Source: Alphaproteobacteria bacterium
Lineage (GTDB): Bacteria; Pseudomonadota; Alphaproteobacteria; SMXQ01
Reading direction: 5' to 3'
Assembly: GCA_030831315.1 (NCBI GenBank)
Contig: JAURLI010000007.1
Span: 1 to 64,000, forward strand
DNA length: 64,000 bases
The position numbers and the translations under genes are program-made. Shown piece after piece: positions 1 through 64,000 of the stretch (its first letter is position 1; the number at the start of each line of letters is the position of its first letter). Below the pieces are notes generated by a model. It was not told the origin of the DNA, searched no databases, and saw nothing but the letters and a program-made list of their open reading frames with translations.

Positions 1-378
1 CCGGAAATCGACAGCGATCACAGGACCATCGTCAAACTGATGAAATTGGTCGAGGATTCTGTCGCCGCCAATTATTCCTCAGGCACGACCGTTGCCCTGA
101 TCGACCGGCTGTTCGCCTATACCCGGGACCATTTCCGCCGCGAGGAAGAAATGCTCAGGTCGCTCGGCTATGAAGACGTTGATAAACACGTCGGCTACCA
201 CGGCACGCTGATGGACAGCGCCGAGGAAATCAAGGAAGCCTGCATGAAGGCGTCCAGCCCAGATGATTTTCAGGAATGCTGCGACGAACTGATGCGATTC
301 CTGATCGACGACGTCGTGCGCGGCGACCTGAAGCTGAAGTCATTCCTGCAATACAGCGGCATGACGGTCACGCCCTGA
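1..378 (+). CDS. Bacteriohemerythrin-like oxygen-binding protein (5' truncated)
   Basis: The reading frame is open from the first base, so the N-terminus lies outside the window and 125 residues remain. Hemerythrins are four-helix bundles that bind O2 at a di-iron site made of five His, one Glu and one Asp. The ligand pattern is visible: SDH near the left edge, then DHFRREEEML, then DKHVGYHGTLMD, and an Asp in a late FLIDDVV segment. No membrane or signalling domain remains in the visible part; the missing part could hold one. The next gene is convergent and 8 bp away. Family assignment is firm; oxygen sensing versus storage or delivery cannot be told from the sequence. Confidence 0.85.
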   Translation, partial: PEIDSDHRTIVKLMKLVEDSVAANYSSGTTVALIDRLFAYTRDHFRREEEMLRSLGYEDVDKHVGYHGTLMDSAEEIKEACMKASSPDDFQECCDELMRFLIDDVVRGDLKLKSFLQYSGMTVTP

Positions 379-386
379 GAGCGCGA

Positions 387-911
387 CTAGTACTGCTTGG
401 CCAGCCAGGCGTAATGATCGGCCGAAACCTTGAAGTAGTCGGTTTGCTCCTTGGTCAGATCGCGGAAGTACTTGGCCGGCGATCCCGCCCAGATCTGGCC
501 CTTGGGAATACGCTTGTTCGGCGTCAGCACGGCACCCGCCGCCAGCATCGCGCCTTCTTCCACCACTGAACCATCGAGCGCGATCGAGCCCATGCCGACG
601 AAGGCATTGTTTTCGATGGTGCAGGCATGCAGCAGCGCCTTGTGACCAACGGTGACGTTGTCGCCGATGATCGTCGGAATGCCATGCCAGTGCTCGCCCT
701 TCGCATCGACGTGGATCACGGTGCCGTCCTGGATGTTGGTGCAGGCGCCGATGCGGATGCTGTTGACGTCGCCACGGATGACGACGCCGTACCAGATGCC
801 CGAATCCGGGCCGATCTCGACGTCACCGATGATGACCGCGTTTTCAGCGATGAAGGCAGACGGGTGAATCTTCGGAGTCTTGCCCTGGAACGGGCGGATG
901 AGCGCAGCCAT
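387..911 (-). CDS. Gamma-carbonic anhydrase family protein (left-handed beta-helix)
   Basis: The 174-residue protein is built from hexapeptide repeats (for example IGDVEIGPDSGIWYGVVIRGD and IGDNVTVGHKALLHAC-type turns), the left-handed beta-helix of the gamma-carbonic anhydrase/YrdA/PaaY group. His residues in VIHVD and GHKALLHAC match the metal ligands of the family. A good ribosome site (AAGGAAAG) lies about 8 bases before the ATG. It begins 14 bases after the argC stop and is probably cotranscribed with it. Many YrdA-type members show little carbonic anhydrase activity, so the enzymatic role is inferred from family only. Confidence 0.85.
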   Translation of the reverse strand: MAALIRPFQGKTPKIHPSAFIAENAVIIGDVEIGPDSGIWYGVVIRGDVNSIRIGACTNIQDGTVIHVDAKGEHWHGIPTIIGDNVTVGHKALLHACTIENNAFVGMGSIALDGSVVEEGAMLAAGAVLTPNKRIPKGQIWAGSPAKYFRDLTKEQTDYFKVSADHYAWLAKQY

Positions 912-925
912 TTCGCATACTTTCC

Positions 926-1987
926 TTACGGGAACAGCGGCTCCTGCTGGAGCGCCGTGATCTCCGGCAGGCCGGAGACGAGGTTGAAGTTCTGCACCGC
1001 CTGACCGGCGGCGCCCTTGACCAGATTATCGATGGCACAGACGAGGATCGCCCTGCCCGGAAGCCTGTCGGGGAAGACTCCGATCAGGCAGAAGTTCGAA
1101 CCGCGCACGTGCCGCGTCGCCGGCGCAACCCCCTTGGGCAGCACACGTACGAAATATTCCTCCGCATAGGCCCGCGCGAGCGTCGCGTGAAGGTCATCGG
1201 CTGTCGCCTTGCCTGAGAGCCGGACATAGATCGTTGCCAGGATGCCGCGGTTCATCGGCATCAGGTGCGGCGTGAAATTGACCAGCACGTCGGAACCGGC
1301 GGCATCGGACAACCCCTGCTCGATCTCGGGCGCGTGGCGGTGATTGGCGATGCCGTAGGCGTGAATGCCTTCGGACACCTCGGCGAACAGGTTGGCTTCC
1401 TTTTCCGCCCTGCCCGCTCCCGACACGCCCGACTTTGCATCGATGATGATGTCGTGCTTTTCGATCAGCCCCGCCTTCAAAAGCGGGATGAGCGGCATCA
1501 TGCTCGCCGTCGGATAGCAGCCCGGGCAGGCAACCAGGTTCGTCTTCTTGATCGCTTCGCGCGCGTGCTCGGTCAGGCCGTAAACGGCCCGCTTCTGGTG
1601 CTCGGGCGCGCGGTGTTCATGGCCGTACCATTGCTTGTAGGCATCAAGCGAGCGCAGCCTGAAATCCGCCGAAAGGTCGAGGACCTTCAGGTGCGCGGGC
1701 AGCTTCGCCACCACTTCCTGGGTGGTGCCGTGGGGCAGACCGAGAAAGACCGCCTCGATCCCGGAGAAATCCGTATCGTCGATGGAAGAGAGCACAGGCA
1801 GCGCCACGCCGCCCAGATGCGGGAAGACCTCGGCCATCGGGCGCCCTGCCTTGCGGTCGGCGGTGACGGCCCGGATCTCGACATTGGGATGGCGGGCAAG
1901 CAGCCGCACGAGCTCGGCCCCGGTGTAACCGGAAGCGCCGAGAATGCCGACGGGAATGGTCTTCGTGTTTGCCTTGGTCATAGTCAT
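926..1987 (-). CDS. argC: N-acetyl-gamma-glutamyl-phosphate reductase
   Basis: ArgC reduces N-acetylglutamyl phosphate to the semialdehyde with NADPH, the third step of arginine synthesis. The N-terminal GILGASGYTGAELVRLL is the Rossmann dinucleotide motif and VACPGCYPTA carries the catalytic Cys. The C-terminus (GAAGQAVQNFNLVSGLPE) is typical of the family. The frame runs further upstream, but the ATG chosen here is preceded by GAGAG and gives 353 residues, the normal length; the upstream extension has no homologous character. In many alphaproteobacteria argC lies just downstream of rplM-rpsI, as here, but the strong hairpin between them suggests separate transcription. Confidence 0.95.
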   Translation of the reverse strand: MTMTKANTKTIPVGILGASGYTGAELVRLLARHPNVEIRAVTADRKAGRPMAEVFPHLGGVALPVLSSIDDTDFSGIEAVFLGLPHGTTQEVVAKLPAHLKVLDLSADFRLRSLDAYKQWYGHEHRAPEHQKRAVYGLTEHAREAIKKTNLVACPGCYPTASMMPLIPLLKAGLIEKHDIIIDAKSGVSGAGRAEKEANLFAEVSEGIHAYGIANHRHAPEIEQGLSDAAGSDVLVNFTPHLMPMNRGILATIYVRLSGKATADDLHATLARAYAEEYFVRVLPKGVAPATRHVRGSNFCLIGVFPDRLPGRAILVCAIDNLVKGAAGQAVQNFNLVSGLPEITALQQEPLFP

Positions 1988-2073
1988 GATCTTGCTCTCA
2001 ATTCGCGGCTCACAATACAGGACGGAACGGCAGCGGGCCAAGCCCGCAAAGAAAACACGCCAGGCGCGCAAAG

Positions 2074-2105
2074 AAAAAGGGCGTCCCCGCGGGGACGCCC
2101 TTTTG
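2074..2105 (-). terminator. Rho-independent terminator of rplM-rpsI
   Basis: A perfect inverted repeat, AAAAGGGCGTCCCC then GC then its complement, is flanked by an A run on one side and a T run on the other. Read on the minus strand it is a 14-bp stem followed by five T, 21 bases past the rpsI stop. It is symmetrical enough to act in either direction. Confidence 0.85.
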
Positions 2106-2125
2106 AGAAGCGATATTCCCTGCGG

Positions 2126-2620
2126 CTAGCGCTTGGAGAACTGGTGGCTTCGGCGCGCCTTGTGGCGGCCGTACTTCTTGCGTTCGACCACGCGCGAGTC
2201 GCGGGTCAGGAAGCCCACGGCCTTGAGCGGCTTGCGCAGCTCCGGCTCAAAAAGCGTCAACGCCTTGGAAATGCCGTGGCGCACCGCACCCGCCTGGCCC
2301 GAAAGGCCACCGCCGGTCACCGTGCATTCCACATCGAACTGATTGACGCGGTTGGAAACGAGGAACGGCTGGTTGATCAGCATGCGCAGCACCGGACGGG
2401 CGAAGTAGACCTCCGATGTACGGCCGTTGATGGTGATCTTGCCCGCACCGCGCTTGACCCAGACGCGGGCGACCGCGTTCTTGCGCTTACCGGTCGCATA
2501 GGAGCGGCCCTGTGCATCGATCTTCGGTTCCGGCAGCGGAGCAACTTCGGCCACGGGGGTGACGCCGGTCGCAGCGCCGAGATCCGCGAGATCGCCGATG
2601 GTCTGATTCTGGTCAGCCAT
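2126..2620 (-). CDS. rpsI: 30S ribosomal protein S9
   Basis: S9 binds the 3' major domain of 16S rRNA and its C-terminal tail reaches the P-site tRNA. The frame encodes the family core ([44 protein letters not shown]) and ends in [16 protein letters not shown], the basic tail. At 164 residues it is longer than the E. coli protein (130) because of an N-terminal extension of about 35 residues, [15 protein letters not shown] onwards, which is common in alphaproteobacteria. Its ATG follows the rplM stop by one base with GAGGAG inside the end of rplM, so the two genes are translationally coupled. Confidence 0.97.
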
Positions 2621-2621
2621 G

Positions 2622-3086
2622 TTACTGGCTCCTCTTGTTCTTGCGGTTCAGCGCGCCGACGTCGAGAACGGTCGGGGACTGGCCTTCATGCGGGTGGCTG
2701 GGGCCGGCATAGACGCGCAGGTTGCGCATCAGCTCGCGGGCGAGCGGGCCGCGCTTGATCATGCGCTGGACGGCCAGCGTGATCACGCGTTCCGGGTGCG
2801 CACCCGTCAGCACCTTTTCCGGGGAGGTTTCCTTGATGCCGCCCGGATGGCCGCTGTAGTGGTAATAGCGCTTGTCCTTGCGCTTGTTACCCGTGAGGTG
2901 GACCTTCTCCGCATTGACGACAATGATGTTGTCGCCGCAGTCCATGTGCGGGGTGAAGGTCGCCTTGTGCTTGCCGCGCAGGCGAGTGGCGATGATGGCG
3001 GCGAGACGCCCCAGCACCAGGCCGTCGGCATCGATGAGAATCCACTTCTTCTCGATATCCTTCGGCGTTGCGATATAGGTTTTCAT
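2622..3086 (-). CDS. rplM: 50S ribosomal protein L13
   Basis: L13 is an early-assembling large-subunit protein. The sequence [20 protein letters not shown] and the segments [18 protein letters not shown] and [13 protein letters not shown] are diagnostic. Two ATG codons stand in tandem; the second is 7 bases after AAGGA and matches the usual MKTY start, giving 154 residues. It heads the rplM-rpsI operon and has its own promoter upstream. The leader before it is GC-rich with several possible stems, but I see no known L13 leader motif. Confidence 0.97.
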
Positions 3087-3152
3087 CATTCGATCCTTTT
3101 CGGGACGGGCGGCGCAAGAAAGGCGGCGCCCCGCCCTTTCGACAGGGCGCGG

Positions 3153-3180
3153 AGTATGCCACGGGTTTTTCCCATGTCAA
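3153..3180 (-). promoter_or_regulatory. Probable sigma-70 promoter of rplM-rpsI
   Basis: On the minus strand a perfect -35 box TTGACA is followed after 16 bases by CATACT, a fair -10 box. Transcription would begin about 60 bases before the rplM start codon. Consistent with a strong ribosomal protein promoter; prediction from sequence only. Confidence 0.65.
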
Positions 3181-3215
3181 CGCAGATTTCCGTTTAAAAA
3201 AAGCAGGTTACGGAC

Positions 3216-3233
3216 GCGGTATTATTTTACCGC
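3216..3233. promoter_or_regulatory. Inverted repeat in the rplM/metY intergenic region
   Basis: GCGGTA and TACCGC form perfect 6-bp arms around TTATTT, inside an AT-rich stretch about 120 bases before the metY start. It could be an operator or a short RNA hairpin for metY. No SAM-I or SAM-II riboswitch pattern is recognisable around it. Confidence 0.35.
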
Positions 3234-3355
3234 TATTTATCACCTGGCACCAGTAAGCGCCCGAAATACAAGGACTTCAGTGCTGGGCGATGGACCCCGG
3301 ACCCGGTTTATGGCTTTACTGCCAGCGCCATTCGAGACGCCAGGGGCCATCCGCC

Positions 3356-4651
3356 ATGACAAAAAAAGAACCGCCCTCCCCGGCCATGCGGGGACTTTCG
3401 ACCCGCGCCGTTCACGCCGGCACCGCGCCCGATCCCGCGACCGGGGCCCGGATCACGCCGGTCTACCAGACCGCTTCCTACGTTTTCGAGGACACCGAGC
3501 ACGCCGCCCGCCTGTTCAACCTCGACGAATTCGGCCAGATCTATTCTCGCATCACCAATCCGACCGTCGCTGCCCTTGAAGGCAAGATGGCAGCGCTCGA
3601 CGGCGGCGCCGGGGCCACCGCCTGTGCGTCCGGCCATGCGGCACAGTTCGTGTCGCTCCTGCCCCTGATGAACGAAGGCGACGAAATCGTCGCCTCGCGC
3701 CATCTCTACGGCGGCACCATCACCCAGATGTCACAATCCTTCGCCCGTTTCGGCTGGCGCGTCAGTTTCGTCGATGCGCGCGACGCGGGCGCCGTTGCGG
3801 GCGCGATTACCGAGCGCACCCGCGCCGTCTTCACCGAAAGCCTGTCTAATCCGGGCGGCATCGTCATCGACATCGAAAAGCTGGCGAAGGCGGCGCTTGA
3901 CGCGAAAGTACCGCTGATCGTCGACAACACGCTTGCCACCCCCGCCCTGCTGCGCCCCTTCGAATGGGGGGCCGACATCGCCGTCTATTCGACGACCAAG
4001 TTCATCGGCGGGCATGGCAACGCCATCGGCGGCGTCATCGTCGATTCGGGAAGGTTCGACTGGGACGACCGCTACCCCGCCCTGACGAAACCGTCCGCCG
4101 CCTATCACGGCACCGTCTTCACGGAAAAATTCGGCAAGCTCGGTTACACCGTCTGGTGCCATGCCGTGGGCCTGCGCGACTTCGGCCCTGCCATGGCGCC
4201 GATGAACGCCTTCCTGACCCTGACCGGTTGCGAAACGCTCTGCCTGCGCATGGAACGCGCGTCGCGTAATGCGGCCGGGCTCGCATCGTGGCTCCAGTCC
4301 CGCGACGACGTCGCCTGGGTTTCGCACCCATCGTTGCCGTCGAGCCCTTCGGTGGAACTCGCGCGCAAATACCTGCCACGCGGCACAGGCGCGGTTTTCA
4401 CCTTCGGCCTCAAGGGCGGGTTCGAGGCGGGCAAGCGGCTGGTGGAATCCTGCCGCCTGTTTTCCCATCTCGCCAATGTCGGCGACACACGCTCGCTGAT
4501 CATTCATCCGGCATCGACCACCCACCGTCAGCTTTCGGCGGAAGACCGCGCGGCAGCAGGTGCGGGCGACGATGTCATCCGCATTTCGGCCGGCATAGAA
4601 GACATCGAGGACCTGATCGCCGATCTCGATCAGGCCCTCTCCTCACGCTGA
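3356..4651 (+). CDS. metY: O-acetylhomoserine aminocarboxypropyltransferase (sulfhydrylase), PLP-dependent
   Basis: A Cys/Met-metabolism PLP enzyme of 431 residues. The long insert RLFNLDEFGQIYSRITNPT and the segment HLYGGTITQMSQSFARFGW are typical of the MetY group, which makes homocysteine from O-acetylhomoserine and sulfide. The cofactor Lys is K215 in YSTTKFIGGHG, and IVDNTLATP holds the Asp that contacts the PLP ring nitrogen. The ATG used is preceded by AGGGG; the frame extends upstream without conserved sequence. It stands alone between the divergent rplM and a convergent reductase gene. MetZ-type use of O-succinylhomoserine cannot be excluded. Confidence 0.9.
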   Translation: MTKKEPPSPAMRGLSTRAVHAGTAPDPATGARITPVYQTASYVFEDTEHAARLFNLDEFGQIYSRITNPTVAALEGKMAALDGGAGATACASGHAAQFVSLLPLMNEGDEIVASRHLYGGTITQMSQSFARFGWRVSFVDARDAGAVAGAITERTRAVFTESLSNPGGIVIDIEKLAKAALDAKVPLIVDNTLATPALLRPFEWGADIAVYSTTKFIGGHGNAIGGVIVDSGRFDWDDRYPALTKPSAAYHGTVFTEKFGKLGYTVWCHAVGLRDFGPAMAPMNAFLTLTGCETLCLRMERASRNAAGLASWLQSRDDVAWVSHPSLPSSPSVELARKYLPRGTGAVFTFGLKGGFEAGKRLVESCRLFSHLANVGDTRSLIIHPASTTHRQLSAEDRAAAGAGDDVIRISAGIEDIEDLIADLDQALSSR

Positions 4652-4658
4652 ACAGCGA

Positions 4659-5597
4659 CTAGAGCGTCTTCCAGAACGCCAGCATCCTCTCGCGCGTCTT
4701 GGCATCGGGCATCGGCCCCATCGCCGCGCCGAGGTTGTCCGTCATGTACTGCGGCTTGTCGGTGCCGGGGATGGCACAGGTCACGGCGGGATGGCTGACG
4801 ACGAACTTCAGGAAGAACTGCGCCCACGACCTGATGCCGAATTCGGCCGCCCATTCGGGCACCTTCTTGCCTTTGACCTTGCGGAAGGTGCCGGCAAGCG
4901 CGAAGGGCCGGTTGATCAGCACCGCCATGCCGCGCTCCTGCGCGGTCGGCAGGATACGCTGGTCGGATTCCGGCTGCATCAGCGAATAGTTGATCTGCAT
5001 GAAGTCGAGCTTTTCCTTCTTCAACAAATCTACGTAACGGTCATAGTCACGCCGGAACGAGGTGGTGACGCCGACGTAACGCACCTTGCCCTCGTCCTTG
5101 AGACGCCGAATCGTCCGGATATGCGTGTCGAAGTCTTTCATGTTGTGGACCTGCAACAGATCGAAGCGGTCGGTGTTCCACTCCTTCAGGGCGGCGTTGA
5201 CCTGGGCAATGCCTTCCTGCTCGCCCTCGGTCGAAATCTTGGTCGCATAGAACACCTTGTCGCGCGCGCCGAGCTCGTTGACGAAGCGCCCCACCACGGC
5301 TTGCGCGTTACCGTAGGTCGGCGAGCAGTCGATGATCTTGCCGCCCTGCTCGATGAAGGTTTTCACCGTCGCCTTCAGTTCGGGCAGCTTTGGATCGTTC
5401 GCTTCCACGTCATAGACGCGCGCGGTGCCGAGACCGATGATCGGCAGCTTCTCGCCGCTCGACGGGATGGCGCGCTCGATCAGCGCCGCCGCACGGGCGC
5501 CGCGCGGGGCAACCGTCAGGCCAAGGGCGCCGCCGAAGGCCGCCGTCGCGCCCAGCGCGGCCGCGCCGGTGAGGAACTGCTTGCGGGAAATATCCAT
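4659..5597 (-). CDS. Tat-exported aldo/keto reductase
   Basis: A 312-residue aldo/keto reductase with the tetrad D90, Y95 (IIDCSPTYG), K120 (YATKIS) and H151 (LLQVHN). The N-terminus SRKQFLTGAAALG followed by a hydrophobic stretch and ARAA resembles a Tat signal (an RK variant of the twin-arginine motif), so it probably acts in the periplasm with a pre-bound cofactor. GGAG lies 8 bases before the chosen ATG; another ATG is 12 bases upstream. It is clearly paralogous to the second reductase near 14.6 kb, sharing QVHN, the NRPF segment and AIPGTxxPxYMxDNLGA. The substrate is unknown. Confidence 0.85.
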   Translation of the reverse strand: MDISRKQFLTGAAALGATAAFGGALGLTVAPRGARAAALIERAIPSSGEKLPIIGLGTARVYDVEANDPKLPELKATVKTFIEQGGKIIDCSPTYGNAQAVVGRFVNELGARDKVFYATKISTEGEQEGIAQVNAALKEWNTDRFDLLQVHNMKDFDTHIRTIRRLKDEGKVRYVGVTTSFRRDYDRYVDLLKKEKLDFMQINYSLMQPESDQRILPTAQERGMAVLINRPFALAGTFRKVKGKKVPEWAAEFGIRSWAQFFLKFVVSHPAVTCAIPGTDKPQYMTDNLGAAMGPMPDAKTRERMLAFWKTL

Positions 5598-5611
5598 GTG
5601 TTTCTCCATCG

Positions 5612-6901
5612 TTATTGGCTTCCCAGTTCGCGGGCGCGGCGTTCCTGCCGCTTGCCCAGAACCAGGCAAAGTCCGATCCAGATTGCGGCCACCGGCACGG
5701 TGAGCCAGGCGATCGCCGTAAGCTCGAGGCCCGCACCGCGCAGGCCCGCGAAGGTCCAGCCGCTTGCGGCATCGCCGCCGCGGAAGACCACGGTGTCCAT
5801 GAAGTTCTTCGCCTTGTATTTGTCCTCGCGCGGGATCACCGTGAACAGGATTTCACGCGCGGGATTGGTGATGGCGAAATCGGCGGCGCGCCGTATCGCC
5901 TGAAACGCAATGACGACGCCGAGCACCGGCGCTACCGCAAGGGCAAGAAATCCGACCAGCGTGACCAGCGGCATGAAGGCAAGCGCCGGCGCCACTCCGA
6001 AGCGCGTGATCAGGCGGCCCGTCGCGCTGACCTGAACGAGCAACGTCGCAAGCCCGACCGCAAGATCGATCAGCGCGAACACCCGTGTACGCTCGCCGGG
6101 ATCGGTGAAGGCCTTGGACACCACTTCCGCCTGCTGGAAATAAAGGAAGGTCGCCGTCGTCGTCAGCAGGACGATATGGCCGCAGATCATCAGCAGGTAC
6201 GGCGAGCGGATGACATGAACCAGCCCCGCCCACATGCCGCCGCCCACCGCGCTGTCGTTGTTGAGCCGCGCCGCCGCTTCCGTTCCGCCTGCGTCGGCCG
6301 TGCGCAGCAAGCCGCCCACGCATTGCGCCGCCCCTTCCAGCAGCACCGCCGAAATCAGCAGCAGGTTGACCGGCCCGAGCGGCACCGCCAGCGCCGCCGT
6401 GACCGTGGGACCAAGCAAGGCCCCGGTGGTGCCGCCCGCAGCGATGAAGCCGAACAGGCGCTTGCCCTGCTCGCTGGTGAACAGGTCCGCCATGAAGGAC
6501 CAGAACACCGTCACCACGAACAGGTTGAACACCGATACCCAGACGAAAAACACCCGCGCCACCCAGGGCGACGATCCGGTGAACTTGAGCGCGAGAAAAA
6601 AGATCAGGATGTTGATGATGAAGAAACGATAGACCCACGGCACGAAACGGCGGCGCGGAATGCGCGCGACCAGCATGCCGAAAACGGGAACGGCAGCCAG
6701 CATGACCACGAAGGTCGCCGAGAACATCCATTGCAGGTTACGCACGCCGCCCGCGACGCCCATCTCGTCGCGCAGGGGGCGCAGGATGTAATAGCTCGCC
6801 AGCAGGCAGAAGAAATAGGCGAATGCCCAGAGCATCGCGCGCACCTCTTCCGGGCGCACGTTCACGATCCGCGCGAGCGAGCTCAAAATGAATCCGGAAA
6901 T
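5612..6901 (-). CDS. Membrane transporter of the NTP/NDP-exchange (NTT)-like MFS group, probable ATT start
   Basis: About 429 residues with some twelve hydrophobic segments. The motif ASYYILRPLRDEMG and the following WMFSATF, FFVWVSVFNLFVVTVFWSF and KRLFGFIAAGGTTGALLG segments match the NTT-like/MFS carriers widespread in free-living bacteria; these are distant relatives of the ATP/ADP translocases, and their substrate is generally unproven. The frame has no ATG until residue M23 of this call. GGAGG lies exactly 6 bases before an ATT codon that gives a family-like N-terminus (ISGFILSSLARIVNVRPEEV), so an ATT start is proposed. A TTG 36 bases upstream or one 15 bases downstream are alternatives. 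Its stop is 14 bases before the reductase start, suggesting one transcript. Confidence 0.75.
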   Translation of the reverse strand: MSGFILSSLARIVNVRPEEVRAMLWAFAYFFCLLASYYILRPLRDEMGVAGGVRNLQWMFSATFVVMLAAVPVFGMLVARIPRRRFVPWVYRFFIINILIFFLALKFTGSSPWVARVFFVWVSVFNLFVVTVFWSFMADLFTSEQGKRLFGFIAAGGTTGALLGPTVTAALAVPLGPVNLLLISAVLLEGAAQCVGGLLRTADAGGTEAAARLNNDSAVGGGMWAGLVHVIRSPYLLMICGHIVLLTTTATFLYFQQAEVVSKAFTDPGERTRVFALIDLAVGLATLLVQVSATGRLITRFGVAPALAFMPLVTLVGFLALAVAPVLGVVIAFQAIRRAADFAITNPAREILFTVIPREDKYKAKNFMDTVVFRGGDAASGWTFAGLRGAGLELTAIAWLTVPVAAIWIGLCLVLGKRQERRARELGSQ

Positions 6902-7012
6902 GGGCGTCCTCCTAGGCGGGCCGTTTTGCAGCCGCAAACGTCAACGGAACGACCGGTTCTGCCCGGGTTTTGCAATTGGCGCCGATGGCCCCAGCGCGCG
7001 ATTACTCTAGCG

Positions 7013-8215
7013 TTATCGCGCGGCACCCGCCACCGGCGCCTCGGCGCGGGATTCGCCGGGCAGCGCCAGGATGGCGACCACCACCACCGCCGCACTCGCG
7101 CAGAGAAGCGCGAACAGCCAGAAAAATCCACCCGTCGCCCCCTGTATCCAGGCCACGAGCTGCACCGCCACCGGGGTCACGCCCAGCGACAGCACGAACT
7201 TCGCCCCGAAGGCAGACGACCGCCAGCGCGACGGCGTGTAGCGCGCCATCAGGAAGTTTTCAGCGGGCAGCGAGCCGGTGTTGAGAACCACCGACAACAT
7301 GACGGCGACCACGAAGGGCACGCCCGCCGCCGCAGCCGTGGCAAACAGCAGCGGCACCTGAAGGATATAGGTCCAAAGATACACCCACTTGAGCGGGTAA
7401 CGGTCCACCAGCCAACCGCCCGCCACCTGAAGAAGACCCGCGACAAGGTAGATCACCGTGAACAAAGTGCCGGCGCCGAGCGTTCCGGAACTTGCGACAT
7501 GGGCGACCCTCTCGGCCAGCGCCTTGGGCAGGGCGACTTGCGTTGCCTGATAGATCAGCCCGCCAAGGAACACGGTGAGCGAGAGCACGAAAAAAGCGCG
7601 CATCATGTCGCCGCGGCTCGGCTCGCCATGCGGCGCGCGGTCGACACTGCTGTCGGCCACCCAACCCATGACCATGCAGAAAACGAGCGCGAGGCCGGTC
7701 GCGAACGCGATCGCGCCGGGAACGATGAAGGCCGCGCGCCAGCTCACGAAATCGACAAGACCCGCCGCCACCATGCCGGCCAGCGCCACGCCCGCCGAAC
7801 CGAAGACCCCGAAGATGCCGAGCGCCATGCCCCGATTGACGGCGGTGCGCACCAGCCAGGCCATGCCCACGGGGTGGTAGATCGCGGCGAAGGCGCCAAG
7901 ACCGGCGAGAGCGACGGCCAGCGACACCGGCCCCTCGGCAAACCCGCAGGCAATGGTCGAAAGCCCGGCGCCAATGAAGAACACCACCATCATGCCCGGC
8001 GCCGACCAGCGATCGCCGAGGATCCCCGCAAGGGGCGCGAAGGCGCCAACCAGGAACGCGCCCGCGGTCCACAGGCTGATCAACTCGGCATAGGGCAACC
8101 GCCATTCGCGCTCGAGCGCCAGCACGACGGTCAGGAACAGCGCCACCAGCAAATGCATATAGGCATGGCCGATCAGCGAGAACGCCTGGGCAATGCGCGC
8201 GGAAGTCGTGGTCAT
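7013..8215 (-). CDS. MFS transporter
   Basis: A 400-residue integral membrane protein with about twelve hydrophobic helices and the MFS arrangement (GAFAPLAGILGDRWSAPG loop between helices 2 and 3, a hydrophilic central loop around DSSVDRAPHGEPS, then the second half). The sequence AIYHPVGMAWLVRTAVNRG resembles the fosmidomycin-resistance/Fsr-like branch of the superfamily, but I cannot name the substrate. The ATG chosen starts just before the first helix; the frame continues upstream without supporting features. It is followed about 110 bases later by the NTT-like gene in the same direction. Confidence 0.8.
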   Translation of the reverse strand: MTTTSARIAQAFSLIGHAYMHLLVALFLTVVLALEREWRLPYAELISLWTAGAFLVGAFAPLAGILGDRWSAPGMMVVFFIGAGLSTIACGFAEGPVSLAVALAGLGAFAAIYHPVGMAWLVRTAVNRGMALGIFGVFGSAGVALAGMVAAGLVDFVSWRAAFIVPGAIAFATGLALVFCMVMGWVADSSVDRAPHGEPSRGDMMRAFFVLSLTVFLGGLIYQATQVALPKALAERVAHVASSGTLGAGTLFTVIYLVAGLLQVAGGWLVDRYPLKWVYLWTYILQVPLLFATAAAAGVPFVVAVMLSVVLNTGSLPAENFLMARYTPSRWRSSAFGAKFVLSLGVTPVAVQLVAWIQGATGGFFWLFALLCASAAVVVVAILALPGESRAEAPVAGAAR

Positions 8216-8542
8216 GGAAATTCCGATCTGGGCCGGAAAACCTTCCGGAATTAAGGCGGTTATAGGACCTGGAAAGCCCATCCGACAAGGGCCAGGGCCA
8301 TGTGCAAACCTTCAGGCACCTAATAACCCTTTCTAAATCAAGGAATTTATATTTTTGGCGAAACGACTTGAAATATCACATTTTAACCATATTTTTGCCT
8401 ATATCGCATTGCATAAATACAGATAGATGAAAAGGCTTGTGAGTAACCGCACATGATGGTTGGACCCTTGAGCAGCTTCCCCGAAGCGCCCCCCCCCGCG
8501 TTGCCTTGCGCGAAGCCCGGCCCGGAGCTGCGGAGCTTAGTC
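8216..8542. other. AT-rich intergenic region with a C9 tract
   Basis: No gene is supported here. The part around 8320-8430 is far more AT-rich than the surroundings and probably holds the divergent promoters of the MFS gene and the small gene to the right. A run of nine C occurs at 8489-8497. I see no convincing terminator, repeat or RNA structure. Confidence 0.6.
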
Positions 8543-8686
8543 ATGACCGAACCGATCCCCCTGAAGGCGAAACGGCCGCGCGCCAGGCGCACGACCGAGC
8601 CGCAGATCGATATCGAGCGCATCGTCTGGGACCCGGAATACAGGGCCCGCGTACGCGACGACCTGAACAAGCGCGCACGACCCTAG
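8543..8686 (+). CDS. Small conserved hypothetical protein (47 aa)
   Basis: A short basic protein beginning MTEPIPLKAKRPRARRTT and ending IVWDPEYRARVRDDLNKRARP. GGAG stands 8 bases before the ATG. The frame is open further upstream across the poly-C tract, but that part is proline-rich and unlike a protein. The WDPEYRxxVxxxLN pattern looks like a conserved tail of small alphaproteobacterial proteins, but I know no function. It is convergent with cutA. Confidence 0.5.
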   Translation: MTEPIPLKAKRPRARRTTEPQIDIERIVWDPEYRARVRDDLNKRARP

Positions 8687-8712
8687 AGGCATCGCCCGAC
8701 CCGCAAGGCGAG

Positions 8713-9057
8713 CTAGTCGCGCCTGCCCCCTGCCTCGGCCGCGAGCCAGCCGAGAAATTCCGGGTTGCCGCCCGTGATCGGCAACGCGACGACGCAGGGA
8801 ATTTCGTAACTGTGCAGCGCGCGCACCCGCGCCGTCACTTCGTCAAGACGGCCTGCCAGCGTTTTTGCGACCAGCGCCACCTCACGATCATCCTGAACTT
8901 CGCCCTTCCAGCGATAGAACGAACGCACACTGCCCAGCACGTTCGCGCAGGCGCAGAGGCCTTCTTCCACCAGCGCGCGCCCGATGCGCGCCGCTTCTTC
9001 TTCGTTCGCCGCCGTGATGTAGACGAGAAGTGGTTCAGCCTCGTTTCCGGTCGTCAT
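8713..9057 (-). CDS. cutA: Divalent-cation tolerance protein CutA
   Basis: A 114-residue protein with the CutA1 trimer signatures LVYITAANEEEAARIGRALVEEGLCACANV, FYRWKGEVQDDREVALVAKT and HSYEIPCVVALPI spread along it. CutA proteins form stable trimers linked historically to copper tolerance; their exact role is unsettled. The ATG used has GGGGGAC upstream and matches the family length. The frame runs 56 codons further but that part is not conserved. Confidence 0.93.
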   Translation of the reverse strand: MTTGNEAEPLLVYITAANEEEAARIGRALVEEGLCACANVLGSVRSFYRWKGEVQDDREVALVAKTLAGRLDEVTARVRALHSYEIPCVVALPITGGNPEFLGWLAAEAGGRRD

Positions 9058-9212
9058 TTCATGTCCCCCACCGCCCGCAAGTCTAAGGGATAGGCCAAAA
9101 ATCCGCCAGCGCCCGGCGCCAGCCAAGCCGGGGTGACAAGCGCTCGCACCCGTCATATCCTGTGGCGAGCCAATCGGCGCACGGGGAGGACGGGCGAAGG
9201 CCCGTATACGGC

Positions 9213-9488
9213 ATGGACGCGGCAAACAGCAATTTACGGCCTCTGCCTGAACTGCCGGGCGCGCGGCCCACGGCGGCCCAGCGCGACTGGCTCGGTCGCG
9301 GCGCCGATCAGCCGGGCGGCAAGCTTCCGCTCTTCGACCGCCAGGGCAAGCGCGTCTCGGCGCGCACCATCCGCAGCTGCATCGAACAGGGCTGGGCAGA
9401 GCCCTGGTTCATCAATCCGATCAAGCCCGACTGGCTGGTCTGCAAGCTGACCGACCGTGGCCGGGAAGTTCTCGCCATCATCGACTGA
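9213..9488 (+). CDS. Conserved hypothetical protein (91 aa)
   Basis: Unknown function. A central block, WLGRGADQPGGKLPLFD, then a short helix-turn-helix-like stretch (SARTIRSCIEQGWAEPW) and the ending PDWLVCKLTDRGREVLAI resemble a small winged-helix fold, where TDRGREVL is reminiscent of the last strand and helix of MarR/PadR-type domains. I recognise it only as a protein found in related alphaproteobacteria. The ATG lacks an ideal ribosome site (GAAGG about 12 bases before); a GTG 51 bases upstream is the alternative. It is divergent from cutA and convergent with the exporter gene. Confidence 0.6.
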   Translation: MDAANSNLRPLPELPGARPTAAQRDWLGRGADQPGGKLPLFDRQGKRVSARTIRSCIEQGWAEPWFINPIKPDWLVCKLTDRGREVLAIID

Positions 9489-9497
9489 AAACGCGGC

Positions 9498-10418
9498 CTA
9501 GGACGGGCCTTTATCTTCCGCCGCAGCGGCCTTGTCGCGCGCATGGGCGATTTCGGCCTCGCGCTTGAGAATATAGAAGCTCGCCCCGCAGATCACCGCC
9601 GCCCCCAGCCATGTCCAGATCTGCGCGGTCTGGTCATAGGCGAAGTATCCGACCAGCGCGATCATCGGCAGGCGCAGGTAATCGAAGGGCATCACGATGG
9701 AGACCTCCGATGCCCGCATGGAACGCGTGAAGCAGTAATGGGCCGCGGAACCGGTCACCGCCAGCACGATGATCCACGGCACATCCGACCATGATGGCCA
9801 GATCCAGTAAGGAATTGCCCCCGCCAGCGCGAGCGGCAGGGTTACCGCGTGCAGGTAGAAAACGATCACGCCCGGCCGCTCGATTCCCGAGAGCTTCTTC
9901 ACCACCATGTTCGCCGTCGAATAGAGCGCCGCCGAAACCAGCACGAGAATCATCGCCACATCGACCTGCGCAAAACCGGGCCGGATGATCAGGAGCGCGC
10001 CGGCGAAGCCGATAAGCGTCGCCGTCCACCGGCGCACGCCGACGGGTTCGCGAAAGATGATGATGGCGAACAGGATCGTGAACAGCGGCAGTGTGAACTG
10101 GAGCGCCACTGCATCGGCCAGAACCAGAACCTGCAACGGATAGAACCAGGTCAGCATCGCGAAATAGCTGAGCACGCCGCGCGCAAGGTAGAACTTCGGC
10201 CAGCGCGGACGCACCAGTTCCCTGAGCGGCACGCCTACCGTCGGCAGGATCAGCACGAGGCCGAGAAGGCTTCGGAAAAACACGATCTCGGACGCCGAGA
10301 TCGGATGCAGCGCCTTGATCGACCACGACATGAACACGAATGAAAACGCTGCCGCCGTCATCCAGGCGGCGCCGCGCACCGGCGCGGTTTTCCAGACCGA
10401 GGGCAGTTGCATGGTCAT
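9498..10418 (-). CDS. DMT superfamily (EamA) transporter
   Basis: A 306-residue protein with two EamA repeats, about ten membrane helices in all. The first repeat carries ASEIVFFRSLLGLVL and the second TGSAAHYCFTRSMRASEVSIVMPFDYLRLP, both characteristic of drug/metabolite transporters. The C-terminal tail is short and charged. Members export amino acids or other metabolites; the substrate is not evident. It diverges from the TctC-type receptor gene, with a 12-bp palindrome between them. Confidence 0.85.
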   Translation of the reverse strand: MTMQLPSVWKTAPVRGAAWMTAAAFSFVFMSWSIKALHPISASEIVFFRSLLGLVLILPTVGVPLRELVRPRWPKFYLARGVLSYFAMLTWFYPLQVLVLADAVALQFTLPLFTILFAIIIFREPVGVRRWTATLIGFAGALLIIRPGFAQVDVAMILVLVSAALYSTANMVVKKLSGIERPGVIVFYLHAVTLPLALAGAIPYWIWPSWSDVPWIIVLAVTGSAAHYCFTRSMRASEVSIVMPFDYLRLPMIALVGYFAYDQTAQIWTWLGAAVICGASFYILKREAEIAHARDKAAAAEDKGPS

Positions 10419-10556
10419 GCCTGCCCCGGCACGGGGACGAAACGGCGCTGAACCTGCGGGAAGACGGAAGACATATCGCTCTCTGATGACTTGCGGGGCC
10501 GCAGTCTAGCCCCCGGCAAGGGCCCGGGGAAACCTCTGAAAAATGAGATCAGGCGC

Positions 10557-10568
10557 GAAAGCGCTTTC
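10557..10568. promoter_or_regulatory. 12-bp palindrome resembling a LacI-family operator
   Basis: GAAAGCGCTTTC is a perfect palindrome with a central CG, the layout used by many LacI-family repressors. It lies 89 bases before the receptor gene and about 140 bases before the divergent exporter gene. No LacI-type regulator is encoded in the window, so the assignment is tentative. Confidence 0.35.
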
Positions 10569-10656
10569 CGCCCGCCCCCGGATCGGGAATACTTTTCGCA
10601 GGCCGGGGCCGAAAAACAAGAAACCTCCCGGTAACCCGTCACCAGGAGGATACGTC

Positions 10657-11940
10657 ATGGGATCCCTTACTGCGTGTCGCCCGCGGCTCGTCGCGGCGGC
10701 AGCCCTCGCACTCGCCCTGCCCGCATTCGCCGCGACCCCGGCACTCGCCGATGTCTCCGGCTTCTACAAGGGCAAGACCATCACCGGCATTATCGGCTAC
10801 CCGCCCGGCGGCGGCTATGACCTTTACATGCGCGTGCTGTCGCACCACATGGGCCGTCACATCCCGGGCAACCCGAATATCGTGCCGCGCAACATGCCGG
10901 GCGCCGGCAGCCTCGTCTCGGCGAACTACATATACAATACGGCGCCCAAGGACGGATCGGTGATCGGCGCCTTTGCCTCGTCCACCCTGTTCTCGGTAAA
11001 ACTCGGCGAGACACGCGGCAAGTTCGAGATCGACAAGTTCACCTGGCTCGGTAACCTCGACCAGACCGTCGGCACCTGCACCGTGTGGCACACCTCGGGC
11101 ATCAAGTCGTTCGACGAACTGATGACCCGCGAGGCCATCTTCGGCGCATCCGGCCCCACTGCCGTCAACAGCACCCATGCGCGCGGCTTCAACGCTCTCT
11201 TCGGCACCCGCATCAAGGTCATCAACGGCTACCCCAGTTCGACCAGCGCGCTTCTCGCCATGAAGCGCGGCGAAGTTCAGGGCGGCTGCGGCTTCGCGCT
11301 GTCGTCGCTGAAGGCGACCCGCGCCCAGGAATGGGCTTCGGGCGACCTGCGCGTCATCATCCAGACGGGCTACGAGAAGAACGACAAGGAACTGAAGGGC
11401 GTTCCGCATATCTACGACTATGCCAAGAGCGAGGCCGACAAGCAGGTCATGCACCTGATCTACGGCACACATATCCTGGGCCGCCCGATTTCGGCGCCGC
11501 CCAACCTGCCCGCCGACCGCGCACGCGCGCTTCGCGATGCGTTCAACGCCATGGTCAAGGACCCGAAGTTCCTCGCCGAGGCGGACAAGCTCAAGCTGCC
11601 CATCGAACCCTGGACCGGCGAAAAGGTGGACGAAGTCATTCGCCAGTTCGCCGCCTATCCGAAGGATGTCTATGCCCGCACCATCAAGATCCTTGAGGTC
11701 GGCGACGTCGTGAACGTCAAGCTCAAGACCGTCGAGGGCAAGGTAACGGCAGTCAAGAAAACCAACCTGACGGTGGCAGGGGCCGACGGCAAGGCGGTGA
11801 AGCTCAAGGTTCACGCCAAGCAGACCCGCGCCACCATCGGCGGCAAAAAGGCCAGCGCCACCGATATCAAGGTCGGCATGAGCTGTGCCTTCGAATACTT
11901 CGGGGCAGGCGACCTGGCACCCAAGGCCACCTGCAAGTAG
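10657..11940 (+). CDS. TctC-type (Bug family) solute-binding protein with C-terminal extension domain
   Basis: A 427-residue exported protein. Residues 1-31 are a signal peptide ending ALA. The body from YKGKTITGIIGYPPGGGYDLYMRVL through GAGSLVSANYIYN matches receptors of the tripartite tricarboxylate transporter family, which bind small carboxylates in the periplasm. From about residue 349 to the end lies an extra domain of some 79 residues (KTVEGKVTAVKKTNLTVAG, then CAFEYFG) that reads like a small beta-barrel of the DUF5666 type and is not part of the usual receptor of about 320-330 residues. AGGAGGA precedes the ATG ideally. No TctA or TctB gene is nearby. A terminator follows. Confidence 0.85.
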   Translation: MGSLTACRPRLVAAAALALALPAFAATPALADVSGFYKGKTITGIIGYPPGGGYDLYMRVLSHHMGRHIPGNPNIVPRNMPGAGSLVSANYIYNTAPKDGSVIGAFASSTLFSVKLGETRGKFEIDKFTWLGNLDQTVGTCTVWHTSGIKSFDELMTREAIFGASGPTAVNSTHARGFNALFGTRIKVINGYPSSTSALLAMKRGEVQGGCGFALSSLKATRAQEWASGDLRVIIQTGYEKNDKELKGVPHIYDYAKSEADKQVMHLIYGTHILGRPISAPPNLPADRARALRDAFNAMVKDPKFLAEADKLKLPIEPWTGEKVDEVIRQFAAYPKDVYARTIKILEVGDVVNVKLKTVEGKVTAVKKTNLTVAGADGKAVKLKVHAKQTRATIGGKKASATDIKVGMSCAFEYFGAGDLAPKATCK

Positions 11941-11955
11941 GATTTCCGCATCCAG

Positions 11956-11984
11956 CGCCCGGCCAGGAAGGCCGGGCGTTTTTT
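11956..11984 (+). terminator. Rho-independent terminator after the TctC-type gene
   Basis: CGCCCGGCC, loop AGGAA, GGCCGGGCG, then six T: a 9-bp GC-rich stem and U tract starting 15 bases after the stop codon. Confidence 0.92.
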
Positions 11985-12065
11985 GGGCCCTTGCGGTTGC
12001 CCTGCCGCCCAGCTTTGCTAGTCTTGGCCCACAAGAAATTTCAATCCAGTCCAAGGGAGTGCCCC

Positions 12066-13202
12066 ATGCTGCTCATCAACAACGACCTCGTCGCCCAGGT
12101 CCTGACCATGGACGATGTGATCGAAGCACAGGAAAACGCCTTCAAGAAACTGCCGACAGGCGGCGCGATCCATCGCCCGCGTATCGACATGTATTTTCCC
12201 TGCCAGCGCGATGACGGCTATTTCCGCTGGGGCACGATGGAAGGCGCCAACGACGGCTATTTCGCCATCCGCATGAAATCCGACATCATCCACTGGCCCC
12301 AGGACAAGGACGGCAACTGGACCGAAGAAAAATACTGCCGGGAACCGGGTACCTACTGCGGCCTGATCCTGCTGATCTCGACCGAGAACGCCGAACCGCT
12401 CGCCTTCATCAACGACGGCATGCTTCAGCACATGCGGGTCGGCGGCGGCGCGGGCATCGGCGTGAAATACCTCGCCCGCAAGGACAGCCACGTCGTCGGC
12501 ATGCTGGGTTCCGGCGGCATGGCGCGCACCTTCCTCGAGGCCTTCAAGTCGGTACGCGATATCCGCCAGTGCAAGGTCTACAGCCCCACCGCCGCGCACC
12601 GCGAGGAATACGCCGAGGAAATGTCCAAGCGCCTCAATATCGAGGTCATCGCCGTAGACAATCCGCGCGACGCGATCCGGGGCGCCGATATTCTGTCTTC
12701 CTGCACCGATTCGATGAACCCCGTCTACGATGCCGACTGGATCGAACCGGGCATGCATGTCACGAACCTCGGCCGGCGTGAAATGCCCGATGCGTCGGGC
12801 GAGAAGTTCGACGTCGTCATCCGGCAGGGAACGGCCGGCCTGCAGATGAAGATGACCGAACGCTTCCAGGCCGAACGCGGCCTTTCCCCCGCCGCCTATA
12901 TCGGCGGCACGGTCGAGGAAATGAAGCGAATTCCTGCGAAAAACCCGGAACCGGGATTCGGCGGCGACGACCCTGACTTCAAGGATCGCGGCAAGGGCGG
13001 CACCTATCCCGACTTCGCCGATCTCGTGTCGGGCAAGTCGCCGGGCCGCACCTCGCCGGACCAGGTCACCTTCTACCGCAACGTCGGCAACCAGGGCCTG
13101 CAGTTTTCGGCCGTCGGCCAGGTCGTCTACCGCAAGTGCAAGGAACAGAAGCTCGGCAAGGAAATCCCCACCGACTGGTTCCTGCAGGACATCCGCGACT
13201 AG
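12066..13202 (+). CDS. Ornithine cyclodeaminase / mu-crystallin family protein
   Basis: A 378-residue NAD(P)-dependent enzyme of the OCD/mu-crystallin family, which includes ornithine cyclodeaminase, alanine dehydrogenase and ketimine reductases. FAIRMKSD contains the conserved substrate-side Lys, VVGMLGSGGMARTFLEAF is the Rossmann nucleotide motif, and PGRTSPDQVTFY is the conserved C-terminal turn. It is longer than usual (about 310-350), with added sequence in the N-terminal substrate domain (CREPGTYCGLILLIS region) and a Gly/Asp-rich insert before the last motif. AGGGAG precedes the ATG. Substrate specificity cannot be assigned. It lies downstream of the receptor's terminator and convergent with an amidohydrolase. 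Confidence 0.85.
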   Translation: MLLINNDLVAQVLTMDDVIEAQENAFKKLPTGGAIHRPRIDMYFPCQRDDGYFRWGTMEGANDGYFAIRMKSDIIHWPQDKDGNWTEEKYCREPGTYCGLILLISTENAEPLAFINDGMLQHMRVGGGAGIGVKYLARKDSHVVGMLGSGGMARTFLEAFKSVRDIRQCKVYSPTAAHREEYAEEMSKRLNIEVIAVDNPRDAIRGADILSSCTDSMNPVYDADWIEPGMHVTNLGRREMPDASGEKFDVVIRQGTAGLQMKMTERFQAERGLSPAAYIGGTVEEMKRIPAKNPEPGFGGDDPDFKDRGKGGTYPDFADLVSGKSPGRTSPDQVTFYRNVGNQGLQFSAVGQVVYRKCKEQKLGKEIPTDWFLQDIRD

Positions 13203-13210
13203 AGGCGCCC

Positions 13211-14131
13211 CTATCCTTTCAGGCGCGGCACCAGCCGAAGCGCGTTATCGCGCTCGATCGCAGCCAGGTCGCCCTTGGAAAGCCCGCAATTGTGCAGGCC
13301 TTCGAGGTTCGACCTGATGTTCCCGTAGGGGAAGTCGCTGCCGTACATGATCTGGCTCACCGGCACGACGGCGCGCAGCGCGCCGAGCGATATCGGATTG
13401 GCCGCCGTCGCCGTGTCGAAATGCAGCCGGGCAATTTCGGCGCGATAGCCATCGGGTGCGAGCGCTGAAAAATCCTTCATGCGCTCCGTCCCCCACTCGA
13501 TCCGGCCCGTCAGTGACGGCAGGACGCCGCCCGCGTGACAGAAGACGAAACGGATGTCGCGGCAACGTTTGAACGTGCCGCTGAACAACAGGCTGAGCAT
13601 CGCCCGGCAGGTATCCTGCGGGTATTCGATCAGAGACGACGACAGGCCGAGCAATCCCTCGCAACAGAACGGCACCGTCGGATGGACATACACAAGCGCC
13701 TTGCGCCGGTTGAGTTCGTCGAAGATCGGCACGAAACGCGCATCGCCCGGCCATTCGTCGCCGAAATTGGTGCTGATGCCGACACCGTCGGCCTTGAGCG
13801 TATCGAAGGCATATTCGATTTCATCCAGCGTGCCCTCGACATCCTTCATCGAAAGGAAGGCAAACAGCGCGAAACGGCCCGGCTTGTCCTTGACCATTTC
13901 CGCCCCGTACTCGTTGAAACGGCGCGAGGTCTTGCGCAGCCAGGCCGCGTCCTGGCGCCACCAGTCGGTCGGGATGGAGGACGCCGAAAGCGCCACACTG
14001 GCGATTTCATTCGCGTCCATTTCATTGAGGGAGGACTGCGGCGTCCAAGTCTTGGTCGGCCCGCCGCCCAGAACGTCCTTGAGGTCGGGCGGATAGAAAT
14101 GATGATGAACGTCGATGCGATGGCCGGCCAT
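13211..14131 (-). CDS. Amidohydrolase of the ACMSD / gamma-resorcylate decarboxylase type
   Basis: A 306-residue TIM-barrel metalloenzyme. IDVHHHFYP gives the two N-terminal metal ligands, VYVHPTV and FCHAGGVLPS further His residues, and YGSDFPYG the conserved Asp. This pattern is that of amidohydrolase-2 proteins, many of which are zinc-dependent decarboxylases acting on aromatic or muconate semialdehyde acids. The reaction here is unknown. It starts a minus-strand group's downstream end: the reductase and Gfo/Idh/MocA genes lie just upstream in the same direction. Confidence 0.83.
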   Translation of the reverse strand: MAGHRIDVHHHFYPPDLKDVLGGGPTKTWTPQSSLNEMDANEIASVALSASSIPTDWWRQDAAWLRKTSRRFNEYGAEMVKDKPGRFALFAFLSMKDVEGTLDEIEYAFDTLKADGVGISTNFGDEWPGDARFVPIFDELNRRKALVYVHPTVPFCCEGLLGLSSSLIEYPQDTCRAMLSLLFSGTFKRCRDIRFVFCHAGGVLPSLTGRIEWGTERMKDFSALAPDGYRAEIARLHFDTATAANPISLGALRAVVPVSQIMYGSDFPYGNIRSNLEGLHNCGLSKGDLAAIERDNALRLVPRLKG

Positions 14132-14193
14132 GACATGTCCCCCTGTTGATTTTTATTGCGCCGATTTTCCCGAAAGCGGTGCGCCCTGTCCAC

Positions 14194-15117
14194 TCAAAGG
14201 CGGGCGAGCGCGTCCCTCATTTTTCCACGCGCTGCCTCGTCGGGCATCGGCCCCCGTCCCGCGCCCAGATTATCGGCCATGTATTCCGGCCGCGCGGTGC
14301 CCGGAATGGCGCAGGTCATCGCCGGATGGCCAAGGATGTATTTCAGGAACATCTGCGCCCAGCTTTCGCAGCCGAGCTCCCGCGCGAACTGCGGCACCGC
14401 TGTCCCGCGTGTCCTGGCGAACAGGTCGCCGCCCTCGAAGGGCCGGTTGGCAATCACCGCAACGCCGAGATCGCGCGCCAGCGGCAACAGCCGCGCCTCG
14501 GCGTCCGTCACCGCGATCGAATAGGGAATCTGCAGGAAGTCGAGCGGCTCGGCCCGCAGCACCGTTTCCAGTTCGTCGAAGGCGGACGGGGTGTAATGGG
14601 TGATGCCGAGATAGCGGAAACGCCCCGCCTCGCGCCAGGCGCGCATGGTCCGCAGCTGCGTGCGCCAGTCGACCAGATTGTGGACCTGCATCAGGTCAAT
14701 GCGGTCGGTGCGAAACCGCCTGAAGGACTGTTCCATCTGCGCGCGGCCTTCCGCTTCGCCTTCGGTCCAGACCTTGGTAGCGAGGAAAGCCCGGCTGCGC
14801 GACGCGGCCGCCGCCAGCAAGTCGCCGACCACGCCCTCGGCACGGAGATACATGGGCGATGAATCGATGACCGAGCCGCCGCCCGCGAACAGAACGTCGA
14901 GCACGCGGCCTAGCCTTGCGCGGTCAGCCGCATCGTCACCGATATCGAAGGTCTGCCAGGTGCCGACGCCGACGACCGGAGTGGCTTCGCCTGATTTCGG
15001 GATCGTCCGCTTTTGCAGCGGTGTCCCCTGCCCGCCTGCAATTCCCGGCGCGAGCCCCGCCATCAGCGCAGCCCCCAGCGCGCCCTTGCAGAATGCCCTG
15101 CGGCCCGCGCGCCTCAA
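14194..15117 (-). CDS. Aldo/keto reductase with twin-arginine signal
   Basis: A 307-residue aldo/keto reductase with tetrad D85, Y90 (VIDSSPMY), K115 (LATKVW) and H146 (LMQVHN). The N-terminus GRRAFCKGALGAALMAGLAPGIAGG is a twin-arginine signal with hydrophobic core, so periplasmic location is likely. The C-terminal part (MFLKYILGHPAMTCAIPGT) closely parallels the reductase near 5 kb. Its start overlaps the stop of the upstream Gfo/Idh/MocA gene by 4 bases (ATGA), indicating translational coupling. Substrate unknown. Confidence 0.85.
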   Translation of the reverse strand: MRRAGRRAFCKGALGAALMAGLAPGIAGGQGTPLQKRTIPKSGEATPVVGVGTWQTFDIGDDAADRARLGRVLDVLFAGGGSVIDSSPMYLRAEGVVGDLLAAAASRSRAFLATKVWTEGEAEGRAQMEQSFRRFRTDRIDLMQVHNLVDWRTQLRTMRAWREAGRFRYLGITHYTPSAFDELETVLRAEPLDFLQIPYSIAVTDAEARLLPLARDLGVAVIANRPFEGGDLFARTRGTAVPQFARELGCESWAQMFLKYILGHPAMTCAIPGTARPEYMADNLGAGRGPMPDEAARGKMRDALARL

Positions 15118-16082
15118 GCCACCTCGACCATCTTACCCGCGGCATTGGAGCGCGCCATCGCCTCGATGACGGCGGCACTGTGCACGGCCTGGTCGGCCGG
15201 ACACGGAAACTTCGCCTTGCCGGCGATGGTGTCGGCGAAGGCCTCGATCTCGACGCGCTCGGTGTCGCCGACGGGAAAACGGATCTCCTCGCGCTTGCCG
15301 CCCTTGGGCTGGAAGGCGAAATAGTCGGCATCGCGCACTTCGGCCCATCCTTCGGTGCCGAAGACGGTAAAACGGTAGTAGTCGGGCGTCATGCCGCAGG
15401 CGGTCAACAAAGCCGTGGTGTTGCCCTTGCAGCGCAATAAAACCGCTGTGGTGTCGGCAAGATCGTTGTCGGAGGCCTGGTTCAGCCCAATGGCATGCAC
15501 CGCCGCGATCCGCCCGAGCGTCTCGATGGTCAGATAAAGCATGTGATCGGCGAGCGCGCCGGACGGCGCGTTCGCAGGATCGGCCTTCCAAGTGCCGCGC
15601 TTCACGCCGCCGTAGCGGTGAACGCAGAAGTCGCCCTCGGTATGCAGAAGCTGGCCCAAAGCCCCCGCAGCAAGGCGCTTGCGCAGTTCGGCCACGTTGG
15701 GAAAGAAACAGCGGTTGTAGCCCATGCAGAGGGGAACACCGGCCTTTGCCGCCGCCGCTTCAAGCGCGCGGCCTTCCGCCAGGTTAAGCGCCAGCGGCTT
15801 GACTGCCAGAACCGGCTTGCCGGCCTCGATGCCGATCATCGAGTGGCTCGCGTGCAGATGCGCAGGCCCGGACGAAACCAGCCCCGCCACCTGCGGATCG
15901 CGTGCTGCCTCGGCGATATCGGTGCCGAGCACAAGCCCGTGCTTGGCGGCAAAGTCCCTGGATTTTCCCGGGTCGGTCACGACGGCGCGGGCAAAGCGCA
16001 CCTTGTCGCTGACGCCTTGAACCGATTCGACAAGGCGACGGCCCCAGCCGCCCAGACCGACGATTGCCAACTGCAGCATCAC
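15114..16082 (-). CDS. Gfo/Idh/MocA family oxidoreductase
   Basis: A 322-residue protein. LAIVGLGGWGRRLVESV is the N-terminal NAD(P) fold; KPVLAVKPLALNLAEGRAL carries the conserved family EKP-like segment in the variant form VKP; the C-terminal half is the alpha/beta substrate domain. Members oxidise or reduce sugars, inositols and related polyols. GGGGAGG precedes the tandem ATG codons. It is the first gene of a probable three-gene unit with the Tat reductase and the amidohydrolase. The Lys of the classical EKP motif is retained (K in VKP), the Glu is not. Confidence 0.85.
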   Translation of the reverse strand: MMLQLAIVGLGGWGRRLVESVQGVSDKVRFARAVVTDPGKSRDFAAKHGLVLGTDIAEAARDPQVAGLVSSGPAHLHASHSMIGIEAGKPVLAVKPLALNLAEGRALEAAAAKAGVPLCMGYNRCFFPNVAELRKRLAAGALGQLLHTEGDFCVHRYGGVKRGTWKADPANAPSGALADHMLYLTIETLGRIAAVHAIGLNQASDNDLADTTAVLLRCKGNTTALLTACGMTPDYYRFTVFGTEGWAEVRDADYFAFQPKGGKREEIRFPVGDTERVEIEAFADTIAGKAKFPCPADQAVHSAAVIEAMARSNAAGKMVEVA

Positions 16083-16195
16083 AACCTCCCCAAAACGGCC
16101 GAAGCCTTTGATTTGGGGAAACTATAGCCGAATTAACCCGGGGCGGAACGGGAGACTGGACGGCAGTCACCGCCCAGTTGCGTCGGCAGTCGGCT

Positions 16196-16324
16196 TCAGA
16201 TCTTGACGTAATTCAGAAAACTGACGAGCCCGCCAATGAAGACCGCAAAGACGAGAAACGCCTTCCAGCCGGGGCGGGACGCCTTGACCGTATGGGTCTT
16301 GTCGTTGGTCGGATGGGTATCCAT
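16196..16324 (-). CDS. Small single-span membrane protein (42 aa)
   Basis: A short protein with a polar N-terminus (MDTHPTNDKTHTVKASRPG) and one hydrophobic helix, WKAFLVFAVFIGGLVSFLNYV. AGGAGG stands 6 bases before the ATG, one of the best ribosome sites in the window, which argues for real translation. I do not recognise a family. Similar small helices are often accessory subunits of membrane complexes, but nothing nearby points to a partner. Confidence 0.55.
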   Translation of the reverse strand: MDTHPTNDKTHTVKASRPGWKAFLVFAVFIGGLVSFLNYVKI

Positions 16325-16577
16325 GAAAGCCTCCTGATCAGGTAGGCCTTGCGGTGTCACCTTTGCGGCGCAAAGCACCGCATACGCGCCGTCTTTTCTT
16401 GTCGTTGGCGGATATTGCTTCCCGCTTACCCTTCTCGGTTTCCGCGGCGCGCGGTGAACCTAAGGCCTGGTCTATCGAACGGGTTCACAAGCGAACCCTT
16501 ACGCTCCCTGCGAAGAGTCCACCACGACAGGACCGGCGGCGCAACCCTTGTGACACAACATATTGGTTCTAAACGAC
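16325..16577. other. Intergenic region before the tRNA-Pro terminator
   Basis: No gene is supported. It presumably carries the promoter of the 42-residue membrane protein. I see no RNA family or repeat I can name. Confidence 0.4.
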
Positions 16578-16606
16578 AAAGGGCCGATGCATCGCATCGA
16601 CCCTTT
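16578..16606 (-). terminator. Probable terminator of tRNA-Pro
   Basis: On the minus strand AAAGGGTCGATGC, a 3-base loop, and GCATCGGCCCTTT form a 13-bp stem with one G-T pair, 9 bases beyond the CCA end of the tRNA. The T tract is poor. Confidence 0.6.
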
Positions 16607-16614
16607 GCTCGATA

Positions 16615-16691
<77 letters not shown>

Positions 16692-16785
16692 TCAGAACCC
16701 GAAAGGCTTTGGCCTGCCCGGGCGGCGCGGACTTTAGCTTGCATGACCACCCGGGCGCAATCTCTAAGCGACCCGGCAGGCAGGC

Positions 16786-16815
16786 AAAAAAACGGCCCTG
16801 TAACCCTCAGCCGTT
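16786..16815 (-). terminator. Probable terminator of the fabH-ihfA-merR unit
   Basis: On the minus strand AACGGCTG and CAGGGCCGTT can pair (with a small bulge) and are followed by seven T. The stem begins inside the last codons of merR. Confidence 0.6.
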
Positions 16816-17280
16816 CAGGAGTTTGCGGATTTCGGATAATTCGCCGAGGACAGCCTCGATCTCGGCGCGCTGGCGGGCGCTCAGGCCCGGCTGCGGCTGT
16901 CCCTCGACCGGTTCTTCCTGCCGGGCTGCACCGTTCGCCTGAACCGGCGACGGGTCGTCCTCGGTCTGTTCGGGACCACGCGCGACGTTTCCTTCGCGCA
17001 TCAGTTTCTGGACGCCCTTGATCGTGTAGCCGTCGCGGTAGAGCAACGTCCGGATATTGCGCAGCAAATCGACGTCTTCAGGACGGTAATAACGGCGCCC
17101 GCCGCCGCGCTTCAGCGGCTTGACCTGGCTGAATTTCGATTCCCAGAAGCGCAGGACATGCTGCGGAACATCCAGTTCCCGGGCCACCTCGCTGATGGTG
17201 CGGAAAGCAGACGCCGACTTGCCGCCCCGCCGCTCTGCCGGGGTGGCTGAGAGCGGGCCCGACTGCAGAGTATCCGACAT
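16807..17280 (-). CDS. MerR family transcriptional regulator
   Basis: A 157-residue protein. Residues about 27-95 form the MerR winged helix-turn-helix: [25 protein letters not shown], then [18 protein letters not shown]. There is no cluster of effector-binding Cys, and the C-terminal half is a low-complexity, Gln/Pro/Glu-rich linker ending in a helix ([21 protein letters not shown]). This is the regulator routinely found directly after ihfA in alphaproteobacteria. Its ATG abuts the ihfA stop codon without a gap, so it is cotranscribed. Target genes are unknown. Confidence 0.92.
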
Positions 17281-17655
17281 TTAGAACCTGCTCCCGGGCC
17301 CTGCAGGGGGGGTCGAGTCGCCGCTGCCCGGCGCCGCCGGCGCTTGTCCGCCGCCATTGGCGAGAGCGTCGTTGATGGCGCCCTTGAGGACATGGGAGGC
17401 ACGGAAAACAAGAACCTTGCGCGGAAGAATGGGAACCTCTTCGCCGGTCTTGGGATTGCGGCCGATGCGCTGGCCTTTCGAGCGAACGGAGAAGCTGCCG
17501 AAAGACGATATCTTCACCGCCTCGCCACGCACGAGCGCGTCGCTGATTTCCTTGAGGACAGCCTCGACAAGATCGCCCGATTCATTGCGCGAGAGACCGA
17601 CCTCCTGGTAGACGGCCTCGCCCAGTTGGGCACGCGTCACGGTATTGTCAGTCAT
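17281..17655 (-). CDS. ihfA: Integration host factor alpha subunit
   Basis: IHF bends DNA and acts in replication, recombination and promoter architecture as a heterodimer with IhfB. The sequence [50 protein letters not shown] (split here over two strands of the beta arm) and [15 protein letters not shown] is the full DNABII fold. At 124 residues it exceeds E. coli IhfA (99) through a Gly/Pro/Ala-rich tail of about 28 residues. It sits downstream of fabH and just upstream of merR. Confidence 0.95.
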
Positions 17656-17778
17656 GGGGTCCTCCTCCCGTTTTGACGAAGGCTACATCTCGACAAAAAA
17701 TCCGTCAAGATCAAAGGGATGGAAGAATCTCTTGAGATCGGGCCCGAATCGGAAAAGAAGGCCTCAAAAGGGCGCTTT

Positions 17779-18753
17779 TTACCAGCGCACCGCCGCCGCC
17801 GCCCAGGTAAATCCCGCCCCCATGGCCTCCATCAGGACGAGGTCGCCGCGCTTGATGCGGCCGTCGTCAACGGCCTGGGCAAGGGCGAGCGGGATCGAGG
17901 CGGCCGAGGTATTGGCGTGCTTGTCCACGGTCACGACCATCTTTTCGATGGGCAGGCCCAGCTTTTTGGCGGTCGATTCGAGGATGCGGCGGTTGGCCTG
18001 ATGGGGCACCAGCCAGTCGACATCTTCGGGCGCAAGTCCGTTGGCTTCCAGCGCTTCGTGAAGCACCCCGGAAAGCCGGGTCACCGCATGGCGGAAGACC
18101 TCCTGCCCCTGCATGCGAACGACGCCCGCCTGCTGGTTGAGCGACGGGCCGCCGTCGGCATAAAGCAGGTCGTGCTGGCGGCCGTCGGAATGCAGGTGGG
18201 TCGAGAGAATGCCCCGGTCGTCCGAGGTTCCATTGCCTTCCTCGGCCCTCAGGACGACGGCACCGGCGCCGTCGCCGAAGAGGACGCAGGTGGTGCGGTC
18301 GTTCCAATCGAGAAGACGGGAAAAGGTTTCCGCCCCGATGACCAAGGCATTACGGGCCTGGCCAAGGCGGATGAAGTTGTCGGCCATGGCCAGCGCGTAA
18401 ACGAACCCGGAGCAGGCCGCCTGAACGTCGAAGGCAAAGGCGTGATCGGCGCCGATGGCCATCTGGACCTTGGTCGCGGCGGCAGGAAAGGTTTCGTCCG
18501 GGGTCGTCGTGCCCAGCACGATGACGTCGATATCGGCACCGGTCATGCCGGCACGGGCAAGCGCTTGTTCGGCGGCCTTGGTGGCAAGGTGAGAGGTCAG
18601 TTCGCCTTCGGCCGCGATGTGGCGCTCACGGATGCCGGTGCGCCCCGCAATCCATTCATCCGACGTATCAATAAACTTTGATATATCGTTGTTAGTCAAT
18701 ATTTTTTCAGGAAGATATGCGCCGTGACCGACGACGACCGAACGACGTGTCAT
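17779..18753 (-). CDS. fabH: 3-oxoacyl-ACP synthase III (KAS III)
   Basis: FabH condenses acetyl-CoA with malonyl-ACP to start fatty acid synthesis. The catalytic triad is visible: Cys in [12 protein letters not shown], His in VPHQANRRI and Asn in [11 protein letters not shown]. The N-terminal [18 protein letters not shown] is diagnostic. At 324 residues it has the normal length. Its start overlaps the plsX stop by 4 bases, so the two are coupled, linking initiation of fatty-acid chains with phospholipid acylation. Confidence 0.97.
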
Positions 18754-19796
18754 CCCGATACCGCCGCCTTCTGCAGGGGCGTGCCGATATCGCCGATGCG
18801 ATGCAACTCCTCGCCGATTCGCGTCAGGAAGCCGCCCTGGATCATGTCCACTGCGACGCCGATCGCGTTGGAAAAGCCGAAGGCATCCGTGCCGCCGTGG
18901 CTCTTGATCACGATCCCGTTGAGGCCCAGCAGCATGGCGCCGTTGTAGCGGCGCGGATCAAGCCGCGTACGCACGCGGCCCAGCGCGTTGCGCGCGAACA
19001 GGTAGCCGAGGCGCGAAAAGATCGAGCTGTTGAACGCCGTGCGCATGAAGCCCGAATACATCCGGGCAATACCTTCGGCCGTCTTGAGCGCGACATTGCC
19101 GGTAAAACCATCCGTGACGACCACATCCACGCTGCCGGCCCAGACGGCATCGCCTTCGACGAAGCCGCGGAATTCTATGGGCAGCGAGAGGTTGCGCAGC
19201 AGGCCCGCGGCCTGACGCACGTATTCGTGGCCCTTGAGGTCTTCTTCACCGACATTGAGCAGCCCGATGGTCGGCTTGCCGAGACCCAGCACCGTGCGGG
19301 CAAAAACCTCGCCCATCACGGCAAATTCGACGAGGTTCCGGGCATCGCACTGGATATTGGCGCCGAGATCCAGCATCACGCATTCGGACCGCGTCGTCGG
19401 CAGCATGGTGGCGATGGCGGGGCGCGAAATGCCCGCCATGGTCTTGAGCGCGATCTTGGAAAGCGCCATCAGCGCGCCGGTGTTGCCGGCGGATACGACC
19501 CCTTCGGCGGTATTGTCGCGCACCGCGTCGATGGCGAGACCCATGCTCGAATCGCGCATCTTGCGAAGCGCCTGGGTGGGCTTGTCGTCGCTGGAGACCG
19601 CTACATCGGTGTGATGAATGGTGGAGCACTCGGCAAGCTTCGGAAAGCCCGCCACGAGCGGCGCCAGACGCGCCTCGTCACCGTAAATGCGGAAATGGAC
19701 GTTCGGATAGCGCTCGCGGGCCATGTCGGCGCCCTTGACCACGACGTCGGGGGCACCATCCCCTCCCATGCCGTCAAGGGCTATCGTCAACCGCAT
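18750..19796 (-). CDS. plsX: Phosphate acyltransferase PlsX
   Basis: PlsX converts acyl-ACP to acyl phosphate for PlsY in phospholipid synthesis; it is a peripheral membrane enzyme. [20 protein letters not shown] is the conserved N-terminus, followed by [18 protein letters not shown] and [12 protein letters not shown]-like ([12 protein letters not shown]) segments. It is 348 residues long, normal for the family. GGATGGAAG precedes the ATG. It lies between rpmF and fabH in the usual order. Confidence 0.97.
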
Positions 19797-19850
19797 GATC
19801 TTCCATCCGAAAAGACGAAGAAGGGGCCGCGGGCGGCCAAGGCGGGTATC

Positions 19851-20036
19851 TTATACCCCGCCCTCGCTAGCCACCACTTCCTTGCCGTCATAGTGTCCGC
19901 AGGCACCACAAACGTGGTGCGGACGCTTGAGTTCGCCGCAATTGCTGCACTCGACATAGGCCGAGCCCTTCAGCGCATGGTGCGAACGGCGCATGTTGCG
20001 CCTTGATTTGGAAGTCTTTTTCTTGGGAACTGCCAT
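19851..20036 (-). CDS. rpmF: 50S ribosomal protein L32
   Basis: A 61-residue protein beginning [20 protein letters not shown] and carrying a zinc ribbon of the form CSNC...CGAC (four Cys). These are the standard L32 features. The usual DUF177-rpmF-plsX order is kept, with 143 bases between DUF177 and rpmF that may contain a separate promoter. Confidence 0.97.
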
Positions 20037-20179
20037 GGTCGGACTCTCTAGGTTCTGGCGCCTGCAACGCTGGGACCCGGCCCGGCGGCGCGCAAAGGAG
20101 GCACTCTATTACCCAAAAACCCCCGCCGCGGCAAGCGACAAGGGAGCAAAGGCCGGTTTTAGGCCCCTGCCCGCCAAAA

Positions 20180-20752
20180 CTAGCCCTTTTGGCCCTTTTC
20201 AGGGGGCTTTCCCTTGAGCGCCGCCAGCGCCGAAAAGGGCGAGGTTTTGGCCTCTTTTTCGCCGTCCGTGCCGTCCTGGCGGCCAAATTCCACCCCGGGA
20301 GCCCGGGGATAGGGGTCGAGCGCCAGGCCCAGGTGCTCGGCCACCGCCTCCCCCAGATCGATGCCCGCATCCGGCAGCTGATCGGGAGGATCCTCCGCGT
20401 CGAGGTCGAAAAGCAGTTCCTCTTCATCAGCGCGGCGCCGCGGCACGGCACGGTCATAGGTCACCGTGAAGGTTTCACGGATCGAGGCCGGCACCGGCTC
20501 CAGCGTCACCACGCAAGGCTGCACGACTTCGGCCTCGATGGTGCCCGTCAGGCGCGCACGGTTGCCGCGCGCCGAAACATCGATGGTGCCTTTCGCCTTC
20601 AGGGACACCAGCGCGATCAGGCCAAACCGGCGGGCGAGCGCAGCACGCTCCTCCTCCGTCGCCTCGATGGCGAAGGTTTCGGCGTCGTCGCCCGCCCCCA
20701 TGTCGGCATCGACATGGAACGGGCGGGAAAATTCGAGTTCGACGTCCGTCAT
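20180..20752 (-). CDS. DUF177 (YceD-like) protein
   Basis: A 190-residue protein of the DUF177 family, encoded before rpmF in most bacteria. The core GTIEAEVVQPCVVTLEPVPASI contains the conserved Cys-V-T-L-E segment; the family member YceD in plants and bacteria has been linked to 23S rRNA processing or accumulation. The C-terminal end is acidic (LDAEDPPDQLPDAGIDLGEAV) then PRAPGVEF. Its start overlaps the CBP3-like gene by 4 bases. Confidence 0.9.
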   Translation of the reverse strand: MTDVELEFSRPFHVDADMGAGDDAETFAIEATEEERAALARRFGLIALVSLKAKGTIDVSARGNRARLTGTIEAEVVQPCVVTLEPVPASIRETFTVTYDRAVPRRRADEEELLFDLDAEDPPDQLPDAGIDLGEAVAEHLGLALDPYPRAPGVEFGRQDGTDGEKEAKTSPFSALAALKGKPPEKGQKG

Positions 20753-21297
20753 GACGGCTTCACCGGCAGAGGTCCGAATGACGCCGCGCCCCGAATGAGA
20801 GCCGCCCCATCCCCGCCAGCGAGGACCTTGTCCGCAGCGCGCAAATATTCGGCAAGCTGTGTCGCGCCGGCTTCCTGCCCATCGGCACCCGCATACACAT
20901 TGCGCGTGAGCGCTGCCGAAAGGGAAGCATCGTCGGCCTCCAGCCCCTCGTCATAAGCGCTGACCCGGCCATAGAACGCCTGCGCCATGGTTTTGACCCG
21001 CCGGCCGACGCCGAGGTCCCCCGCCCCCATTTCGCGCAGGTTCCGGTCCATATCGGCGAACATGAGATCGAAAAGCGCCTGGGCGACCCCGTCGGCCGTG
21101 GCATCCCGTGCCGCCTTCAGCCGGCGCAGCAGCAGGTAGACATGCAGGGTGATCATCTCAAAACGGCCCTCGAGTGTGTCAGGGACACCGAGAGAGGCAT
21201 AGAAATACGGCTCGCGCGCCCGCGCGACGGCGATGCCGTAGAGGGCATGAGCAGCATCACCATGGGGGTTGCGCGAAAAAAGCCTGTTCAGGAACAT
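20749..21297 (-). CDS. Ubiquinol-cytochrome c chaperone (CBP3-like)
   Basis: An approximately 182-residue helical protein of the ubiquinol-cytochrome c chaperone family, whose mitochondrial member CBP3 assists cytochrome b and bc1 assembly. Recognisable segments are LYGIAVARAREPYFYASLGVPDTLEGRFEM spread over the first third, and FADMDRNLREMGAGDLGVGRRVKTMAQAFYGR. The start MFLNRLF is chosen because homologues begin near a similar FLxRLF; the frame continues upstream without conserved sequence. It is the first gene of the minus-strand unit and diverges from bamE. Confidence 0.88.
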   Translation of the reverse strand: MFLNRLFSRNPHGDAAHALYGIAVARAREPYFYASLGVPDTLEGRFEMITLHVYLLLRRLKAARDATADGVAQALFDLMFADMDRNLREMGAGDLGVGRRVKTMAQAFYGRVSAYDEGLEADDASLSAALTRNVYAGADGQEAGATQLAEYLRAADKVLAGGDGAALIRGAASFGPLPVKPS

Positions 21298-21439
21298 ATC
21301 GAAGGACGCTTCAGAAGCCGCGGCGCGGCCGGGTTGACAGGGCAAAGCGGCCGGTGCAATGGTTCCGGCCAAGCACGGTCAACATGAACAGCCCGCCGCC
21401 CGCCGTCAAGCGTGCCGGGCGCTCCGGCAAATAGCGAAG

Positions 21440-21928
21440 ATGATGCAACCATTTCCCATGCGTGGCCTTGCCGCGATTGCCACGATCACTGGCCTCCTTG
21501 TGCTTGGCGCCTGCGCACCTGAAATTCATTACCGGGGCAACACGCCTGCTGCCGAGCAACTCGGCCTGATCAAGCCGGGTGCCCAGACCAAGGAACAGGT
21601 CATTCGCCTGCTGGGTTCGCCCACTTCGGTCGCCACCTTCGATCCCAATACCATCCTCTACATTGGGCAAAAGACCCAATCGGTGGCCTTCCAGCACCCA
21701 AAAGTGCTTGAACGCACGATCGTTGCGATCACCTTCGGCGCAGACGGACGGGTCAAGGACGTGGAAAAGTTCGGCCTGAAGGACGGCAAGGTGGTGCAGC
21801 TTGTCGAACGCACGACCCCGACGCCGGGACGCACCTTCACTATCATGCAGCAGCTTCTGGGCAACCTCGGCCGGTTCGAAAACGACAACAGGCCGCTTGG
21901 TACCAACCCGGGCAGCCCGGGCCTCTGA
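21440..21928 (+). CDS. bamE: Outer membrane assembly lipoprotein BamE-like
   Basis: A 163-residue lipoprotein. The N-terminal helix ends in the lipobox LVLGAC, giving an acylated Cys. The conserved BamE/SmpA segment GAQTKEQVIRLLGSPTSVATFD follows, then ILYIGQKTQSVAF and a final beta strand region. BamE is a periplasmic-face lipoprotein of the beta-barrel assembly machine. Two ATG codons stand in tandem; the ribosome site is weak. Its position opposite the CBP3-DUF177-rpmF unit is standard in alphaproteobacteria. The C-terminal tail (NDNRPLGTNPGSPGL) is low-complexity. Confidence 0.92.
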   Translation: MMQPFPMRGLAAIATITGLLVLGACAPEIHYRGNTPAAEQLGLIKPGAQTKEQVIRLLGSPTSVATFDPNTILYIGQKTQSVAFQHPKVLERTIVAITFGADGRVKDVEKFGLKDGKVVQLVERTTPTPGRTFTIMQQLLGNLGRFENDNRPLGTNPGSPGL

Positions 21929-21954
21929 CAGCCTACAGCTGACGGCAGACAAAG

Positions 21955-21986
21955 AAAAAGCCCCGGGGTCGCCCCCGGGGCTTTTT
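21955..21986. terminator. Bidirectional terminator between bamE and hppA
   Basis: AAAAAGCCCCGGGG, loop TCGC, and CCCCGGGGCTTTTT form a 14-bp perfect stem with an A run and a T run at its ends. It lies between two convergent genes and can serve both. Confidence 0.93.
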
Positions 21987-22007
21987 GCGTTCGCCTTGCG
22001 GCCTCGC

Positions 22008-24095
<2,088 letters not shown>

Positions 24096-24297
24096 CTGGA
24101 TACCCCCTAGAACTGTTGGGAAGAAAAAGAAGTGGAAAAGCTACAATCGCTGCCTTGCCGCCGGAGAAGGTAGCCTCTTCGCCCCGGAAAGGCGCACAAA
24201 AAGTGGGCGGAACATGCCAGAAGTCCGGGGTTCGCGCAACCCGCTCTTGCGGCCCGAAAACCTTGGGCCGCGGCCCGGAACAAAGGGTTCGCCCGGC

Positions 24298-25482
24298 CTA
24301 GGCGGGCCTGTTCGCGGGCTTCGACAGCAACAGCCAGAGTGCAGCCAGCAGCGCCAGGCCCACCCCGGGCAGCGCCCCCAGGTTGACCGCCTCCCAGCCC
24401 AGGGACTGGAAGGTCGCCCCCGAGGACAGCGAGGCGATGGCAACAAAACTGAACACGAGGAAATCGTTGAGGCCCTGCACCTTGGCCTGTTCCGGCTTGG
24501 CGATAACCGAGGTCAGCAGCGCCGTGCCGCCGACGAACATGAAATTCCAGCCAAGCCCCAGCGCGATCAGCGCCGCCGAGAAATGCAGGATCGTCGTGCC
24601 CTGAAGGTTGATGACCACGCAGCCGAGGATCAGGAGCGCACCCAGCGCGATGACCGTCACCGCGCCAATGCGCTTGATAATGGAGCCGGTAAAAAAGGAC
24701 GGCGCGAACATGGCGAGCACATGCCACTGGATGATCAGGGCGGCATCGCCGAAGGTCAGGCTGTGGCCGACCACCGCAAGGGGCGTCGCCGTCATCACCA
24801 GGGTCATGGCGCTGTAGCCCGCGATGCCGCCGAGCATGGCAACGATGGCGCGGGGCTGGCTCAGGATCTGGCCGAAGGGCCGGCCCTGGTCCTTGCGCTC
24901 CTCGGCGGTCAGCCTTGGGATATCGATGAAGAAGAGCAGCGTGACCGTGACGACCTGGATCACGGCGATGGCGGCGAAGGCGCCGGCGAAATTGGCGCCC
25001 GGAATCATTTCCATCGTCGCCCGCGCCAGGTTGGGACCGCTGAAAGCGGCGATTACGCCCCCCGCCATCACCAGGGAAATGGCCCGTGGCCGGCTTTCGT
25101 CGTCGGCGCAGTCGGCGGCGGCGAACCGGTAATAGATGGCAAAACCGGAAAGAACCCCGATCAGCGCCGAACCAATGCAGAACAGGACGAAATTGCCCGC
25201 AATCAATGCAAAGACGTTGATCACGCCGCCGATGCCTCCCGCCACGCACCCAACGATGAAACCGGTGCGCCGCCCAAAATGGCGCATGATGTAGGACGCC
25301 GGCACAGTCGTCGCCATCGTCGCCAGGAACTGGAGCGACAGCGGCAGCGTGGCAAGGGAAGGTATGGGCGCACAGGACGCGCCGGCCAGCGCGGTCACGG
25401 TAATGACCATCGATGTCCCGGTCATGAACAGGGCTTGGCACAGGGCGAGAAGGAGAACGTTACGGCGAACTGATGCGGTCAT
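24298..25482 (-). CDS. MFS transporter
   Basis: A 394-residue protein with twelve predicted helices and the MFS loop HFGRRTGFIVGC between helices 2 and 3. The DDESRPRAISLVMAGG segment and the GLGWNFMFVGGTALLTSV region are typical of a bacterial MFS group often annotated only as putative transporters. The substrate is unknown. It is monocistronic, between the pyrophosphatase promoter region and a secreted protein gene in the same direction. Confidence 0.85.
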   Translation of the reverse strand: MTASVRRNVLLLALCQALFMTGTSMVITVTALAGASCAPIPSLATLPLSLQFLATMATTVPASYIMRHFGRRTGFIVGCVAGGIGGVINVFALIAGNFVLFCIGSALIGVLSGFAIYYRFAAADCADDESRPRAISLVMAGGVIAAFSGPNLARATMEMIPGANFAGAFAAIAVIQVVTVTLLFFIDIPRLTAEERKDQGRPFGQILSQPRAIVAMLGGIAGYSAMTLVMTATPLAVVGHSLTFGDAALIIQWHVLAMFAPSFFTGSIIKRIGAVTVIALGALLILGCVVINLQGTTILHFSAALIALGLGWNFMFVGGTALLTSVIAKPEQAKVQGLNDFLVFSFVAIASLSSGATFQSLGWEAVNLGALPGVGLALLAALWLLLSKPANRPA

Positions 25483-25539
25483 GGCGCGCAGGATAGTGGT
25501 TTTCGCGATTTCGCGCCCGCGAAATTTCAGACCGCCAGA

Positions 25540-26025
25540 TCAGTCGAAACGGCGGGTGTAGACGTTGTCGATCAGGATATCGGTAATGATGCCCCCACCG
25601 AGAACACGGTCTGCCACTCTCTGCAGACGCGCTTTCACCGTACTCGCGCTGATCGCCCTGCCCGAACCGTTATCGAGGGAGGCGAGCGCGTGCAGATCGC
25701 GCAGGAAGGCGCCCTGCAGGCGCGTCCGGTTCTCCAGGATTTTTTCCTTGTTGCCGATGTTCCTGGTTTCCAGGGTCACACCAACCGTGGCTTGCCCGAT
25801 GACCTGCCCGGCGCGAATGATCGGAATGTTGTAAGGCGGCATCCGGAAGTACTGCACCTCCTTGCCGCCCAACCAGCCCGGCATCTTGGACGAGGGATCC
25901 GGTTCTTTTTCCTTGGAGCTTTTCTTCGGCGCCTTAGCATCCGGTGCTTCCTGCGCGGAAACGACGGAAGGCAGCGCCGCGGCGAGCGACAGCGCGAGAA
26001 CGATCAAAATGCGGGCGCTGAGCAC
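25540..26025 (-). CDS. Secreted protein, FliL-like C-terminal half
   Basis: A 161-residue protein beginning with GTG; GGAGG stands 5 bases before it, and no ATG is available. Residues 1-24 are a signal peptide (ILIVLALSLAAALPSVVSAQ). A charged linker (DAKAPKKSSKEKEPDPSS) is followed by a domain with MPPYNIPIIRAGQVIGQATVGVTL and a C-terminal ADRVLGGGIITDILIDNVYTR. The order of strands, helix and final RVLxxGxIxDILI resembles FliL-type proteins, which usually are membrane-anchored and sit beside motor genes; this copy is secreted and 20 kb from motAB. Family link is by pattern only. Confidence 0.6.
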   Translation of the reverse strand: MLSARILIVLALSLAAALPSVVSAQEAPDAKAPKKSSKEKEPDPSSKMPGWLGGKEVQYFRMPPYNIPIIRAGQVIGQATVGVTLETRNIGNKEKILENRTRLQGAFLRDLHALASLDNGSGRAISASTVKARLQRVADRVLGGGIITDILIDNVYTRRFD

Positions 26026-26122
26026 GGGGGCCTCCGGTTTGGGACGCCGCCACTGTGCCAGAGCAGTCTGAAATTTGGGTAAAAGGGAAAAGGGCAGAAA
26101 ATCAGGGGATTAAGGGGGAAAA

Positions 26123-26683
26123 TCAGGCGGCGCAGCAGTTGCGGCAGATCTGGAGGATGTCGAACTTTTCGGCGACGTCGGAGTCGCAGTCCCTGATCTG
26201 GCTCGGATCGCACCACGCGCTGTAGCGCATCAATTCCCACCGGTCGGAATCGAGCCCGGTGACATGGAAGCAGAGGCCCTTGGTGGCAAGCGCCCGGTTA
26301 TGGCGCTCGGTCTCAACCGCCGTCAGTTCGGCCAGGCTCTGCTCCGCCGGTATGACGTCCAGTTCCTTGACGCCAACGGAAGGCCAATGGTCCTCGTCCA
26401 GCTTGCCGCCGCAGGCGATGACATTCCACGTGCGCACACGCGGACGTCCGAACGTATCAACGAGATCGCGGAACAGATCGCTGGTGAGATAGGCCCGCCC
26501 CGCCTCGTCGTTTTCCCAAACGTAGAAAGGCGCGTAGACCATCTGGTTTTCGCTGAAAAGATACGCCTTGTGCAGAAGACCATCGAGCCCGTCAAACAGG
26601 GGCTTCCGGCGGACAACGCGTTCGCGCACGAGCTGCAGATCGTAATCGCCAGCCAGGCGGATGGTGTACTGCATCGCAATCAT
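26123..26683 (-). CDS. DUF4865 family protein
   Basis: A 186-residue protein starting MIAMQYTIRLAGDYDLQLV. The block GLLHKAYLFSENQMVYAPFYVWENDEAG and SDLFRDLVDTFGRPRVRTW match what I know of DUF4865 proteins, whose function is not established; the fold is probably a ferredoxin-like alpha/beta dimer. The C-terminus ends with a Cys pair (CRNCCAA) and several His/Cys residues, which could bind a metal. A strong inverted repeat lies 40 bases upstream of its start. It is separated from thiL by a terminator, so it is transcribed independently. Confidence 0.7.
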   Translation of the reverse strand: MIAMQYTIRLAGDYDLQLVRERVVRRKPLFDGLDGLLHKAYLFSENQMVYAPFYVWENDEAGRAYLTSDLFRDLVDTFGRPRVRTWNVIACGGKLDEDHWPSVGVKELDVIPAEQSLAELTAVETERHNRALATKGLCFHVTGLDSDRWELMRYSAWCDPSQIRDCDSDVAEKFDILQICRNCCAA

Positions 26684-26722
26684 GAACAGGAACGCCCCAA
26701 GTCAGAAACGCGGCTAAAACCC

Positions 26723-26746
26723 TTTATTCCCTTCGGTGGGAATAAA
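26723..26746. promoter_or_regulatory. 9-bp inverted repeat upstream of the DUF4865 gene
   Basis: TTTATTCCC and GGGAATAAA are perfect 9-bp arms around TTCGGT, about 40 bases before the start codon and downstream of the thiL terminator. Position and symmetry suit a dimeric regulator site overlapping the promoter; an RNA hairpin is the alternative. Confidence 0.45.
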
Positions 26747-26754
26747 CAAATGCG

Positions 26755-26781
26755 AAAAACTCATGGGAGCCATGAATTTTT
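26755..26781 (-). terminator. Rho-independent terminator of the rib-nusB-thiL unit
   Basis: On the minus strand AAAAATTCATGG, loop CTC, CCATGAGTTTTT form a 12-bp stem with one wobble pair and a terminal T run, 26 bases past the thiL stop. Confidence 0.82.
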
Positions 26782-26806
26782 CCTGCGTACCGGCTCGCCG
26801 GAACGC

Positions 26807-27778
26807 TCAAAAATGGCTGTAGCCACCGGTTTTAAGGTCTACACGCAGCGCCTCGGCATCGCTGATTTCAACCCCCTCGCCCGCCGTCATGATCCCGATC
26901 CGGGCGACGGCGACGCCGGCCGCCCGGGCGGCAGCGGCGACCGCCTCGCGCGCCGCGGCGGGCGCGCTGAAGACCAATTCGTAATCGTCGCCCCCGGCCA
27001 GCATCGCATTAATCAACGCCGGATCTCCCGCAAGCGCCCGCCGCGCCGCCGATGACACGGGCAGGGCCGCCGCGGTGATGCGCGCACCGAGGCCCGAACA
27101 CTCGCAAACATGGCCCAGGTCGGCTACCAACCCGTCCGATACATCCATGCAAGCGTGGGCGATGCCGACCAGCCCCTGCCCCAGTGCCAAGCGCGGCTCG
27201 GGCACCCGATAGCGGCGGGTCAGCGCCTCGCGCGATCCCGCATCGAGACCCGGCAGTTCGCCCTTCGCCGCCTTGAGGCCAAGCGCGGCATCACCGATGG
27301 TGCCGCTCACATAGATGTCGTCGCCTTCACGCGCCGCCGAACGGGTCAGCGCGCCGCGCGCATCGACAGTGCCCAGCGCCGTCAGCGCGAGCGTCAGCGG
27401 CCCGTCGGTCGCCACCGTATCGCCGCCGACGAGAGGTGCCGCGAATGCGCGCACATCCTCGCCAAGACCGCGGGCGAATTCGGCAACCCAGCTTTCTTCC
27501 GTGCCGCGGGGAAATACTGCGGCGAGCAACACGCCGCGCGCGTGCGCCCCCATGGCGGCAAGATCGGAGAGGTTCACCCGCATCAGCTTGCGGGCGATAT
27601 CGGCGGGAGGATCGTCGGGCAGGAAATGGACACCGGCAACAATGGCATCGGTTGCAACCACGAGCCGTGCGCCGGCGGGAAGATCAAGGACGGCAGCATC
27701 GTCGGTCAGCCCAAGCGCGCCCGGCTCGTCCTTTGCGAGCGGGGCGAAGTAGCGGGCAATCAGGCCAAACTCATCCAT
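26807..27778 (-). CDS. thiL: Thiamine-monophosphate kinase
   Basis: ThiL phosphorylates thiamine phosphate to the active diphosphate. The 323-residue protein has the PurM/AIRS-type ATP-binding fold: GLTDDAAVLDLPAG, the metal-binding DAIVAGVHF and PLVGGDTVATDGPLTLALTALG, and MDVSDGLVADLGHV. These match the family. It is the last gene of the riboflavin/nusB unit, 17 bases after nusB, and is followed by a terminator. No TPP riboswitch is visible, as expected for an internal gene. Confidence 0.96.
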   Translation of the reverse strand: MDEFGLIARYFAPLAKDEPGALGLTDDAAVLDLPAGARLVVATDAIVAGVHFLPDDPPADIARKLMRVNLSDLAAMGAHARGVLLAAVFPRGTEESWVAEFARGLGEDVRAFAAPLVGGDTVATDGPLTLALTALGTVDARGALTRSAAREGDDIYVSGTIGDAALGLKAAKGELPGLDAGSREALTRRYRVPEPRLALGQGLVGIAHACMDVSDGLVADLGHVCECSGLGARITAAALPVSSAARRALAGDPALINAMLAGGDDYELVFSAPAAAREAVAAAARAAGVAVARIGIMTAGEGVEISDAEALRVDLKTGGYSHF

Positions 27779-27795
27779 CGCGCCCTCGCGCCGGG

Positions 27796-28287
27796 CTAGT
27801 TGCGCGCCCGCGCCATTTCGTCGCCGCGATGCGCCTTGGCGATGGCATCGAGCACACCGTTGATGAGGCCCGGCTCCGAGCCGTCGAAGAAGGCGTGGGC
27901 AAGGTTGACGTATTCGTTGATCGCCACCCGCGGCGGCACATCAGGGCGCGCGGTCAGCTCGAACACGCCTGCCTCGAGGATGAGGCGCACGAGAATCTGC
28001 AACCGCTCCACCGTCCAGTCCGTCGTCAGTGCGCCGCCGATCATGGCGTCCAGATTCTCGCGGTCGGCGGAAACGCCCCGCACGATGGCGCCGAACAGCG
28101 CAGGGTCCGGTGCGGGAAGCTCGTTTTCCTCGCCCTCTTCCGAGGTCGGAGAGCGAGGTTTGAAACCGGTCATCTGGGCGATGACGTCCTCGACCGTCGC
28201 CCCGCCCAGTTCCATCTGGTAGAGCGCCTGCACGGCGGCAAGCCGTGCGGCCGAACGCCTGTTGATCGGAGCTTCGCGACCGGCCAT
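27796..28287 (-). CDS. nusB: Transcription antitermination factor NusB
   Basis: NusB with S10 binds boxA RNA to allow rRNA antitermination. The 163-residue all-helical protein shows RRSAARLAAVQALYQMELGG near the N-terminus and PDVPPRVAINEYVNLAHAFFDGSEPGLINGVLDAI at the C-terminal end in overlapping blocks, the family signature. Its start follows the ribH stop by 3 bases. The order ribH-nusB-thiL is widespread in proteobacteria. Confidence 0.96.
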   Translation of the reverse strand: MAGREAPINRRSAARLAAVQALYQMELGGATVEDVIAQMTGFKPRSPTSEEGEENELPAPDPALFGAIVRGVSADRENLDAMIGGALTTDWTVERLQILVRLILEAGVFELTARPDVPPRVAINEYVNLAHAFFDGSEPGLINGVLDAIAKAHRGDEMARARN

Positions 28288-28290
28288 GCC

Positions 28291-28743
28291 TCAGCCGCCG
28301 AAGGCGCGCTTGAGCGCGATCATGGCAAGACAGGCTTCGACCGCATCCTTGCCCTTGATGCTCTTGGGACCGCCGGCGCGGGAAAGTGCCTGCTTTTCGT
28401 TTTCCACCGTCAGGATGCCGTAGCCGATGCAGGCCTTGTCGCGGATCGCCAGTTCTTGCAATCCACGCGCGGATTCGCCGCAAACATAGTCATAATGGGA
28501 CGTCTCCCCGCGGATGACGCAGCCGAGCGCCACATAACCGTCGAAGCGCGCATTCCCCGACGCGTCCTTTGCGTCCATCGCCAGCCGGATCGCTCCCGGA
28601 ATTTCGAAGGCACCCGGAACGTTGAATATCTCGTAGGTCGCGCCGGCGGCATCGAGGGCCTCGGTCGCGCCCTTCACCAGCAGCGCCGAGATATGCCCGT
28701 AATAGGGGGCATCGATGACCATGATGTGGGGCTTTTCACGCAT
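28291..28743 (-). CDS. ribH: 6,7-Dimethyl-8-ribityllumazine synthase
   Basis: RibH condenses the pyrimidinedione with 3,4-dihydroxybutanone phosphate, the penultimate step of riboflavin synthesis, and forms large icosahedral or decameric shells. The segments ALLVKGATEALDAAG, VPGAFEIPGAI, ALGCVIRGETSHYDYV (with the catalytic His) are conserved. The ATG used has GGAG 10 bases before it and gives 150 residues. Between ribE and ribH is a 95-base gap with a possible promoter (TTGCCC, 16 bases, TATGTT on the minus strand), and no ribBA gene. Confidence 0.94.
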   Translation of the reverse strand: MREKPHIMVIDAPYYGHISALLVKGATEALDAAGATYEIFNVPGAFEIPGAIRLAMDAKDASGNARFDGYVALGCVIRGETSHYDYVCGESARGLQELAIRDKACIGYGILTVENEKQALSRAGGPKSIKGKDAVEACLAMIALKRAFGG

Positions 28744-28838
28744 GTAACGGCTGCTCCGATCTGGAAAATACGCCCTTTGGCCGGGCGCGCCGAACATAGC
28801 GCTCCGTGCAGGGCGGGCAAAGCCTAAACCGCTTAATT

Positions 28839-29453
28839 CTATAGCGGGGCGTCGCGAAGCCGCGCCACGTAGCGTGCCATCTGGTCGATTTCGAGGTTAA
28901 GGCGGGTTCCCGCCGCCGCCGCCCCGAGGGTCGTATGGGCCAGCGTATGGGGAATGACGTTGATGGTGAAATCGGTGCCATCGACATCGTTAACGGTCAG
29001 CGAAATGCCGTCGAGGGCCACCGAGCCCTTTTCCGCGATGAAGCGGGCCAGCTCCTTGGGCGCGCGAATGGTGAAACGGACGGAACCGCCGTCCTTGCCC
29101 GCCACGTCCTCGCGCCGCAAAACCTCGGCGATGCCGTCCACATGTCCCGAAACGATATGACCGCCAAGTTCATCCCCGACCTTGAGGGCGCGTTCCAGAT
29201 TGATTCTGTCGCCGACCTTCCAGGCCCCGATGGTGGTGCGCTTGAGGGTTTCGGGCGATGCCTCGACGGCGAACCAGTTACCTGCCCCGTCCCGGCCTTT
29301 TTCGATCACCGTCATGCAGGGGCCGGAACAGGCGATTGATGCGCCAAGCGCGATCCCGTCGGCGTCATAGGCGCAAATGATCTCTATGCGCGTATCCGCG
29401 CCGGCGACGATACCCCGCACCTTGCCGATATCCGTGATGATCCCCGTGAACAC
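28839..29453 (-). CDS. ribE: Riboflavin synthase alpha subunit
   Basis: The enzyme dismutates two lumazine molecules to riboflavin. The 204-residue protein contains two lumazine-binding repeats: FTGIITDIGKVRGI with IACSGPCMTVIEK in the first, and VSGHVDGIAEVLRRED with DGISLTVNDVDGTDF in the second. It starts 3 bases after ribD on the same strand. Length and both repeats are normal. Confidence 0.96.
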   Translation of the reverse strand: MFTGIITDIGKVRGIVAGADTRIEIICAYDADGIALGASIACSGPCMTVIEKGRDGAGNWFAVEASPETLKRTTIGAWKVGDRINLERALKVGDELGGHIVSGHVDGIAEVLRREDVAGKDGGSVRFTIRAPKELARFIAEKGSVALDGISLTVNDVDGTDFTINVIPHTLAHTTLGAAAAGTRLNLEIDQMARYVARLRDAPL

Positions 29454-29456
29454 CGA

Positions 29457-30602
29457 TCAACCCTCCCTGCTTGCGGGCATGGTTTTACCGGCTCTTTCAT
29501 AAAGCTCAAGAAGATCCGGCGCACACGGAATGGTGCGCACCCGGACGTAACGCGGCATGTCGGCCAGACGATCAACGCCGAAGCCATGGGCAGCCGGCAA
29601 ACCGTCACCCCCCATCACGCCCGCCGCCCGGAACCAGGCGATGCGATCAACCACGCCCGAGCGCATGAAGGTCGCCATGATATGCGGGCCGCCCTCGACC
29701 ATGGCGCGGGTAATGCCGCGCGTCGCAAGCTCGCGCAGCGTCGCCATGACTTCCGGGCGCCCGCCGTCGTCGGGGGCGACTTCGATCACCTCGATCCCGA
29801 GGTCGGAAAGCGCGTGGCGGCGCTCACGCGGGGCGCCTTCGCAGGTGACGACCCATGTCGGAAAGTCCTGGGCGGTTGCGACGATGCGCGAGGTCAGCGG
29901 CATGTTGAGGCGGCTGTCCATGACGACGCGGACGGGAGAGCACGCCTCCATCCCGGGCAGCCGGCAGGTCAGGTCCGGATTATCGACGCGCACGGTACTG
30001 GCGCCGGTGATCAGCGCATCATGGGTGGCGCGCAGAGCGTGTCCCCAACCGCGCGCTGCTTCGCCGGTGATCCACTTGCTCTCGCCGCGGTGGGTACCGA
30101 CCTTGCCGTCCAGCGTGGTGGCGAACTTCGCCATCACCAGCGGCCGGTTATCCAGTACACGGCGGAAAAACCCGGCATTCAGACGTTCGGCATCGGTGCG
30201 CCCCACGCCCACGGTCACGGCGATGCCCGCCTTGCGGAGTTTTTCGATCCCCTGCCCCGCAACGCGCGGATCCGGGTCCTCGGTGGCAATGACCGCGCGC
30301 GTGATTCCTGCCCGGATCAATGCATCGGCGCAGGGGCCGGTCTTGCCCGTGTGGCTGCAAGGTTCGAGAGAGACATAGGCCGTGGCGCCGCGCGCCGCAT
30401 CGCCCGCGCGCGCAAGCGCCTCGGTTTCGGCGTGCGGTCGGCCGCCCGGCTGGGTCCAGCCGCGGCCGACGACATCGCCGTCGGGTGCCACCAGAACGCA
30501 CCCGACCGCCGGATTGGGCCACACGCGCCCCAATCCGCGATGGGCCAGCGCAAGCGCGGCCCCCATGAAACGATTGTCGCGGGCGTCAGTCGGCGTCGCC
30601 AC
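29457..30602 (-). CDS. ribD: Bifunctional riboflavin deaminase/reductase RibD
   Basis: RibD deaminates the pyrimidine intermediate (N-terminal deaminase) and reduces its ribose side chain (C-terminal reductase). The deaminase zinc site is HAETEAL with [16 protein letters not shown]; the reductase domain begins near [24 protein letters not shown]. At 381 residues both domains are complete. It opens with GTG, 17 bases inside the end of nrdR; an ATG 36 bases later would lose conserved sequence. Overlap shows translational coupling with nrdR. Confidence 0.95.
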
Positions 30603-31044
30603 TCAACTTACCCACGAATTCCTCGAAGTCCTTCGCTTCGCGGAAATTGCGATAGACCGAGGCGAAGCGCACATAGGCCACCTGATCGACGCTGGCGAGC
30701 GCCTCCATCACCAGTTCGCCGATGTGCGGCGACGGGATTTCGCTCTCCCCCAGGGTTTCGAGGCGGCGCTGGATCGAATTGACGATGCGCTCGACCTTTT
30801 CCTCGTCCACGGGACGTTTGCGCACCGCGATGCGGATTGAACGCGCAAGCTTGTCGCGGTCGAAGGATTCCTTGTGGCCGTTGGTCTTGACGACCACCAG
30901 TTCGCGCAGGTGAACGCGCTCGAACGTAGTCCACCGCGACCCGCATGCCGGGCAGAAGCGGCGGCGGCGAATGGCGGCGCCGTCCTCGGTGGGACGGGAG
31001 TCCTTGACCTGTGTGTCATCGTGTCCGCAGAAGGGGCAACGCAT
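30586..31044 (-). CDS. nrdR: Transcriptional repressor NrdR
   Basis: NrdR is a zinc-ribbon and ATP-cone repressor of ribonucleotide reductase genes. The N-terminus [31 protein letters not shown] with CPxCG and CPACGSRW forms the zinc ribbon in two halves; the ATP cone runs from [20 protein letters not shown]. It is 152 residues long, normal. It lies 40 bases after glyA and overlaps ribD, the usual alphaproteobacterial arrangement. No nrd genes or NrdR boxes were recognised in the window. Confidence 0.97.
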
Positions 31045-31084
31045 GATCGGAAGCTCTCCTTGTTATCGCGACCGAAGGGCCGCC

Positions 31085-32398
31085 TTATTTCATGTCCGCG
31101 TAAATGGGGAAGCGGTTGCACAGGTCGATAACGCGCGCGCGCACGCTCTTTTCGACCGCAGAATTGTCGTCGGGCGAGGCTTTGAGACCGTCGAGTACCT
31201 CGCCAATCCATTCGCCGATACTGCGCCATTCGGCGGGGCCGAAGCCGCGCGTCGTGCCCGCCGGCGTGCCGAGGCGCACGCCCGAGGTAACGAAGGGCTT
31301 TTCCGGATCGAAGGGAATGGCGTTCTTGTTGCAGGTGACGCCCGCCCGCTCGAGGCTCGCTTCCGCGGCCTTGCCGGTCAGCCCCTTGGGCCGCAGGTCG
31401 ACCAGCATCAGATGCGTATCGGTACCACCCGAAACGATGTCGAGGCCCTGGCTCAAAAGCGCGTCGGCCAGGACGCGTGCATTGTCCTGAACGGCCTTGG
31501 CGTAGGTCTTGAACTCCGGCGTCAGCGCCTCGCCGAAAGCGACGGCCTTGGCCGCGATCACATGCATCAGCGGGCCGCCCTGGGTGCCGGGGAAGACAGA
31601 GGAATTGATCTTCTTGCCCAGGTCTTCGTCGTTGCACAGCACCATGCCGCCGCGCGGGCCGCGCAGGGTCTTGTGGGTCGTCGTGGTGACGACGTCGGCC
31701 CATTCGAGGGGATTGGGATGCACCCCGCCCGCTACCAGGCCCGCGAAATGGGCCATGTCCACCATGAAGATGGCGCCCACTTCATCGGCGATCTTGCGGA
31801 ACCGGGCGAAATCGATGACACGCGGATAGGCCGAGCCGCCCGCGAGGATCAGCTTCGGCTTGTGTTCGCGGGCTAGCGCCTCGACCTCGTCGAAGTCGAT
31901 CAGCGCGTCCTGCTTGCGCACGCCGTACTGGATGGCGTTGAACCATTTGCCCGACTGGTTGGGCGCGGCGCCGTGGGTCAGATGCCCGCCCGCGGCGAGC
32001 GACATGCCCATGAAGGTGTCGCCCGGCTTGAGCACGGCGAAGAACACCTGCTGGTTTGCCTGCGAACCCGAATGAGGCTGCACGTTGGCGTAGGAGCAAC
32101 CGAACAGCTTCTTCGCGCGCTCTATTGCCAGCGTTTCGGCAACGTCCACCATCTCGCAGCCGCCGTAATAGCGCCGCCCCGGATAGCCTTCGGCATACTT
32201 GTTGGTGAGGACCGAGCCCTGCGCCTCGAGCACCGCGCGGGAAACGATGTTCTCGGACGCGATCAGTTCGATCTGCCCCTGCTGGCGGGAAAGCTCGCCG
32301 GTGATCGAGGCGTAAAGCTCCGGATCACGGGACGACAGGGCCTGGCCGAAAAAAGCCTCCTGGGCGGGGGCGGACGCGGACTTGGGAGCGGTGGACAT
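31085..32398 (-). CDS. glyA: Serine hydroxymethyltransferase
   Basis: GlyA interconverts serine and glycine with tetrahydrofolate and PLP, supplying one-carbon units. The PLP Lys is in [36 protein letters not shown] and [15 protein letters not shown] are the family's N-terminal signatures. The ATG used gives 437 residues and has GAGG about 9 bases upstream; a TTG two codons earlier is not needed. It follows rpiB by 12 bases and precedes nrdR, so one unit is likely from rpiB to thiL. No glycine riboswitch is apparent upstream. Confidence 0.97.
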
Positions 32399-32410
32399 CA
32401 GCAAACAACC

Positions 32411-32869
32411 TCAGGCTTCGGTAGCAACAACGGGAGAGGACATCTTGGCAACGCGACCGGCATGGCGGCCGCCTTCGAATTTGGTATCGAGAAAGGCGTT
32501 GAGGCAATCGCGCGCGACCTCCGGCCCGATCAGGCGGGCGCCGAGGCACAGCACGTTGGCGTCGTTGTGCTGGCGGCACAGCTTCGCGGAAAGATGATCG
32601 TGGGCGAGAGCCGCGCGAATTTCGGGAAAGCGGTTGGCGGCGATCGACATGCCGATGCCTGAGCCGCAGATCAGCACGCCGCGCGCGGCACGGCCGTCGC
32701 GAATGGCCTTGGCCAGCGCCTGTGCAAAATCGGGATAATCGACGGATGCCGACGAATCGGTGCCGAGGTCGAGAACGTCGAAGCCGCGCGCCTTCAGGTC
32801 GCCCACAAGCAACGCCTTGAGTTCGACGCCGCCGTGATCGGCAGCGATGACAACGGTTTCAGACGGCAC
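32411..32869 (-). CDS. rpiB: Ribose 5-phosphate isomerase B
   Basis: RpiB interconverts ribose-5-P and ribulose-5-P. The sequence VVIAADHGGVELKALL, DLGTDSSASVDYPDFA and the active Cys in LICGSGIGMSIAANR are conserved, as is the HNDANVLCLGAR stretch. A GTG start preceded by GGGGG is chosen, giving 152 residues; the frame continues 12 codons upstream. It is the first gene of the glyA-nrdR-rib group, a common alphaproteobacterial linkage. Confidence 0.93.
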   Translation of the reverse strand: MPSETVVIAADHGGVELKALLVGDLKARGFDVLDLGTDSSASVDYPDFAQALAKAIRDGRAARGVLICGSGIGMSIAANRFPEIRAALAHDHLSAKLCRQHNDANVLCLGARLIGPEVARDCLNAFLDTKFEGGRHAGRVAKMSSPVVATEA

Positions 32870-33034
32870 CGCGTTCCCCCCGGAATAGCGCCAGTTCCTG
32901 CGCACCAGCCAGTATCAGCATGATGGGGTTCAATACCATATGTCGGGGGGCCATGCCAGCCCGCCACAACGGGTGCGGTCAGGACCGGAATTCCCGAAAA
33001 ACGGCGGAAAACCGGCCCCGGCGATGATCGCGCC

Positions 33035-34147
33035 TTACATCGCCGTGTAGTCGTACTTGCCGTTCTTCCATTCGTAGAAGACGTAGCCCGGCGCCTTGAC
33101 GTCGCCCTTGGAGTCGAAGGACACCTCGCCGAGCACGGTCTGGAACTTCTCTTTCTTCAGGAGGTCGCGCAGCTTTGCCACGTCCACGGCGCCGACGCGC
33201 TTGACCGCCTCGACGAAGACCTGCACCGCGCCATAGGTGTAAAGCGTGTAGCCCTCGGCCGACTTGCCCGCGGCCTGAAGCTTCTGGACCACGGGTGCGG
33301 CAATCGGATTCTTGCGCGGATCGGGGCTGAAGGTCATCAGCGTGCCCTCGCCCAGCGGTCCGGTAATCGTCCAGAATTCCTGGGTCACCAGCGCATCGCC
33401 GCCGATCAGCCGGGTCTTGAGACCCTGCTCACGCATCTGGCGGATGATCAGGCCGGCCTCGGAATGGTAGCCGCCGTAAAACAGGATATCGATATTGGCG
33501 GCCTTGAGCTTGGTCACCAGCGCCGAATAATCCTTTTCCTTGGGCGTGACCGTGTCGGTCAGTGCCACAGCGACGCCGCGCTTGCCGAGCTGCTTGAGCG
33601 TTTCATCCGCAAGGCCTTTCGAATAGGCCTGCTTGTCGTGAACGACCGCAACGCGCGCACCCTTGAACTTGTCGGCGATGAAATTGCCGGCGACCTCGCC
33701 CTGCTGGTCGTCACGCCCGCAAACCCGGAACACCCCGGCAAGCCCGCGCTCGGTGAACTTCGGATTGGTGCTGGCGGGCGAAATCATCAGGATGTTTTCG
33801 GCGTTGTAGACGTCGGACGCCGGAATGGAGGAGCCCGAGCAAAAGTGGCCCGCCACGAACTTGACCTTCTTGTTGACGAGCTGGTTGGCGACCGCGACCG
33901 CCTGCTTGGGGTCGCACTGGTCGTCGGCGATTTCGAGCTTGAGCTTCTTGCCGAGCACGCCGCCCGCCGCGTTGATGTCCTTCACCGCCTGTTCCGCGCC
34001 CGATTTCATCTGTTCGCCGAAGGCTGCGTATTCGCCAGTGATCGGTGCGCCGGTGGCTATGATGATGGTATCGCCATCATCCTTGCCGCAGGCGGCAAGA
34101 AGGACAGCCGAAAGAACGGATGCAAGGGCAAGGCGGGAAAATTTCAT
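33035..34147 (-). CDS. Branched-chain amino-acid type ABC transporter substrate-binding lipoprotein
   Basis: A 370-residue periplasmic-binding protein of the LivJ/LivK type: IIIATGAPITGEYAAFGEQ, INAAGGVLGKKLKLEIADDQCDPKQAVAVANQLV and SPASTNPKFTE are typical. Unlike E. coli LivK the signal ends in LLAAC, a lipobox, so the mature protein should be tethered by a lipid. GGAG stands 8 bases before the ATG. It is the last gene after livF (about 82 bases apart) and has no strong terminator. Substrate could be branched-chain amino acids, amides or aromatic acids. Confidence 0.9.
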   Translation of the reverse strand: MKFSRLALASVLSAVLLAACGKDDGDTIIIATGAPITGEYAAFGEQMKSGAEQAVKDINAAGGVLGKKLKLEIADDQCDPKQAVAVANQLVNKKVKFVAGHFCSGSSIPASDVYNAENILMISPASTNPKFTERGLAGVFRVCGRDDQQGEVAGNFIADKFKGARVAVVHDKQAYSKGLADETLKQLGKRGVAVALTDTVTPKEKDYSALVTKLKAANIDILFYGGYHSEAGLIIRQMREQGLKTRLIGGDALVTQEFWTITGPLGEGTLMTFSPDPRKNPIAAPVVQKLQAAGKSAEGYTLYTYGAVQVFVEAVKRVGAVDVAKLRDLLKKEKFQTVLGEVSFDSKGDVKAPGYVFYEWKNGKYDYTAM

Positions 34148-34229
34148 GGATGGCGCTCCGGTCGGCAAGGGTTGCGTTGCGCTGAGACTACCACCCGCGC
34201 AAGCCTTGGCAACCCCGTGCCGGCAAGCT

Positions 34230-34952
34230 TCAGGCCCCGGCGAGGTAGGCGCTGCGTACCCGTTCGTCGGCCAGCAGTTCACGCCCCTCGCCTTCCATGA
34301 CAATCTCGCCATTGGCGAGCACATAGGCCCGGTGCGCCAGCGCCAGCGCGTGATGTGCGTTCTGTTCGACAAGGAAGATGGTCATGCCCTGGTTGCGGTT
34401 GAGCTCGCCGATGACCTCGAAGATGCGGCGCACGACAATTGGCGCCAGGCCCAGCGACGGCTCGTCCAGCAGCAGGAGCCGCGGCCGGCTCATCAGGGCG
34501 CGCGCAATCGCCAGCATCTGCTGTTCGCCGCCGGAAAGTGTTCCGCCGCGCTGGCGCGTGCGGTCGCGGAGTATGGGGAACAGGTCGAACACGCGGGCAA
34601 GATCCTCGTCGACATGGGCATCGCCCACCGGCGTCGTGCCGATCAAGAGATTCTCCATCACCGTCATGCGCGCGAATATGCGCCGCCCTTCCGGCGACTG
34701 GGCGATCCCAAGACGGGTGATCGCGTGGGTCTGCATCCGCGTGATATCGCGGCCTTCGAAACTGACACTGCCGGAGCTTGCCTGCGGATTGCCGCAGATC
34801 GTCATCAGGAGCGTCGATTTGCCGGCACCATTGGCGCCGATCAGGGTGACGATCTCGGCCTCGTGCACATCGAGGCTGACGCCGCTGAGCGCGCGCACGG
34901 GGCCGTAAAAGGTTTCAACCTGGCGCAGTGCAAGAAGGGGCGCGCCGGTCAT
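34230..34952 (-). CDS. livF: High-affinity branched-chain amino-acid ABC transporter ATP-binding protein
   Basis: A 240-residue ATPase subunit: Walker A GANGAGKSTLL, Q-loop region, signature LSGGEQQMLAIARAL, Walker B LLLLDEPSLGLAP and the switch His in IFLVEQNAHHAL. It pairs with LivG on the cytoplasmic face. Its ATG overlaps the livG stop by 4 bases. Confidence 0.95.
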   Translation of the reverse strand: MTGAPLLALRQVETFYGPVRALSGVSLDVHEAEIVTLIGANGAGKSTLLMTICGNPQASSGSVSFEGRDITRMQTHAITRLGIAQSPEGRRIFARMTVMENLLIGTTPVGDAHVDEDLARVFDLFPILRDRTRQRGGTLSGGEQQMLAIARALMSRPRLLLLDEPSLGLAPIVVRRIFEVIGELNRNQGMTIFLVEQNAHHALALAHRAYVLANGEIVMEGEGRELLADERVRSAYLAGA

Positions 34953-35791
34953 CGGCCGCCCTCCCCGTTCGCCGTGTCGTCTTCGCCGAGATAGGCGCGG
35001 ATGACGGCGGGATCGGACCGCACTTCGGCGGGCGTGCCCTCGGAAATCCGCGCGCCGTGATCGAGCACGACGATGCGGTCGGAAATTCCCATCACCAGCG
35101 ACATGTCGTGCTCGATCAGCAGGATGCCGATGCCGAATTCATCGCGGATGGAGATGATCAGGCGGCTCAGTTCCGTGGTTTCGCGCGGGTTGAGCCCGGC
35201 CGCCGGTTCGTCGAGGCAGAGCAGCGCCGGTTGCGTGCACATGGCGCGCGCAATCTCGATCTTGCGCTGAAGGCCGTAGGCGAGCGTGCCGCAGTCACGG
35301 TCCGCGTACTGCACGAGATCGAGGCGTTCCAGCCACGAGCGCGCCAGCGCGATGCCTGCCTCTTCGGCATCGCGGTAGCGGCGCAGCCCCAGAAGCCCCG
35401 CCAGCGAAAAGGCGGAGGCCCGCATCAACCGCGCGTGCTGCGCCACCAGAAGGTTCTCCAGCACGGTCATGTTCGGAAACAGGCGGATGTTCTGGAACGT
35501 GCGGGCAACGCCCGCGTCGCGGGCAATGCGATGTCCCGCCAGCCGGTCGAGGCGATAGGTCTCATCCCCCCTCTCGATCACGATGGCGCCCGAGGTCGGC
35601 CGGTAAAAACCGGTGATGCAGTTGAACACCGTCGTCTTGCCTGCCCCGTTGGGGCCGATCAGCGCGGTGATGGCGCCCGAATGGGCGGCGAAGGTCAGCC
35701 GGTCCACCGCCGTCAGGCCGCCGAATCGCATGGTCAGATCGCGAACCTCGAGCAGCGGCAATTCCGATTGCATGGCATGGGCCGCGCTCAT
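34949..35791 (-). CDS. livG: Branched-chain amino-acid ABC transporter ATP-binding protein
   Basis: The second ATPase, 280 residues. Walker A is GPNGAGKTTVFNCI, the signature is the weak LAYGLQRKIEIARAM typical of LivG, Walker B is LLCLDEPAAGLNP and the switch His is in LLIEHDMSLVM. The start is the ATG with AGGAGGGG directly upstream; the frame goes on upstream through livM sequence. The start overlaps the end of livM by 4 bases. Confidence 0.95.
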   Translation of the reverse strand: MSAAHAMQSELPLLEVRDLTMRFGGLTAVDRLTFAAHSGAITALIGPNGAGKTTVFNCITGFYRPTSGAIVIERGDETYRLDRLAGHRIARDAGVARTFQNIRLFPNMTVLENLLVAQHARLMRASAFSLAGLLGLRRYRDAEEAGIALARSWLERLDLVQYADRDCGTLAYGLQRKIEIARAMCTQPALLCLDEPAAGLNPRETTELSRLIISIRDEFGIGILLIEHDMSLVMGISDRIVVLDHGARISEGTPAEVRSDPAVIRAYLGEDDTANGEGGR

Positions 35792-37071
35792 GGTGCCCCT
35801 CCTGCCCGATCGCCGAGGCGCACCGAAGGCTCGCGATGGGAAAGCAGGCCGCGCGGCCGCCACACCATGATCGCCACCATGGCCGCACCGAACAGAAGCA
35901 TGCGGAAGCCCGCGAGATCGCGTGCCAGTTCAGGCAGCAGCACCAGCACCAGCGCGGCGCAGACGACGCCCATCTGGCTGCCCATGCCGCCCAGCACGAC
36001 GATAGCGAGGATGATCGCCGATTCGATGAAGGTGAAGGACGACGGGTTGATGAAGCCCTGCCGCGTGGCGAAGAAGGCACCGGCAAAGCCAGCGAACATC
36101 GCGCCGATGCCGAAGGCCGAAAGTTTCACCATCACCGGGTTGAGGCCGAGCGCACGCGAGGCGATCTCGTCCTCGCGCAGGGCTTCCCAGGCGCGGCCCA
36201 CGGGCAGACGCCGGATGCGCATGGAAAACACGTGGGTCAGCAGCGCGAGAGCAAGAATCAGGTAGTAAAGGAAGATCAGCTTGTGGACGCCAGCGAAGGG
36301 AATGCCGAAGAACTGGTGGAAGGCCGTTTCGCCGGCAGCCGGATTGGCGGTGAAGCTGAGGCCGAACAGCGTCGGCGCCGGGATCGAGCTTATCCCCTCG
36401 GAGCCGCCGGTCAGGTCCGACCAGTTGATCAGGACGATGCGGATCATCTCGCCGAAGCCCAACGTCACGATGGCGAGGTAATCGCCGCGCAAGCGCAGCA
36501 CCGGGAAGCCGAGCAATACGCCGAACAGCGCCGCGAAGGCACCCGCCAGCGGCAGCGATTCCCAGAAGTTGAGATCGAAATGGATCGCGAGCAACGTGTA
36601 GGAATAGGCACCCACCGCGTAAAACGCGACGTAGCCAAGATCGAGCAGCCCGGCAAGGCCGACGACGATATTCAATCCCCAGCCGAGCATGACGTAGATC
36701 AGCACCAGCGAGCCGAGGTCGATCATGCGGCGATCGGCGAAAGGCATCAGCGGCAAGAGCGCCACGGCGACGATGAACCCGGCGAAGATCCACCGCCGCC
36801 AGGGCGTCATCGCACCAAGGGCACGGTCGAACAGCGGCGGCGCAGCGAAGGCACGCGGACGGCGCGTAGAGATGTGCAGGGCAATCAGGAAACGACCGAC
36901 GAAAACCGCGAGCACGGCGGCCACCACCCACCACGGGCGAAAGGCCAAGGGTTCCGCCGCCCCCGACGGCAGCCGCACGCCCGCAAGCGGCAGGGCCAGC
37001 ACCAGGGCGACGGCCGCGGCCAGCGACGCCTCGCGCAACGCTGCGGAAATGGACGAAGCCTGCGGCGCCAT
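35788..37071 (-). CDS. livM: Branched-chain amino-acid ABC transporter permease LivM
   Basis: A 427-residue permease with about ten helices. LGWGLNIVVGLAGLLDLGYVAFYAVGAY and FPVLRLRGDYLAIVTLGFGEMIRI are the LivM signatures, and GRAWEALREDEIASRALGLN is the cytoplasmic EAA-like loop that contacts the ATPases. The N-terminal 100 residues are an additional hydrophobic region as in E. coli LivM. The start overlaps the livH stop (TGATG). Confidence 0.95.
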   Translation of the reverse strand: MAPQASSISAALREASLAAAVALVLALPLAGVRLPSGAAEPLAFRPWWVVAAVLAVFVGRFLIALHISTRRPRAFAAPPLFDRALGAMTPWRRWIFAGFIVAVALLPLMPFADRRMIDLGSLVLIYVMLGWGLNIVVGLAGLLDLGYVAFYAVGAYSYTLLAIHFDLNFWESLPLAGAFAALFGVLLGFPVLRLRGDYLAIVTLGFGEMIRIVLINWSDLTGGSEGISSIPAPTLFGLSFTANPAAGETAFHQFFGIPFAGVHKLIFLYYLILALALLTHVFSMRIRRLPVGRAWEALREDEIASRALGLNPVMVKLSAFGIGAMFAGFAGAFFATRQGFINPSSFTFIESAIILAIVVLGGMGSQMGVVCAALVLVLLPELARDLAGFRMLLFGAAMVAIMVWRPRGLLSHREPSVRLGDRAGGAP

Positions 37072-37985
37072 CAGACTTTTTCGACCTTGGGCCGCCCGAG
37101 CAGTCCCGACGGCCTGAAGATCAGCACCAGCACCAGTACGGAAAACGCCGCGACGTCCTTGTAGGCGGCATCGAAATAGGCGGCCCAGAACGCCTCGATC
37201 AAGCCGATCATGAGGCCGCCCAGCATCGCGCCCGGCAATGACCCAATGCCGCCCAGAACGGCCGCTGTGAACGCCTTGAGGCCAACGAGAAAGCCGATGA
37301 AGAAATCGATGACGCCGTAATACAGCGTGTTCATCACGCCTGCGACCGCGGCAAGCCCCGCCCCCAGCACGAAGGTCAGCGAGATCGTGCGGTCGACGTC
37401 GATGCCGGAAAGCGCCGCCATCTTCTGGTCCTGCTCGCAGGCGCGCTGGGCGCGGCCAAGCGGCGTGCGGTGAATGACGGTAGTGAAACCCGCCATCAAC
37501 ACCACGGTCACCGACATGATCATCAACTGAAGATACGACAGCGTTACCTGGAAGCTGCCGTCGCGCATCAAAACGAAGCCGCCGCTGATCACCGGTTCCA
37601 TCGCCTTGACGCGGGCGCCTTGAAGCAGCTGGACGTAGTTCTGCAGGAAGATCGACATGCCGATCGCCGAAATCAGCGGGGCGAGGCGAAACGACCCGCG
37701 CAACGGCCGGTAGGCGATGCGCTCCACCGTCCAGCCGTAGGCCGCCGTCAAAATGATTGCCAGAAGCAACACGACCAGCAATGCCATCGGCACCGACGCG
37801 ATGCCCATGAAACCAAGCACGGCAAAAGCGATCATGCAGATGAAGGCGCCGATCATGTAGATCTCGCCATGGGCGAAATTGATCATGCCGATGATGCCGT
37901 AGACCATCGTGTAGCCGATGGCGATCAGCCCGTAGACGGCGCCGAGCGTAAGTCCGTTGATAAGCTGCTGGAGGAAATAGGCCAA
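37071..37985 (-). CDS. livH: Branched-chain amino-acid ABC transporter permease LivH
   Basis: A 304-residue permease with about eight helices. INGLTLGAVYGLIAIGYTMVYGIIGMINFAHGE is the unmistakable N-terminus, and RACEQDQKMAALSGIDVDRTI is the cytoplasmic coupling loop. No ATG is available; the TTG chosen gives (M)AYFLQQLINGLTLG, the usual family start, with AGGG just upstream. It opens the transporter genes after the small DUF6898-like gene. Confidence 0.93.
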   Translation of the reverse strand: MAYFLQQLINGLTLGAVYGLIAIGYTMVYGIIGMINFAHGEIYMIGAFICMIAFAVLGFMGIASVPMALLVVLLLAIILTAAYGWTVERIAYRPLRGSFRLAPLISAIGMSIFLQNYVQLLQGARVKAMEPVISGGFVLMRDGSFQVTLSYLQLMIMSVTVVLMAGFTTVIHRTPLGRAQRACEQDQKMAALSGIDVDRTISLTFVLGAGLAAVAGVMNTLYYGVIDFFIGFLVGLKAFTAAVLGGIGSLPGAMLGGLMIGLIEAFWAAYFDAAYKDVAAFSVLVLVLIFRPSGLLGRPKVEKV

Positions 37986-38027
37986 CGCCCTACAGCCTCG
38001 CGCCGGCAACGACTGGCGACGATGCTG

Positions 38028-38270
38028 TCATCGCTTGCCCCGGGGCGGGCTGCCCTGCCCCGCTTTCTTCGCCTGTACCCAGGCCAGCTTCTTGAGAACC
38101 GTATCGGTCATTTCCTTCTCGCTCGCCGTGGTCGGGGCCAGGATGGAAACCTCCAGAAAGCTGCGGGTATCGACGGCGGACACCTTGACCGCATTGCCGA
38201 CGCGGTGGAACTCGACGATGACGCCGTCATCCCCCGCCGTCCCCCCTCTTTTTCCAGCCCCTGCCGCCAT
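38028..38270 (-). CDS. Small DUF6898-like protein
   Basis: An 80-residue protein. The core GVIVEFHRVGNAVKVSAVDTRSFLEVSI and the tail VLKKLAWVQAKK match a small alphaproteobacterial family of unknown function that I recall as DUF6898; the name is from memory. The ATG used follows GGGACTTGGAAA. A second frame starting 44 bases upstream encodes a plausible N-terminus (MTDQVVAAFQQGLGKWRQGLEKEGG) that is out of frame with this protein; a frameshift in the GC-rich run at 38230-38260 cannot be excluded. It is 42 bases before livH and may share its transcript. Confidence 0.6.
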   Translation of the reverse strand: MAAGAGKRGGTAGDDGVIVEFHRVGNAVKVSAVDTRSFLEVSILAPTTASEKEMTDTVLKKLAWVQAKKAGQGSPPRGKR

Positions 38271-38367
38271 TTTCCAAGTCCCTGCTGAAATGCCGCAACC
38301 ACTTGATCCGTCACTGTATTCGAAAGCCTGAGGCGATGCCAACCGGGATGGATCGCACGTTAACGTC

Positions 38368-38373
38368 ATTATA
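38368..38373 (-). promoter_or_regulatory. Possible -10 box for the DUF6898-liv unit
   Basis: On the minus strand TATAAT, a perfect -10 hexamer, lies about 98 bases before the DUF6898-like start. No good -35 box is placed 16-18 bases before it, so activation or another sigma context is possible. Confidence 0.4.
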
Positions 38374-38377
38374 ACTA

Positions 38378-38398
38378 AATGCTTTTAGCTATATGCTA
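38378..38398. promoter_or_regulatory. Paired ATGCT element, kinase/liv divergent promoter
   Basis: AATGCTT and ATGCTA half-sites are spaced 14 bases start to start, with TTAGCTAT between. A closely similar element occurs between ldtR and hemB. It lies beside the -10 box of the liv side and 23 bases before the kinase ATG. Confidence 0.4.
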
Positions 38399-38420
38399 TG
38401 ACGTATTTTGAGGTCTCAGC

Positions 38421-41381
38421 ATGTCATCACCAGAAAACAAAAGCCGATATCCCCAGCCCGAAAAACACAATCGCAGGGGCGAACGCGCAACCCGAAGAAG
38501 GGCCGCGCACCAGTTGATCGCCTTGGCCCGCAATCCTGGTTCGGCCCTCATTACCGCCCTGATCGGAATGGCGGTCACAACGGCAGCGGTTGCACTTATC
38601 CAGAATCCCGAAAGCAGCGGATACGCGAGGATATTCCAACCGATCCTGAATATCGATGGCATGACCCCCGGAACGGTACAGGTATTCCTGACGGGAACCC
38701 TCCTCACCCTGTTCTATGCCGTTCACGACTTTGCCAAGGTCATGCGCGAACGCCGCATTCTCCGTACTGCCGCCGCGCAGGCGATCCGGCTGGCCGCCGC
38801 TCACAACGAACAGTCGGCGCTCGCAACGAAACTTGCCGATGCCAATGAAGCCCTTGCGCAAACTCGGGATCAGCTGACACAGGCAATCGAAGCCATCACC
38901 GAAGGCTTCGTTCTTTTCGATGCGAACGACCGCCTGATCATCTGCAATAATCGCTACCGCAACATGCATCCCAATACCAGGCACCTGATCCAGCCGGGTG
39001 TCTCCTACGAGGAAATTCTGCGAGCCGGGCTCGCGCTGATGCCGCCTTCGGATGCAATAGGCCAGGAAGAGGCCTGGTTTGCAGAACGGATGGCCCAGCA
39101 TCGCAATCCCCGCGGCACCTTCGTGGTCCAGTTCAGCGACGGACGCTGGATTCAGATCTCCGAAAAGCGCACGGCGGACGGAGGATGGGTCGGCACCCGC
39201 TCCGACATTTCACGCCTGAAACAGGTCGAAGAAGAGTTGCAATTCCGCGTCGCGGAAATGGAGGATACGCAATCCCGTCTCGAACGCCAGGGACAGGATC
39301 TTTCCGCGCTTGCCCAGGAACTGGCCGATGCGCGCGACGATTCCGAGAAGGCGAACCGGGCGAAATCAGAATTCCTCGCCACCATGAGCCATGAAATTCG
39401 CACACCGATGAATGGCATCATCGGCATGACCGGAATGCTGCTTGATACGAATCTGGACGCAAACCAACGCGTCTATGCGACATCAATTCGCGAATCGGCC
39501 GATGCACTGCTGACCATCGTCAATGACATCCTTGATTTCTCCAAGCTCGAAGCCGGCCGGATGGAGCTTGAGGAAGTCGAATTCGATCCCGCCAATATCG
39601 TCGAAAGCACGCTCGAATTGCTTGCGCCACGCGCTCGCGACAAGGGACTGATTCTGGCGAGCCATGTTGCCCAGGACGTCCCGCGGCGGGTTCTCGGCGA
39701 TCCGGGACGGCTGCGCCAGATACTCCTCAACCTCATCGGCAACGCGGTCAAGTTCACCGAACAAGGCTCGGTGACTGTCGAGACCCGCAGGCAGGCTTCG
39801 GCAGACGGCCTGCGCCTTGCTTTCGATGTCAGGGATACCGGGATCGGAATTCCTGCCGAAGCGCAGGAAAGACTGTTCACCCGTTTTTCCCAGGCCGATT
39901 CCTCGACATCGCGTCGCTACGGTGGAACGGGCCTCGGTCTCGCGATCTGCCGCAAGCTATCCGAAGCGATGGATGGCGAGATCGGACTCGAAAGCACACC
40001 CGGCGCCGGAAGCCGTTTTTGGTTTCATGTCCTGCTGAAACGAACCGAAAATGCGCCCCTGCCGCCGAAGCCCCTCACCGGCCTCAAGGTCCTTCTCGCC
40101 GAACGGAACCCGGCCAGCCGAACGCTGCTCGCCCGCCAACTCAATGACTGGCGCGCCAAGGTCACCGGGGCGGCAGATATGGAGGAGGCAAGATCGGCGA
40201 TCTTGCATAGTGCGACGGGCGGCCTCCCCTTTGACGTCTTGCTGGTCGATGCGCAAATCGCCAAGAAAGACAATACCGGCGACCTCGTCAGGCGCGCTCA
40301 TGCCGCCGGAATTTCCAGTTGCGGCCTCATTGCCTACTCGGCCGACCGGGAGCATGAAAAATTGCTCGCCGATCAGGAATTCGATTTTTGGCTGTCCCGG
40401 CCCACGCGCGAATCGGCTCTCTACAACCAGCTTGCCGAGATCAAGTTCGCCGATGGCGCCGAAAAACGCAGGTCGGGAACATCTGCGCTGAGCGCCAACC
40501 TCGCCGCGGAAGAAATCGCTCTTTCACAGCTTCGTTCGCCAGAGATACCGCTACGCGTCCTCGTCGCCGAAGACAATCACGTCAACCAGCTCCTGGCCTC
40601 TGCCATGCTCGCGAAACTCGGGCACCGGGCCGATGTCGTCGCCAATGGCCGCGAAGCCGTCGATGCGGTGCGGACACTGCCTTACGACATTGTGCTCATG
40701 GACGTAATGATGCCGGAAATGGACGGCTTCGAGGCGACGGCCGAAATCCGCAACCTCGCCCCCCCTAAATGCGACATTCCCATTGTTGCCCTGACCGCCA
40801 ATGCCATGAAGGGCGACGACAAGATCTGCCTTGCCAAGGGAATGAACGACTATCTTTCGAAACCGGTCGACATGCTCAAGCTTTCGACCGTCATCAATCG
40901 GTGGTCACGTAGCATGGTTGCTTCTGTCCGCAATGGGGCGGCCGGAGGCGTTCCAAAGAAGGAACCAGAGAAAGCCAATGCCTCTACTCCCCAGGTCGAT
41001 GGCGACGTGATCAAGATTCTTTTTGCAACGCTGGGGCCCCAGCAGGCCCGAAAGCTCGTCACGGCGTACTGCAGCAACGTCCGTGAATTGACGGGCAGGC
41101 TCGACAGCGCATTCGTGAAAGAAGACCTAGAGACCGTTCTCGGCCTTGCCCATGACATCAAATCGTCATCAGGCAGGTTCGGTGCATGGGTCCTGCACGA
41201 AACGGCGAAATCGGTCGAAATCGCGGCGCGAGAGAAAAATATTCGCGTCGTCGGCGATCTGCTGCCAAATCTCAAGCGCATGGTGTCGGGTGCCACGGGC
41301 GCGCTCGAACGCATGGTTCAAACATCGGCCGAGCAAGATGACGGGGCCGTTATCGTTGATGACGGACGCGCCGCTTCATAG
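38421..41381 (+). CDS. Hybrid sensor histidine kinase (TM-PAS-HisKA-HATPase-REC-REC-HPt)
   Basis: A 986-residue membrane kinase. Two helices (about 38-60 and 84-102) are followed by a short coiled coil, a PAS domain (155-265, GFVLFDANDRLIICNNRYR), HisKA with phosphoacceptor H324 (FLATMSHEIRTPMNGIIGM), and HATPase (NLIGNAVKF, DTGIGIP, GGTGLGLAI). A first receiver (about 555-670) keeps D610 but lacks the acid pair and conserved Lys and looks degenerate. The second receiver is intact with D761 and K814. A C-terminal HPt domain has H911 (LAHDIKSSSGRFGA). The layout is that of BarA/ArcB-like phosphorelays. GAGGT precedes the ATG. No cognate regulator is adjacent; signal unknown. Confidence 0.93.
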   Translation: MSSPENKSRYPQPEKHNRRGERATRRRAAHQLIALARNPGSALITALIGMAVTTAAVALIQNPESSGYARIFQPILNIDGMTPGTVQVFLTGTLLTLFYAVHDFAKVMRERRILRTAAAQAIRLAAAHNEQSALATKLADANEALAQTRDQLTQAIEAITEGFVLFDANDRLIICNNRYRNMHPNTRHLIQPGVSYEEILRAGLALMPPSDAIGQEEAWFAERMAQHRNPRGTFVVQFSDGRWIQISEKRTADGGWVGTRSDISRLKQVEEELQFRVAEMEDTQSRLERQGQDLSALAQELADARDDSEKANRAKSEFLATMSHEIRTPMNGIIGMTGMLLDTNLDANQRVYATSIRESADALLTIVNDILDFSKLEAGRMELEEVEFDPANIVESTLELLAPRARDKGLILASHVAQDVPRRVLGDPGRLRQILLNLIGNAVKFTEQGSVTVETRRQASADGLRLAFDVRDTGIGIPAEAQERLFTRFSQADSSTSRRYGGTGLGLAICRKLSEAMDGEIGLESTPGAGSRFWFHVLLKRTENAPLPPKPLTGLKVLLAERNPASRTLLARQLNDWRAKVTGAADMEEARSAILHSATGGLPFDVLLVDAQIAKKDNTGDLVRRAHAAGISSCGLIAYSADREHEKLLADQEFDFWLSRPTRESALYNQLAEIKFADGAEKRRSGTSALSANLAAEEIALSQLRSPEIPLRVLVAEDNHVNQLLASAMLAKLGHRADVVANGREAVDAVRTLPYDIVLMDVMMPEMDGFEATAEIRNLAPPKCDIPIVALTANAMKGDDKICLAKGMNDYLSKPVDMLKLSTVINRWSRSMVASVRNGAAGGVPKKEPEKANASTPQVDGDVIKILFATLGPQQARKLVTAYCSNVRELTGRLDSAFVKEDLETVLGLAHDIKSSSGRFGAWVLHETAKSVEIAAREKNIRVVGDLLPNLKRMVSGATGALERMVQTSAEQDDGAVIVDDGRAAS

Positions 41382-41410
41382 ATTGATCGCCGACCGAGAG
41401 AGGACAAGAA

Positions 41411-41440
41411 AAAGCGCCGCGGCCCAAGCCGCGGCGCTTT
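41411..41440. terminator. Bidirectional terminator between the kinase and ldtR
   Basis: AAAGCGCCGCGG, loop CCCAAG, CCGCGGCGCTTT: a 12-bp perfect stem between convergent genes. The T run is better on the minus strand (TTTTTC), favouring ldtR termination. Confidence 0.88.
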
Positions 41441-41465
41441 CATCTGCGAAGATGACGTTTTCAGG

Positions 41466-42002
41466 TCAGGCGGCGCTGACGCTATTGAGAGGGCCGCGCA
41501 AGCCGAGAGCGAGCAAGCGCGTCCAGAACTGCTCGAGGTGGCGCAACGACTTGATTGCGTCCTTCAGTTCGTCGACATGGGCCGGATTGGTCTCGAGTTC
41601 CTCGATGTGGCGCGTGAACATGACCTTCATGCGGCCGTAAAGTTCGAGGCCCTTCGGAGACAGGCGCACCCGGATGGAGCGGCGGTCGTGGGTCGAACGC
41701 TCGTGCACGAGATAGTCGTTTTCGACCATCTTCTTGACGTTGTAGGAAACGTTCGAGCCGAGGTAGTAGCCACGGTTGGTCAGTTCGCCCACCGTCAGCT
41801 CTTCCTCGCCGATATTGAAAAGGATCAACGCCTGCACGTTGTTGATATCTTCCATCCCGAGGCGGTCAAGCTCGGTCTTGACCACTTCGAGGAAATGGCG
41901 GTGCAGACGTTCGATCAGGAAAATCACGTCCTGGTAGATATGGTCCACGGCATCCTCGCTTCGCAAAATGACCCTGAATGGGGGGACTGTTTGGCCCCGC
42001 AT
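41466..42002 (-). CDS. ldtR: LdtR-type MarR family transcriptional regulator
   Basis: A protein of up to 178 residues with the MarR fold. LIERLHRHFLEVVKTELDRLG, VQALILFNIGEEELTVGEL, RGYYLGSNVSYNVKKMVENDYL and STHDRRSIRVRLSPKGLELY match the LdtR group, known from Liberibacter and rhizobia to control an L,D-transpeptidase gene and stress tolerance. The ATG given has a weak ribosome site; a GTG 54 bases downstream has GAGG 6 bases before it and may be the true start. It diverges from hemB, and the paired ATGCT element lies over its likely promoter. No ldtP-like gene is in the window. Confidence 0.88.
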   Translation of the reverse strand: MRGQTVPPFRVILRSEDAVDHIYQDVIFLIERLHRHFLEVVKTELDRLGMEDINNVQALILFNIGEEELTVGELTNRGYYLGSNVSYNVKKMVENDYLVHERSTHDRRSIRVRLSPKGLELYGRMKVMFTRHIEELETNPAHVDELKDAIKSLRHLEQFWTRLLALGLRGPLNSVSAA

Positions 42003-42021
42003 GTGCCCATTATCCGAAGTG

Positions 42022-42040
42022 AATGCTTAAGATTATGCTA
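42022..42040. promoter_or_regulatory. Paired ATGCT element, ldtR/hemB divergent promoter
   Basis: AATGCTTAAGATTATGCTA carries the same two half-sites as the element before the kinase, here 12 bases apart. It overlaps a CATAAT that may be the ldtR -10 box, so autoregulation is conceivable. Confidence 0.42.
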
Positions 42041-42067
42041 ACTGGTAAAGGTGCAAAATCCCTGTAA

Positions 42068-43198
<1,131 letters not shown>

Positions 43199-43237
43199 GG
43201 CAACCGGCGCGGCGCGGACCAGGGAAGACACCGCCCG

Positions 43238-45646
43238 ATGCCACGATTTCTTCGACTGACCGGAAAAATCCTGCTGATCACATTGGTCGCCGTCGCCGTG
43301 CTGGCGGGCGGTCTTTACGTCTGGCTGCGCTCGTCGTTGCCGCAGACTTCCGGCTCCCTGTCGCTCTCCGGCCTGTCCGCTGCCGTGACGATCGACCGCG
43401 ACCCCCACGGCCTCGTTCACATTCGCGCGGGGAGCGCCGACGACGCCTATTTCGCCCTCGGCTTCGCCCATGCCCAGGACCGCCTGTGGCAGATGGAAGC
43501 GACACGCCTGTTCGGACGCGGCCGCCTCGCCGAAGTCACCGGCGAACGTTTCATCGCACAGGATCGGCTGATGCGCACCCTTGGCATCGGGCGCGCCGCC
43601 GATGCGTCCTACGCCGCGCTGTCGCCCGAAGCGCGCGGCGCCGTCGATGCCTATGCCCGCGGCGTCAACGCTTTCCTTGCCGCCCATCGCGGCGCCCTGC
43701 CGCCCGAATTCGCCTTGCTGTTTCACAGGCCTGAGCCGTGGCAACCATCCGACTCGCTGATCTGGGGGCGGTTGATGGCGCTGGCGCTGTCTGGCAACTG
43801 GCGGCGCCAGTTGACCCGCGCGCGCATGGCGAAAATTCTTTCCCCCGATCAGGTCAGGCAGCTTTACCCGCCCTACCCTGATGACGCCCCGGTCACCGTC
43901 GACGGGGATCCCCGCGCGCAAGCACCCTTGCCGGAAATGCCGGTGATGGGGCCGGAGTTTCCCTTCGCCCTCATGACGCCCGTCCTGCCGCCCGCGCCGG
44001 CCGCGGATACGGCATCGAATTCATGGGTGGTAACTGGCGCTCGCACCCGCAGCGGCGCGCCGCTGCTCGCCAACGACCCGCACCTCGGCCTGCGCGCGCC
44101 GAACCTCTGGTACCTGGCGCGCATCGAAGCACCCGGGCTGTCGCTGTCGGGCGCGACCGCGCCGGGCGTGCCGTTTCATGTTCTCGGCCACAACGGTGCA
44201 ATCGCCTGGGGCATGACGACGACGGGCGCCGATACGCAGGACCTCGTCGTCGAGCGCGTCGCCGCCAACGATCCGACGCGATACGTCACGCCCGACGGCA
44301 CGGCCGCCTTCGTTTCCCGCGAAGAAGTCGTTCGCGTGCGCGGGGGCAAGGATATGCGTTTCATCGTGCGTGAAACCCGCAATGGTCCGGTTGTTTCCGA
44401 TCTTTCCGACGACGCCTCGCAAATCGCCGGCAGTGGCGCCGTGCTCACCCTGCGCTCGCCTGTGCTCGCCGACAACGATGCGACCGGCAACGCACTCTGG
44501 CGCATCAACCGTGCCCGCAACTGGCAGGACTTCACCGACGCGCTGGCGCAGTTCCACGCACCGGTGCAGAACATTTTCTATGCCGATGCGGCCGGCCACA
44601 TCGGATTTTCCGTTGCCGGGCGAATACCTTTGCGTGGCACCCGCGACAGCCGCCTGCCTGCCGACGGTACCCGAGCCGATCACGATTGGGCCGGTTTCAT
44701 TCCCGCAGGCGAGCTTCCGCGCAGCTTCGACCCGTCGCGAGCCATTTTGGCAAATGCCAACAACAGGGTGACGAGGCCGCCCTACCCCCATGCCATCGCA
44801 CGCGACTGGGAAGAACCCTGGCGTGCCATCCGGCTGGAAGAGCTGGCTTCAACGCCGGGGCCACACGATGCCGCGCGCGCGAATACAATCCTGATGGACG
44901 ATCTTTCCACGGCCGCACGCACACTAGTCCCGGTCTATCTGCGACTGACGCCGCGCACGGACGAAAACGCGGCACTTCTCGATCTTGTCGGGCGCTGGGA
45001 TTTTCGGGCCAGTCGCGACAGCGCCGCGGCTCTCGTCTACACGTCGTGGACAGCGCACCTGTCGGCCCGCCTGTTCGCCGACGAACTGGCCGAACTCAAC
45101 GGCGAATTCAGCCGCATCCGTCCGCTCCTGCTCTTGCGCGCGCTCACCGCCGACCCGGCGTGGTGCGACGACATCTCGACGAAGGGCGTTTCCGAAACCT
45201 GCAGCCAAATGCTTGCCGCAGCCCTTGGCGATGCCCGGGCCGAACTCACCCGCGACTGGGGCCCCGACCCCGCAAAATGGCGATGGGGTGCTGCGCACAA
45301 GACCCACATGCGCAACACGGCGCTCGATTGGCTGCCCCTTGTCGGGCCGCTGACCCGCATCGAGGTGGAAACCGGCGGCGATGACAGCACTCTCAATCGC
45401 GGCACCAATCGTAACCGGGGCCGGCGCGGGGGCTACCCCCATGTTCACGGCGCCACGCTGCGGGCCATCTACGACATGGCGCGCCCGGACGAGGCTCTGT
45501 TTTCCGTACCCGGCGGCCAGTCGGGAAACCCGCTTTCCCCCCATTACCGGGACCTGACCCTGCCCTGGCGCGACGGCGCCTACGTCAAGCTGCCTGCCAT
45601 GCCCGGAACCGGCACGCGGCGCCTGACCCTCTCGCCCCGTTCTTAA
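43238..45646 (+). CDS. Penicillin acylase family Ntn-hydrolase, membrane-anchored or exported
   Basis: An 802-residue precursor. Residues 8-30 are a hydrophobic N-terminal segment (signal or anchor). The alpha chain covers about 45-259; DAYFALGFAHAQDRLWQMEATR is its conserved helix. Autocleavage should expose Ser260 in the motif SNSWVVTG, which matches the nucleophile motif of penicillin G acylase beta chains. ANDPHLGLRAPNLWY and LGHNGAIAWGMTTT follow, all conserved. Such enzymes hydrolyse amides, including acyl-homoserine lactones and beta-lactams; the substrate here is unknown. AGGGAAG precedes the ATG, 39 bases after hemB. Confidence 0.9.
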   Translation: MPRFLRLTGKILLITLVAVAVLAGGLYVWLRSSLPQTSGSLSLSGLSAAVTIDRDPHGLVHIRAGSADDAYFALGFAHAQDRLWQMEATRLFGRGRLAEVTGERFIAQDRLMRTLGIGRAADASYAALSPEARGAVDAYARGVNAFLAAHRGALPPEFALLFHRPEPWQPSDSLIWGRLMALALSGNWRRQLTRARMAKILSPDQVRQLYPPYPDDAPVTVDGDPRAQAPLPEMPVMGPEFPFALMTPVLPPAPAADTASNSWVVTGARTRSGAPLLANDPHLGLRAPNLWYLARIEAPGLSLSGATAPGVPFHVLGHNGAIAWGMTTTGADTQDLVVERVAANDPTRYVTPDGTAAFVSREEVVRVRGGKDMRFIVRETRNGPVVSDLSDDASQIAGSGAVLTLRSPVLADNDATGNALWRINRARNWQDFTDALAQFHAPVQNIFYADAAGHIGFSVAGRIPLRGTRDSRLPADGTRADHDWAGFIPAGELPRSFDPSRAILANANNRVTRPPYPHAIARDWEEPWRAIRLEELASTPGPHDAARANTILMDDLSTAARTLVPVYLRLTPRTDENAALLDLVGRWDFRASRDSAAALVYTSWTAHLSARLFADELAELNGEFSRIRPLLLLRALTADPAWCDDISTKGVSETCSQMLAAALGDARAELTRDWGPDPAKWRWGAAHKTHMRNTALDWLPLVGPLTRIEVETGGDDSTLNRGTNRNRGRRGGYPHVHGATLRAIYDMARPDEALFSVPGGQSGNPLSPHYRDLTLPWRDGAYVKLPAMPGTGTRRLTLSPRS

Positions 45647-45695
45647 GCCCGGATTAACCCCGTTCCCTTACCTTCGCCGTATCCGGCCCCGCATT

Positions 45696-45718
45696 CTGGT
45701 AAACCGTAAGTTAACCAG
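45696..45718. promoter_or_regulatory. CtrA-like box upstream of motAB
   Basis: The imperfect inverted repeat CTGGTAAAC-CGTAA-GTTAACCAG contains TTAA-N7-TTTAC on the minus strand, one base from the CtrA consensus TTAA-N7-TTAAC. It lies 55-78 bases before motA. CtrA controls flagellar and motility genes in many alphaproteobacteria. Confidence 0.5.
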
Positions 45719-45773
45719 GGCCTGCGAGGGTCGGACGGGGTGCCCGTAAACCTTTGCGAACGGCCAAACAGAC

Positions 45774-46634
45774 ATGCTTTTCATCGTCGGTCTCGTTGTC
45801 GTTATTCTGAGCGTGCTCGGAGGCTATGTGGCCATGGGCGGCAAGCTCTACGTGCTGTGGCAGCCGTTCGAACTGGTCATCATCGGCGGCGCCGCCGTCG
45901 GCGCCTATATCATCGGCAACCCGATGTCCGTCCTCAAACACACGGGCGGCGCTTTCAGCAAGCTGATGAAAGGCTCCAGGTACAACAAGGACGCCTATCT
46001 CGAACTCCTGTCGCTCCAGTACACAGTGTTCAAGCTGGCAAAATCGAAGGGCATGCTGATTCTCGAATCCCACATCGAAAATCCCCATGAAAGCGAGCTC
46101 TTCCAGAAATTCCCCATCATCTACAACGACCACCACGCGCTGACGTTCCTTTGCGATTACCTGCGCATGATGGTGCTCGGCGCGGAAAACCCGTTCGAGA
46201 TGGAAACCCTGATGGATGAGGAAATCGCCACCCACCATCACGAGGAAATGCAGGTCGCCAACGCCATGCAGACCGTCGCCGACGGCACGCCGGCGCTCGG
46301 CATCGTCGCGGCGGTGCTGGGCGTCATCAAGACGATGGGCTCCATCACGGAACCGCCCGAAGTGCTCGGCAAGCTGATCGGTGGCGCGCTGGTCGGCACG
46401 TTCCTGGGCGTTCTTCTCGCCTATGGCCTGTTTGGCCCGATGGCGAGCGCTCTCAAGGCGATCTTCGATGCAGAGGTCAAATACTACCAGTGCATAAAGG
46501 TCGGACTTCTCGCCCATATGCAGGGCAATGCGCCTTCGGTTTCGGTGGAATTCGCACGTAAGGCCCTGCTCTCCGAAACCCGCCCGACCTTCTACGAGGT
46601 CGAAGAGGCAACCCAGAACGCGCCGTCGCTCTAG
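45774..46634 (+). CDS. motA: Flagellar motor stator protein MotA
   Basis: MotA with MotB forms the proton channel that drives the flagellar motor. The 286-residue protein has four helices: MLFIVGLVVVILSVLGGYVAMGG and FELVIIGGAAVGAYIIG, then after a long cytoplasmic loop ADGTPALGIVAAVLGVIKTMGSI and LIGGALVGTFLGVLLAYGLFGPM, with the conserved prolines of the motor interface. Its position just before motB and 35 bases away indicates one unit. The rest of the flagellar genes are outside the window. Confidence 0.96.
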   Translation: MLFIVGLVVVILSVLGGYVAMGGKLYVLWQPFELVIIGGAAVGAYIIGNPMSVLKHTGGAFSKLMKGSRYNKDAYLELLSLQYTVFKLAKSKGMLILESHIENPHESELFQKFPIIYNDHHALTFLCDYLRMMVLGAENPFEMETLMDEEIATHHHEEMQVANAMQTVADGTPALGIVAAVLGVIKTMGSITEPPEVLGKLIGGALVGTFLGVLLAYGLFGPMASALKAIFDAEVKYYQCIKVGLLAHMQGNAPSVSVEFARKALLSETRPTFYEVEEATQNAPSL

Positions 46635-46668
46635 CGGCCGCCGCGGTTGCGCCTGAAACGGGAACAAG

Positions 46669-47757
46669 ATGGCGACCAACGCAGCACCAATCATCGTCAG
46701 GAGGAAGAAAGGCGGCGATCACGGCGGCCACCATGGCGGCGCCTGGAAGGTCGCCTATGCCGACTTCGTGACCGCAATGATGGCGTTCTTCCTGCTGCTG
46801 TGGCTGCTCAATTCGACCACCCAGGAACAGCGTTCCGGCATTTCCGAATATTTCAATGCCGCATCGGTCGCGCGAACCACGTCCGGCGCGGGGCAGATTC
46901 TGGGCGGCGCGACGATCACCCTGGACGGCCCCAGCAGAGGCAAGGGCGCGCCCATCGGCGTTCCCATCCCTACTCCCGACAAGAAAACCAATGACAGCGA
47001 TGCCGACTCCGAGGACAAGGTCGAAGCCGGCACCAAGGACGAACGCACCAAGGAGCAGGACAACGCCGGCAAGAACAAGGACCAGCCCCCTGTCGATGCC
47101 ACCGAGGCGCAGATGCAGGAAATCCTGCGCAAGCGCGAGGAAAAGATGTTCGAGGAGGTCGAGGCGGCGCTGAAGAAGGCGGTCGAAACGACGCCCGAGC
47201 TTCGGAAGCTTGCCGAAAACCTGCTCATCGATCGCACGGAAGAGGGTCTTCGCATCCAGATCGTCGATCAGGACCGCACATCGATGTTCGCCCGCGGCTC
47301 CGCGCTACCCTATCAGCACACGCGACAGCTCCTTGAAGCCGTCACGAAAGTGGTCGCCGCGATGCCGAACAAAATCTCGATCTCCGGACATACGGATTCG
47401 ACCCCCTACGCCCGGGGTGCTTCCTATACGAACTGGGAATTGTCCACCGACCGCTCGCACGCCGCACGGCGTGAAATGATCCGTTTTGGTCTGGAGGGCG
47501 AACGTATCACGCGGGTCGTCGGCCGTGCCGATACGGAACATCTGATTACGTCCGATCCGAATTCCGCCCGCAACCGGCGTATTGCCATCACGCTCCTGCG
47601 CCAGGCTGGAGTCCCGCCCAAGGTTTCGAACGTGCCGCACAAGGCGACCCAGACGTCGTCCCCAAGCCAGGGCCCCGCCCGCGACATCGTTCCGGCCCCG
47701 GTCAACATCTCCCCCGTGCCGCCGAGGGTCGTACCCGTCACCCCCGCCAACCCCTGA
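46669..47757 (+). CDS. motB: Flagellar motor stator protein MotB
   Basis: A 362-residue protein anchored by one helix (about 31-48, AYADFVTAMMAFFLLLWLL) that carries the proton-binding D32. A long charged linker follows (about 100-145, DSDADSEDKVEAGTKDERTK), then the OmpA-like peptidoglycan-binding domain from about 225 (ISISGHTDSTPYARGASYTNWELS in blocks; VVGRADTEHL; NRRIAITLL). The C-terminal tail of about 50 residues is Pro/Ser-rich. It overlaps in function with motA and is translated right after it. Confidence 0.95.
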   Translation: MATNAAPIIVRRKKGGDHGGHHGGAWKVAYADFVTAMMAFFLLLWLLNSTTQEQRSGISEYFNAASVARTTSGAGQILGGATITLDGPSRGKGAPIGVPIPTPDKKTNDSDADSEDKVEAGTKDERTKEQDNAGKNKDQPPVDATEAQMQEILRKREEKMFEEVEAALKKAVETTPELRKLAENLLIDRTEEGLRIQIVDQDRTSMFARGSALPYQHTRQLLEAVTKVVAAMPNKISISGHTDSTPYARGASYTNWELSTDRSHAARREMIRFGLEGERITRVVGRADTEHLITSDPNSARNRRIAITLLRQAGVPPKVSNVPHKATQTSSPSQGPARDIVPAPVNISPVPPRVVPVTPANP

Positions 47758-47815
47758 CCTCGGACTGACGGCAGTAACCGCCACCGCATTGCCGCCGTCC
47801 CGCCCGGGGGGCATA

Positions 47816-48559
47816 ATGCCGGGCATGACCGCCCGCGCCATCTCCTTGTTCGGATCCAGACTTCGGCCCTGCCCCTATATCGCCGACAGGGAAGAGCGTA
47901 ACATTGCCGCCGAACTGCCCGCCGAAGGCGCCGAGGAAATCTACGACACCGCGGTACGCGCCGGGTTCCGCCGGTCACACGACATCATCTATCGCCCGGC
48001 CTGTCCTGGCTGCGAGGCCTGCGTGCCCGTACGCATCGACGTCGCCGGCTTCGTGCCGCGCCGCTCGCTCGCGCGCACATCGCGCCGTAATGCCGATCTC
48101 GCCGTCAGCGTGATTACACCACCCAGCATCGGCGTGGAGCATTACGCTCTTTTCGCGCGCTATCAGAATACCCGCCATGCCGGCGGCGGCATGGACCGCA
48201 TGAGCGCGCGTGAGTTCGAAACCCTGATGCAGTCGAGCCCGGTGAATACCTTCACTGCGGAATTTCGCGATGGCAACGGCGCGCTTGTAGGCGTCATGCT
48301 GGCCGACGAAGTGAGCGATGGGGTTTCCGCCGTCTACAGTTTCTTCGAACCGGATCGCAGCGCGGCCGGCATCGGCACGTTCATGGTGCTCTGGCTTATC
48401 GAATACGCGCGCTCGCACGGACTCGGTTACGTTTATCTCGGCTACTGGATCGCACGCAGCCGCAAGATGGCCTACAAGGCGCGCTTCCAGCCTCTCGAAG
48501 CCCTGCACCCGCACGAAGGCTGGATTCCCTTCGCGCCTCCGACCTCGTTACCCAGTTGA
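47816..48559 (+). CDS. bpt: Aspartate/glutamate leucyltransferase (Bpt)
   Basis: Bpt transfers leucine from tRNA to proteins with N-terminal Asp or Glu, an entry to the N-end rule degradation pathway. About 247 residues from an ATG with GGGGG upstream. The conserved blocks are CPYIADREERNIAAEL, RRSHDIIYRPACPGCEACVPVRIDV (with the CxGCxxC cluster), GMDRMSAREFE, and YSFFEPDRSAAGIGTFMVLW with the GNAT-like fold. The frame continues upstream through unrelated sequence. It is 58 bases after motB. Confidence 0.94.
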   Translation: MPGMTARAISLFGSRLRPCPYIADREERNIAAELPAEGAEEIYDTAVRAGFRRSHDIIYRPACPGCEACVPVRIDVAGFVPRRSLARTSRRNADLAVSVITPPSIGVEHYALFARYQNTRHAGGGMDRMSAREFETLMQSSPVNTFTAEFRDGNGALVGVMLADEVSDGVSAVYSFFEPDRSAAGIGTFMVLWLIEYARSHGLGYVYLGYWIARSRKMAYKARFQPLEALHPHEGWIPFAPPTSLPS

Positions 48560-48604
48560 TCACCCAGGCGTTTGACAACGAAAACCCTTAAAGGAGGCCC
48601 TGTC

Positions 48605-49735
48605 ATGAATCGTCGCGATTTCATCGCCGGAACTGCAACCGGTCTCGTCGTCGGTGCCGCCGGCACTTATGCCGCCCTCAAGGGTGGCAAGCAGCAAACC
48701 GCCAGCGGCCCGGCTGTCGTCAAGAACAAGCTCGAATGGCGGATGGTTACGTCCTGGCCCGACAAGTTCCCCGGCCTCGGCACCAGCGCCGACCGCCTCG
48801 CCGCCCGCATCACCGCGATGAGCGACGGCCGCCTGACAGTCAAGGTTTTTGCGGCAGGCACCATGGTTCCGCCGCTCGGCGTCTTCGATGCCGTCTCCCA
48901 GGGTTCCGCCGAAATGGGCCACACCTCGGCTTACTACTACCAGGGCAAGTCGAAGGCCTTCAATTTCTTCTCGGCGGTGCCCTTCGGCCTTACCGCGAAC
49001 GAGCTTTCCGCGTGGATCCATTACGGCGGCGGACAGCAGCTCTGGGACGAAGGCTACGCCAAGTTCGGCCTCAAGCCGTTTTATTGCGGCAACACGGGCG
49101 TGCAGATGGGCGGCTGGTTCCGCAAGGAACTCAAATCGCTCGAGGACTTCAAGGGCCTCAAGATGCGCATGCCGGGCCTCGGCGGCGAAGTGCTGCGCCG
49201 CATCGGCGCCACCGCCGAAAACACCGCGGGCGGCGAAATTTTCGCCGCGCTGTCGTCTGGGCGCATCGACGCCACCGAATGGGTGGGGCCGTGGAACGAC
49301 CTCGCCTTCGGCTTCTACAAGATCGCCAAGAACTACTACTGGCCGGGTTTCCATGAACCGGGTACCGGCTTCGAATGCAGCATCAACAAGGCCAAGTTCG
49401 ATGCCCTGCCCAAGGATTTGCAGGACATCGTCGCGACGGCCTGCCGCGCCGAGGCAGAAGCCATGCTCAGCGAATTCAACCGCCACAACGGCGACGCCCT
49501 GAAGGTGCTGATCGAACAGCACGGCGTTCAGCTGCGCCGCTTCCCCGACGACGTCATGACGGCCTTCGCCAAGGCGTCGAACGAAGTTCTGGCCGAACTG
49601 GAAAGCGCCGACGACCTGACCAAGCGCACCTACCAGTCCTTCAAGAAGTTCCGCGAGGAAGCCATCAGCTGGGCGAAACTTTCCGAGCAGGGCTATCTCG
49701 ACATGCGCCAGCGTACGCTTCGTCCGAACGGCTAG
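48605..49735 (+). CDS. TRAP transporter solute-binding protein (DctP family), Tat-exported
   Basis: A 376-residue protein. The N-terminus MNRRDFIAGTATGLVVGAAG is a twin-arginine signal. The body (ITAMSDGRLTVKVFAAGTMVPPLGVFDAVSQGSAEMGHTSAYYY, then the long helix WFRKELKSLEDFKGLKMRMPG, and the closing helix) is the DctP family fold, in which an Arg in GLKMRMPG binds the substrate carboxylate. AAGGAGG precedes the ATG. No dctQ or dctM membrane genes are nearby, so its transporter is elsewhere or absent. Confidence 0.9.
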   Translation: MNRRDFIAGTATGLVVGAAGTYAALKGGKQQTASGPAVVKNKLEWRMVTSWPDKFPGLGTSADRLAARITAMSDGRLTVKVFAAGTMVPPLGVFDAVSQGSAEMGHTSAYYYQGKSKAFNFFSAVPFGLTANELSAWIHYGGGQQLWDEGYAKFGLKPFYCGNTGVQMGGWFRKELKSLEDFKGLKMRMPGLGGEVLRRIGATAENTAGGEIFAALSSGRIDATEWVGPWNDLAFGFYKIAKNYYWPGFHEPGTGFECSINKAKFDALPKDLQDIVATACRAEAEAMLSEFNRHNGDALKVLIEQHGVQLRRFPDDVMTAFAKASNEVLAELESADDLTKRTYQSFKKFREEAISWAKLSEQGYLDMRQRTLRPNG

Positions 49736-49753
49736 CGCAATCTGGTTCACTGC

Positions 49754-49795
49754 CATCGCGGTCGCCGGAAACGGCGGCCGCGATGAAGTTTCATC
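49754..49795 (+). promoter_or_regulatory. Two overlapping, mutually exclusive hairpins before the HtrA-like gene
   Basis: A 14-bp stem (CATCGCGGTCGCCG with its complement, one G-T pair, loop GAAA) ends at 49785. A second stem GATGAA-GT-TTCATC at 49782-49795 shares the GATG of the first 3' arm. The ribosome site GGGAG follows directly. The large stem could also end the TRAP receptor transcript, although no U run follows it. Confidence 0.5.
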
Positions 49796-49806
49796 GGGAG
49801 TCTATC

Positions 49807-50874
49807 ATGAAAAAAACGGCCGCATTTTTCGTCATCGCCGCTTTTCTTGCCGGCATCGCCTCTTCGGCCCTCGCTGCCGGAGACAAGCCACGCAGCGTGA
49901 CGCCGCGCGGCCCCCTGACCACCGAAGAAAGTCTCGACATCCGCCTGTTCGCGGAAGCCGCACCGAGCGTCGCCTACATATTCACCGCGAAAATTCCCGA
50001 AGGCGAACTGCCGACGGCGGAAAACCTGCAGCCGGCGGGCGCCGGTTCCGGGTTCGTCTGGGATTCGCTTGGCCATGTCGTCACCAACAACCACGTCATC
50101 GAAGGTGCGGACGCCGTTGCCGTAAAACTCGACCAGGGCGATCCGATCCCGGCCAAGATCATCGGCCGCACGCCCGATTACGATCTCGCCGTGCTCAAGC
50201 TCGACGAAATGCCAAAACGCCTGCGCCCGATCCCCCTCGGGCAATCCTCGGACCTGCGCATCGGCCAGCGGGTTTACGCCATCGGCAATCCTTTCGGCCT
50301 CGACCGCACGCTGACGACCGGCATCGTCAGCGCCACGGGCCGCCGTTTGCCGACCGCGCGCGGGCACGAAATCCCGGGGGTCATCCAGACCGACGCCGCG
50401 ATCAACCCGGGTAATTCCGGCGGCCCGCTTCTCGATTCGGCCGGGCGCCTGATCGGCGTCAACACGGCGATCCTGTCGGGCTCCGGCGCTTCCGCCGGGG
50501 TCGGCTTCGCGGTTCCCGTCGACGTCGTCAACAAGGTGGTGCCGCAACTGATCGGCAAGGGCCGGGTGCCAACACCCGGGATCGGTATCCTGGCGGTTCC
50601 AGACAATGTTGCCGTGCGATCGAATATCTCGGGCGTCGTCATCGCCGACGTGGCCAAGGGCTCGCCTGCGGCAAAGGCGGGCCTCAAGGGCATCGACCAG
50701 CGCCGGCGCACGATCAACGACATCATCGTCGACATCAACGGCAAGAAGGTGGAAACCTTCCACGACCTCGCCCAGGCGCTGTTCGAACTGGGCGTCGGCG
50801 CAAGGGCCAAGCTCAAGATACTGCGCGACGGCACAACCCGCGAGGTCGAACTGACGGTGGGCGATATCTCCTGA
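49807..50874 (+). CDS. HtrA/DegP-like periplasmic serine protease with one PDZ domain
   Basis: A 355-residue protease. Residues 1-24 are a signal peptide (FFVIAAFLAGIASSALA). The trypsin-like domain has the triad H96 (TNNHVIEG), D126 (DYDLAVLKL) and S204 (NPGNSGGPLL). One PDZ domain follows from about 260 (GVVIADVAKGSPAAKAGLKG; VDINGKKVETFHDLAQAL). It lacks a second PDZ, so it resembles DegS or HhoA-type proteins rather than DegP, but its cleavable-looking signal argues for a soluble form. GGGAG lies just before the ATG. It is convergent with parC, 3 bases apart. Confidence 0.9.
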   Translation: MKKTAAFFVIAAFLAGIASSALAAGDKPRSVTPRGPLTTEESLDIRLFAEAAPSVAYIFTAKIPEGELPTAENLQPAGAGSGFVWDSLGHVVTNNHVIEGADAVAVKLDQGDPIPAKIIGRTPDYDLAVLKLDEMPKRLRPIPLGQSSDLRIGQRVYAIGNPFGLDRTLTTGIVSATGRRLPTARGHEIPGVIQTDAAINPGNSGGPLLDSAGRLIGVNTAILSGSGASAGVGFAVPVDVVNKVVPQLIGKGRVPTPGIGILAVPDNVAVRSNISGVVIADVAKGSPAAKAGLKGIDQRRRTINDIIVDINGKKVETFHDLAQALFELGVGARAKLKILRDGTTREVELTVGDIS

Positions 50875-50877
50875 CCG

Positions 50878-53112
50878 TCAGGAGAAGGCGCGCAGCTTTT
50901 TCGGGAATCCGCGCGGCGGCAGGCGTCCCGCCTGCGAGCGCTTGCCGATCCACGCGGTGAGATCGGTCTCGGTGCGGGTGCGGTCGGCCTGCTGCCAGCT
51001 CAGGCCTTCCTTCTTGTTGAAGGTCGTGAGGTCGGCAAGGCCGCCGTCGCGGTAGGCCTGCAGCTTCACGCCCCTGCCCCGGGTCATGACCGGCATCTCC
51101 TTGACCGAAAAGATCAGCAGCTTGCGGTTTTCGCCGATGACGGCAAGGCTGTCGCCTTCCACCGGCTTGCACACTGCCGCCTCGACCTGTCCCTTGACGT
51201 TGAGAACCTGCTTGCCCGCGCGCGTCTGGGCGATGACCTCGTCTTCCGGCACGATGAAGCCGCGGCCGTCCGACGACGCCACGACGAGCTTGCGGCCCGG
51301 CTTGTGGATCATCAACTGCACGATGTCCTGATCGTTGCCGAGATCGACCATCAGGCGGACCGGCTCGCCATTGCCGCGCCCCGCGGGCAGCTTGTCGCAG
51401 CCGATCATGTAGAAGCGGCCATTGGTGGCGAAAACCAGCAGCTTGTTGGTGGTTTCCGCATGCAGCATGAAGCCCGGCCCGTCGCCTTCCTTGTACTTGA
51501 CGTCGGCATCGGCCGCGAGATGACCCTTGAAGCCGCGAATCCAGCCCTTCTCCGAACACACGACAGTGACGGGCTCTTTCTCGATGGCGATATCGATGGG
51601 AATGACGACGGCCGCCGGTGCGTCGCCGATCTCGGTGCGACGCTTGCCAAGCTCGGTCTTGGCGCCGAACTTCTCGCGCATCGCACGGATTTCACCAGCG
51701 ATGGCTTCCCAGCGCTTCTTCTCGTTCTTCAGCAGCGCGCGCAGGTCCTTCGCCTGGGCCGTCAGCTCGGCGTGCTCGGCACGGATCTGCTTTTCCTCGA
51801 GCTTGCGCAACGCGCGCAGGCGCATGTTGAGGATTGCCTCGGCCTGGTTGTCATTGATACGCAGGGCCTTGATCAGCTTGGGCTTGGGCTCGTCCTCCTC
51901 GCGGATGATCTTGATCACCTTGTCGAGGTTGGCATAGGCCGCGAGATAGCCTTCGAGGATCTCGAGACGCGACTCGATCTTGCCGAGGCGGTATTTCGAG
52001 ACGCGCTTGAGAACGTCGTGGCGATGGTCGAGGAAGGCCTGCAGCACCTCGCACAGGTTCATCACACGCGGCGTCTGATCGGAATCCAGAACGTTCATAT
52101 TGAGGCTGATGCGGCTTTCCAGTTCCGTCTGCTGGAACATCTGCGCCATCAGGTGCTCGGGCTCGATATTGCGCGCGCGGGGCTCGAGGATGAGGCGCAC
52201 GTTTTCGTCCGATTCGTCGCGGATATCGCCGAGAAGCGGCAGCTTCTTCGCTTCCATCAACGCGGCCACGCGCTCGATCAGGCGCGATTTCTGCACCTGC
52301 CAGGGAATTTCGGTGATGACGATCTGCCAGGTGCCGCGGCCCTGATCCTCCACCGACCAGCGGGCGCGCAGGCGGAAACCGCCGCGGCCTTCCTTGTAGG
52401 CGTCGACGATGGCCGAACGCGGCTCGACCAGCACGCCGCCCGTCGGGAAATCCGGGCCGGGAATGAATTCCGTCAGCTTGCCGACGGTCGCCTTGGGAAA
52501 GCGGATCAGGTGAAGAAGTGCATCGCACAATTCGCCCGCATTGTGCGGCGGGATCGATGTCGCCATGCCGACGGCAATGCCGGTGGCGCCATTGGCGAGC
52601 AGGTTCGGGAAAGCCGAGGGAAGAACGAGCGGTTCCTGATCCTCGCCGTCATAGGTATTGCGGAAATCGACAGCATCCTCGTCGATGTCCGCCAGCAGCG
52701 CCTGGGCAACCTTGGTCAGCCGCGCCTCGGTGTAGCGCATGGCGGCGGCGTTATCGCCGTCGATATTGCCGAAATTACCCTGCCCGTCGACCAGCGGGTA
52801 GCGCACGGCGAAGGACTGGGCAAGGCGCACCAGCGCGTCATAGACCGCGGCATCCCCGTGGGGATGGTACTTACCGATGACATCGCCGACGACACGCGCA
52901 CATTTCTTGAACCCCTGGTCGGGGTCGAGGTGCAGGCGCAGCATCGCGTAAAGCAGCCGGCGGTGGACCGGTTTCAGCCCGTCGCGCACATCGGGCAGCG
53001 AGCGCGACATGATGGTGGACAGCGCATAGGCGAGATAACGGGTGCCCAGCGCCTCGGCCAGCGGCTCGTCGCGGATGATGGATTTGGGGGCGGAAGCGGG
53101 TGACTTGGCCAT
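50878..53112 (-). CDS. parC: DNA topoisomerase IV subunit A
   Basis: ParC is the DNA-cleaving subunit of topoisomerase IV, which decatenates chromosomes. The 744-residue protein starts with the conserved [20 protein letters not shown] and [11 protein letters not shown]; the catalytic Tyr is in [10 protein letters not shown]. The segment [26 protein letters not shown] distinguishes ParC from GyrA here. The C-terminal region is a beta-pinwheel. It is the last gene of the minus-strand rnc-era-recO group, with recO 69 bases upstream. Confidence 0.95.
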
Positions 53113-53181
53113 GGGCCCGATTTATGCGGCCTTGCGACGAAAAACACAAGATGTTGTAGAAGCCGACTTTGGCGTCCCGTT

Positions 53182-53931
53182 TCAGGCCGAAAGCGCCGCC
53201 ACCAGCCGGTCCCGCGCCGAAGGCAGGCGCCCCGAATGCTGCGCGAAATGATGGCGATCGAAAAAATGCCCGGTCAGGCGCAGCCCGGCGACGATATCGA
53301 ACATCGCCAACGGTGGCAGGGAGTCGTCGAGTAGAAAACCCGGCAGCGGCAGCAGCCGGTCCCGCCAAGGCTCCCCCGCTTCGGCCGATACCGCCCTGCC
53401 CGAGCGAGGCGAGACATAGACGAGATTTTCGCGGCTGCCGGTGGCCGCACAGGTGTCAAGGTCGAGGCCAAAACCAAGCTCGCGCAAAAGACCGAGTTCC
53501 CAGCGCACATAGGCGGCAAGCCAACGCGGCACGGGGCTTAAGGCCTCACCGGAGTCCGAGAGGTTTTCCAGCATGGCGAGGCTGGCCGCGTAAACCGTGG
53601 GCTGGGGCTCCTGTTCGGCGAGCGTTGCCTCCAGCAAGGACGTCATCGCCGCCAGTGCCTTGAGCCGCCCGCTATCGTCGAGCACGCCCGCCGCAAGGTC
53701 ACGCTTGGGTTCCAGCGTCAGCGTCCCGAGATGCTCGGGAAGGCGCGCCCGCCAGCTAGCGGCGACAAGGTTGCCCGGCTGCAACAGGCCCTGCCGGCGC
53801 CGGGACTGGCCACCCCGCACAAGTCCGAGGTGGCGGCCATGGTCGCGGGTCAGCAGGCTGACGATGGCCGCGGTCTCGCCGTGCTTGCGCACGCTGAGAA
53901 TAATCGCGTCATCATGCCATTCCATCGCCAC
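53182..53931 (-). CDS. recO: DNA repair protein RecO
   Basis: RecO loads RecA on SSB-covered gaps in recombination repair. The 249-residue protein begins MEWHDDAIILSVRKHGETAAIVSLLTRDHGRHLGLVRGGQS across its OB fold, then a helical domain with RWLAAYVRWELGLLRELGFGLDLD, and ends with FDRHHFAQHSGRLPSARDRLV. The zinc Cys pattern is incomplete here, as in many alphaproteobacteria. It diverges from the atypical response regulator gene. Confidence 0.9.
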   Translation of the reverse strand: MAMEWHDDAIILSVRKHGETAAIVSLLTRDHGRHLGLVRGGQSRRRQGLLQPGNLVAASWRARLPEHLGTLTLEPKRDLAAGVLDDSGRLKALAAMTSLLEATLAEQEPQPTVYAASLAMLENLSDSGEALSPVPRWLAAYVRWELGLLRELGFGLDLDTCAATGSRENLVYVSPRSGRAVSAEAGEPWRDRLLPLPGFLLDDSLPPLAMFDIVAGLRLTGHFFDRHHFAQHSGRLPSARDRLVAALSA

Positions 53932-54034
53932 CCCACCCGAAACACCCGGATTTATGCGGTTATTCGCACAAAAATGCAGCCCGAATTTAAGTTTTGGTCA
54001 AGGTTTTCAGGCAAAATTCGTCTCCACCAAGGGG

Positions 54035-55000
54035 ATGCCTTTGCCGGACCTGACCAAGAAATACGCCTTCGAAGAGGCGACTGTCGTGCTTTTCAATCCC
54101 GTCAGCCAGATGCGCTCGACGCTGCGCGACGCCATGCTCGTTCAGGGCTTCCGCAACATACTCGACTACAGCGACCTGCAACGCACGCGTCAGGCCATCA
54201 TAGAACGCAGCCCGGACCTCATCATGCTCGACCTCGACCGCGAAAAGGAAGAAGTCTGCAACCTGGTGCGCGAAATCCGACATTCCAGCATCAGCGACGA
54301 CCTCTTCGCCGTGATCATCGCACTTTCATGGCATCCCAGCATTGAAGCGGTCAACAACAGCCTCGAAGCTGGCGTCGACGATATCGTCATGATGCCGGTA
54401 TCGATCAAGCTGCTGAGCGACCGCATCGATATCCTGATCCGCAACCGCAAGGAATTCGTCGTCACGGCAAGTTATGTCGGCCCGGACCGTCGCTCGCCCG
54501 AGGACACCCGCAAGGACCCGATCGGGCTCGGCACCATCAAGGTGCCCAATAACCTGCGCTTCAAGGCAACCGGTGACGTGGCCGCCGCCGCATCCGAAAG
54601 CATCGTCAGCAACGTCAAGGCGAAGATCAACAATCATCGCCTCAACCGTTATGCCCAGCGCATCGCCTGGCTGATTGACGAGACTTTACGTCTCAAAGCA
54701 ACAAGCATGGAAGTCCCGACGGCCAGCGAGAAGCGGCTGGACGAGGTGGCATCCCTGGTCGACAGCCTCGCGCTGGAACTCGAGACCCTCAGCCAGATCG
54801 AATTGCTGGAAATTTGCGATTCAATGGTTCGCGTGATCGAAAACATCCGCAGCACGCCGACCAAGCAGTTCTACGAACTTCTCAAGATTCATGCTTTTGC
54901 CATCACCGCGACACTGATGGAAACAGAGGGCGCAGCGGATCTGGTGATCGCCGCCCTCAACGATGCGCGCTCGCGCCTCGACCGCGCCCGCTCGGCCTGA
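54035..55000 (+). CDS. Atypical response-regulator-like protein (receiver plus helical domain)
   Basis: A 321-residue protein. Residues 14-135 have the receiver fold with D66 (DLIMLDLDRE) at the usual phosphorylation site, but the acid pocket reads LFNP and the conserved Lys is replaced (VMMPVS, M120). The motif YVGPDRRS follows at about 147, a segment I know from alphaproteobacterial receiver proteins. The C-terminal half is helical without a DNA-binding domain, so it may be a signalling adaptor. The ATG follows AAGGGG almost without spacing; a TTG 6 bases on would be better spaced. It is transcribed against era and divergent from recO. Confidence 0.75.
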   Translation: MPLPDLTKKYAFEEATVVLFNPVSQMRSTLRDAMLVQGFRNILDYSDLQRTRQAIIERSPDLIMLDLDREKEEVCNLVREIRHSSISDDLFAVIIALSWHPSIEAVNNSLEAGVDDIVMMPVSIKLLSDRIDILIRNRKEFVVTASYVGPDRRSPEDTRKDPIGLGTIKVPNNLRFKATGDVAAAASESIVSNVKAKINNHRLNRYAQRIAWLIDETLRLKATSMEVPTASEKRLDEVASLVDSLALELETLSQIELLEICDSMVRVIENIRSTPTKQFYELLKIHAFAITATLMETEGAADLVIAALNDARSRLDRARSA

Positions 55001-55009
55001 GGGATTTCC

Positions 55010-55945
55010 TCAGGACTTGAAGTCGAGGCCGATGTCCCGGTAGTACTCCGCGCGCTCCATCCAGTCCGCCTTCACCTTCACGTGCAGGAAAAGGTGTATG
55101 CGACGGCCGAGCATGTCTTCCAGGCTCCGGCGCGCAGCCTCGCCGATCGCCTTGATCTTGGCGCCGCCCTTGCCGACTACCATGCCCTTGTGGTTTTCAC
55201 GCGCAATCAGGATGACCTGATCGACACGGGCGCTGCCGTCGTCCTTTTCTTCCCAGCGTTCGGTTTCCACCGTCAGCCCATAGGGCAGTTCCTGATGCAG
55301 CATCAGGAAAGCCTGCTCTCGTGTGACCTCGGCGGCCAGCAAGCGCATCGGCGCATCCGAAAGCTGATCGGGCGGATACAGCCAGGGGCCTTCAGGCATC
55401 TGCGCGGCCAGATGTGCCTTGAGGTCGGCAACACCGTCGCCGCTCGTGGCGGAAATCATGAAGATACGGGAAAAGACACCGGTGCGGTCGTGGGCCGCGA
55501 CAACCGCCAGAAGGGCCTCGCGCGGCAGCAGGTCGATCTTGTTGAGAGCCAACACCACGCTCACCCCGCGCGACTTGAGTCCAGCCACGATTTCAGCAGT
55601 TTCCGCGTCGAGACTTTCCCGCGATCTGGCGGCACGCTCGGCATCGACAACCAGCACCACCGCGTCTGCGTCCTCGATGGCCGACCATGCCGCCGCCACC
55701 ATGGCACGGTCGAGGCGGCGCTTGGGCAGGAATATGCCGGGCGTATCGATAAAGGCGATCTGGGTATCACCAGCCATGCAGATGCCGGTCAGCCGCGTGC
55801 GCGTCGTCTGGACCTTGGGCGTGACAATGGCGACATGGGCGCCGACAAAAGCGTTCATCAGCGTGGATTTGCCGGCGTTGGGCGCGCCGATCAGCGCTAC
55901 GAAACCGGCACGGGCGCCGGGCGGGGATTCAAAAACGTTACTCAT
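55010..55945 (-). CDS. era: GTPase Era
   Basis: Era is a GTPase that binds the 3' end of 16S rRNA in small-subunit assembly. The G1 motif is GAPNAGKSTLMNAF, G3 DTPGI, G4 LNKIDLL and the C-terminal KH domain contains GKGGAKIKAIGEAARRSLEDMLG. The ATG chosen overlaps the rnc stop by 8 bases; a second ATG is 9 bases upstream. About 311 residues. It forms the usual lepB-rnc-era group with rnc. Confidence 0.95.
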   Translation of the reverse strand: MSNVFESPPGARAGFVALIGAPNAGKSTLMNAFVGAHVAIVTPKVQTTRTRLTGICMAGDTQIAFIDTPGIFLPKRRLDRAMVAAAWSAIEDADAVVLVVDAERAARSRESLDAETAEIVAGLKSRGVSVVLALNKIDLLPREALLAVVAAHDRTGVFSRIFMISATSGDGVADLKAHLAAQMPEGPWLYPPDQLSDAPMRLLAAEVTREQAFLMLHQELPYGLTVETERWEEKDDGSARVDQVILIARENHKGMVVGKGGAKIKAIGEAARRSLEDMLGRRIHLFLHVKVKADWMERAEYYRDIGLDFKS

Positions 55946-56687
55946 TCCCGGCATCCTTTTCCGTCAGGGCGGCGATCAGGGATTCTGCCGCGGCCTGTTC
56001 CGCGCCGCGCTTTGAAGCCGCGCGCCCGCTTGCTGGTAAATGCCCCTCGACCGAGGCCTCGATTTCGAACTCCGGCGCATGGGCGGGCCCGCTACGCGAT
56101 ATTTCCCGGTAGATGGGCAGCGGCAGGCCGCGGGCTTGCGCCCATTCCTGAAGCCGGGTCTTGGCATCGCGCAGACCGCCGCCATGAGCATCAAGCAGTG
56201 GCCGCCAGCGCTCCAGTATGAATGCCCGCGCAACATCCAGCCCGCCGTCCAGATAGAGCGCGCCGATGATCGCCTCGCAGGCGTCGGCCTGAAGGCTGCG
56301 GTTGACGCGCGCGCCGCTGCGAGCATCCGATTCCGCCACGATCAGATAACGCCCGAGATCGAGGGACGCCGCGACTTCCTCCAGCGCCTCTCGCCGCACG
56401 AGCCCGGTCAGCCGTCGTGCCAGCACGCCTTCGGGTTCGTCGGTGTAGGTTTCATGCACCAGTTCGGCGATCACAAGGCCAAGTACGCGGTCGCCCAGAA
56501 ACTCAAGCCGCTCGTTCCCAAAACGCGGCCCCTCGCCCACGGCGGCGGCGCCACGGTGGGTCAAGGCTTCGCGCAGCAGGTCGGCGCGCGCAAAGTCATG
56601 GCCGAGCTTGCGGGCGAGCGCTTCCGGTGTGCGCGAGCGCAGCGTCCGCGCGGGACGCGCATCTCCGGATTTTTCGCGGGCGGCCAC
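55938..56687 (-). CDS. rnc: Ribonuclease III
   Basis: RNase III cuts double-stranded RNA in rRNA and mRNA processing. The 249-residue protein has the catalytic segment NERLEFLGDRVLGLVIAELV and ACEAIIGALYLDGGLDVARAF, then a double-stranded RNA-binding domain (PIYREISRSGPAHAPEFEIE; RAASKRGAEQAAAESLI). It begins with GTG just 3 bases after the lepB stop and overlaps era at its end. Confidence 0.96.
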   Translation of the reverse strand: MAAREKSGDARPARTLRSRTPEALARKLGHDFARADLLREALTHRGAAAVGEGPRFGNERLEFLGDRVLGLVIAELVHETYTDEPEGVLARRLTGLVRREALEEVAASLDLGRYLIVAESDARSGARVNRSLQADACEAIIGALYLDGGLDVARAFILERWRPLLDAHGGGLRDAKTRLQEWAQARGLPLPIYREISRSGPAHAPEFEIEASVEGHLPASGRAASKRGAEQAAAESLIAALTEKDAGNE

Positions 56688-56690
56688 CTA

Positions 56691-57464
56691 TTACCGGATC
56701 CCGGTGAACAGACGCGAGAAGCGCGTGGCGAAGGGCCATTTCCAGATTTCCCAGAGCCGGGCGCTGCCATCGGTTGAGAAGAACAGGACTTCTGCCCGGC
56801 CAACGAGGTTTTCCGCCGGGATGAAGCCGACCGCATTGAGCACGCGGGAGTCCTGCGAATTGTCCCGGTTGTCGCCCATGGCGAAATAATGGCCCGCGGG
56901 CACTTCGTAGACGGGGGTGTTGTCGAGCGGGCCGTCATCGGAACGCTCGATGACCGAATGCTCGCGACCGCCCGGCAGCGTCTCGATGTAGTGCACAAAC
57001 GTGTAGGCGTTGCCGTAATCGTCGCGATGCACATATTCGCCGACTCGCTTGCGCGCGACGGCGGTCCCGTTGATGTGCAACACGCCATTCACGACCTGAA
57101 TCTTGTCGCCGGGAAGTCCGATGATTCTCTTGATGTAATCGGTGGAAGTGTCCGTCGGCAGCTTGAACACGGCAACATCGCCGCGCGCAGGCCTGCTTTC
57201 GAAAATGCGGCCCGAAATCAGGGGCAGCCCCAGCGGCATGGAATGGCGCGAGTATCCGTAGGAAAACTTCGAGACGAACAGGTAGTCGCCGATCAGCAAC
57301 GTCGGCAGCATGGAGCCGGACGGAATATTGAAAGGTTCATAAGCAAAAGTCCGCACGCCTATGGCGATCAGGCCGGCATAGACGATGGTCATCAGGGTCT
57401 CGCCGATGCCCCCGCCCTTTTTTCCGGTCTTTTTGGCTTCGCCGGTGACGTCGCTGCTATCCAT
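56691..57464 (-). CDS. lepB: Signal peptidase I
   Basis: LepB cleaves signal peptides from Sec substrates at the periplasmic face. The 257-residue protein has one N-terminal helix (IVYAGLIAIGVRTFAYEPF), the catalytic Ser in IPSGSMLPTLLIGDYLFV and the catalytic Lys in DYIKRIIGLPGDKIQV; the box GDNRDNSQDSRVL follows. The ATG used precedes this helix; the frame continues upstream. It is followed by rnc. Confidence 0.95.
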   Translation of the reverse strand: MDSSDVTGEAKKTGKKGGGIGETLMTIVYAGLIAIGVRTFAYEPFNIPSGSMLPTLLIGDYLFVSKFSYGYSRHSMPLGLPLISGRIFESRPARGDVAVFKLPTDTSTDYIKRIIGLPGDKIQVVNGVLHINGTAVARKRVGEYVHRDDYGNAYTFVHYIETLPGGREHSVIERSDDGPLDNTPVYEVPAGHYFAMGDNRDNSQDSRVLNAVGFIPAENLVGRAEVLFFSTDGSARLWEIWKWPFATRFSRLFTGIR

Positions 57465-57554
57465 GAATCCGACTTCTTGCTGCTGATAAGGAAATGACGA
57501 ATTTGCGGGCGACATGGAGGCACGCGACCCGCCGACTGTCAAGAAAGCGCGCCC

Positions 57555-57965
57555 TCACTCCGGCGCATCCTGCGGCACCAGGGAAATGACGACGATGGCC
57601 TGCGCCGTCGGCGGCTCGTCGGTCAGGGTCACGTCGATGCGCGCCTTGAAGCCCGCAGGGGTCAATTCCGCCAGGCGCCGGGCCGCACCGCCCGTCAGCG
57701 CGATGGTGGGCCGCCCACCCGGCAGGTTGACGACACCCATGTCGCGCCAGAACACACCCTTGCGAAAGCCGGTGCCGAGCGCCTTGGAGCAGGCTTCTTT
57801 CGCGGCATAGCGCTTGGCGTAGGATTCAATGCGGTTGCGGCGCCGCTCGGACTTCTGGCGCTCGGTATCGGTATAGACACGCGAAAGGAAGCGATCGCCG
57901 AACCGGTCGATCGTGCGTGCGATCCGGCGAATGTCGATGATGTCGCTTCCGAGGCCGATGATCAC
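57555..57965 (-). CDS. acpS: Holo-[acyl-carrier-protein] synthase
   Basis: AcpS transfers phosphopantetheine from CoA to [18 protein letters not shown] contains the conserved Asp and the segment [16 protein letters not shown] carries the Mg-binding Glu. The 136-residue size is normal. It overlaps the pdxJ stop by 4 bases (ATGA), linking the genes. It lies 90 bases before lepB. Confidence 0.95.
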
Positions 57966-58744
57966 GACGGTTTCCCCATGCCTGCCTGAATTGCGCGCGC
58001 TTCATCCATGGCCTCGCGCATGCGGCGAATGGCAGCGTCAAAGCCGATGAAGATCGCCTCGCCCACCAGGAAATGACCGATGTTCAACTCGATGATCTCA
58101 GGAATCGCGGCAACCGCGCCGACAGTATCGAAGGCCAGCCCATGCCCGGCATGGCATTCTAGGCCCAGCTTGGCGGCAAGAGTGGCACCCCGGCGGATGC
58201 GCTCCAACTCAGCCGCGCGGGCGACGCCCTCCGAATCGCAATACTTCCCCGTGTGCAATTCGATGACAGGGACACCGAGATCGGCCGCTGCGTCGATCTG
58301 TTCGAGATCTGGATCGATGAACAACGAGACCCGGATGCCGGCCGCGCCCAGCTTTGCAACGAAAGGCGCCAGCTTCTTGCGTCCGCGGATGACATCGAGA
58401 CCGCCCTCGGTCGTCAGTTCGCGGCGTTTTTCGGGCACGATGCAGGCCGCATGGGGCCGGTGCGCAAGCGCGATTTCGAGCATTTCCTCGGTCGCGGCCA
58501 TTTCGAGATTGAGTGGCAGTTCGATGTCGCGCGACAAGGCCCGGATGTCGCGATCGGAAATATGCCGGCGGTCCTCACGCAGGTGCGCGGTAATTCCGTC
58601 GGCTCCTGCAGCCGCCGCGATACGTGCCGCACGCACGGGATCCGGGTGCTCGCCGCCACGTGCATTGCGGATCGTCGCTACGTGATCGATGTTGACGCCA
58701 AGGCGAAGCGAGTGGTCCTGCCGGCTCTTTACCTTCGCCGCCAT
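57962..58744 (-). CDS. pdxJ: Pyridoxine 5'-phosphate synthase
   Basis: PdxJ closes the pyridoxine ring from deoxyxylulose phosphate and aminoacetone phosphate. The 260-residue TIM barrel has [17 protein letters not shown] at the start, [13 protein letters not shown], and the C-terminal [35 protein letters not shown] in consecutive strands. Starts one base after the rsh stop. The order rsh-pdxJ-acpS-lepB-rnc-era is standard for alphaproteobacteria. Confidence 0.95.
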
Positions 58745-58745
58745 G

Positions 58746-60911
58746 TCAGCCTCGCGCCCTTTCGACCGAATTGATGGCAGGCGTCGCCCGCAGGGCCGCG
58801 ATGATATTGCTGAGGTGCTTGACGTTCTGCACCTCGACGTCGATCGACATCTCGAAAAAGTCGGTGGCCCGATGCCTGATTTTCAGGTTCAGGATATTGC
58901 CGAGGTTCTTCGCGATGACCGAGGCAAGCGCCGACAGCGCGCCCGGCTCGTTGATGACGGTGACGTTGATGCGCCCGACCAGTTCTTCATCACCATCGGT
59001 GTCCCACGACACGTCGAGCCAGCGTTCCGGCATATCCGAGAAGCTCTCGAGCGTATTGCAATCGATCGTATGAATGGTCACGCCCTTGCCCGGGGTCAGG
59101 ATGCCGACAATGCGATCGCCGGCGAGCGGATGGCAGCAGTTGGCATAATGCAGCGCCATGCCGGCGGTCAGGCCGCGAATGGGTACCGCGTGGGACTTTT
59201 CGCGCTTGCCCCGCCCCCGGCCCTTTCGTGCCGCCACCAGCGGCACGACCTTGGCGCCGATGCGGCCCTCTTCCAGTTCGTTCTTGAGACCGGGAAAAAC
59301 CGCAAGCAGCACATCGCGCGCAGTAACCTTGTTCGCGCCGACCGCGGCGATCAAATCGTCGGTACCGTCGCAGCGGAAAATCTTGAGAACGCCGCGCGGG
59401 GCCTTGTCGGAATACTGATAGCCCACTTCCTCGAACGCCTTTTCGAGGATTGCCCGGCCCAGGTAGACATATTCCTCCGTCTGGCGGGATCGGATGAAGC
59501 GGCGGATGGCCACCTTGGCCTTGCCGGTAATGACGAAACTTTCCCAGGTCGGCGACGGGCGCTGCGCCTTCGAAGTGATGACCTCGACCTGGTCGCCGTT
59601 CTCAAGCTGGGTCTTGAGCGGCACGATGCGGCCGTTGATCTTTGCGCCGACGCAGGTATCGCCGATGTCCGAATGCACCGCATAGGCGAAATCGACCGCG
59701 GTCGCGCCCCGCGGCAGGCCGATCAGGTCGCCACGCGGGGTAAAGCAGAACACCTGGTCCTGGAACATCTCGAGCTTGGTGTGTTCAAGGAATTCTTCCG
59801 GATCCGAAGCCTGATCAAGAATGTGCAGAAGTTCGCGCAGCCAACCGTAGCGACGCCCTTCACGTTCGGCCGCGGGCCCCTGCTTGTAGGCCCAGTGGGC
59901 GGCAACGCCCCACTCCGCGACCTCGTGCATTTCGCGGGTGCGAATCTGGATTTCGATACGGTTGCGTTTCGGCCCGATGACGCAGGTGTGCAGCGACGAA
60001 TACCCGTTGCGCTTGGGAGTCGAGATGTAGTCCTTGAAGCGCCCCGGAACGAGCGGATAAACGCCATGCAGGACACCGAGCGCCCGGTAGCAGTCCTCGC
60101 GGTTCTCGACGACGATACGGAAGGCCATGATGTCGGCGAGTTGCTCGAATCCGACGCGCTTGCGCTGCATCTTGGACCAGATCGAATAGGGCCTTTTTTC
60201 CCGGCCGCTGATTTCGGCCTTCATGCCCGCCTTTTCCAGCGTGGCTTCAAGCTCGCTGATGATCTGCTGGGCGAGATCGCCGCCCTGCTCGCGCAGGTAT
60301 TCCAGACGCGACAGAACCGATACGCGTGCCTCGGGATTGACCTCGGCAAAGGCAAGGTCTTCCAATTCGTCCTTGAAATCATGCAGACCGATACGTTCGG
60401 CGAGCGGCGCGTAAAGCTCGATCGTCTCGCCCGCAATCCGCCGGCGCTTGGCCGGATCCTTGATGAAGCGGAGCGTGCGCATGTTGTGCAGACGGTCAGC
60501 AAGCTTGACCAGAAGCACGCGAATGTCTTCGGACATCGCCAGCAGAAGCTTGCGAAAATTCTCGGCTTCCCGGGCATGATCGGATTGCAGTTCGATACGC
60601 GAGAGCTTGGTCACGCCGTCGACCAGCCGGGCGACATCCTTGCCGAAGAGGCGCTCGACCTCTTCGATCGTCGCCAGGGTATCCTCGACCGTATCGTGCA
60701 GCAGGGCCGTAGCGATGGTGTACTGGTCGAGCCGCATGCCCGCCAGGATGCCCGCCACTTCGCAAGGATGTGAAAAATAGGGATCGCCCGAGGCGCGCAT
60801 CTGCGTGCCATGCGCCTTCATGGCAAAGACGTAAGCCCTGTTGATCAGGTCTTCATCGACATCCGGATCATAGGCCCGGATCATTTCGACCAGTTCGAAC
60901 TGACGGATCAT
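58746..60911 (-). CDS. rsh: Bifunctional (p)ppGpp synthetase/hydrolase (RelA/SpoT, Rsh)
   Basis: A 721-residue stringent-response enzyme. The hydrolase HD site is H72 D73 ([12 protein letters not shown]), so degradation is retained. The synthetase domain contains [35 protein letters not shown] spread over strands and [15 protein letters not shown] domain ([24 protein letters not shown]) and a C-terminal ACT domain ([20 protein letters not shown]) follow. This single Rsh is typical of alphaproteobacteria. rpoZ is upstream by 97 bases. Confidence 0.95.
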
Positions 60912-61008
60912 TCCGCGTCCCTAAAGCCAACATCCGGCTACGGTGCTTGCCTGCGCGATCTCCGCGCCGGCGCCCGTCTCCGGGCCGGTATCGGGGACGG
61001 GATCGTGT

Positions 61009-61458
61009 TCAGTCCTGACGCGCCTCGTCGCCAGAACCGGCGGCGTCATTATCACCGGAATCCGAAATTTCGGCACCGGCTTCAATGGCATCCTCGCCGA
61101 CCGTCAGGATGTCATCGGCGATCTCTTCCTCGAGCAGGGTCTTGCGGGCGATGGCGTCTTCCGGCTTCATCGCGCCGAGGCCTTCGCCGAGCGATGCCAC
61201 ATCGGGATCCTCGTCGGCGGGCTCGTCCTGTTCGACGTGACGCTGCAGGCCGAGGATGACGGCCTCGCGCAACTCATCGACACCCACGGTTTCCTCGGCG
61301 ATCTCACGCAGCGAAACGACGGGGTTCTTGTCGTTGTCGCGATCGACGGTCAGAACGCCGCCAGCCGAAATGTCGCGTGCGCGCTGCGCGGCGACCAGGA
61401 CCAGGTCGAAGCGGTTGGGCACCCTGAGAACGCAGTCCTCAACGGTAATACGGGCCAT
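61009..61458 (-). CDS. rpoZ: RNA polymerase omega subunit
   Basis: Omega supports RNA polymerase assembly and is part of the ppGpp site. [33 protein letters not shown] and [17 protein letters not shown] are the conserved core. At 149 residues it is longer than E. coli omega (91); the extra C-terminal part is acidic ([12 protein letters not shown], then [20 protein letters not shown]). It has its own promoter upstream and is the first gene of the rsh cluster. Confidence 0.95.
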
Positions 61459-61492
61459 GCGGTATCTCCGAAATCGGCGAAAAAGGGCCTTC

Positions 61493-61521
61493 TATATAGG
61501 GTTGCACCCCGCCAAAAGCAA
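61493..61521 (-). promoter_or_regulatory. Promoter of rpoZ
   Basis: On the minus strand TTGCTT, a 17-base spacer, then TATATA: close matches to both sigma-70 boxes at ideal spacing, about 35 bases before the rpoZ ATG. Confidence 0.7.
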
Positions 61522-61552
61522 GGCGGAACGGGCCGCGGCAGCGGTTTTCCGC

Positions 61553-62053
61553 CTATTCCGCGTCCATCGGGCGGGCGAGCTGATCGCCCGGCAGGGCATT
61601 AACCATCGCACCGATGGGCGTTCCGGTCGCCGGATGGCGCCAATCCGGGGCAATTTCAGCGAGCGGCAGCAGCACGAAAGCCCGCCCCGCCATGCGTGGA
61701 TGCGGCAGGGCCGGATGGGCATCGGCCGGGGTCACCATCGGGCCATAGGCAAGCAGGTCCAGATCGAGTACCCGCGCCGCATTGGCGTCCGCCCGCACCC
61801 GCCCGAACTCGGCCTCCAGCGCCAGCAGGGCCGCCAACAGGGGCTGCGGGCCGAGGCCCGTCTCCACCCGCGCCACCGCATTGACATACCAGGGCTGGTC
61901 CGATACAGGCACCGGCGCCGAGGTATAAAACCGCGACCGCGCCAGAACCGCGATCCCCTCAGCCTGCAACCGGTCGAGCGCTGCCACAAGCGTTCTCCGG
62001 GGCGGGCCGAAACGCGGGCTTTCAAGGTTGCCGCCCAGGCCGATCAGGATCAT
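61553..62053 (-). CDS. folK: 2-amino-4-hydroxy-6-hydroxymethyldihydropteridine pyrophosphokinase
   Basis: FolK adds pyrophosphate to the pterin in folate synthesis. The 166-residue protein has ILIGLGGNLESPRFGPPR, RSRFYTSAPVPVSDQPWYVNAV, AARVLDLDLLAYGPM (metal-binding Asp pair) and LPHPRMAGRAFVLLPLAEIAP. All family blocks are present. It stands alone upstream of rpoZ and is divergent from the NYN-domain gene. Confidence 0.95.
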   Translation of the reverse strand: MILIGLGGNLESPRFGPPRRTLVAALDRLQAEGIAVLARSRFYTSAPVPVSDQPWYVNAVARVETGLGPQPLLAALLALEAEFGRVRADANAARVLDLDLLAYGPMVTPADAHPALPHPRMAGRAFVLLPLAEIAPDWRHPATGTPIGAMVNALPGDQLARPMDAE

Positions 62054-62160
62054 GTCCCACCATTGATATAGGGCAGTATGTATGATAAAAATATCGGTGA
62101 TTTCAATGCGTTAAAAACTCCTTTTTAGGCTGAAAATCAATTTAACTTCAGGAAGTCATT

Positions 62161-62724
62161 ATGCAGTTTTACCCTCAGGAACGTATCGCCCTGTTCATCG
62201 ACGGCGCCAATCTTTTCTCCTGCGCCCGCAATCTCGGCTTCGACATCGACTACAAGAAGCTTCTCACCCTGTTCGGCAGCAAGGGGCGTCTGATCCGGGC
62301 GTTTTACTACACCGCGCTGATCGACGATCAGGAATACTCCCCCATCCGCCCGTTGGTCGACTGGCTCGACTACAACGGTTATGCCGTGGTGACCAAGGCC
62401 GCCAAGGAATTCAGCGATTCCGAAGGCCGCCGCCGCATCAAGGGCAACATGGACATGGAACTGGCCATCGACATGCTGGAGATGGCGGACCGGCTGGATC
62501 ATATCGTCCTGTTCTCGGGCGATGGCGACTTCCGCCGCCTGGTCGAGGCCGTTCAGCTCAAGGGCGTTCGGGTCACTGTCGTTTCCTCGATGCGCACGCA
62601 GCCGCCGATGGTAGCCGACGAATTGCGCCGCCAGGCTGACGTTTTCGTCGAACTGCGCGATCTCGCCAGTGAAATCGCCCGCCCGCGCGAGCAATACCAC
62701 GCCCCCGAAGAGCCGGTCGCCTGA
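62161..62724 (+). CDS. NYN domain (LabA/DUF88) protein
   Basis: A 187-residue protein of the NYN family, PIN-like nucleases. RIALFIDGANLFSCARNLGF gives the first conserved Asp, GNMDMELAIDMLEMADR the second and DHIVLFSGDGDFRRLVEAVQLKGVRVTVVS the last acidic cluster, the metal site expected for RNA cleavage. AGGAAG lies 6 bases before the ATG in a strongly AT-rich leader. Function in bacteria is mostly unknown; RNA turnover is inferred from the fold. Confidence 0.9.
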   Translation: MQFYPQERIALFIDGANLFSCARNLGFDIDYKKLLTLFGSKGRLIRAFYYTALIDDQEYSPIRPLVDWLDYNGYAVVTKAAKEFSDSEGRRRIKGNMDMELAIDMLEMADRLDHIVLFSGDGDFRRLVEAVQLKGVRVTVVSSMRTQPPMVADELRRQADVFVELRDLASEIARPREQYHAPEEPVA

Positions 62725-62734
62725 AGGGCGGCCG

Positions 62735-63400
62735 ATGTCCCGCTCCCCTGCCAGCCTGCCGGGCGAACCTGCGCGCGACTGCAAGCTGTGTCCGCGGCTC
62801 GTCGCTTTTCGCGCGGAAAATGCCCGGGCCGAGCCCGGCTGGCATAACGCACCGGTTCCATCCTTCGGTCCGGTCGACGCCCGCGTGCTGATCGTTGGCC
62901 TCGCCCCCGGGCGACGCGGGGCCAATGCCACCGGTCGCCCGTTCACCGGTGACTGGGCTGGCGAACTGCTCTATCCCACCTTGCTCAAGTTCGGATTTGC
63001 GCGCGGCACTTATGGTGCCCGCGCCGACGACGGGCTGACCCTCGCCGATGCGCGGATCACCAACGCCGTGCGCTGCGTGCCCCCCGCCAACAAGCCGACC
63101 GGGGCCGAGGCTGCCGCCTGCGGGGAATTCCTCGTGCGCGAGATTGCCGCCATGAAGCGACTGGCCTGCATCATCACACTGGGAAACGTCGCCCATGCAT
63201 CGGCGCTGAAGGTGCTCGGCATCCGGCGCAAGGATGCGCCCTTCGGCCATGGCACGGAATTCCAGGCGCCCGATGGCCGGCACGTGATCGCCAGCTATCA
63301 TTGCTCGCGCCTCAACACCAATACGGGACGGCTGACCACGGAAATGTTCGAGCGTGTTTTTGCCCGAGCCCGCGCAATCGCCGACGGCACTCAGCCGTAG
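62735..63400 (+). CDS. Family 5 uracil-DNA glycosylase (UDGb)
   Basis: A base-excision enzyme that removes uracil, hypoxanthine and related bases. About 221 residues. GLAPGRRGANATGRPFTGDW is the family-5 motif A, in which the catalytic Asp of other families is absent. The [4Fe-4S] ligands appear in DCKLCPRL, NAVRCVPP and AAACGEF. ASYHCSRLNTNTGRLT is motif B, with the His typical of the family. GAAGGGCGG precedes the ATG, which starts 8 bases after the NYN stop, so they are likely cotranscribed. It overlaps the end of the next gene convergently. Confidence 0.92.
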   Translation: MSRSPASLPGEPARDCKLCPRLVAFRAENARAEPGWHNAPVPSFGPVDARVLIVGLAPGRRGANATGRPFTGDWAGELLYPTLLKFGFARGTYGARADDGLTLADARITNAVRCVPPANKPTGAEAAACGEFLVREIAAMKRLACIITLGNVAHASALKVLGIRRKDAPFGHGTEFQAPDGRHVIASYHCSRLNTNTGRLTTEMFERVFARARAIADGTQP

Positions 63401-64000
63401 CGTTCTTCCTGCCACGGATCGGCATCGTTGTGATAGCCGCGCACCTCCCAGTAGCCGGGCGCATCCTCGGCAGCGAAGGTGATGCGCCGCACCCACTTTG
63501 CCGACTTCCAGAAATAGAGGCTGGGAATGACCACGCGCGCGGGACCGCCGTGTTCCGGGCCGATGGCCTCGCCATTGCGCGCGGTGGCGATCAGGGCATC
63601 GTCCTCGGCAAAACGCGACAACGGCACATTGGTCGTGTAACCGTCGTAGGAGCGGAACAGGACGAATCGCGCTTCAGGCTTGGGCCGTACCAGATCGAGA
63701 ATCGTCTTCGTCGAAACGCCTGCCCATAGGGAATCGTAGAGCGACCATGTGGTGACGCAGTGGATGTCGGCAGTGATTGAGGATTGCCGCAGGGCGCCGA
63801 ATTCAGGCCATGACCACGCGCAGGGATTTTCGACGAGCCCGTCAACCGTCAGGCGCCATTCGCCGGGATCGAGCTTCGGCGTGATGCCGAGATCGAGCAC
63901 CGGCCATTTCTCGACGATCCTTTGCCCCGGCGGCAGGCGGTTGCGGGCGTTGTCACCAAGCAAGGGCGTCGCGCACAGCAGCCGGTTTTCCCGCGCCTTC
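63391..64000 (-). CDS. Sulfite oxidase-like molybdopterin oxidoreductase (5' truncated)
   Basis: The frame is open to the right edge, so the N-terminus is missing; about 202 residues remain. The molybdopterin-binding pattern is visible: ITADIHCVTTWSLYDSLWAG contains the Mo-ligating Cys and the conserved HCVTTW, FVLFRSYDGYTTNVPLS the substrate-side region, and GPARVVIPSLYFWKSAKWVRRI the C-terminal block. This resembles the small soluble YedY/SUOX-fold proteins of unknown substrate found in proteobacteria. No haem or dimerisation domain is seen. The stop overlaps the glycosylase gene end by 10 bases. Confidence 0.88.
   Translation of the reverse strand, partial: KARENRLLCATPLLGDNARNRLPPGQRIVEKWPVLDLGITPKLDPGEWRLTVDGLVENPCAWSWPEFGALRQSSITADIHCVTTWSLYDSLWAGVSTKTILDLVRPKPEARFVLFRSYDGYTTNVPLSRFAEDDALIATARNGEAIGPEHGGPARVVIPSLYFWKSAKWVRRITFAAEDAPGYWEVRGYHNDADPWQEERYG

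Follow-up and report, generated by a model that had tools for sequence, protein, structure and literature searches.

An OB-like cationic C-terminal domain, predicted on many TctC-type receptors of an alphaproteobacterial family, and its polylysine counterpart

Introduction

What is the extra C-terminal segment of a solute-binding receptor that runs on past the point at which its relatives stop, and what might it do for the receptor? The question is raised by a receptor (P0001) encoded in a 64,000-nucleotide stretch of DNA, here called the window, on contig C34 of a 2.7 Mb alphaproteobacterial genome (G000). Bordetella and Rhodoplanes are known to combine an expanded set of TctC-type receptors with few permeases (PMC5994714, PMC5812351), and most Bug proteins are orphans (PMC5812351). 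The reason for keeping dozens to hundreds of such receptors is unsettled, shared permeases and sensing both being considered (PMC5994714). According to the original prediction, the fusion of an added domain to such a receptor is not known to have been described, and none was found when C-terminal domains, OB folds and polylysine or lysine-rich ends on these receptors were sought in the open-licence literature by title and start of abstract, which is weak evidence. The available text of PMC5994714 contains no occurrence of 'C-terminal', 'lysine' or 'extension', and among the matches listed for PMC5812351 (12 of 17 places) nothing concerns such TctC ends.

Results

The features of the locus are collected in Table 1. 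The open frame of P0001 reaches upstream to 10543; the start at 10657 is preferred because it gives a signal-peptide-like beginning (judged by eye) and agrees with that of the orthologue P0002. The AlphaFold2 model contains the two-lobed periplasmic binding fold of Bug27 and TphC (Foldseek E down to 6.7e-18), with the last core helix at residues 336-347 followed by strands across 357-426. The top Foldseek matches of the core are TBP (8hk9) and TphC (7ndr), with target TM up to 0.80, and later ones include a Polaromonas TctC protein, Rpa4515, Bug27 (2qpq), BugD and MatC; the ligands in the titles of the nearest solved relatives are terephthalate, oxoadipate and malate. Pfam TctC (PF03401) gives no match to P0001 at E up to 10 and scores 17.4 bits with P0002 (cut-off 27). 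Since 35 of 50 TctC matches of the genome exceed this cut-off and P0001 falls below it, we regard P0001 as a divergent relative. The reading frame, AlphaFold2 and Foldseek agree on a TctC-type receptor with an added C-terminal β-rich domain, as originally predicted, and untailed relatives from other bacterial families stop near the start of the tail, in keeping with the claim that TctC receptors end before it.

Table 1. Positions of the receptor, its parts and the following gene within the window
Feature	Position	Strand	Basis
TctC/Bug-type solute-binding receptor, OB-like C-terminal domain, 427 aa	10657..11940	+	ORF, AlphaFold2, Foldseek
Signal peptide region, residues 1-32	10657..10752	+	By eye; residues 1-30 pLDDT <50
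Periplasmic binding core, residues 33-347/348	10753..11698	+	AlphaFold2 model, Foldseek
Added C-terminal domain, residues 349-427	11701..11937	+	Predicted OB-like β barrel
Cys410, first conserved tail cysteine	11884..11886	+	Tail alignment
Cys426, second conserved tail cysteine, penultimate residue	11932..11934	+	Tail alignment
Ornithine cyclodeaminase/mu-crystallin family gene	11991..13202	+	Likely start 12066, by eye

The counterpart of this locus in Dino_bin8, an alphaproteobacterial MAG from Centrosaurus fossil bone (PMC8067395), is a tandem pair of tailed receptors, with the ornithine cyclodeaminase gene coming next (94% identity). Genome G001, from the same genus as the window, is either the Dino_bin8 assembly or an exact sharer of the stretch, locus L218 lying wholly within L025. 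Contig C13, G005 and G002 each have a paralogue of the cyclodeaminase next to a tailed receptor. The neighbouring genes look catabolic (by Pfam for the window, elsewhere by eye). The region lies between two aldo/keto-reductase-like proteins whose leaders, judged by eye, resemble export signals (4659-5669 and 14194-15117 (-)); the Dino_bin8 counterpart of the 14194-15117 protein is 77% identical to that protein and 42% to the one at 4659-5669.

Modelled in isolation, residues 349-427 give an ordered barrel of seven short strands with a mean pLDDT of 83 in the best of five models (range 83 to 42), built on an alignment of 3 sequences (the tail and two homologues). This small β barrel, which rests on a predicted model and a shallow alignment, has OB-fold neighbours. 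Foldseek places it at a probability of about 1.0 with chains of IF-1, RsgA/YjeQ and LysRS, none of them at E <0.001. VIA-align matches it to many OB folds at Z 7-9, the best being CusF (2qcp; Z 8.9, rmsd 2.1, 67 residues aligned), and the spread of these scores over many OB folds leads us to accept the general fold alone. We thus predict that residues 349-427 form a separate OB-like barrel. A disordered or unremarkable tail is ruled out by the isolated-tail model together with conservation across 37 paralogues.

The most conserved feature of the tail is its pair of cysteines (410 and 426, in the pattern IKVGMSC...ATCK), both found in 37/37 tails of G000; at least two cysteines occur in 106/106 tail domains of a wider set. 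Cys410 sits on the penultimate strand (tail residues 64-69) facing Cys426 on the final strand (78-81), and from these positions in the model a disulfide between them is likely. The tail of P0001 carries a net charge of +9 over 79 residues (15 K/R, 6 D/E), even though three arginines common in other tails are missing from it. Across 99 tailed proteins (104 less 5 that have no core) the mean charge per 100 residues is +20 for tails and +5 for cores, and every one of the 99 tails is net positive; 14 alignment columns are basic in >60% of rows, and 1 is acidic in >40%. A profile of the other 36 tails recovers P0001 at E 2.5e-21 in a search of that protein alone, and the tail profile found no match at E up to 10 among 4,644 reversed or shuffled decoys.

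In Pfam and NCBIfam the P0001 tail matches nothing above cut-off. DUF5666 (PF18914), the family proposed in the original prediction, gives no match to this tail, among the 37 tails or in the whole of G000. One small protein from a different bacterial family, L207, is picked up by the tail profile at E 2.1e-5, and L207 in turn scores 29.7 bits against Pfam DUF5666 (cut-off 27); hhalign finds a weak match between the tail profile and six stretches of DUF5666 (probability 48%, E 2.9e-5 as a single comparison). The guess therefore survives in part: the direct PF18914 match is lacking, and a remote relation by way of L207 is plausible. Pfam CusF (PF11604) gives no match to the P0001 tail at E up to 10, and the Z of 8.9 between the tail model and CusF may reflect nothing beyond the common barrel. 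The best Pfam match among the 37 tails is DUF3060, in one member, at E 0.0021; four stand-alone domain proteins have no Pfam match, and the best E in a PDB sequence search with the tail was 0.27. On these searches, no Pfam family covers the tail domain.

Searching G000 with the P0001 tail alone gave 37 matches, and with the profile 39. Iterating the profile on the fetched stretches yielded 37 proteins in which the domain, of ~70 residues, is always at the extreme C-terminus. Its hosts are 30 TctC-like receptors (one a contig-end fragment), 5 receptors of SBP_bac_1/6/8 type (4 of which were scanned with Pfam) and 2 small secreted proteins consisting of a signal-peptide-like leader and the domain; a third such stand-alone protein, of 89 aa, lies outside the 37. 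A profile of the 5 SBP_bac-type tails alone recovers the 32 other tails, and the median tail identity is 38% between TctC-type and SBP_bac-type hosts and also 38% within the TctC type. Against 16 TctA, the genome has 94 or more TctC-like ORFs (fragments among them); genes were called by a simple codon-usage script rather than a standard gene finder, and with 100 candidates scored the receptor counts are minimum values. That the tail is universal in the TctC family is rejected, since 64 of these 94 ORFs and 9/9 receptors from Xanthobacteraceae/Beijerinckiaceae (two of them cut at the N-terminus) are without it. Other TctC proteins with the same tail do exist, 30 of them in G000, and the tail is not found throughout the family, as the notion of an added domain implies. 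Judged by sequence, the tail is real and belongs to a domain family rather than being a single fusion.

Beyond G000, the domain was found in 11/11 genomes of the same bacterial family (7-69 matches each, 350 overall) and in 0 of the other 50 genomes of that sample. Among 385 genomes of the class, with at most 15 candidates scored per genome, 11 have a match: 5 in the own family, 4 in a second family with 2-4 copies each, 1 in a third, and 1 weak match in a frame of 50 residues. In 398 genomes of the phylum the 2 with a match are G000 and the genome carrying L207. A wider set of 104 tailed proteins comprises 84 TctC-like receptors and 2 fragments, 15 SBP_bac-type receptors and 3 stand-alone proteins; 28 further reads brought no new kind of host, making roughly 120 of the 350 family matches read in total. 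The OB domain is present in 19 of 34 receptor reads (one receptor among these being read twice), polylysine in 4 and neither in 11 (5 of these 11 at loci without genome assignment). Genome G003 (genus g3 of the own family) has 86 receptor matches and 7 OB domains, and 6/6 of its receptors sampled carry neither module; several TctC-like frames there contain an internal stop.

Some arrangements are unusual. Two adjacent receptors in G005 (contig C17, 611066-612580 and 612636-614150; L155) each have two tandem OB domains, and two neighbouring matches in frames of 549 aa in G008 (C128) are perhaps tandem domains of the same kind. In the third bacterial family, a receptor end and an OB domain are joined to an unrelated N-terminus (L167; G236, C148, 9125-9697), which is either a misassembly or a real chimera.

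In a tree of the receptor cores of 89 G000 receptors (5 of the 94 ORFs were dropped for short matches), the tail label needs 15 changes, compared with a mean of 25 when labels are shuffled. The well-supported branches, 30 of 86 inner ones, force at least 6 of these changes. The domain therefore appears to have been gained or lost several times while being inherited in clusters, and a single ancestral gain by duplication without loss is unsupported. One gain followed by many losses is a possible history on the sequences. A tree of the tails themselves has 6 changes between SBP_bac-type and other hosts, 1 of them forced, so more than one move between the receptor families is not required.

A second C-terminal feature emerges among receptors that lack the domain. 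By a strict rule (KKKK within the last 12 residues), polylysine ends 29 of the 61 complete receptors that lack the domain and none of the 37 proteins that have it, a set counting the stand-alone and SBP_bac-type hosts (Fisher 3.9e-8). The same rule picks out 1 of 362 other called genes drawn from stretches around the receptors (that one a TctA) and no gene either among 70 others bearing a crude signal-peptide pattern or among the 53 of the window, which rules out chance or a genome-wide habit. If the rule is relaxed, lysine-rich ends are found on 34 of the tree's 60 untailed receptors (one doubtful), and 63 of its 89 receptors bear either the OB domain or such an end. A census of five consecutive AAR codons over the whole genome, independent of gene calling, gave 66 overlapping matches that were merged by hand to 29 tracts: 23 lie at TctC-like C-termini, 2 at SBP_bac-type C-termini, 1 within a receptor, 1 within an MFS protein and 2 in ORF-less low-complexity DNA. 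The backwards-pattern control of this census matches the same AAG repeats and is thus not independent.

The pattern recurs in G005, where 4/4 untailed neighbouring receptors end in polylysine and 0/113 other genes do; the 9 Xanthobacteraceae/Beijerinckiaceae receptors have neither module, nor do two further f105 frames. Two tandem receptors on contig C65 resemble each other as far as one point, beyond which one has the OB domain and the other KKKKKKKKAEE. Six close SBP_bac-type members from 30 loci in four genomes are without the barrel. By the strict rule polylysine ends 4 of them, including an apparent orthologue pair to which G000 and G001 contribute one member each; another of the six is K/R-rich and the last has neither. 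G001 holds at least 4 more untailed SBP_bac-type matches outside the members read. Remote SBP_bac-type proteins, one in G008 (L274) and three in G000, have neither module by the strict rule. In eight G000 receptors (contigs C1, C16, C27, C34, C56 and C71) the lysines are preceded by a short two-cysteine C-x(n)-C loop, for example DCKTLVKDQKFCQAAKKKKKKST. The polylysine tract is presumably disordered. At the level of the sequences, the OB domain and polylysine are shown to be mutually exclusive and to share charge and C-terminal position.

Three further lysine-rich or repetitive sites deserve mention. A TctC-like receptor without either module (contig C56, 58705-59976, minus strand) has six internal lysines (GKKKKKKPT) near residue 190. 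A TctA permease on contig C69 (103273-104787, minus strand) ends in RKKKKAA, and two nearby TctC-like receptors also end in polylysine. The first 500 nucleotides of contig C20 (1-500) consist of long trinucleotide and low-complexity repeats, possibly foreign DNA or an assembly artefact.

We then consider the permease genes. TctA has no match on contig C34; in this respect P0001 is an orphan, as most Bug proteins are (PMC5812351). Of the receptors within 2 kb of a TctA gene, 9 have neither module, 3 have polylysine and 0 have the OB domain; elsewhere the counts are 23, 26 and 30 (strict polylysine rule, 3 contig-end fragments dropped). At this limit Fisher's test gives 0.003 for any module and 0.007 for the OB domain. 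At 3 kb, 1 of 30 tailed and 12 of 64 untailed receptors are near TctA and the value for the OB domain rises to 0.055, so the link depends on the limit chosen. The one tailed receptor counted at 3 kb belongs to an operon on contig C13 with the order TctA, TctB-like, TctA, TctB-like, stand-alone copies, tailed receptor and ornithine cyclodeaminase; its TctB-like genes score 25.5 and 20.3 bits (cut-off 29.1). The same order is found in G005 with one TctA and one TctB-like gene (which resembles that of C13 and has no Pfam match), and in reduced form in G002, where a stand-alone copy, the tailed receptor and the cyclodeaminase gene are preceded by a short TctA-like stretch only. The original prediction of no TctA or TctB nearby thus stands for TctA on the window's own contig, and is qualified by this paralogous operon, which does join TctA, TctB-like genes, the domain and a tailed receptor.

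Two of the 5 tailed SBP_bac-type receptors (on C35 and C59) adjoin, or are one gene away from, an ABC permease gene, which indicates that the module is not limited to orphans. Taken with the C13 operon, they make the module compatible with transport and not bound to one type of permease; co-encoding with TctA and TctB-like genes on C13 is a hint of a role in transport itself. A specific neighbouring gene as partner was sought over 22 families: one singleton family gave p 0.026, and genes of a cluster resembling ornithine cyclodeaminase (so named by eye) adjoin 7 of 37 as against 4 of 62 (p 0.09). Both values are uncorrected and are not taken as evidence.

Discussion

Our preferred reading, to which we assign a probability of roughly 0.4, is that the OB barrel and the polylysine run are exchangeable, positively charged C-terminal anchors by which receptors, most of them orphans, are held to an anionic component of the cell envelope or to a partner in common. 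Positive charge is the feature common to the barrel and the lysine run, and an electrostatic account is the simplest because it covers both. The receptor would be exported, after which its positive C-terminus would hold it to a polyanionic part of the envelope (LPS, a peptidoglycan-linked polymer or the membrane surface). Such retention would keep many diffusible receptors concentrated by porins or by a few shared permeases. In its folded form the module would be an OB-like barrel, probably stapled by the disulfide and probably a distant relation of DUF5666. Both the anionic target and the retention role are what we infer. That about two thirds of some ninety similar receptors carry a barrel or a lysine run suggests a shared way of being held at the envelope. 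We count against anchoring the 23 of 79 receptors away from TctA that have neither module by the strict rule, the module-less remote SBP_bac-type proteins, and G003 with its few OB domains, as well as the sensitivity of the TctA link to the distance limit, the tailed SBP_bac-type receptors near ABC permease genes and the C13 operon. A broader version is put forward more tentatively, and we would sooner expect it to fail than to hold: a general C-terminal address, in two interchangeable forms (the disulfide-stapled cationic OB domain, or polylysine that sometimes follows a Cys loop), may hold orphan receptors of unrelated families at the anionic envelope surface.

The strongest rival, because of the C13-type operon, is that the domain docks onto a protein common to many receptors (the TctA/TctB permease, for instance, or some other component of the membrane), which would let numerous orphans feed few permeases. 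The excess of TctC-like ORFs over TctA genes fits this, as do the runs of TctA, TctB-like gene, stand-alone domain and tailed receptor on C13 and in G005 and their reduced form in G002, and several receptors per permease have already been proposed for Rhodoplanes (PMC5994714). We nevertheless consider docking doubtful: the same domain is found on SBP_bac-type receptors near ABC permease genes, tailed receptors are otherwise away from TctA (0/30 within 2 kb, 1/30 within 3 kb), and the alternation with a featureless polylysine run speaks against a specific folded interface.

The module could instead concentrate anionic substrates (carboxylates, aromatic acids) at the cleft, or form part of it, and the ligands of the solved relatives and the catabolic look of the neighbouring genes are in line with this. 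We hold it to be unlikely, since both modules hang off the C-terminal end, conservation between orthologues falls from 84% over the entire protein to 71% in the tail, and the receptors adjacent to TctA, whose ligands are likewise anionic, mostly lack modules. Protection offers another account, and we think it more unlikely still. Periplasmic tail-specific proteases prefer nonpolar C-terminal ends, and a polar, charged or disulfide-locked C-terminus would shield abundant receptors from them; both modules do replace a plain C-terminus with a polar one, but lysine runs and a 70-residue domain far exceed what is needed to avoid a nonpolar end, and many module-less receptors have polar ends as well. 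The least probable of the readings, in our estimate, makes the module a lineage-specific sorting signal that, like other C-terminal sorting domains, would direct receptors across the outer membrane or to some special compartment. It would agree with up to dozens of copies per genome, a C-terminal position wherever read, unrelated receptor families and an occurrence limited to a single bacterial family plus a few genomes elsewhere. The hosts, however, are solute-binding proteins and small stand-alone copies (roughly 120 of 350 read) with no mix of secreted enzymes, and polylysine would be an odd equivalent of such a signal.

A shared tail that receptors adjacent to TctA mostly lack, that two unrelated receptor families carry and that takes two chemically similar forms gives a direct handle on the excess of receptors. 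Two further gains are a domain that Pfam does not cover, of which a single genome may have dozens of copies, and a clear example of polylysine ends being almost confined to one functional class of proteins. Lysine-rich low-complexity regions of prokaryotes have been tied to nucleic-acid binding (PMC6821194).

Comparison with known systems

The receptors share the core fold of the TctC/Bug proteins (PF03401; TphC, Bug27, AdpC) and their expansion alongside few permeases, and differ from them in the OB domain or polylysine added in this bacterial family. The SBP_bac_1/6/8 receptors of ABC transporters are a second carrier of the same C-terminal modules, but belong to a sequence family separate from TctC (clustering gave no link). 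With DUF5666 (PF18914) the tail has in common a pattern similar by eye and a profile that reaches the DUF5666 protein L207; it departs from that family in its two invariant cysteines and strong positive charge, L207 itself having no cysteine. In structure the tail model comes closest to the CusF-like periplasmic OB folds (PF11604; CusF 2qcp), whereas in sequence Pfam CusF matches 2 of the 37 tails, with a best E of 0.043, below the cut-off (on this scale E 0.068 corresponded to 13.5 bits, the cut-off being 27).
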